Shown here: one piece after another, positions 1 to 20,629 of the stretch | How positions within the stretch are numbered: position 1 is the first letter of the stretch | How the letters are laid out: every line of letters begins with the position of its first letter | IMG/VR virus record: IMGVR_UViG_3300048033_000662 | Span: 1-20,629 of that record | DNA from: a virus | Reading direction: 5' to 3' (one strand) | Length of the DNA stretch: 20,629 nucleotides | The notes under the pieces: model-generated | The model's database searches: none | What the model saw: only the letters and a program-made list of their open reading frames with translations | What the model was told of the DNA's origin: nothing | Made by a program: the position numbers and the translations under genes

Positions 1-47
1 CCGACAATCATCGCGTTTGGGAACTGAAATCTAATAATTACACCCAT
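1..47 (-). CDS. Partial leftward gene, N-terminus only
   Basis: An open frame starts at the ATG complementary to 45-47 and runs leftward off the window edge; only MGVIIRFQFPNAMIVG is visible. Four bases upstream of the ATG is TATCTTTG (complement of 52-59), a match to the Bacteroidota -7 box TAnnTTTG, so the transcript would be leaderless or nearly so. The function cannot be judged from 16 residues. The gene diverges from the rightward early genes, and the repeat-rich control region lies between them. Confidence 0.5.
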   Translation of the reverse strand, partial: MGVIIRFQFPNAMIV

Positions 48-51
48 ACCA

Positions 52-59
52 CAAAGATA
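52..59 (-). promoter_or_regulatory. Candidate Bacteroidota -7 box TATCTTTG
   Basis: On the minus strand TATCTTTG matches TAnnTTTG and ends 4 nt before the ATG of the leftward partial gene. The same placement occurs before the genes at 6558, 13411 and 13998. No convincing -33 TTTG element was found at the usual spacing. Confidence 0.5.
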
Positions 60-72
60 ATCTAAACCAATA

Positions 73-260
73 GATGTCGAGATGTCGAAAATCGAGGGTG
101 TCGAGCTTCTCTTATCTTTCCCCCCTTTTTTAAATACTATTTTATATTTTTTTTGAGTCTGTCATAGGTACTAAAATCGACATTTCCGACACCACCCAGT
201 AAAATCAATGCCTAAGCGATGTCGATTCGATGTCGATTTTGCTATTTGGTGTCGATTTTG
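73..260. repeat. Left cluster of GGTGTCGATT-like boxes
   Basis: Short boxes around a TGTCGA core occur at 73-80, 81-88, 97-104, 217-227, 228-240 and 248-260, with inverted versions inside 174-197. The same box, mostly as AATCGACACC, clusters at 6189-6272 in the second control region. Repeats of this size and spacing suit operators for a phage regulator or origin iterons. Position between divergent genes favours operators; this is inference. Confidence 0.6.
151..200 (-). repeat. Left arm of 50-bp inverted repeat
   Basis: The complement of 151-200 matches 6245-6294 at 43 of 50 positions. The first 29 positions (ACTGGGTGGTGTCG plus a core ending TGTCGATTTTA) have one mismatch, and both copies end in CTC followed by an A-run. 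Read in its own orientation, this arm points toward the leftward gene at 47, while the other points toward the AP2 gene at 6318. A shared operator/promoter unit used in two orientations is the simplest reading. Confidence 0.75.
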
Positions 261-263
261 ACC

Positions 264-740
264 CTATTCACGATTTTTCGCATATAAGATATACTGAACT
301 GACGGGTTATATATCTATTTCACATGCACGGGTCGCGTCAGGAAACGACTTTATTTGACCCACCCCCCTACCGATTATATATGATGCCGTCAAACTTTTG
401 GTGTTTGCCCCGAGGGGGTGCCCTGCAGCTGGTGACTATATACTAATAGATGCCGCGGCCGCGTTTCACGATTTTACGTTGCATGCTCAGACACGCAGCA
501 AAGGAATAATCCCCCTACACATATTGATACCTATAAACGCTACCAGTTAAATTGTTACCTAGGGCAAAAATCGCCCTTGAGCCCAGTGCTGACGCGGGAT
601 TGCTACTCACTTTTTGATATCATCCAACATTGCAGAAAAAAATTTACCTCTCGGAGGCCGCATAAACACTGGGATTTTAAAAAAAGTTTGCATTTTTATC
701 AAAAAAAATTAGGATATATCAACAATGTTTCGCAATCTTT
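264..740. other. Noncoding stretch without a recognised gene
   Basis: I see no convincing coding frame here. It contains a GC-rich patch at about 452-462, a CCCC/GGGG mini-hairpin near 407-416, a hairpin AGGGC/GCCCT (561-565 with 573-577), and A/T-rich tracts at about 673-710 suited to a promoter region. The sequence ATAAACACTGGG at about 662-673 recurs at 6239-6250 beside the right inverted-repeat arm. The early operon promoter probably lies here, but no clean -33/-7 pair was identified. Confidence 0.5.
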
Positions 741-993
741 GTAATGCAGCAGAGCTAAACTGCTAGACCAAAACGGGCACGTCACTTCCCTACTAGTGAA
801 TAGCGAGACCACGGCGAAATAGTGGCGGAGGTTTAGCCAACCATAAAGGCAGGCTGAGTAGGGCAGTCAGCGAGAGCCAACCCTACCGAGAAACTCAAAT
901 AGAGCGGTATCGAGATACGAGCGGGTTTAAAAACCTTAGCTCGGGGTCTTCAGTGTGTGAGCACTGGGCTAGGGAGAACAGGATGTCTTAACC
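741..993 (+). ncRNA. Candidate structured leader RNA, unknown class
   Basis: This gene-free stretch is GC-richer than its surroundings and dense in complementary segments. Seen helices are AGCAG/CUGCU (748-752/760-764), UCACU/AGUGA (782-786/795-799), CCAC/GUGG (809-812/822-825), GUAGGG/CCCUAC (858-863/881-886), GAGC/GCUC (919-922/939-942) enclosing GGUUU/AAACC, CAGUG/CACUG (951-955/962-966), and a crossing pair GCUAAAC/GUUUAGC (754-760/831-837). It ends in GUC then UUAACCAUAA (985-997), the junction and leader found at all five hammerheads, yet no CUGANGA core is present. It may be a different self-cleaving RNA, a decayed ribozyme or a cis-regulatory leader. It matches no RNA family I know. 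Confidence 0.55.
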
Positions 994-1008
994 ATAAAAA
1001 TTATCGAT

Positions 1009-1263
1009 ATGAACTATGTAAAATTAATGAACAGCGGCACGTATGAACTAGGCAAGATGGTCAATCATTACGGGCAAACGATACATTTCTACGAGCACCC
1101 TACACTGGGTGAAGATGCTCCAGTCATCGCGGTATGCCATGACCTAGAGATAGCATCGAGCACGGACTTCCATGACGTTGACGACATGATGAGTCCAGAG
1201 AGCACAGAATACTACCCAGTATTCAAAGACATGCACCTTTACTACGGGCATGAACTAGGTTAA
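1009..1263 (+). CDS. Hypothetical small early protein (84 aa)
   Basis: This is the first gene of the accessory operon. The protein is acidic and rich in His, Tyr and Asp; no known domain is recognised. The ATG lies 21 nt after the GUC/UUAACC junction of the structured leader, in the UUAACCAUAAAAAU leader context shared with later genes. The last two codons, GGT TAA, are the 5' strand of stem I of the first hammerhead, so the C-terminal Gly and the stop are encoded by the ribozyme. A ribosome terminating here would keep that ribozyme from folding. Confidence 0.75.
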   Translation: MNYVKLMNSGTYELGKMVNHYGQTIHFYEHPTLGEDAPVIAVCHDLEIASSTDFHDVDDMMSPESTEYYPVFKDMHLYYGHELG

Positions 1264-1309
1264 CTGATGAGTCTTCAATAGACGAAACGTCCTACGGGAC
1301 GTCTTAACC
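1258..1309 (+). ncRNA. Type I hammerhead ribozyme 1
   Basis: Stem I is GGUUAA/UUAACC (1258-1263/1304-1309), open-ended, hence type I. The core CUGAUGA is 1264-1270. Stem II is GUCU/AGAC (1271-1274/1280-1283) with loop UCAAU, followed by GAAA (1284-1287). Stem III is CGUCC/GGACG (1288-1292/1297-1301) with a UACG tetraloop, followed by UC. All invariant core residues are present, and cleavage is predicted between C1303 and U1304. The 61 nt at 1253-1313 are identical to 1621-1681. The upstream stop codon lies in stem I. The product would be a 5'-OH mRNA with a 22-nt leader for the gene at 1326. Confidence 0.95.
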
Positions 1310-1325
1310 ATAAAAATCTACTAAA

Positions 1326-1631
1326 ATGGCACATTACACTGAGTACTACGGACAGGACGAACTTGAACACCTAACACCATCTGCACTGGCAGCGTTTGAG
1401 AAGCTACACGAACTGGGTGCACCTGTCAAGATATGGCATCAAACGAAACCTGAGTACCAAGGCTACAGAGGATACTTTTGGCTAGACTCTGAGGAGGATG
1501 CAACTGGGGAGTGGCTTGAGTACTACAGCAACTTTTGGGGAAGCGAGAAACTGAACAAAATCCTGAAGGATAGCGGGCTGTACTTCGAATGGGATAATGC
1601 AGGGTATGCTTCGGTATACAAACTAGGTTAA
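1326..1631 (+). CDS. Hypothetical small early protein (101 aa)
   Basis: The protein is acidic and very aromatic, with a Trp/Tyr-rich second half (for example FWLDSEEDATGEWLEYY). No family is recognised. The ATG is 22 nt downstream of the predicted cleavage site of hammerhead 1. The gene ends in CTA GGT TAA, so like the preceding gene its last Gly and stop codon form the 5' strand of a hammerhead stem I. The two proteins share only the final Leu-Gly, which comes from the duplicated ribozyme sequence and not from homology. Confidence 0.75.
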   Translation: MAHYTEYYGQDELEHLTPSALAAFEKLHELGAPVKIWHQTKPEYQGYRGYFWLDSEEDATGEWLEYYSNFWGSEKLNKILKDSGLYFEWDNAGYASVYKLG

Positions 1632-1677
1632 CTGATGAGTCTTCAATAGACGAAACGTCCTACGGGACGTCTTAACC
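1626..1677 (+). ncRNA. Type I hammerhead ribozyme 2
   Basis: Sequence and fold are identical to ribozyme 1: stem I 1626-1631/1672-1677, CUGAUGA 1632-1638, stem II 1639-1642/1648-1651, GAAA 1652-1655, stem III 1656-1660/1665-1669 with UACG loop. The predicted cut is between C1671 and U1672. The identity extends over 1621-1681, suggesting recent duplication or conversion. It would release the gene at 1692 with a 20-nt leader. Confidence 0.95.
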
Positions 1678-1691
1678 ATAATCTAATTACC

Positions 1692-1880
1692 ATGAATCCA
1701 CTTAACGACACATCTTTTTATTATGCAAAAAAATTCGCTGAAGCATACAAAGCAGGTGAGAAGGTAGACCTTTCAGAGTCTAACCTAGAGAAGATTATAC
1801 CTGAGAAAGACCAAGAAAATATACTATACAACATCTTCGAGTTTTGGGCAGCGTTTGAGTACTATGCCGAGATTGAGTAA
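1692..1880 (+). CDS. Hypothetical small early protein (62 aa)
   Basis: A short, mostly helical-looking acidic protein with no recognised domain. The ATG follows CTAATTACC, an A/T-rich start context used repeatedly in this region (1950, 2972), and lies 20 nt after the cleavage site of hammerhead 2. Its TAA stop ends 2 nt before stem I of hammerhead 3, so this is the only gene of the set whose stop lies just outside the ribozyme. Confidence 0.7.
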   Translation: MNPLNDTSFYYAKKFAEAYKAGEKVDLSESNLEKIIPEKDQENILYNIFEFWAAFEYYAEIE

Positions 1881-1882
1881 CA

Positions 1883-1934
1883 GGTTAACTGATGAGGCTT
1901 TAGTAGCCGAAACGCCCTTCGGGGCGTCTTAACC
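1883..1934 (+). ncRNA. Type I hammerhead ribozyme 3
   Basis: Stem I is GGUUAA/UUAACC (1883-1888/1929-1934) and the core CUGAUGA is 1889-1895. Stem II is GGCU/AGCC (1896-1899/1905-1908) with loop UUAGU, then GAAA 1909-1912. Stem III is CGCCC/GGGCG (1913-1917/1922-1926) with a UUCG tetraloop. The predicted cut is between C1928 and U1929. Compared with ribozymes 1 and 2, pair 2 of stem II changes U-A to G-C and pair 3 of stem III changes U-A to C-G: compensatory changes that support both helices. Confidence 0.95.
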
Positions 1935-1949
1935 ATAATCTTAATTACA

Positions 1950-2189
1950 ATGAGAAATTTAGAAACGATTGTCAAGGATTTAAGAAGAATACGAGACGAG
2001 TACGACGAGTACGGGTATGGAGACATCCATGACCAAATACACTACCAACTGGAGGGTATATTTGACGACTACGATGAGGCTGAGCAGGACGAGGCTTTGA
2101 TAAGAAACCTCAACGTACTGGTAGAACAACTGGAGGCTCACCTGTACTACATTACCAATCTTCCTGAATTTAATTGGATATACGGATGA
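1950..2189 (+). CDS. Hypothetical acidic helical protein (79 aa)
   Basis: The protein is rich in Asp, Glu and Tyr (for example EYDEYGYGDIHDQ) and looks helical throughout; no family is recognised. The ATG follows TTAATTACA and lies 21 nt after the predicted cut of hammerhead 3. The stop overlaps the ATG of the next gene as ATGA (2186-2189). With the next two genes it forms a three-gene translationally coupled unit between hammerheads 3 and 4. Confidence 0.7.
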   Translation: MRNLETIVKDLRRIRDEYDEYGYGDIHDQIHYQLEGIFDDYDEAEQDEALIRNLNVLVEQLEAHLYYITNLPEFNWIYG

Positions 2190-2359
2190 GAGAGTCAGGA
2201 GTAGTAACGCTTGGCAGCGGGATTGTTGTCGAGCGTCGCCTTCGAAAAGGAAGGCTAGTAATCAAGTCCTACACACAGGAAGAGTGGGACGCAAAGCAGA
2301 GAAGTATAATCACTAAAATTCGATCGATATGCCAAAGAATCTTACCTACGACGAGATAA
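2186..2359 (+). CDS. Hypothetical basic small protein (57 aa)
   Basis: The start is placed at the ATG sharing ATGA with the preceding stop; an in-frame TTG at 2174 is less likely. The protein is basic, unlike its acidic neighbours, with repeated Arg/Lys in VVERRLRKGRLVIKSY and a basic C-terminus, so nucleic-acid or partner binding is possible but unproven. Its 3' end overlaps the next gene by 31 nt, long for this window, so the last residues are less certain. Confidence 0.55.
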   Translation: MRESGVVTLGSGIVVERRLRKGRLVIKSYTQEEWDAKQRSIITKIRSICQRILPTTR

Positions 2360-2514
2360 TCTACAAGGTTATCACGTCACTACACGAGCTAAAGTCTTAC
2401 ACCAAAACACATGAGCCTACACAAACTGAGAAGGTAGACCTAGTCATCAACGATGTGATGGATGTAGACTACTTCATGGCCTATGGCCGCGAGAGGTTAA
2501 CTGACGAGTCTTAA
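2329..2514 (+). CDS. Hypothetical protein (61 aa) overlapping a ribozyme core
   Basis: Small acidic protein of unknown function. The ATG is preceded by TTCGATCGAT, much like the gene starting at 2578, which supports this start. The final codons GAG AGG TTA ACT GAC GAG TCT TAA run through stem I, the catalytic core and the 5' strand of stem II of hammerhead 4, with the stop in the stem II loop. The C-terminal residues Arg-Leu-Thr-Asp-Glu-Ser are therefore dictated by the ribozyme, so one stretch of DNA is under protein and RNA constraint together. Confidence 0.7.
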   Translation: MPKNLTYDEIIYKVITSLHELKSYTKTHEPTQTEKVDLVINDVMDVDYFMAYGRERLTDES

Positions 2515-2563
2515 GTAGACGAAACAGGGTCGAGGGTACTGAGTCCCTCACCTTGTCTTAACC
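2495..2563 (+). ncRNA. Type I hammerhead ribozyme 4, long stem III
   Basis: Stem I is GGUUAA/UUAACC (2495-2500/2558-2563). The core is CUGACGA (2501-2507), differing from the others only at the freely variable position 7. Stem II is GUCU/AGAC (2508-2511/2517-2520) with loop UAAGU, then GAAA 2521-2524. Stem III is long: 2525-2530 pairs with 2550-2555, then after a bulged C2531, GAGGG/CCCUC (2532-2536/2545-2549), capped by 8 nt. The predicted cut is between C2557 and U2558. The upstream reading frame crosses the core. The product leader for the gene at 2578 is 20 nt. Confidence 0.93.
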
Positions 2564-2577
2564 ATAAAATTATTGAT

Positions 2578-2913
2578 ATGATAGATTTTTCAAAGATAGA
2601 CCTAGGTACTATCGAGCCAACAAAGACAGACGTTCTATACAAGTCTGTGGAGGTGACCACCAAAGGAACCTGTATGTACGGTGAACTTGACTACTACGCC
2701 ACAGGTGTACACTACACAACGGCTAGCGGCAACCAACTTTGGGACAAGATATTTGTACACATGCTTCACAAGAACATGGCCATGAGTTGGGAGTTTGAGC
2801 TAAGAAGAGACTACTCTAACAAGATACCTGCTGACAAGATGGAGCTATACGCTTTTGCTGCAGGGCTACTGGACAAGGTACTGACTAATCACAAAGAAGA
2901 ACAGGTTAACTGA
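2578..2913 (+). CDS. Hypothetical early protein (111 aa)
   Basis: Unrecognised protein of mixed composition, with a Tyr-rich middle and a helical C-terminal half. The ATG lies 20 nt after the predicted cut of hammerhead 4 in the leader UUAACCAUAAAAUUAUUGAU, nearly the same as the leader of the gene at 1009. The last codons CAG GTT AAC TGA run into hammerhead 5: GTTAA is stem I and the TGA stop is part of the invariant CUGAUGA core. Confidence 0.75.
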   Translation: MIDFSKIDLGTIEPTKTDVLYKSVEVTTKGTCMYGELDYYATGVHYTTASGNQLWDKIFVHMLHKNMAMSWEFELRRDYSNKIPADKMELYAFAAGLLDKVLTNHKEEQVN

Positions 2914-2955
2914 TGAGACTTCAATAGTCGAAACGTCCTTCGGGACGTCTTAACC
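2904..2955 (+). ncRNA. Type I hammerhead ribozyme 5
   Basis: Stem I is GGUUAA/UUAACC (2904-2909/2950-2955) and CUGAUGA is 2910-2916. Stem II is GACU/AGUC (2917-2920/2926-2929) with loop UCAAU, then GAAA 2930-2933. Stem III is CGUCC/GGACG (2934-2938/2943-2947) with a UUCG tetraloop. The predicted cut is between C2949 and U2950. Pair 2 of stem II is A-U here, a third compensated state after U-A and G-C. The TGA stop of the upstream gene (2911-2913) is part of the catalytic core. Confidence 0.95.
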
Positions 2956-2971
2956 ATTAATTCTAATTACT

Positions 2972-3247
2972 ATGTCAAATTTATCAAGCGATTGCTGTGG
3001 TGCATCACCATGGCTCGGCAACGAGGATTTAGGACGCTGCTCTAGCTGCAAAGAATGCTGTGAGTTTGTGTCTGACGATGAGGTGACCTCTCAGGAGCAG
3101 TCACTTAGACAACTTGCAAGTCTGTTATGGATTACCTGCAAGGTTAAAGAGTTTGGACTAGCAGGTGCTAGACGTAAGATGCTACAGCGTGGACTGGCTG
3201 CACATGAGATTCAATTTGTCACTAACCAATTACTTAAATTCCAATGA
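2972..3247 (+). CDS. Small zinc-ribbon protein (91 aa)
   Basis: The N-terminal 32 residues carry paired cysteines (C8-C9, C23, C26, with C29-C30) in a DCCGAS...GRCSSCKECC arrangement typical of small phage zinc-ribbon proteins; a bound zinc is inferred. The C-terminal 50 residues look helical. It is the last gene directly downstream of a hammerhead, with a 22-nt leader and the CTAATTACT start context. The stop overlaps the next ATG (3244-3247), so the downstream genes are coupled conventionally and carry no further ribozymes. Confidence 0.7.
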   Translation: MSNLSSDCCGASPWLGNEDLGRCSSCKECCEFVSDDEVTSQEQSLRQLASLLWITCKVKEFGLAGARRKMLQRGLAAHEIQFVTNQLLKFQ

Positions 3248-3513
3248 AAAGATTAACCACCAAGCAGGCTGAGGCTTACATCGTAAAGAACTACGGCCGT
3301 GCAAGACACAATGTAGAATACCTTGTAGAGGCCTGTAAGAGAACAGCCAAGGAGTACGGGGTGAATTCACTTGACCTATTCTTTCTACTTATTGAGAACA
3401 GAGAGATGACAGGCACCCACAGCTACGGGTTCCATACAGGCTACGGCCGTGAGTTAATAGAGACCATGCAGTCTCATTATCATCAACTAGAACAAGACCA
3501 AATATTCATATAA
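3244..3513 (+). CDS. Hypothetical early protein (89 aa)
   Basis: No recognised family. The N-terminal half is basic and helical and the middle contains the Gly/Tyr-rich HSYGFHTGYGRE. The ATG overlaps the zinc-ribbon stop as ATGA, indicating translational coupling. The next gene starts 3 nt after its stop. Confidence 0.65.
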   Translation: MKRLTTKQAEAYIVKNYGRARHNVEYLVEACKRTAKEYGVNSLDLFFLLIENREMTGTHSYGFHTGYGRELIETMQSHYHQLEQDQIFI

Positions 3514-3515
3514 CT

Positions 3516-3695
3516 ATGTCAACAATAAGTAAGGACAACATGGTTGTGGTGCAGAAGAAGTTTACTGAACTGGAAATCTGTACCACAATACTAGCACTAG
3601 AGCACCTTATCAAATCTTGTAAAGACGACGAGGTTGTGATAAGAAACTGCGACAAGATGATAACCAAATTGAAATCAACATTATGTACAGAGTAA
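3516..3695 (+). CDS. Hypothetical small protein (59 aa)
   Basis: A 59-residue frame beginning MSTISKDNMV fills the space between the genes at 3244 and 3683. It starts 3 nt after one stop and ends 13 nt inside the next gene, the same packing seen throughout the operon. It looks helical with four Cys residues and no recognisable motif. It is too short for a domain call. Confidence 0.6.
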   Translation: MSTISKDNMVVVQKKFTELEICTTILALEHLIKSCKDDEVVIRNCDKMITKLKSTLCTE

Positions 3696-3961
3696 TTTAC
3701 AATGACAAGGTAGAGTACGAATCGTATGACCTTGAGGACTGCGAAGACTTTATCAACTACGAACTGAAGAAGGACGATGCCTCTATCGAGGAGTTTATAC
3801 GATGCCGTGGATGCCATGAGTGGGAGGGCTACCTTCGTCATGACTGGTACGGAATACCTACTGGTCACTACTGCGATAGCTGTTATGAGAACAACTACCC
3901 ATACCGCAAGGAAAGATATGCAACCGAAGAATACGACGGATATGGCGAGAGGCTCGATTAA
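3683..3961 (+). CDS. Small CxxC-CxxC zinc-binding-like protein (92 aa)
   Basis: Acidic, Tyr-rich protein with two CxxC pairs, C41-C44 (RCRGC) and C64-C67 (YCDSC), separated by about 20 residues with intervening His: a probable zinc-binding treble-clef or ribbon fold. It overlaps the preceding gene by 13 nt and the next by 20 nt. Function is unknown; such small zinc proteins in phage early regions often bind nucleic acids or host proteins, which is inference. Confidence 0.65.
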   Translation: MYRVIYNDKVEYESYDLEDCEDFINYELKKDDASIEEFIRCRGCHEWEGYLRHDWYGIPTGHYCDSCYENNYPYRKERYATEEYDGYGERLD

Positions 3962-4145
3962 CACAGCAGAGAATGACCTTCACAGGATATTTGTGGAGGA
4001 TGTAGATACCCTAAGAAAACTATGGGGAGATTATATGACTAATCCATACAGCACCAAAGACCTACTTGACACGATGGAACACTACGCGGACAAGTGGGCT
4101 GAGGCCTGTACTAAAATGTATTTAGATGAGACAATACAGGAGTAA
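3942..4145 (+). CDS. Hypothetical small protein (67 aa)
   Basis: The start is placed at the ATG at 3942 (MARGSINTAENDLHR); longer versions of this frame only duplicate the region coding the preceding zinc protein in another frame. The product is acidic and helical (HRIFVEDVDTLRKLWGDY). It overlaps its neighbours by 20 nt on each side. No family is recognised. Confidence 0.55.
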   Translation: MARGSINTAENDLHRIFVEDVDTLRKLWGDYMTNPYSTKDLLDTMEHYADKWAEACTKMYLDETIQE

Positions 4146-4248
4146 CCAAGGGAGAGACCCGAGGCGTAATGAGTACAGCTATAAGGCTGTGCTACTTGTC
4201 CTACTAACAGGGCTTGTGCTTTTAACAATTAACACGATAATGCAATGA
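4126..4248 (+). CDS. Tiny single-pass membrane protein (40 aa)
   Basis: The frame encodes a basic, polar N-terminus (MRQYRSNQGRDPRRNEYSYK) followed by one hydrophobic segment, AVLLVLLTGLVLLTI. By the positive-inside rule this would place the N-terminus in the cytoplasm. The 5' end overlaps the previous gene by 20 nt and the TGA overlaps the next ATG as ATGA, both strong packing evidence. Accounting for the otherwise empty 4146-4244 also supports it. A role at the host membrane is possible. Confidence 0.6.
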   Translation: MRQYRSNQGRDPRRNEYSYKAVLLVLLTGLVLLTINTIMQ

Positions 4249-4490
4249 TTAAGTATTCAGACAGAGCCGCAGTAAACTGGAGCGGACTAGACGTAGAGTA
4301 TCACCTTTGTGATGTGGTAGACCTCAAGGTAAAGGATGAGGAAGGACTAAACAAATACCTTCACGAGGTGATGGATGACGTTCTTGAAGTATACGAGGAC
4401 GAGATTATAGAATTCATAAACCACCATGTGTGGATGTATTTAGAAGACCATTTAGTAAAAATTAAAAAAGACATCAATGAGTTTAGATGA
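4245..4490 (+). CDS. Hypothetical acidic protein (81 aa)
   Basis: Strongly acidic, probably helical protein with clusters such as MDDVLEVYEDEIIEF. No recognised domain. The ATG overlaps the previous stop (ATGA), and its 3' end overlaps the next gene by 14 nt. Acidic early phage proteins of this size sometimes act as DNA mimics or inhibitors, but nothing here demonstrates that. Confidence 0.65.
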   Translation: MIKYSDRAAVNWSGLDVEYHLCDVVDLKVKDEEGLNKYLHEVMDDVLEVYEDEIIEFINHHVWMYLEDHLVKIKKDINEFR

Positions 4491-4671
4491 GATTATCGAT
4501 TTAAAGACAAAGAACTTTAACACAGCCATGGAGGTGATAGACCTCAAGGACAAAAGGATTAAGCAACTGGAACAGACTATTGTAGATCTGCGTAAGGAGA
4601 ACAATCGACTTACGATCGAGAACATTAAGTATGAGACACAAAATTATTTACATGAAAGTATTAGAGACTAA
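4477..4671 (+). CDS. Small coiled-coil protein (64 aa)
   Basis: Nearly the whole protein is a predicted coiled coil with heptad-like spacing of Ile/Leu (IDLKDKRIKQLEQTIVDLRK), so it probably oligomerises. It overlaps both neighbours, by 14 nt upstream and 20 nt downstream. The molecular role is unknown. Confidence 0.65.
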   Translation: MSLDEIIDLKTKNFNTAMEVIDLKDKRIKQLEQTIVDLRKENNRLTIENIKYETQNYLHESIRD

Positions 4672-4936
4672 GGTGTATCGGGGTCAGACCCTAGAACACC
4701 GCGAATGGACTACTTGGGACAACAAGACTGCCGATGCATGGCAGTGGAGCACCACAGGTAACCAACGAAAGGAAATGCCTTGGCTACCTGCTAGCTCAGG
4801 CTACAAGACCTTGGATAAGATGCAGTCAGCTATTGACTACTACTTCGATGAGGTAAACATAACCAAGGAGGAACGCAAGTACCTCGCATCTCAGGCTGCT
4901 GCTGCGGCTTGGTCTGAAAAATATGGGGCACACTAA
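4652..4936 (+). CDS. Hypothetical protein (94 aa)
   Basis: The start is chosen at ATG 4652 because it follows AAATTATTTAC, the A/T-rich context also seen before the gene at 5084; an in-frame ATG at 4631 lacks that context. The N-terminal half is Trp-rich (HREWTTWDNKTADAWQW), and the C-terminal half has a helix ending in an Ala run. No family is recognised. The TAA shares one base with the next ATG. Confidence 0.6.
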   Translation: MKVLETKVYRGQTLEHREWTTWDNKTADAWQWSTTGNQRKEMPWLPASSGYKTLDKMQSAIDYYFDEVNITKEERKYLASQAAAAAWSEKYGAH

Positions 4937-5097
4937 TGAGTGCCAATGACTTTCAGTACATCTGCGGTGAGCACGGAATCTTACCGCAGGTGGCCTTGGA
5001 GCATGACTTTGTACGTCAGGTTCTAAGAGAAGACAAAGGAAAAAATAGTATATCAAATCAAATCAAATTATCAACTTATTTACATGAGCAAGTTTAA
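4936..5097 (+). CDS. Hypothetical small protein (53 aa)
   Basis: A 53-codon frame beginning MSANDFQYICGEHG starts on the last base of the preceding stop and overlaps the next gene by 14 nt. It contains a CGEHG motif near residue 10 but too few metal ligands for a zinc finger. It fills what would otherwise be an empty 147-bp gap in a gap-free operon, the main reason to believe it. Confidence 0.5.
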   Translation: MSANDFQYICGEHGILPQVALEHDFVRQVLREDKGKNSISNQIKLSTYLHEQV

Positions 5098-5275
5098 AAT
5101 TCAAGTCGAGGAAAAGCACGGCCGCTACATACTGATGGCCAATATTAAAGGTAACTACGTAATCTATGAGGTAGAGCGTTCAGGTGACGGGTTCACCATC
5201 AAGCGTGATGCGTTCAATGACATCATGAGTGACGAGGACATTATAGCAATTATAAGAATGTACATCGCATCATGA
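5084..5275 (+). CDS. Hypothetical small protein (63 aa)
   Basis: The sequence pattern suggests a beta-rich N-terminus (KFKIQVEEKHGRYILMANI) followed by a short helix. The ATG follows AACTTATTTAC. The TGA stop overlaps the next tiny gene as ATGA. No recognised function. Confidence 0.6.
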   Translation: MSKFKIQVEEKHGRYILMANIKGNYVIYEVERSGDGFTIKRDAFNDIMSDEDIIAIIRMYIAS

Positions 5276-5328
5276 GGGTGTTGTTCACTATCATCATGTG
5301 GATACTAGTATTTTATTTAATGAGCTAA
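5272..5328 (+). CDS. Possible 18-residue hydrophobic peptide
   Basis: MRVLFTIIMWILVFYLMS is a single hydrophobic stretch after one Arg, like a minimal membrane peptide. It begins in an ATGA overlap and stops 3 nt before the next gene, matching operon packing. Its length alone cannot prove coding, so confidence is moderate. Confidence 0.4.
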   Translation: MRVLFTIIMWILVFYLMS

Positions 5329-5331
5329 TTT

Positions 5332-5616
5332 ATGAGGACGAAAGCAGACAGACTAAATATAATCAAGAACCACTACAAGAAGTGGATGACAGAGGCAAAG
5401 AACCCCAACCATAGGGACTATGCCAAGAAGATGTACAACGCAGTACTGAACGGAACCTACAGGGAGATCTTCGAGGAGGAGGGCTCCTACAGGTTCATGA
5501 CCGCGGACGGCAGAAGGTTTAGGACACTTAAAGAATTGTCTCAGGCCTTCAAGACCTCCGAGGGTAATATGCAAGTTAATTATAAACGATACGGAATAAA
5601 AAGAATAAAAGGATGA
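5332..5616 (+). CDS. Hypothetical protein with HRDYA repeat domain (94 aa)
   Basis: Residues around 14-38 (HYKKWMTEAKNPNHRDYAKK followed by MYNAVL) closely match the C-terminal part of the next protein (HYKRLMKAAKNPVHRDYAEK followed by MYKSL). A short basic helical domain is therefore shared between adjacent genes. The C-terminal half has a TADGRRFRTLKELSQAFKTS stretch that resembles a small DNA-binding helix-turn-helix, but this is weak. It overlaps the next gene by 4 nt. Confidence 0.65.
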   Translation: MRTKADRLNIIKNHYKKWMTEAKNPNHRDYAKKMYNAVLNGTYREIFEEEGSYRFMTADGRRFRTLKELSQAFKTSEGNMQVNYKRYGIKRIKG

Positions 5617-5861
5617 TACCAGTATTTATAAATGTTGACAGAGCTGAGATATACAGACACAACATAGACCTAATGAACCTTTCGTTGTCGGGAGGTTACC
5701 CTTACAGATATCCAAGCAGGTCAAAAGACTTTGGAACCTTCTTCTCTAGCAAGGAGGACATAAAGCAACATCTAGTCAGTCACTACAAGAGGCTGATGAA
5801 GGCTGCAAAGAACCCAGTCCATAGGGACTACGCTGAGAAGATGTACAAATCACTAACATGA
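5613..5861 (+). CDS. Hypothetical protein, paralogous C-terminal domain (82 aa)
   Basis: The C-terminal 25 residues (HYKRLMKAAKNPVHRDYAEK onward) repeat the N-terminal domain of the preceding protein. The N-terminal 55 residues are unrelated to it, so the shared element is a movable domain and not a simple whole-gene duplication. The start overlaps the preceding stop and the stop overlaps the next ATG. Unknown function. Confidence 0.65.
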   Translation: MIPVFINVDRAEIYRHNIDLMNLSLSGGYPYRYPSRSKDFGTFFSSKEDIKQHLVSHYKRLMKAAKNPVHRDYAEKMYKSLT

Positions 5862-6202
5862 AAGAGCTTATCATAGTAGCCTGTGTGACTGCAACGATTT
5901 ATCATGCAGACCCAGCTCAGACAAACGAAGACTATCTTACCACAGCATCATTGCAGACCATAGAAGACCCTTACAAGCCTGAAAGGTGGGTAGCTGTAAG
6001 CAGAGACCTAGAGGCTGAAGGTTTTACTATGGGAGCAAAGATTCTTGTGACAGGTGCAGGTGAGATGGACGGGGTGTGGACGATCGAAGATCGGATGAAC
6101 AAGAGATGGAAAAATCGCATTGACTTCCTAGTATCCAAGAATAAAAAAGGTGGTAAATGGAACAACGTGAGCATCGAATTACTCGAAAATCGACACCAAT
6201 AG
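5858..6202 (+). CDS. 3D/double-psi beta-barrel domain protein (114 aa)
   Basis: The pattern VTATIYHADPAQTNEDYLTT ... RWVAVSRDLEAEGFTMGAKI ... GVWTIEDRMNKRWKNRIDFL matches the 3D domain, a double-psi beta-barrel found in MltA- and RlpA-related wall enzymes and in phage proteins; the family is named for three Asp, and D-rich positions (ED near 77, ID near 88) are visible. The N-terminus is hydrophobic, but the domain begins at about residue 9, leaving little room for a signal peptide. A cell-wall role is inferred. Its last codons lie inside the AATCGACACC box cluster. Confidence 0.65.
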   Translation: MKELIIVACVTATIYHADPAQTNEDYLTTASLQTIEDPYKPERWVAVSRDLEAEGFTMGAKILVTGAGEMDGVWTIEDRMNKRWKNRIDFLVSKNKKGGKWNNVSIELLENRHQ

Positions 6203-6272
6203 TAATAATCGACACCAAATCGACACCTCGAAAAGCCTATAAACACTGGGTGGTGTCGAAAATGTCGATTTT
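6189..6272. repeat. Right cluster of GGTGTCGATT-like boxes
   Basis: ATCGACACC occurs at 6189-6197, 6208-6216 and 6219-6227, followed by the opposite orientation GGTGTCGA at 6252-6259 and ATGTCGATTTT at 6262-6272. The first box overlaps the end of the upstream gene. The arrangement, three boxes one way and two the other just before the AP2 gene, resembles an operator region and matches the left cluster. Confidence 0.65.
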
Positions 6273-6294
6273 ACTCTATATGAGAGTCTCAAAA
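6245..6294 (+). repeat. Right arm of 50-bp inverted repeat
   Basis: This matches the complement of 151-200 at 43 of 50 positions, including ACTGGGTGGTGTCG and AAATGTCGATTTTA, and both run into an A-tract. It ends 24 nt before the AP2 gene start. Because the pair is inverted, the same control element faces the AP2 gene here and the leftward gene at the left edge. Confidence 0.75.
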
Positions 6295-6317
6295 AAAAAT
6301 TAAATAACATATTAATA

Positions 6318-6527
6318 ATGGGGAATAGTATAAAGGGAAAAACGTCACCTTACAAAGGCGTAAGATTATCACGTGGAAAGTACGCTGTGAAGATTAAGGT
6401 AGGAGACAACACGATACAACTGGGTAGGTATATCAATGAGAAGGATGCTGCCAAGGCTTACGATCTGTACGTCATCCGACATAATCTTAACAGGGAAACA
6501 AATTTTTTGAAGAAAAAAGCAGATTAG
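6318..6527 (+). CDS. Stand-alone AP2/ERF-type DNA-binding protein (69 aa)
   Basis: Residues 10-62 match the AP2 domain: SPYKGVRLSRGKYAVKIKV (three-stranded sheet that contacts DNA), then IQLGRYINEKDAAKAYDLY (helix). AP2 domains in phages usually sit beside HNH nuclease domains; none is present here, and at 69 residues the protein is little more than the DNA-binding domain. It lies 24 nt after the inverted-repeat arm and GGTGTCGATT boxes, so it could bind them and regulate itself and the leftward gene. That target is inference. Plant AP2 proteins bind CCGAC-type sites, and the boxes contain the related TGTCGA/TGTCGG. Confidence 0.85.
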   Translation: MGNSIKGKTSPYKGVRLSRGKYAVKIKVGDNTIQLGRYINEKDAAKAYDLYVIRHNLNRETNFLKKKAD

Positions 6528-6543
6528 AACAAAGTAATTAACA

Positions 6544-6551
6544 TATATTTG
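6544..6551 (+). promoter_or_regulatory. Candidate -7 box TATATTTG
   Basis: TATATTTG matches TAnnTTTG and ends 6 nt before the ATG at 6558, so transcription would start at or just before the start codon. It supports a new transcription unit for the recombination genes downstream of the AP2 gene. Confidence 0.5.
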
Positions 6552-6557
6552 TCACCT

Positions 6558-6860
6558 ATGAGAGAAGTATGGGATGAAATAAACCAGCGAGAGATGTCCG
6601 TAAGGATTGACACAAAAGATTATCAAGCGGTTATATATCAGGGACTTAAGATGATTAAAGAGGGTGAGAAATATGCCATGCTGTCCACTGAGTGTGACTA
6701 CTACACACGTGTATCACCTGACATTCAGGCTATCTTTTTAACATGTGGCCTTGATGCAGGTATGAGGGCTTACAAGAGAGATAAGTACATGAGACAGATG
6801 GAGGACTTCAAGGCTCCTGTCATGCAGAAGCACCTTCAAGATAAAATAGACAGACTATGA
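6558..6860 (+). CDS. Hypothetical protein (100 aa)
   Basis: The ATG at 6558 is preferred over the in-frame TTG at 6549, because that TTG lies within the putative -7 box. The product looks helical with Tyr-rich segments and no recognised motif. It overlaps the exonuclease gene by 4 nt, so an accessory role in recombination or replication is plausible but unsupported by sequence. Confidence 0.65.
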   Translation: MREVWDEINQREMSVRIDTKDYQAVIYQGLKMIKEGEKYAMLSTECDYYTRVSPDIQAIFLTCGLDAGMRAYKRDKYMRQMEDFKAPVMQKHLQDKIDRL

Positions 6861-7618
6861 TAACAAAGGTAGAAAGCAACGAGGAATACCATTCGAACAA
6901 ACGATACCTATCCTCATCCGCGGTAAAGACAATAGACTCAAGGTCAGTGTATCACCTGTTGAACGCTAAACCTTACGGAGAGACCGAGGCGATGAAGGAG
7001 GGCACGGCTGTTCATGCTAGGATGCTTGAGCCTGAGCTTTACAAAGAAACCTATGTGGTTATGGAGCCGTTCAACGGACGTACCAAGGAAGGTAAGGCTA
7101 TCAAGGCAGGCTACGAGTCGTTACAATCTGAGGGTAAGATTCTACTTAAGGCTGAACAAAGCGATATGATTGAGGCCTTGTACGAGAACCTTCAGAGCAA
7201 CGAGCTGGCCAAGCAGTACTGCGTTGGTGATGTCGAGCTTTCTCACTACTCAGACTTTATGGATGTGAAGTGTAAGGTGAGGCCTGACGTTAAGGGCGTC
7301 GACTTTATCAGCGACATCAAGACCTGTCAGGACGCATCTCCAAGGGCATTCAGATCTGAGATATACAAAAGACGTTATCATATTCAGGCCGCATTTTATT
7401 GTTCGGTACTTGGCTATCCAATAAGTAGCTTCAAGTTCATAGCGATGCAGAAGACGTACCCTCACGATGTTATCGTGTACACGTTGTCTGAGGATTTGCA
7501 GGAGGAAGGCTACGAGTGTATGGTCAAGGCTGTAGACAAGTGGAGAACCTATCTAGACAAAGGTCTTGTGTCCACCTATGACTGGAACAAGGCAGAGGAT
7601 GGTTCATTTATAATATAA
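6857..7618 (+). CDS. RecE/exonuclease VIII-like PD-(D/E)XK nuclease (253 aa)
   Basis: The protein fits the exodeoxyribonuclease VIII-like PD-(D/E)XK family, which resects double-stranded ends to yield 3' single strands. Visible motifs are SSSAVKTI near residue 20, EGTAVHARMLEP (His53), KVRPDV (Asp144), ISDIKT (Asp153, Lys155) and the downstream YHIQAAFY (Gln177, Tyr181), the expected catalytic order. Length is normal for a phage stand-alone nuclease domain. The next gene encodes a probable ssDNA-binding protein, making a plausible resection/annealing pair. No RecT- or Beta-type annealase is seen in the window. Confidence 0.85.
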   Translation: MITKVESNEEYHSNKRYLSSSAVKTIDSRSVYHLLNAKPYGETEAMKEGTAVHARMLEPELYKETYVVMEPFNGRTKEGKAIKAGYESLQSEGKILLKAEQSDMIEALYENLQSNELAKQYCVGDVELSHYSDFMDVKCKVRPDVKGVDFISDIKTCQDASPRAFRSEIYKRRYHIQAAFYCSVLGYPISSFKFIAMQKTYPHDVIVYTLSEDLQEEGYECMVKAVDKWRTYLDKGLVSTYDWNKAEDGSFII

Positions 7619-7622
7619 TTTC

Positions 7623-7650
7623 GCCCAAGCGAAGGGGGCTTGTCCTTCGC
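7623..7650 (+). promoter_or_regulatory. Hairpin in leader of ssDNA-binding gene
   Basis: GCGAAGG/CCTTCGC (7629-7635/7644-7650) forms a 7-bp stem with an 8-nt loop. The loop's GGGC or GCTTG can alternatively pair with upstream GCCC (7623-7626) or CAAGC (7626-7630), so two structures compete. A T-run follows only 11 nt later, so it is not a standard terminator. It lies 21 nt before the ATG at 7672. Confidence 0.5.
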
Positions 7651-7671
7651 ATCACAAATACTTTTTTTATT

Positions 7672-8340
7672 ATGGCAAGATTTGCCCACACAAACCAAGA
7701 GAGCTCAAAGGGCTCAAATCCAACAGCTAAGTATCTAAGCTGGAAGTCTAACGATAAGCAGTTTAGCTATTACGACAAGGCTTCTGGAGAGAATGTAGCT
7801 GTTACATTACCGTTTAAGTTTGTATTCCTACAGCATTACCACACCATCAAGGGGTGGAACGATGCCACTGAGACAGGAATCTACTCGAACGAGGTTTTCT
7901 TTATCGGCAAAGAGCCATTAAACGTGCAGACGTTTAAAGGAAAGAAAATTGCAAGCGGTCTGTATAGTCAGATTAAGCAGGACGTTATCGCTGGAGGAGG
8001 TAAGTACCACCGATCGGTATACGTTATGCTAGAGGATGGCTCGATCGCTAACATCTCACTGAAGGGGTCTTCTGTAAAGGAATGGTCAGACTTCATCGAG
8101 AACTCTAAAAACCTTATCGACAATCAATGGGTAGAGGTTGCCTCTGCTAAAGATCAGAAGAAAGGTAGTATCAAGTATAGCGTACCTGAGTTTGCTTTAG
8201 GAGCTACACTAACAAAAAAAGCTTCAGACAGTGCTGACCTTGCGGCAACTAACCTGAAGCAGTACATGGATGATTACTTCGGACAAGAAAGCGTTCGAGA
8301 CATCGATGTCGAGGAAGAGTCACTAGACCTTTCATTCTAG
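7672..8340 (+). CDS. Probable ssDNA-binding/recombination protein (222 aa)
   Basis: No close family is certain, but three features suggest a single-stranded DNA-binding protein: position directly after a RecE-like exonuclease, a basic aromatic N-terminal part (YLSWKSNDKQFSYYDK) suited to an OB-fold-like core, and an acidic tail ending DVEEESLDLSF. The tail resembles the acidic, Phe-terminated tails of SSB proteins that recruit partners. It also resembles phage proteins that pair with the exonuclease. A leader hairpin could allow autoregulation, as for T4 gp32. Function is inferred from context and tail, not from a diagnostic motif. Confidence 0.55.
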   Translation: MARFAHTNQESSKGSNPTAKYLSWKSNDKQFSYYDKASGENVAVTLPFKFVFLQHYHTIKGWNDATETGIYSNEVFFIGKEPLNVQTFKGKKIASGLYSQIKQDVIAGGGKYHRSVYVMLEDGSIANISLKGSSVKEWSDFIENSKNLIDNQWVEVASAKDQKKGSIKYSVPEFALGATLTKKASDSADLAATNLKQYMDDYFGQESVRDIDVEEESLDLSF

Positions 8341-8350
8341 CCCTTTCCCC

Positions 8351-8399
8351 AACCCTGCAGTCAACGGAACTATTCGAGGTTCGATTCCTCGGCAGGGTT
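8351..8399 (+). ncRNA. tRNA-like acceptor/T-arm minihelix
   Basis: AACCCTGC (8351-8358) pairs with GCAGGGTT (8392-8399), and CGAGG/CCTCG (8375-8379/8387-8391) closes a TTCGATT loop, a good T-loop with the TTCRA signature. The two helices stack as 8+5 bp. Only 16 nt (8359-8374) lie where D and anticodon arms should be, so this cannot decode. It is either a tRNA remnant or a processing signal, since host RNase P and RNase Z recognise this half of tRNA. It begins 10 nt after the stop of the preceding gene. No CCA is encoded. Confidence 0.6.
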
Positions 8400-8446
8400 C
8401 TACATCGGGAACTTCATAAGTAGTTTTTTTATTATTTGGTTAACAC

Positions 8447-8483
8447 GTTGGCGGGCGTACTACCCGAGGTGCGTCGCGTCAAC
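8447..8483 (+). other. Imperfect 14-bp hairpin just upstream of tRNA
   Basis: GTTGGCG pairs with CGTCAAC (8447-8453/8477-8483), then after a bulged G8476, seven more pairs join 8454-8460 to 8469-8475 around an 8-nt loop, including three G-U pairs overall. It ends 4 nt before the tRNA. There is no U-tract, so it is not a standard terminator; a processing site for the tRNA 5' end is possible. Confidence 0.45.
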
Positions 8484-8487
8484 ACTA

Positions 8488-8561
8488 GGTTCTATAGCTC
8501 AGATGGTTAGAGCAACCGACTCATAATCGGTAGGTCGTAGGTTCAAGCCCTACTGGAACCA
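8488..8561 (+). tRNA. tRNA with CAU anticodon (Met or Ile2)
   Basis: Complete cloverleaf: acceptor GGTTCTA/TGGAACC, D arm GCTC/GAGC with loop AGATGGTTA, anticodon stem ACCGA/TCGGT with loop CTCATAA (anticodon CAT), variable loop AGGTC, T stem GTAGG/CCTAC with loop TTCAAGC, discriminator A8561. CCA is not encoded and would be added by the host. A CAU tRNA could be elongator tRNA-Met or a lysidine-modified tRNA-Ile2 reading AUA. The coding regions use ATA often, which would favour Ile2, but the sequence cannot decide by eye. Confidence 0.95.
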
Positions 8562-8576
8562 CTAAAAATTAATTCT

Positions 8577-8735
8577 ATGAAAGTTCAACACTACATTCTG
8601 ATGGTCGTATTCTTTCTCGGCCTGTCGTTACTCGACCACCTACTGCCTATCAACGTGGGCTTATTGTTAATCTCATTTATCATCGTGTACCTGCTGCGTG
8701 ATGATAGTGAACAAATTGACCTAGGCGATGAGTAG
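8577..8735 (+). CDS. Small two-segment membrane protein (52 aa)
   Basis: The 52-codon frame starts at the ATG after AATTCT and encodes two hydrophobic stretches (YILMVVFFLGLSLL and INVGLLLISFIIVYLL) joined by a short DHLLP turn, with an acidic C-terminal tail. A two-pass inner-membrane hairpin is likely. The 3' end overlaps the next gene by 8 nt. It could be a holin-like or accessory protein, but no lysis genes are nearby, so I do not assign one. Confidence 0.6.
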   Translation: MKVQHYILMVVFFLGLSLLDHLLPINVGLLLISFIIVYLLRDDSEQIDLGDE

Positions 8736-9042
8736 AAAAGACAAACCAGTTTACACTGGAGTATTAAAGTATTTCCCAGACGCGATACTAGAGGTGTCAA
8801 GAGCATCTATCGCTGGTAATGAGCAGCACCTAAAAGGTGAGCCACTACACTGGGACAGAACAAAGTCAGACGATCACCTCAACTCGCTTACGAGGCATCT
8901 ACTTCAGGTAGGTCAGATCGACGACGACGGCGTAAGACATTCCGCTAAGGTAGCTTGGAGAGCTCTAGCTAACCTTCAGATCGAATTGGAAAGAGCTCAG
9001 CAATCTGAAATAATATCAAATGAATTTAGAGACAATAATTAA
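8728..9042 (+). CDS. dATP/dGTP diphosphohydrolase-like protein (104 aa)
   Basis: The segment YTGVLKYFPDAILEVSRASI ... GEPLHWDRTKSDDHLNSLTR ... DDDGVRHSAKVAWRALANLQ is the typical sequence of the small phage family annotated as dATP/dGTP diphosphohydrolase (DUF5664). Members have an HD-like set of His/Asp residues; here H41, DD69-70 and RH (about 90-91) fit. The usual annotated role is hydrolysis of purine deoxynucleotides to adjust the pool during phage replication. It precedes the DnaA-like and primase genes, consistent with that role. Family assignment is fairly secure; the reaction is from family knowledge. Confidence 0.75.
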   Translation: MSRKDKPVYTGVLKYFPDAILEVSRASIAGNEQHLKGEPLHWDRTKSDDHLNSLTRHLLQVGQIDDDGVRHSAKVAWRALANLQIELERAQQSEIISNEFRDNN

Positions 9043-9499
9043 GAATGTGTCAAGAGAGTTTGGTCTTGACATAAGAACCCGATCAAGGAAGAGGGAGTAC
9101 ATCTACGCAAGGGCTATATACTACAAGATATCTAGAGAAATATACAGGAAGACCTTGTCTGAGATAGGGGCTGGTGTAAATACGAACCATGCGACCGTAC
9201 TACACTCTATAAAAAATGTGTATCCAGTCATCGAGAGGTTTGAGCCTAAGGTGATGGAGTCCTATTTCAAGTTAAAGGACAAGGTATTCTTCGAGGCTGA
9301 ACAGATGAACTCAAACATTTTGAGCCTGGAGGATGCAAAGACAGAGATAGCAGAGCTAAGGTATAAACTAAAGATAGCCAACATGACAGCTGATAGGGCT
9401 GTAAATCTCGGACCTTTTGAGGACATTTTAGCCAAGGTTCCTCAAGAAAAGTTAGAGATACTAAAGGTTAGGCTAGACGCAATGATTAAAATGTTATGA
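9020..9499 (+). CDS. DnaA domain IV-like DNA-binding protein (159 aa)
   Basis: Residues 18-70 resemble the C-terminal DNA-binding domain of DnaA: RSRKREYIYARAIYYKI then LSEIGAGVNTNHATVLHSIK, where NHATVLHS corresponds to the DnaA signature helix that reads DnaA boxes. The AAA+ domain is absent, and the C-terminal half is a long helical region, probably a coiled coil (EDAKTEIAELRYKLKIA). It could bind the phage origin or compete for host DnaA boxes. It overlaps the preceding gene by 23 nt and the primase gene by 4 nt, so replication control is likely. Confidence 0.8.
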   Translation: MNLETIIKNVSREFGLDIRTRSRKREYIYARAIYYKISREIYRKTLSEIGAGVNTNHATVLHSIKNVYPVIERFEPKVMESYFKLKDKVFFEAEQMNSNILSLEDAKTEIAELRYKLKIANMTADRAVNLGPFEDILAKVPQEKLEILKVRLDAMIKML

Positions 9500-11913
9500 C
9501 AGTAACTATATTTAGTAATATTAAGGAGACATCCACACCCTTCCACAGGGATGTGAACGTGGTCTTCGACAGAATCAAGACTGGTAAGTACGCAGACCTT
9601 ATCAAGCAGATTCGTAGAGAGAAGGACAAGTCAGCCCGTAATGAGCTGAAGAAAAACCTTCCAGCGATCTGTTTCTCTGGTACCTTCCAGAAGAGAGCTG
9701 ACGATGCAATCATCGAGCACAGCGGCCTTATATGTCTAGACTTTGACGGATACAAGACCAAGCGTGAGATGAACGAGTTCAAGGATAGTCTTAAGGAGGA
9801 TGCCTATGTCATGGCTGCCTTTGTAAGCCCTAGTGGTGATGGACTAAAGGTTATCATAAAGATACCTGCAGACATTGAGAACCACAAGCGTTACTTTGAT
9901 GCACTTGAAAAGCACTTCAACTGTCCTGAGTTTGACGTTACATCTAAGAATATTAGTCGTGTATGTTATGAGTCATACGACCCAGACATTCATATCAATG
10001 TAGAGTCAGATGTATGGGAGACCTTATCTGAGGAGGAGTCAAAACCATTGGACACTAAAAGTGTTCGTACAACTATTGCACTGAGAGACGAGAACAAGAT
10101 TATAGATCGTCTTATGAGATGGTGGAACAAGGACTACGGACTTGTAGAGGGTCAGAGAAACAACAATGTGTTTGTTCTTGCGGCCGCATTCAACGACTTT
10201 GGTATCAGCAAATCACTTGCTGAGTATGTGATTCTTCAGATGCAGTCAAGAGACTTCACTGAGTCTGAGATACGTACAACGATTGACTCTGCCTACAGAA
10301 ACAAGGCAGCACACGGAACAAAGTTCTACGAGGACGAGAGCGAGGTTCATCGTATAAAGTCAAAGATCGTAAATGGAGCGTCCTCGGTTCAAATAAAGAA
10401 AGACCTGCTAGATTTAGATGTCGCTGAGGAGGATGTCGATGATATTGTAAAGTCTATAGAAAAGAACCTGTCGGTAACAAAGTTCTGGACAGTATCTGAC
10501 AAGGGTGCTGTGAATATTGTGCACTACATGTTCAAGGAGTTTTTACAGCAGAATGGCTTCTATAAGTATGCACCTCACGGTAGTGATAAGTACATGTTCG
10601 TTAAGGTTACCAATAACCTTATAGACAAGGCAGCTGAGGAGGACGTAAAGGACTTGGTTCTAGGATACCTAGAGAAGTTTGAGGATCTGTCGATCTACAA
10701 CTACTTTGCAGACAAGACAAGATTCTTCAAGGAGGACTTTCTTTCACTTCTAGATACTGTAAATATTCACTTTGTTGAGGACACAATAGACATGTCGTTC
10801 ATCTACTTCAGAAACTGCGCACTAAAGGTTATGAAGGATAGTGTCGAGCAGATCGACTACGTTGACCTTGGTGGATTCGTGTGGAGAGACCAAGTGATTG
10901 ACAGGGACTATAGTCCAGTAGAAAAACCTGACTGCGACTTCTCTAAGTTTGTTTCTAACGTAGCGGGAGGTTCTGAGAAATCAATTCAGTCCTTCCGATC
11001 TACTATAGGATTCCTTATGAGTGGATACAAAGACCCAGGCTTCTGTCCTTCAGTCATTCTGAATGACGAGGTCATTACCGACAACCCAGAGGGTGGCACA
11101 GGTAAGGGGTTATTTGTTCAGGCCATAAGCAAGCTAAAGAAGGTATCGTATATCGACGGAAAGTCTTTCTCTTTTGACAAGCAGTTCGCCTTTCAGACCG
11201 TGTCCACAGATACGCAGGTGATATCATTTGATGATGTCAAGAGAGGGTTCTCGTTCGAGCGTTTATTCTCTGTAATCACAGAGGGTATAACACTTGAGAA
11301 GAAGAACAGAGATGCCATCAAGATACCATTCAGGTACAGCCCTAAGATAGTTATCACAACCAACTATGCGATAAGCGGTAAGGGTAACTCATTCGAGAGA
11401 CGTAAGTGGGAGCTAGAGTTTAGACAACACTACAGCAAGGACTATACCCCAGTGGATGAGTTTGGCATGAGGTTATTCGATGACTGGTCAGATGACGAGT
11501 GGTTAAACTTCGACAACTACATGATTGGAAACCTTCAGTTCTATTTAAACGAAGGATTAGTTAAATCTGAGTTCAAGAACCTAGGTATACGAAAACTAGC
11601 GTCAGAGACCTGCCATGAGTTTATTGAGTGGCTAGGACTTGTTGAGGGAACCAAGCCTTCAGACGTTATTATATACGACCAAAGAATCTTTAAGGACGAC
11701 CTTTATAATGATTTTATTACTGATAATCCTGATTTTGCGCCAAAAGCTAAGATGACCATATCTAGAACATTGTTCTACAAGTGGCTACTTAACTACGCAA
11801 CCTTCATGGAGGGTATCGAGCCTGTAGAGGGTCGAGACAAGCTAGGACGTTGGATAATTTTTAAAACAAAGAAAGATGTCAAAGAAGAAAACTTCGAAGA
11901 GCTCGTCTTCTAG
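9496..11913 (+). CDS. VirE/BT4734-type primase fused to SF3-like helicase (805 aa)
   Basis: Two-part replication protein. The N-terminal part (about 1-170) matches the BT4734/VirE N-terminal primase-like domain, with GLICLDFDG (Asp82, Asp84) and SPSGDGLKVI (111-120) as likely active-site segments. Residues about 195-275 resemble a primase C-terminal linker (GQRNNNVFVLAAAFNDFGIS). The helicase part has Walker A GGTGKG (about 533-538), Walker B VISFDD (about 575-580) and sensor VITTN (about 619-623). It would prime and unwind phage DNA in the cytoplasm. Length and order are normal for Bacteroidota phages and mobile elements. Confidence 0.85.
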   Translation: MTVTIFSNIKETSTPFHRDVNVVFDRIKTGKYADLIKQIRREKDKSARNELKKNLPAICFSGTFQKRADDAIIEHSGLICLDFDGYKTKREMNEFKDSLKEDAYVMAAFVSPSGDGLKVIIKIPADIENHKRYFDALEKHFNCPEFDVTSKNISRVCYESYDPDIHINVESDVWETLSEEESKPLDTKSVRTTIALRDENKIIDRLMRWWNKDYGLVEGQRNNNVFVLAAAFNDFGISKSLAEYVILQMQSRDFTESEIRTTIDSAYRNKAAHGTKFYEDESEVHRIKSKIVNGASSVQIKKDLLDLDVAEEDVDDIVKSIEKNLSVTKFWTVSDKGAVNIVHYMFKEFLQQNGFYKYAPHGSDKYMFVKVTNNLIDKAAEEDVKDLVLGYLEKFEDLSIYNYFADKTRFFKEDFLSLLDTVNIHFVEDTIDMSFIYFRNCALKVMKDSVEQIDYVDLGGFVWRDQVIDRDYSPVEKPDCDFSKFVSNVAGGSEKSIQSFRSTIGFLMSGYKDPGFCPSVILNDEVITDNPEGGTGKGLFVQAISKLKKVSYIDGKSFSFDKQFAFQTVSTDTQVISFDDVKRGFSFERLFSVITEGITLEKKNRDAIKIPFRYSPKIVITTNYAISGKGNSFERRKWELEFRQHYSKDYTPVDEFGMRLFDDWSDDEWLNFDNYMIGNLQFYLNEGLVKSEFKNLGIRKLASETCHEFIEWLGLVEGTKPSDVIIYDQRIFKDDLYNDFITDNPDFAPKAKMTISRTLFYKWLLNYATFMEGIEPVEGRDKLGRWIIFKTKKDVKEENFEELVF

Positions 11914-12184
11914 CTGGTACGAAGACCAAGATAACTTCAAGTGGTGCATAGAGAATGACTTCAAGGTGTACATCACACCTACAGGCCATAACGAGTCTCG
12001 ATGCAAGATTGTCGTCCAAAGAGGCGGCATCACCACCGAGGGTCAAGAGTCAAAGATGGTTAATGGTAGACTCAGGCAGAGTAAGTCTGTGGAGTCTACC
12101 GAGACCTACAAGAATCAAAAACTCGCGCAGGAGGCATTGCCATCGGTGTGGAAAATGTTAAGAGAAAAATATGGTACAGTTTAG
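11876..12184 (+). CDS. Hypothetical protein (102 aa), Ser/Lys-rich N-terminus
   Basis: The N-terminus is a Lys/Ser run (MSKKKTSKSSSSSWYEDQDN), followed by a mixed alpha/beta-looking region with KCIENDF-like and VVQRGGITTEG segments. It overlaps the primase-helicase gene by 38 nt and the SF2 helicase gene by 14 nt. It is not recognised. Sitting between two helicases and being basic, it could bind nucleic acid, but that is context only. Confidence 0.6.
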   Translation: MSKKKTSKSSSSSWYEDQDNFKWCIENDFKVYITPTGHNESRCKIVVQRGGITTEGQESKMVNGRLRQSKSVESTETYKNQKLAQEALPSVWKMLREKYGTV

Positions 12185-13409
12185 AGACTATCAGAAAGAA
12201 ATTATACAGAAGGGCTTTAATGTGATAAGAAAATCGCGTTTTCTTTACCTAGCCATGGAGGTTCGTACAGGTAAGACCCTTACAAGTCTGGGCATCGCCA
12301 ATACTTTAGCCTGTGGTTACAAGGTGCTCTTTATAACAAAGAAAAAGGCTATACCAAATGTTCAGTCTGATTACGAGTTACTGAGTCCTGACTTTAAACT
12401 AACCGTAATCAACTACGAGAGTTTGCACAAGGTCTCGACGAGTGGTTGGCACACGATCATTGTTGACGAGGCTCATTCATTAGGAGCATTCCCTAAGCCT
12501 AGCTCTAGAGCAAAGGCAGTGAAGCAGCTGATGATAGTGAACAAACCCTATGTAATCTTCCTTTCTGGGACGCCTACACCTGAGTCGTACTCACAGATGT
12601 ACCATCAGGTGTATGGTGTACCTAACAATCCGTTCAGTAAGTACAAGAGCTTTTACAAGTTCGCTAAAGAGTATGTGAACGTGACCCAGAAGAAGATCAA
12701 TGGATTTAACATTAACGACTACTCTGATGGTAAGAAGGCTATCCTGGATGAGATGGATGAGTACACTATATCCTATACTCAAGAGCAGGCAGGCTTCGAG
12801 TCCTCGATCGAGGAGGAGGTTCTGTATGTCGATATGAAGGACACCACCTATGCCATGTGTAAGAAACTAAAGAAAGACCTCGTTATTGAGGGTGAGTCTG
12901 AGGTGATACTTGCGGACACAGGTGTAAAGCTAATGTCTAAGCTGCACCAGATGTATAGTGGCACCGTAAAGTTTGAGAGTGGCAAGAGCATGGTTCTCGA
13001 CTATAGTAAGGCTGAGTTTATCAAGTGGAAGTTTGATCGAGAGCGTATAGGTATATTCTATAAGTTCAAGGAAGAGCTAAAGGCCATCAAGAAAGTGTTC
13101 GGTGACGACGTATGTGATAATCTAGAGGATTTTGACTCTGGAAAATGTAGGCACATCGCACTTCAGATCGTTTCAGGGCGTGAGGGTATATCTCTTCGTA
13201 ATGCTGACTACATTGTGTTCTACAACATTGACTTTAGTGCGACCAGTTACTGGCAGGCTAGAGACCGAATGACCACAAAAGACCGAAAGCATAATAAGAT
13301 CTACTGGGTATTTGCCAGAAATGGTATAGAGGGTAAGATCTATAAGGCTGTATCTAATAAAAAAGATTATACACTATCTCACTTTAGGTCTGATTTACTA
13401 CATTTGTAG
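12171..13409 (+). CDS. SF2 (SNF2-like) DNA helicase/translocase (412 aa)
   Basis: Superfamily 2 motifs in order: FRDYQKEII (Q-like, 4-12), VRTGKT Walker A (31-36), VDEAH motif II (98-102), LSGTPTPES motif III (131-139), and SGREGISL with WQARDRM motifs V/VI (about 334-365), whose arginines complete the ATPase site. The compact DEAH core without accessory domains is typical of phage SNF2-type proteins encoded beside a VRR-NUC nuclease. Likely roles are recombination, fork remodelling or replication initiation. The stop overlaps the promoter-like box of the next gene. Confidence 0.88.
   Translation: MVQFRDYQKEIIQKGFNVIRKSRFLYLAMEVRTGKTLTSLGIANTLACGYKVLFITKKKAIPNVQSDYELLSPDFKLTVINYESLHKVSTSGWHTIIVDEAHSLGAFPKPSSRAKAVKQLMIVNKPYVIFLSGTPTPESYSQMYHQVYGVPNNPFSKYKSFYKFAKEYVNVTQKKINGFNINDYSDGKKAILDEMDEYTISYTQEQAGFESSIEEEVLYVDMKDTTYAMCKKLKKDLVIEGESEVILADTGVKLMSKLHQMYSGTVKFESGKSMVLDYSKAEFIKWKFDRERIGIFYKFKEELKAIKKVFGDDVCDNLEDFDSGKCRHIALQIVSGREGISLRNADYIVFYNIDFSATSYWQARDRMTTKDRKHNKIYWVFARNGIEGKIYKAVSNKKDYTLSHFRSDLLHL
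13399..13406 (+). promoter_or_regulatory. Candidate -7 box TACATTTG
   Basis: TACATTTG matches TAnnTTTG and ends 4 nt before the ATG at 13411, the same spacing as at the left-edge gene. It lies in the last codons of the helicase gene. It could drive a near-leaderless transcript of the nuclease gene. Confidence 0.45.
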
Positions 13410-13410
13410 T

Positions 13411-13653
13411 ATGACAGAGCAGCAGATACAGAGTAAACGTATTAAGCAACTAGAAAAAGAAGGTTACTATGTTATCAAGCTTATTAAGACTAATAAAAAC
13501 GGTATACCAGACGTTCTGGCGATACCCAAAGACGCTCAAGTCATCTTCTCGGAAATCAAGACGCCAAAAGGCAAGATTAGTCCGATTCAAGAATACAGAT
13601 TAAAAGAACTTAAGGAACATGGATTCACAACAGAAATCTACAGAGGTGATTAA
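13411..13653 (+). CDS. VRR-NUC domain nuclease (80 aa)
   Basis: A minimal VRR-NUC (PD-(D/E)XK) protein: GIPDVLAI (Asp34), FSEIKTPKGKISPIQ with Glu48, Lys50 and Gln60. These match the family's GxPD, ExK and Q motifs. In phages these stand-alone domains are encoded next to SNF2-like helicases and are thought to cut branched DNA; symmetrical Holliday junction cleavage is known for some members. It lies 1 nt after the helicase stop, supporting a helicase-nuclease pair. Confidence 0.88.
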   Translation: MTEQQIQSKRIKQLEKEGYYVIKLIKTNKNGIPDVLAIPKDAQVIFSEIKTPKGKISPIQEYRLKELKEHGFTTEIYRGD

Positions 13654-13948
13654 GACCATAACGGTCTCATACTTTGCTGACATTTATCTAGACGAGGATT
13701 GGAACGATATGCGATGGGATATTGTTGATGCTATAGCTCAGATTCCTCCAGTAGAAACTGCTCCAGCCACAAAGACAGTAGCGTTTGTTTTAGAGGGTGC
13801 AGATCAGAACTATTATTTCGGAACAACACTTGTATATGAGACCATAGATGACGTTGTTATATACGACATATTTGAGATGGACGTGGATCTTTTTCTTGAC
13901 TACGTCCATGATGGAAACTGGATCCAACCCTACCCTTTAGATTGTTAA
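13619..13948 (+). CDS. Hypothetical acidic protein (109 aa)
   Basis: Very acidic protein with clusters such as YLDEDWNDMRWD and YDIFEMDVDLFLDY; no recognised motif. The only ATG giving the full frame lies 35 nt inside the nuclease gene. Acidity and position next to nucleases are compatible with a nuclease regulator or DNA mimic, which remains a guess. Confidence 0.55.
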   Translation: MDSQQKSTEVIKTITVSYFADIYLDEDWNDMRWDIVDAIAQIPPVETAPATKTVAFVLEGADQNYYFGTTLVYETIDDVVIYDIFEMDVDLFLDYVHDGNWIQPYPLDC

Positions 13949-13980
13949 TAACTTTTTATAAACACATGTTGCATATCACC

Positions 13981-13988
13981 TAACTTTG
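13981..13988 (+). promoter_or_regulatory. Candidate -7 box TAACTTTG
   Basis: TAACTTTG matches TAnnTTTG and ends 9 nt before the ATG at 13998, in a 49-nt intergenic gap, the longest in this part of the operon. It may start the transcript carrying the metallophosphoesterase. Confidence 0.5.
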
Positions 13989-13997
13989 TGTGCAACA

Positions 13998-14177
13998 ATG
14001 AAATACGAAGAAGAAAGAGTTCGGAGAATTAACAGTATAGTGAATGAAATTCACGAATGCGTTGTCTCCATACATGAGGGCTTGATTGATGATGACTTCG
14101 ATTCAGTAAAATCAAATCTGCGTAATCTTTCTGACCTTATAGATTACGTTCGTAAATCTATATCCAATGAAATTTAA
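13998..14177 (+). CDS. Hypothetical small helical protein (59 aa)
   Basis: The start is at ATG 13998; an in-frame TTG at 13986 lies within the candidate promoter box. The product looks entirely helical and acidic (INSIVNEIHECVVSIHEGLI), perhaps a helical hairpin. It overlaps the metallophosphoesterase gene by 11 nt. Not recognised. Confidence 0.6.
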   Translation: MKYEEERVRRINSIVNEIHECVVSIHEGLIDDDFDSVKSNLRNLSDLIDYVRKSISNEI

Positions 14178-15297
14178 ACAAACTGTAATGGGCATGCTCG
14201 AGTCGGGTATGTCTACAATCGAGATCGTAAGAGAGATCGAGAAGACTGACCTTTACGATAAAGGTTACAACTCACTGTACAATCTAGTCCGTAACTGGAA
14301 GCTTAAGATGGATGCAGAGAATAATTATCCTGTTCTCGCCGAAGAATGCGCCTCCGTGGGTATTCCTATGGAGAATGTAAAGCACGGATGGTACAAAGGA
14401 AAACACTGGTCGATAGCATTCAAGCCAGATGAAGAAGGTCCGACATTTGAGCAGATGCTAAAGGACCACATCGAGGCTGTTAAGGAACATGCTCCTAACT
14501 ATCCTGTTCTTAAAAGATCTTCTAATGGGTCGGGTAATCTATTGGTTATCGATCCTGCAGACGTTCATATCGGTAAGTTAGCATCAGCATTCGAGACTGG
14601 TGAGGAGTATAACAATCAGATCGCAGTACAGAGAGTACTTGAAGGGGTCCAGGGTATTTTGGATAAGGCGGATGGATTTGATATTGATCAGATCGTTTTT
14701 GTTGCAGGTAATGATATCCTACATATTGATTCTCCAAAACGTACCACCACATCAGGCACACCACAGGACACGGACGGAATGTGGTATGACAACTTCCTTA
14801 TCGCCAAGAAACTTTACATCGACGTGATCGACCTGCTCATGCAGAAGGCTGACGTACATTTTATGTACAATCCTTCAAATCATGACTACACACATGGTTT
14901 CTTTTTAGCTGACGCGATCAGTAATTGGTACAGAAACTGTGAGAACATTACGTTTGATGTTAGCATCGCTCACAGAAAGTATTATATATACGGAGACAAT
15001 CTAATCTGCACCACACACGGTGACGGGGCTAAATGGCAAGACCTTGGTAAGCTTATGGCTGTAGAATGCGATAAGTGGGAAGGCGGAGGAAAACAGAGAC
15101 GTTACGTTTACACACACCACGTACACCATAAGATCGTGAAAGACGATATAGGCGTCACTATTGAATCTTTACGAAGCCCAAGTGGTACAGACGGGTGGCA
15201 CCATAGAAACGGCTACCAACACGCTCCTAAGGCTGTTGAGGGGTTCATTCATGACAAGAATCACGGACAGGTTGCAAGACTAACACACCTATTTTAA
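14167..15297 (+). CDS. Calcineurin-like metallophosphoesterase (376 aa)
   Basis: The two-metal phosphoesterase motifs are present in order: VIDPADVHIG (Asp132, His134 region), VAGNDILH (181-183), NPSNHDY (about 237-243), CTTHGDG (about 282-288) and YTHHVHH (about 315-321). The first 50 residues look like a helix-turn-helix (MLESGMSTIEIVREIEKTDL). Fusion of an HTH to a phosphoesterase is common in phages of Bacteroidota, where the substrate is unknown; DNA processing is a reasonable guess from its neighbours. Confidence 0.85.
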   Translation: MKFKQTVMGMLESGMSTIEIVREIEKTDLYDKGYNSLYNLVRNWKLKMDAENNYPVLAEECASVGIPMENVKHGWYKGKHWSIAFKPDEEGPTFEQMLKDHIEAVKEHAPNYPVLKRSSNGSGNLLVIDPADVHIGKLASAFETGEEYNNQIAVQRVLEGVQGILDKADGFDIDQIVFVAGNDILHIDSPKRTTTSGTPQDTDGMWYDNFLIAKKLYIDVIDLLMQKADVHFMYNPSNHDYTHGFFLADAISNWYRNCENITFDVSIAHRKYYIYGDNLICTTHGDGAKWQDLGKLMAVECDKWEGGGKQRRYVYTHHVHHKIVKDDIGVTIESLRSPSGTDGWHHRNGYQHAPKAVEGFIHDKNHGQVARLTHLF

Positions 15298-15298
15298 T

Positions 15299-15532
15299 AT
15301 GAGAAGTACAGAAATCCACTACGATAACGGGAAGGAGTATGACGTTATCGACTTTATTCAGGACTATGAATTAAATTTTAATCGAGGCAATATCATCAAG
15401 TATGTTGCTAGAGCCTCAAGAAAAGGTGCTGAGCTGCGAGATCTTCGTAAGGCCAAGGATTATATCGATCGAGAGATAGAGTTCCTTGAGAACAAGCGAG
15501 ACGAGCAGTGGAAGCAAGACTCCACACTGTAA
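15299..15532 (+). CDS. DUF3310 family protein (77 aa)
   Basis: YDVIDFIQDYELNFNRGNII followed by KYVARASRKG and LRDLRKAKDYIDREIE is the full DUF3310 signature, a small phage family often annotated as nucleotide-kinase related although its activity is not established. Length is standard. It is the last gene of the rightward unit, starting 1 nt after the phosphoesterase stop and ending just before a terminator. Confidence 0.88.
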   Translation: MRSTEIHYDNGKEYDVIDFIQDYELNFNRGNIIKYVARASRKGAELRDLRKAKDYIDREIEFLENKRDEQWKQDSTL

Positions 15533-15535
15533 ATT

Positions 15536-15559
15536 AAGGGGCTATATGCCCCTTTTTTT
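15536..15559. terminator. Bidirectional intrinsic terminator
   Basis: AAGGGGC/GCCCCTT (15536-15542/15548-15554) with loop TATAT and a run of seven T on the plus strand form a strong Rho-independent terminator for the rightward operon. The minus strand reads CCCCTTAATTT after the same stem, a weaker tail serving the convergent gene whose stop codon (complement of 15558-15560) sits in the T-run. Confidence 0.92.
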
Positions 15560-18500
15560 ATGGATTGATGTCAGGTACTTCTCCGTAGATTAATCCTTTC
15601 ATTATATACTTAGGTATTCCCCAGTCCATCATTCTCTGTTGGACCTCTTTAGGATCAGCTCCAAAGAATATTGCTCCTTTGTATATCTCTATAGCGTCCT
15701 CGTAAACCTTTTTCTTCTTAGAGTTAGCCTTGTCGTACTCTTCTCTTAATTCCTCTATAGTTATATCACCATTGTCGTAAGCTTTTTTAGCCTTACTGTA
15801 GTCATTTATTTCTACAACTCTTCTTTGAATATCGCTAGATTTATAACCTATAGTCTCAATGACGTCTACCTTGTGCTCCTTGAATCCAGTGAACTGACCG
15901 ATAACCTCGTTGAATGGATCATCAGATCCGAACACCTTTCTTACCGATGTAACTGTCCCTGGCTCAGCAAGCTTCCATAATCTTTCTGTGATCTTTATTG
16001 CTTTTTCCTCCGCAGTGTCTCCTTCTTTAAATATAGTTCTACCGTTACTGTCTCTGTTTGATATTAACTGAGAAACCACAGAGAACGTCATATCTGGATT
16101 TAGCCACGGCTGGTATGCTTCAGTTAAGGCATTAATTAATCCCTCGTCGTAGCTGTCCGCGTTCATGTAGGCGTTAAACACCTTTGTGATGTATCCATGT
16201 GGGTCAGATGCACTAATACTTCTGTATCTAAACTCTCCCTCACTGGCCTTGGTAGGTACAATAGTTGAGTTAGTGTCCCAGAATGGTAAAAGCTTTCTGG
16301 CCTGTTTCATAGATTCCTCCTCGTCATCACCAGAATCCATACCCCAAAGAGCTAGAAGTCCTGCCTTCAATGCAGCCAACTGCATGATACCACTAAGTCT
16401 CTTTATACCTATGGCTCTAGTCTTAGGATCGGCAATTTCTTTTATCGTTAGATCTACGGTATTATAAGATGTACGAACAGATTCAGACGTGAACGAGATA
16501 AATGTACCAGCTATAGGCAGTGCCTTTAACAGTTTTACATACCCACCAACTCTAGAATAGTTTGGAAGTACATTCTTGACCACCTCTGCAGCTCTCTCGC
16601 TAACCTCTTTTAGCTGGCTATCATTAAGCTCACTGACATCCTTCTTAAATATTGCCTTGGCGTACTTAGATTTTTCTGACTCATAGGCTGCTATCTTGAA
16701 GAAATCATCCTCTACCTGATATGATTTTTGTGCTCTTCTAAAGAATCCCTTAACCTTTCTCTTTGCTCTACTATATCCTTTATCAGAAAATCTATTAAGC
16801 ATCACATCCTCGAATGTTTCTCCCTTAGCTAATAGATCCTTAATCTCATTAAGGGTTGCACTTTGATTAATGATACCTAACCTAGTGTACTCATCCATCT
16901 TGGCAAGTAACTCTTTCTTACCATTCTTACTGTACTCGGCTCTTAGAACCTGTACAGCATTATTCATTTCCTTAAGGTTTAGGTTACCAGTCATTATCAT
17001 GAACGGTATGTTACCGATCACGTTCTTGGCGTGTGTACCTAAAGACAAGATTGTCTTGGTGTATTTTACAGCACCTACCATCTTCAGGTAGAACTCATAG
17101 ATGGGTTGGAATGCTCCAAGATCTATATTCACCACGTTACCGTTTGTCATGGCCTCAGCTATTTCCTTGGTGGTATACATACCAGCCAGTATATCCATTG
17201 ACTCAGAACCATCTCCAGCAATCTTGACATTGTACTTGCCTTTTGCCTCCTTGAACAGATAAACACCTTCACCAGCATCCCTTAATTCTTTCTGGAACTT
17301 CTGGTTAGCTATGATTGACGCTACCTTCTGTATACTACGAACATAGTTCATCGCTGGATCACCATACTCTCCCATAAGAGCTCTGATCTCTGCGGGTATC
17401 TCCTTACGCTGCTCTAAAGGAGTTAGGTTTTTAGAACCAATCTTAGATCTCATGATAAACTCGTTAGCTTCGTCTTGGTTTAAGATCTCGTCTACAGCTC
17501 TGTCTACTCTTCTTTCTAGTATAACATCTACAGGCACTCCAGTTCTTAAAGATTCTTCCTCCGCATAGATTCTATGAATCTCTCTTAACTTATTTTTAGC
17601 GGCCTGTTTGACCTCCTCAGATACTTTCTTGGCGTAGTTCTTATTATCGTAAACCTCGTAAGATCTGTTCAGGTACGAACCTAGGTTGTTTATTATGTTC
17701 TGTGCAGACTCTTCTGACTTAACAGCTCCAGATTCTACAAGTAGTTTAGATAAATTATCAAGGTGATTTCTCATGTCAGATACCATACCCAACATTAATG
17801 TAGGAACACCATGATCTTTCTCTCCCCTCATATATCTGTCGATAGCATCGATTACTTCCTTTGCATCTTTTCTTTTCTTTATAGCGTTCTCGATTCTCTT
17901 TATATTTCTTCTGGCAATGTTAACCTGCTCCTCTATAAGACCTTCTCTAAAGTCTGAAAGTGACTGCATAGACTTAGGCCTGAAGCCTCTACCAGACATA
18001 AATTTCTTGTGTACCACGTCTAGGAATCTAGACACGCCCTTCTTGTCAGGATCAAGTAGACCTTCAAGTCTTTGATCAGACTTCATCTTTCTTTGATTGA
18101 TATCTTCCAAGATCTTGAATCCTTCCTTGACATCATAACCGTTATCCTTAAGATACTTAAGTATGGTCTCGTCAGATATACCATTCTTCTTAGCTGTACG
18201 AACAACACTTGCAACCTCTGATACCTGATCTCTTACCTCTAGCTTAAGTCCAGTCATAGATATTCCTGCTGTTGGCGGGAATATTTTCATCTCTCTGTCC
18301 TTTGATACTATTTTTTCAGTCTCAGAATCCTGGAATACATCATTCCAGTTTAGTCTATCCTTAAGAATATGTAGAATAGGCTTAGCGTTTCCAACCGCCT
18401 TGACCGCCTTTGGATATGACTCGTGACCGTCAAAGTCAACAGCCTCAACACGACCGTTTAGTTCTATGACAGCATATACCTGACCTCCAGAACTTCTGTC

Positions 18501-20629
18501 CACACCTTCTTTTAGTATAGGTTCGGTAAGCATCTCAGACATAGCCTGAATCATGTTTGCCTTTGAGATCTTAACCTTACCAGTCTTGGTTATACCCTTG
18601 AAGTATTTATTCTGTATACCTGTACTGAATACCTCTCCAAACTGTTTATTGCTAACCTCATTAGCCTTAATAATATTAGCCATCTCTCCTATAAGTGTCT
18701 CAGAGAATAGTTTTCTTCCAGCAAAATTACTGTTGTCTGGACCTAATTTCTCTTTAACCTGAGACAGAATATCATTAAGAGACGTGGACTTCTTTATAGA
18801 CATATTTAAGCCTATCTCCTTACCACTTTTTACGATAACTTCATTTGCAGCTGCAAGAACAGCATTCTTAACCTGACCCTTAGTTATCTTAAACTTAGAG
18901 TCAACAGCCTTAGACGTGAAGAAGTCTAACACAGCGTTAGACATTGTGGTACTAGATAATAGTTTATGGTGTGCAGCAGATGTTAATGCCATTAGTATAC
19001 GACCTCCATTCTGATCATATACTGCATTAAGCATCTCAGCCATTTTCTTTGCAGCTTTAGCTGTACTTACCCAGAACATTCCGTCATCATGAAACTTGAT
19101 AGGGAAGAATATTCCACCCTTACCTTCAACGAGTAACTCCCCGTTTTTAAGTATAGTTCCAGAGAATGCTGCGTCAGGCTGATGAAGTAACATAAAATCA
19201 CCATTAAAATTGGCTAGTTTATTGTCTCTTCTGATGAACCCGTCATTCTCTAGCTGCTCGAATCTTTGTCCGTTAACGTCGTAAGAGAACGTCAAGCCAC
19301 TCTCTCTGTCTGAGAAGTCAGCCTGAAATCTTTTAGACATCTTACCACCAACAGTGTTAGGGTCTCCAAGAACATCAATATCCTCGAACGCGATCTGCTC
19401 ACCCTCACCTATTTTTCCTGCTATAGTATTAAGGACATCAATAACCTCAGCGTCTGTAAATGGTTTAAGACCTAGTCGTTTAGCTATGGCATCAAGCCAT
19501 CTTTTTATAGTACTCTGTGTACTGTTAGAAAGGTTATCATACTCTGTGGCAAGATATCCTACAAGCTCAGCTAGTTTTTCTTCAGACTGTATATTATTGT
19601 CATATCCAGCAGCAAAATCATTTAGGTATTGCTTGAGCTCAAACGGAGCGTTTCTAGATACCGCCTTAATCATTCTTTTGGTAAGAGCTCTGGCCTCAGC
19701 ATCACTCTTAACCATGTTAGTTATTATAGCATGGAATGTTTCGTGAGCTACAGTTCTTTGGTTAGCCTTGGATGCGTTGATGCTGATAACCCTTGTATCT
19801 GGATCGTATGACCCTGCAGATCTTCTTCCTGTAGCCTTCTCGTACTCTTCCTGTGTCTCATAAATTTTATATGTCACATCAGGAGCTATCTTAGATAAGG
19901 CCTTGACAGCATTAGCCACCTGCTCAACCAAGTTTCCTGCCTTGAAAAGACTTGCCATCTTCTGAAGCTCAGAATCTTCTTTTGTCTCTTCTCTTGTGGT
20001 CTCTTCCTCAAAAACAAATTCGTCTGGCAGAAGACCTATCTTCTGGTCAGCGAACTTCATCATCTTGTATGCCTCGTCAACCTTCTTCTCAGCTTTCTTT
20101 AGAAGCTCTATTTTTTTATTTACGTCTGTCTCTTCCTCAGCCTGCTTTCTTAATGCTCTAGCCTCATCTCTTTTAGCAAACGCTTTATCATTAACTCCAG
20201 AGAAGTTAACCCATGAGTTTTGCCCCCTGGTCTCTGTAGTCATTGCTCTCCTTGCCTTTGGAGAAAACATTTTAGAGTGTACTCTCCAGGCTATCTCTTC
20301 TCCTTTAGGACCAAAAGAATTACCCTCCTTGGCATGGCCAAAGAAGTCGTGAACAGCTCTGAACACGTCATTTATTAATAGCGTCTGACCATTAGCATCC
20401 TTGAAGCCACTATCACGTAGCATAGGGTTATCTTGTCTTTGTTGGTCAGTAATCTGCTCGCTTCCGAAACCAGCCTCTGTAGAGAATATTTTAATTCTCT
20501 TGTTCTTACGAAGATCTTCAATCATCTCCGCAGAGTTTTTGTAAGGCTCTCCGTTATCTATCTCTATAGAATAACCAGCATCAATAAGTTCTTGGTACTG
20601 TTCTACGGTCTCCTCTGCCAAGGCTTCGT
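15558..20629 (-). CDS. Giant phage polyvalent protein, 5' end missing
   Basis: A leftward frame of at least 1690 codons stays open at the right edge; the first in-window candidate start is a TTG at 20621 and the true start is probably outside. Numbering from that codon, residues 80-140 carry NDVFRAVHDFFGHAKEG and GEEIAWRVHSKMFS, a domain typical of phage large polyvalent proteins. Residues 289-360 hold a zincin-like peptidase motif HETFH (293-297) with later Glu candidates (EEKLAEL, 348-354). A poorly defined domain spans about 430-790. Near 1200 a hydrophobic-rich segment (TKTILSLGTHAKNVIGNI) starts the C-terminal part. Such proteins are thought to be packaged and injected with DNA to counter the host. 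It is convergent to the early genes. Confidence 0.75.
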   Translation of the reverse strand, partial: EALAEETVEQYQELIDAGYSIEIDNGEPYKNSAEMIEDLRKNKRIKIFSTEAGFGSEQITDQQRQDNPMLRDSGFKDANGQTLLINDVFRAVHDFFGHAKEGNSFGPKGEEIAWRVHSKMFSPKARRAMTTETRGQNSWVNFSGVNDKAFAKRDEARALRKQAEEETDVNKKIELLKKAEKKVDEAYKMMKFADQKIGLLPDEFVFEEETTREETKEDSELQKMASLFKAGNLVEQVANAVKALSKIAPDVTYKIYETQEEYEKATGRRSAGSYDPDTRVISINASKANQRTVAHETFHAIITNMVKSDAEARALTKRMIKAVSRNAPFELKQYLNDFAAGYDNNIQSEEKLAELVGYLATEYDNLSNSTQSTIKRWLDAIAKRLGLKPFTDAEVIDVLNTIAGKIGEGEQIAFEDIDVLGDPNTVGGKMSKRFQADFSDRESGLTFSYDVNGQRFEQLENDGFIRRDNKLANFNGDFMLLHQPDAAFSGTILKNGELLVEGKGGIFFPIKFHDDGMFWVSTAKAAKKMAEMLNAVYDQNGGRILMALTSAAHHKLLSSTTMSNAVLDFFTSKAVDSKFKITKGQVKNAVLAAANEVIVKSGKEIGLNMSIKKSTSLNDILSQVKEKLGPDNSNFAGRKLFSETLIGEMANIIKANEVSNKQFGEVFSTGIQNKYFKGITKTGKVKISKANMIQAMSEMLTEPILKEGVDRSSGGQVYAVIELNGRVEAVDFDGHESYPKAVKAVGNAKPILHILKDRLNWNDVFQDSETEKIVSKDREMKIFPPTAGISMTGLKLEVRDQVSEVASVVRTAKKNGISDETILKYLKDNGYDVKEGFKILEDINQRKMKSDQRLEGLLDPDKKGVSRFLDVVHKKFMSGRGFRPKSMQSLSDFREGLIEEQVNIARRNIKRIENAIKKRKDAKEVIDAIDRYMRGEKDHGVPTLMLGMVSDMRNHLDNLSKLLVESGAVKSEESAQNIINNLGSYLNRSYEVYDNKNYAKKVSEEVKQAAKNKLREIHRIYAEEESLRTGVPVDVILERRVDRAVDEILNQDEANEFIMRSKIGSKNLTPLEQRKEIPAEIRALMGEYGDPAMNYVRSIQKVASIIANQKFQKELRDAGEGVYLFKEAKGKYNVKIAGDGSESMDILAGMYTTKEIAEAMTNGNVVNIDLGAFQPIYEFYLKMVGAVKYTKTILSLGTHAKNVIGNIPFMIMTGNLNLKEMNNAVQVLRAEYSKNGKKELLAKMDEYTRLGIINQSATLNEIKDLLAKGETFEDVMLNRFSDKGYSRAKRKVKGFFRRAQKSYQVEDDFFKIAAYESEKSKYAKAIFKKDVSELNDSQLKEVSERAAEVVKNVLPNYSRVGGYVKLLKALPIAGTFISFTSESVRTSYNTVDLTIKEIADPKTRAIGIKRLSGIMQLAALKAGLLALWGMDSGDDEEESMKQARKLLPFWDTNSTIVPTKASEGEFRYRSISASDPHGYITKVFNAYMNADSYDEGLINALTEAYQPWLNPDMTFSVVSQLISNRDSNGRTIFKEGDTAEEKAIKITERLWKLAEPGTVTSVRKVFGSDDPFNEVIGQFTGFKEHKVDVIETIGYKSSDIQRRVVEINDYSKAKKAYDNGDITIEELREEYDKANSKKKKVYEDAIEIYKGAIFFGADPKEVQQRMMDWGIPKYIMKGLIYGEVPDINP

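Follow-up and report, generated by a model that had tools for sequence, protein, structure and literature searches.

The sequence analysed here (the window) is a 20.6 kb viral fragment. The nearest named relatives of its primase-helicase are mostly phages of Flavobacteria, and the virus probably infects Bacteroidota bacteria. On the plus strand, a non-coding region at 740–984 (z -1.1), of which positions 785–835 are conserved in a hammerhead-carrying phage, L020, leads into an operon of small early genes. The first encodes an 84 aa protein of phrog_11770 (1009–1263), the second a 101 aa protein (1326–1631) and the third a 62 aa protein (1692–1880). Three small ORFs (1950–2514) and a gene for a 111 aa protein (2578–2913) follow. 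Five intact type I hammerhead ribozymes of 54–71 nt lie within 1.7 kb of this strand, at 1257–1310 (counting a flanking A), 1625–1678, 1882–1935, 2494–2564 (with an extended stem III) and 2903–2956. The initial annotation described them as separating successive small genes. They do lie at gene junctions, but the interval between hammerheads 3 and 4 holds three ORFs rather than one. The many further genes of the operon downstream of hammerhead 5 have no ribozymes; hence, the operon is punctuated only in its first part.

All five motifs have the core CUGAUGA or CUGACGA, GAAA and GUC, in agreement with the hammerhead consensus (CUGANGA, GAAA and NUH before the cut), and in all five stem I is open-ended while stems II and III are closed, which is the type I layout. 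Stem I is short and has the same sequence in every copy, and hammerheads 1 and 2 are identical across the motif. The predicted cut sites are C1303^U1304, C1671^U1672, C1928^U1929, C2557^U2558 and C2949^U2950. The cores, stems and coordinates reported initially are all present, the cleavage dinucleotides lie at the proposed 5ʹ ends (1304, 1672, 1929, 2558 and 2950), and the variation described for pairs in stems II and III is borne out. A search of the window with a covariance model trained on 34 hammerheads from other phages, and on no window sequence, gave exactly five matches (60.2–73.2 bits; E 6e-13 to 3e-16). Hammerheads 1 to 5 scored 72.8 (E 4e-16), 72.8, 73.2, 60.2 and 72.7 bits, and the model detected no sixth hammerhead on either strand of the 20.6 kb. 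Rfam 15 misses the window hammerheads at its gathering score. The best Rfam match is RAGATH-1 (RF03152), whose gathering score of 56.3 bits exceeds the 28.6 and 26.9 bits obtained in the window. RAGATH-1 resembles the window motifs in its short stem I, its core and its stem III hairpin. It differs in its upstream hairpin, for which the window has no proper match: in the two alignments, this hairpin is either missing or mispaired.

The predicted hammerhead stems are supported by covariation. Across 34 relatives, which had been pre-selected by a pairing filter, 99.8% of cells in stems I–III are paired and 12 of 15 pairs show two-sided changes; the covariation score is 0.699, versus 0.156 for shuffled sequences and no more than 0.109 when the structure is slid. 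A reverse-complement control for stem I was spoiled by G-U pairing and was discarded in favour of leave-one-out tests, in which the filter was lifted on the stem under test. Pair 3 of stem III was then paired in 127 of 127 cases (G-C 46, A-U 32, C-G 26, U-A 20, G-U 3). Stem I stops at exactly 6 bp, pair 7 being A.A in 104 of 118 cases. This flanking A.A and the loop II sequence UNANU are both conserved, and are suggested as candidate partners in a tertiary contact between stem I and loop II.

The ribozymes are precisely placed relative to the flanking genes. From cut to next ATG, the leaders measure 22 nt (1304–1325; UUAACCAUAAAAAUCUACUAAA, with no Shine-Dalgarno sequence), 20 nt (1672–1691), 21 nt (1929–1949), 20 nt (2558–2577) and 22 nt (2950–2971), matching the 20–22 nt proposed initially. 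Shine-Dalgarno-like motifs precede 0 of 31 gene starts in the window. Upstream, the UAA in stem I of hammerhead 1 doubles as the stop codon of ORF 1009–1263, stem I of hammerhead 2 contains the stop of ORF 1326–1631, and the stop of ORF 1692–1880 lies immediately upstream of hammerhead 3. Loop II of hammerhead 4 contains the stop of ORF 2329–2514, and the UGA of the CUGA core of hammerhead 5 is the stop of ORF 2578–2913. At two of the five junctions, the upstream reading frame thus stops only within loop II or the catalytic core; translating ribosomes would enter the core there, which could limit cleavage.

The window hammerheads belong to a previously unannotated phage subfamily, with a stem I of exactly 6 bp and a UNANU loop II as its hallmarks. 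A structural screen passed 151 hammerheads at 97 loci, and gave 0 matches in 1.08 million strand-bases of shuffled sequence. The distance from cut to ATG across this set is mostly 18–27 nt, with a mode of 22. Stop codons all lie 5ʹ of the cut: as the UAA of stem I in 35 cases, as the UGA of the core in 27, and starting 1–4 nt before stem I in 44. Some relatives have arrays of 7–9 hammerheads, nine being the maximum. When homologues of genes 1 and 2 were collected without reference to the ribozyme, 10 of 17 loci had a hammerhead at the same stop codon, and shared gene-ribozyme junctions recur at 33–53% protein identity. The ribozyme is not essential to these phages, since it is absent from about half of the gene 1 homologues and from the available regions of L125 and L298, whose primases are 55–57% identical. 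According to the initial annotation, close relatives that retain the genes but have mutated cores would count against functional ribozymes; in the part of this comparison that was run, homologues had an intact hammerhead or none, and we saw no decayed core. Among isolated phages, we found no DNA similar to window positions 700–5000, and a motif search gave a single match, judged to be chance. Pattern matches in a genome collection were also mostly chance (stem II reached 4 bp in 31 of 126, versus 114 of 134 on viral contigs). Viral contigs carry the subfamily widely, and it escapes detection at Rfam thresholds.

What might such an array do? We consider it likely that five hammerheads of this compact phage subfamily form a cis-acting array in the window and cut the early transcript between cistrons. 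From the sequence, pairing, covariation, placement and conservation of the motifs, we infer both cleavage and its timing and benefit. Each ribozyme would cut between adjacent cistrons during synthesis of the transcript. The upstream mRNA would retain its stop codon and end in the stem II and III hairpins with a 2ʹ,3ʹ-cyclic phosphate. The downstream mRNA would start with a 5ʹ-OH and an A/U-rich leader of 20–22 nt, lacking a Shine-Dalgarno sequence, directly before the ATG. Such leaders would fit a Bacteroidota host. Such processing would yield insulated mRNAs, most of them with one gene, whose 5ʹ leaders are uniform. The initial proposal that a polycistronic mRNA is cut into units is well supported, for the first part of the operon, by anatomy and comparison: covariation, stops 5ʹ of the cut, a near-fixed distance to the start, and the same junctions in divergent phages. 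Points that weigh against the array reading are the short stem I, whose tertiary partners are candidates, the partial punctuation of the operon, the homologues and phages that lack the ribozyme, and the two junctions where ribosomes would enter the core. RiboJ-type insulators of synthetic biology, in which an engineered hammerhead gives a gene a defined 5ʹ leader, share that feature with the window hammerheads, which are natural and repeated along the operon.

The initial annotation regarded such a series as unusual, a view that calls for revision. In 2011, Perreault et al. described prophages in which several hammerheads flank individual genes or short blocks of genes, and proposed processing into single-gene mRNAs (PMC3088659); relatives of the window phage hold 7–9 copies. 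Tandem prophage hammerheads, tested from Clostridium scindens, Azorhizobium caulinodans and Agrobacterium tumefaciens, were shown to cleave both in vitro and in E. coli (PMC3088659). The window shares with those clusters the presence of at least two hammerheads on one strand that flank single genes or short blocks in phage DNA, and is therefore a variant rather than the first of its kind. It differs in consisting of a single type I subfamily with a 6-bp stem I, whereas the earlier clusters include types I, II and III, in having five copies (up to nine in relatives), and in having relatives with a split version. The portions of the 2011 text available to us describe no fixed stop/start geometry comparable to the 20–22 nt leaders (PMC3088659). 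In the case of HHphage, a hammerhead variant of haloviruses HF1/HF2, the ribozyme heads an early phage operon, and a mapped 5ʹ end lies at most 3 nt from the cut (PMC3088659). That is a single variant ribozyme in archaeal hosts, in contrast to five hammerheads here.

What appears to be new is the split version, found in a related clade in which one complete hammerhead heads the operon and is accompanied by 1–5 orphan sites that lack the enzyme core. Each orphan is laid out as hairpin-GGUGUC^UUAACCA-leader-ATG. The independent covariance model found no enzyme core at the orphan sites and one matching site per contig tested (none in the truncated L277); 13 contigs have a single core each, located on the 5ʹ side of every orphan. 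The orphan 13-mer occurs in 42 exact copies and in none with 1–2 mismatches, and upstream hairpins and genes have been swapped around this conserved site. A further contig found by the orphan pattern had no hammerhead context and was taken as chance. These half-sites are more surprising than the array itself, and were absent from the initial annotation.

The window also has one. An orphan substrate half at 978–1008 (ACAGGAUGUC^UUAACCAUAAAAAUUAUCGAU), overlooked initially, heads the first gene, directly before ATG 1009; with it, the downstream half occurs six times. It reads GAUGUC^UUAACCAUAAAAAU, with GUC at 985–987. Upstream of 985, the full model with filters off found no hammerhead core (at most 6.6 bits, chance level), and Rfam gave no match.

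The split-clade layout is most simply explained by a single ribozyme that would cut all sites. The module would be divided, with the operon-head ribozyme acting in trans or on distant sites of the same RNA. The arms of the single enzyme can form 11 Watson-Crick pairs with every one of the orphans, and the arm-orphan match is 5/5, equalled in 3 of 146 hammerheads elsewhere. In a second lineage (L001 and L099), a distinct arm matches its own orphan 5/5 (1 of 146 elsewhere) and pairs poorly with its own cis partner; a search for further phages of this type found none, so the lineage rests on two contigs. These Watson-Crick counts replace a swapped-arm control that allowed G-U pairs, which did not discriminate, since frequent arms, ACGCC among them, can form wobble pairs with GGUGU. 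The window orphan matches less well, forming six pairs, one of them G-U, with the arm ACGUCC of hammerheads 1, 2 and 5, and that arm is locked in a UNCG-capped hairpin. These findings suggest natural trans-cleaving hammerheads. More specifically, the early-operon hammerhead would be freed as a non-coding RNA enzyme that cuts several core-less half-sites (hairpin-GGUGUC^UUAACCA) ~20 nt before later starts; a bistable stem III would allow the ACACCG arm to be free, and the window array would be the cis-dominated form. We regard the chances of this detailed scheme as evenly balanced.

The orphans could instead have arisen by decay of ribozymes, or be sites at which an endoribonuclease of the phage or the host acts. 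Matching halves would also arise if a ribozyme were duplicated and then lost its 5ʹ half. In silico co-folding pairs the stem III arm with the orphan but not stem I, and no complete complex with both arms paired was obtained. However, decay predicts mismatched copies, and there are none despite the exchange of hairpins and genes. The single core 5ʹ of any orphan and the specific arm matches in both lineages also argue against decay or an endoribonuclease. We consider these alternatives possible but short of probable.

It is unlikely that the leader UUAACCA(A/U)AA is itself the functional element, as a translation start signal or protein-binding site, with ribozymes and half-sites secondary. 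Ribozyme genes and orphan genes do have similar leaders, and a similar CAACCAAUAAA leader precedes some genes with no site. However, the GGUGUC of the split clade would lie outside the mature leader and shows conservation as strict as that of UUAACCA, changes in stem I are compensated, and phages with Shine-Dalgarno-containing leaders carry the same ribozyme. Selfish or neutral repeats, spreading as cassettes by recombination at gene borders with no gain to the phage, would account for cassettes that precede unrelated genes and move between junctions, and for the identity of hammerheads 1 and 2. We find this quite unlikely given the recurrence of junctions in divergent phages, the tightly set start distance and stop placement, and the preservation of intact cores alongside compensated drift in the stems. 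Hammerheads are able to ligate, which would favour excision of units and their re-ligation into circular single-gene RNAs. The identical stem I of the five window ribozymes would let the 5ʹ UUAACC of a unit pair with its own 3ʹ GGUUAA, but this is very unlikely and rejected as a general model, since successive ribozymes differ in stem I in L002, L009, L066 and L102, so that cross-pairing is not conserved, and Perreault et al., who raised the possibility, looked without success for products that were circular or spliced (PMC3088659).

A precedent for the layout proposed for the split clade is the discontinuous hammerhead of mammalian Clec2 mRNA (Martick et al. 2008, cited in a 2017 review, PMC6155905), in which enzyme and substrate lie apart in one RNA. 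It is a type III ribozyme in a eukaryotic 3ʹ UTR with one substrate per enzyme, whereas the split phage form would have one enzyme and many sites. The same review treats the purpose of prokaryotic hammerheads as an open question (PMC6155905). Their placement here offers a direct, testable answer: hammerheads located at gene borders, cutting past the stop codon of one gene and ~22 nt short of the next start, would define where mRNAs begin, also in phages with leaders that lack Shine-Dalgarno sequences. The reviews consulted describe trans forms of the hammerhead as engineered only. If trans cutting does occur in the split clade, it would represent an RNA-only system for mRNA processing and, going by the literature searched, the first multi-substrate hammerhead of natural origin.

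Five type I hammerheads lie on the plus strand between 1257 and 2956 of this 20.6 kb viral record, as judged from sequence and covariance model. All share the unit A-GGUUAA-CUGA(U/C)GA-(stem II, 4 bp, loop UNANU)-GAAA-(stem III)-GUC^UUAACC-A, where ^ marks the cut position. The model, trained on 34 hammerheads from other phages and none from the window, recovered exactly these five (72.8, 72.8, 73.2, 60.2 and 72.7 bits, in order) and no other on either strand, bearing out the initial annotation's claim of five complete type I hammerheads. The Rfam search it had proposed gave a different picture from our own model: none of the five was detected at gathering score, and the best match, RAGATH-1, scored 28.6 and 26.9 bits where 56.3 is required. 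In 11 other ribozyme-rich loci, too, no Rfam hammerhead reached its gathering score.

A scan of IMG/VR, whose pattern itself prescribed UUAA in the 5ʹ strand of stem I, returned at least 119 stretches. Among the matches listed, a pairing filter yielded 151 hammerheads at 97 loci; the same filter yielded none in 1.08 million strand-bases of shuffled sequence. When the stem under test was left out of selection, stem III pair 3 was paired in 127 of 127, each of the four Watson-Crick types being frequent, and stem I was exactly 6 bp, followed by an A.A block in 104 of 118. In an alignment of 34 sequences, all drawn from those already past the pairing filter, 99.8% of cells were paired and two-sided changes occurred in 12 of 15 pairs. 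In eight other viral loci (L017, L069, L104, L036, L103, L107, L048 and L111), the stem III loop contains an intrinsic-terminator-like hairpin and then a U run; hence, the ribozyme would be completed only in read-through transcripts.

For hammerheads among the matches listed, the distance from cut to next start is mostly 18–27 nt, most often 22. Three placements account for most upstream stop codons: 44 begin 1–4 nt before stem I, 35 coincide with its UAA and 27 with the core UGA. In every case called the stop is 5ʹ of the cut, and the cut mRNA therefore retains it. This geometry occurs with Shine-Dalgarno leaders (L002, L011, L018, L075) and without them. Leaders are usually 20 nt; those of L068 are 44–45 nt after each cut and carry a conserved extra element, AAAGUCAGGUGCAGACUAUAACAGGCAC. 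The host is likely a member of the Bacteroidota: SD-like motifs precede none of the 31 window gene starts, and most of the named relatives of the 805-aa primase-helicase belong to flavobacterial phages.

We sought homologues of genes 1 and 2 (1009–1263, 84 aa, and 1326–1631, 101 aa; plus strand) by protein alone. In 10 of 17 loci (33–53% protein identity; a few of the contigs are near duplicates of one another or of contigs already in the collection), a model-confirmed, intact hammerhead lies within 6 nt of the homologue's stop codon; the remaining loci have none. Core mutations in gene-keeping relatives, which the initial annotation had named as counter-evidence, were partly checked: at these 17 loci the hammerhead was intact or absent, and no decayed core was seen. 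Arrays reach seven copies (L293, L295) and nine (L203). In the regions examined, hammerheads are absent from two phages whose primase is closely related; they are therefore optional parts of these phages.

Cutting in cis is established for the hammerhead family, and the window hammerheads are expected to cut in this way, the usual behaviour of intact hammerheads. Self-cutting in cis has been described for tandem prophage hammerheads (PMC3088659). In the window, such cutting would probably yield single-gene mRNAs with uniform, unstructured leaders, 5ʹ-OH ends that would escape most sensing by 5ʹ-monophosphate-dependent nucleases, and 3ʹ ends that would be shielded by hairpins. Clustered phage hammerheads and the idea of mRNA processing were published in 2011 (PMC3088659); the initial annotation's view that a series is unusual thus has to be revised, and the window array is a new variant on these known clusters. 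The role of prokaryotic hammerheads is considered an open question (PMC6155905).

At the operon head, a non-coding region (740–984 in the window; 5944–5994 in L020; near 4092, minus strand, in L279) has blocks common to hammerhead phages, CUUCCCUACUAG..CGAGACCAC..GUGGCGGAGGUUUA..ACCAUAA, matches L020 at 80% over 51 nt, and could be a leader RNA of the early operon. L020, which has two type I hammerheads, also has an apparent type III hammerhead at about 6076–6136 (AAACGUA^CAUGGAU..AUCCAUG-CUGAUGAG-CCACAGAAUGG-CGAAACGUUU), with its cut about 60 nt ahead of the first ATG. Upstream of the window early operon, repeated GAUGUCGA/GUGUCGAUUUU motifs at 60–260 may serve in replication or in the binding of a regulator.

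A search for UUAACC leaders without a core unexpectedly revealed a class of half-sites, or orphans, in which a hairpin precedes GGUGUC^UUAACCA and a short A/U leader then runs to the ATG. They occur in a clade of related phages (L037, L039/L085/L270, L078, L110, L269, L271–L274, L276, L278) in which every contig has a single core, located 5ʹ of whatever orphans are present; in most members 1–5 orphans follow it. The sole contig with orphans but no core, L277, begins 59 nt before its first orphan. The exact 13-mer precedes start codons 42 times; copies that differ at one or two positions are absent, and those that differ at three are as numerous as in the antisense background. This invariant block is surrounded by exchanged upstream hairpins and genes. 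Across 11 clade heads the enzyme keeps stems I and III unchanged while its stem II and the region upstream differ; in cis arrays, by contrast, stem III varies freely, with three arms (enzyme-side strands) within the window. In L269 and L272, stem II of the enzyme has an inserted GCCCGAAAGGGC hairpin that is also found before many orphans.

What accounts for this constraint? That the 13-mer is recognized by a nuclease instead of a hammerhead is a real alternative. Conservation of GGUGUC is explained by pairing with the enzyme arm ACACC; leader function alone would be insufficient, because the cut would strip GGUGUC from the downstream mRNA. Stem III of the enzyme is predicted to fold in either of two ways that differ little in energy, and in one of them ACACCG is exposed. 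From sequence constraint only, we hypothesize that this split clade cuts in trans or at long range. Since most clade heads have no gene directly upstream of the enzyme, the enzyme RNA freed by self-cleavage would be mainly non-coding.

In a second lineage, L001 and L099, the orphan at the head is CCGUGUC^UUAACC. The hammerhead of this lineage has the arm ACACGG, which forms six Watson-Crick pairs with that orphan but only three, then a mismatch, with its partner in cis. Few unrelated arms match at all five positions by Watson-Crick pairing (GGUGU, 3/146; CGUGU, 1/146). In the window, an orphan at 985 could form six pairs, one of them G-U, with the ACGUCC arm of hammerheads 1, 2 and 5. Trans cutting here is possible but weakly supported, because these arms sit in UNCG-capped hairpins.

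The reviews consulted portray trans hammerheads as engineered, and we found no natural multi-substrate hammerhead in literature largely outside subscription journals. If the split clade does cut, it would represent a new mode of action.
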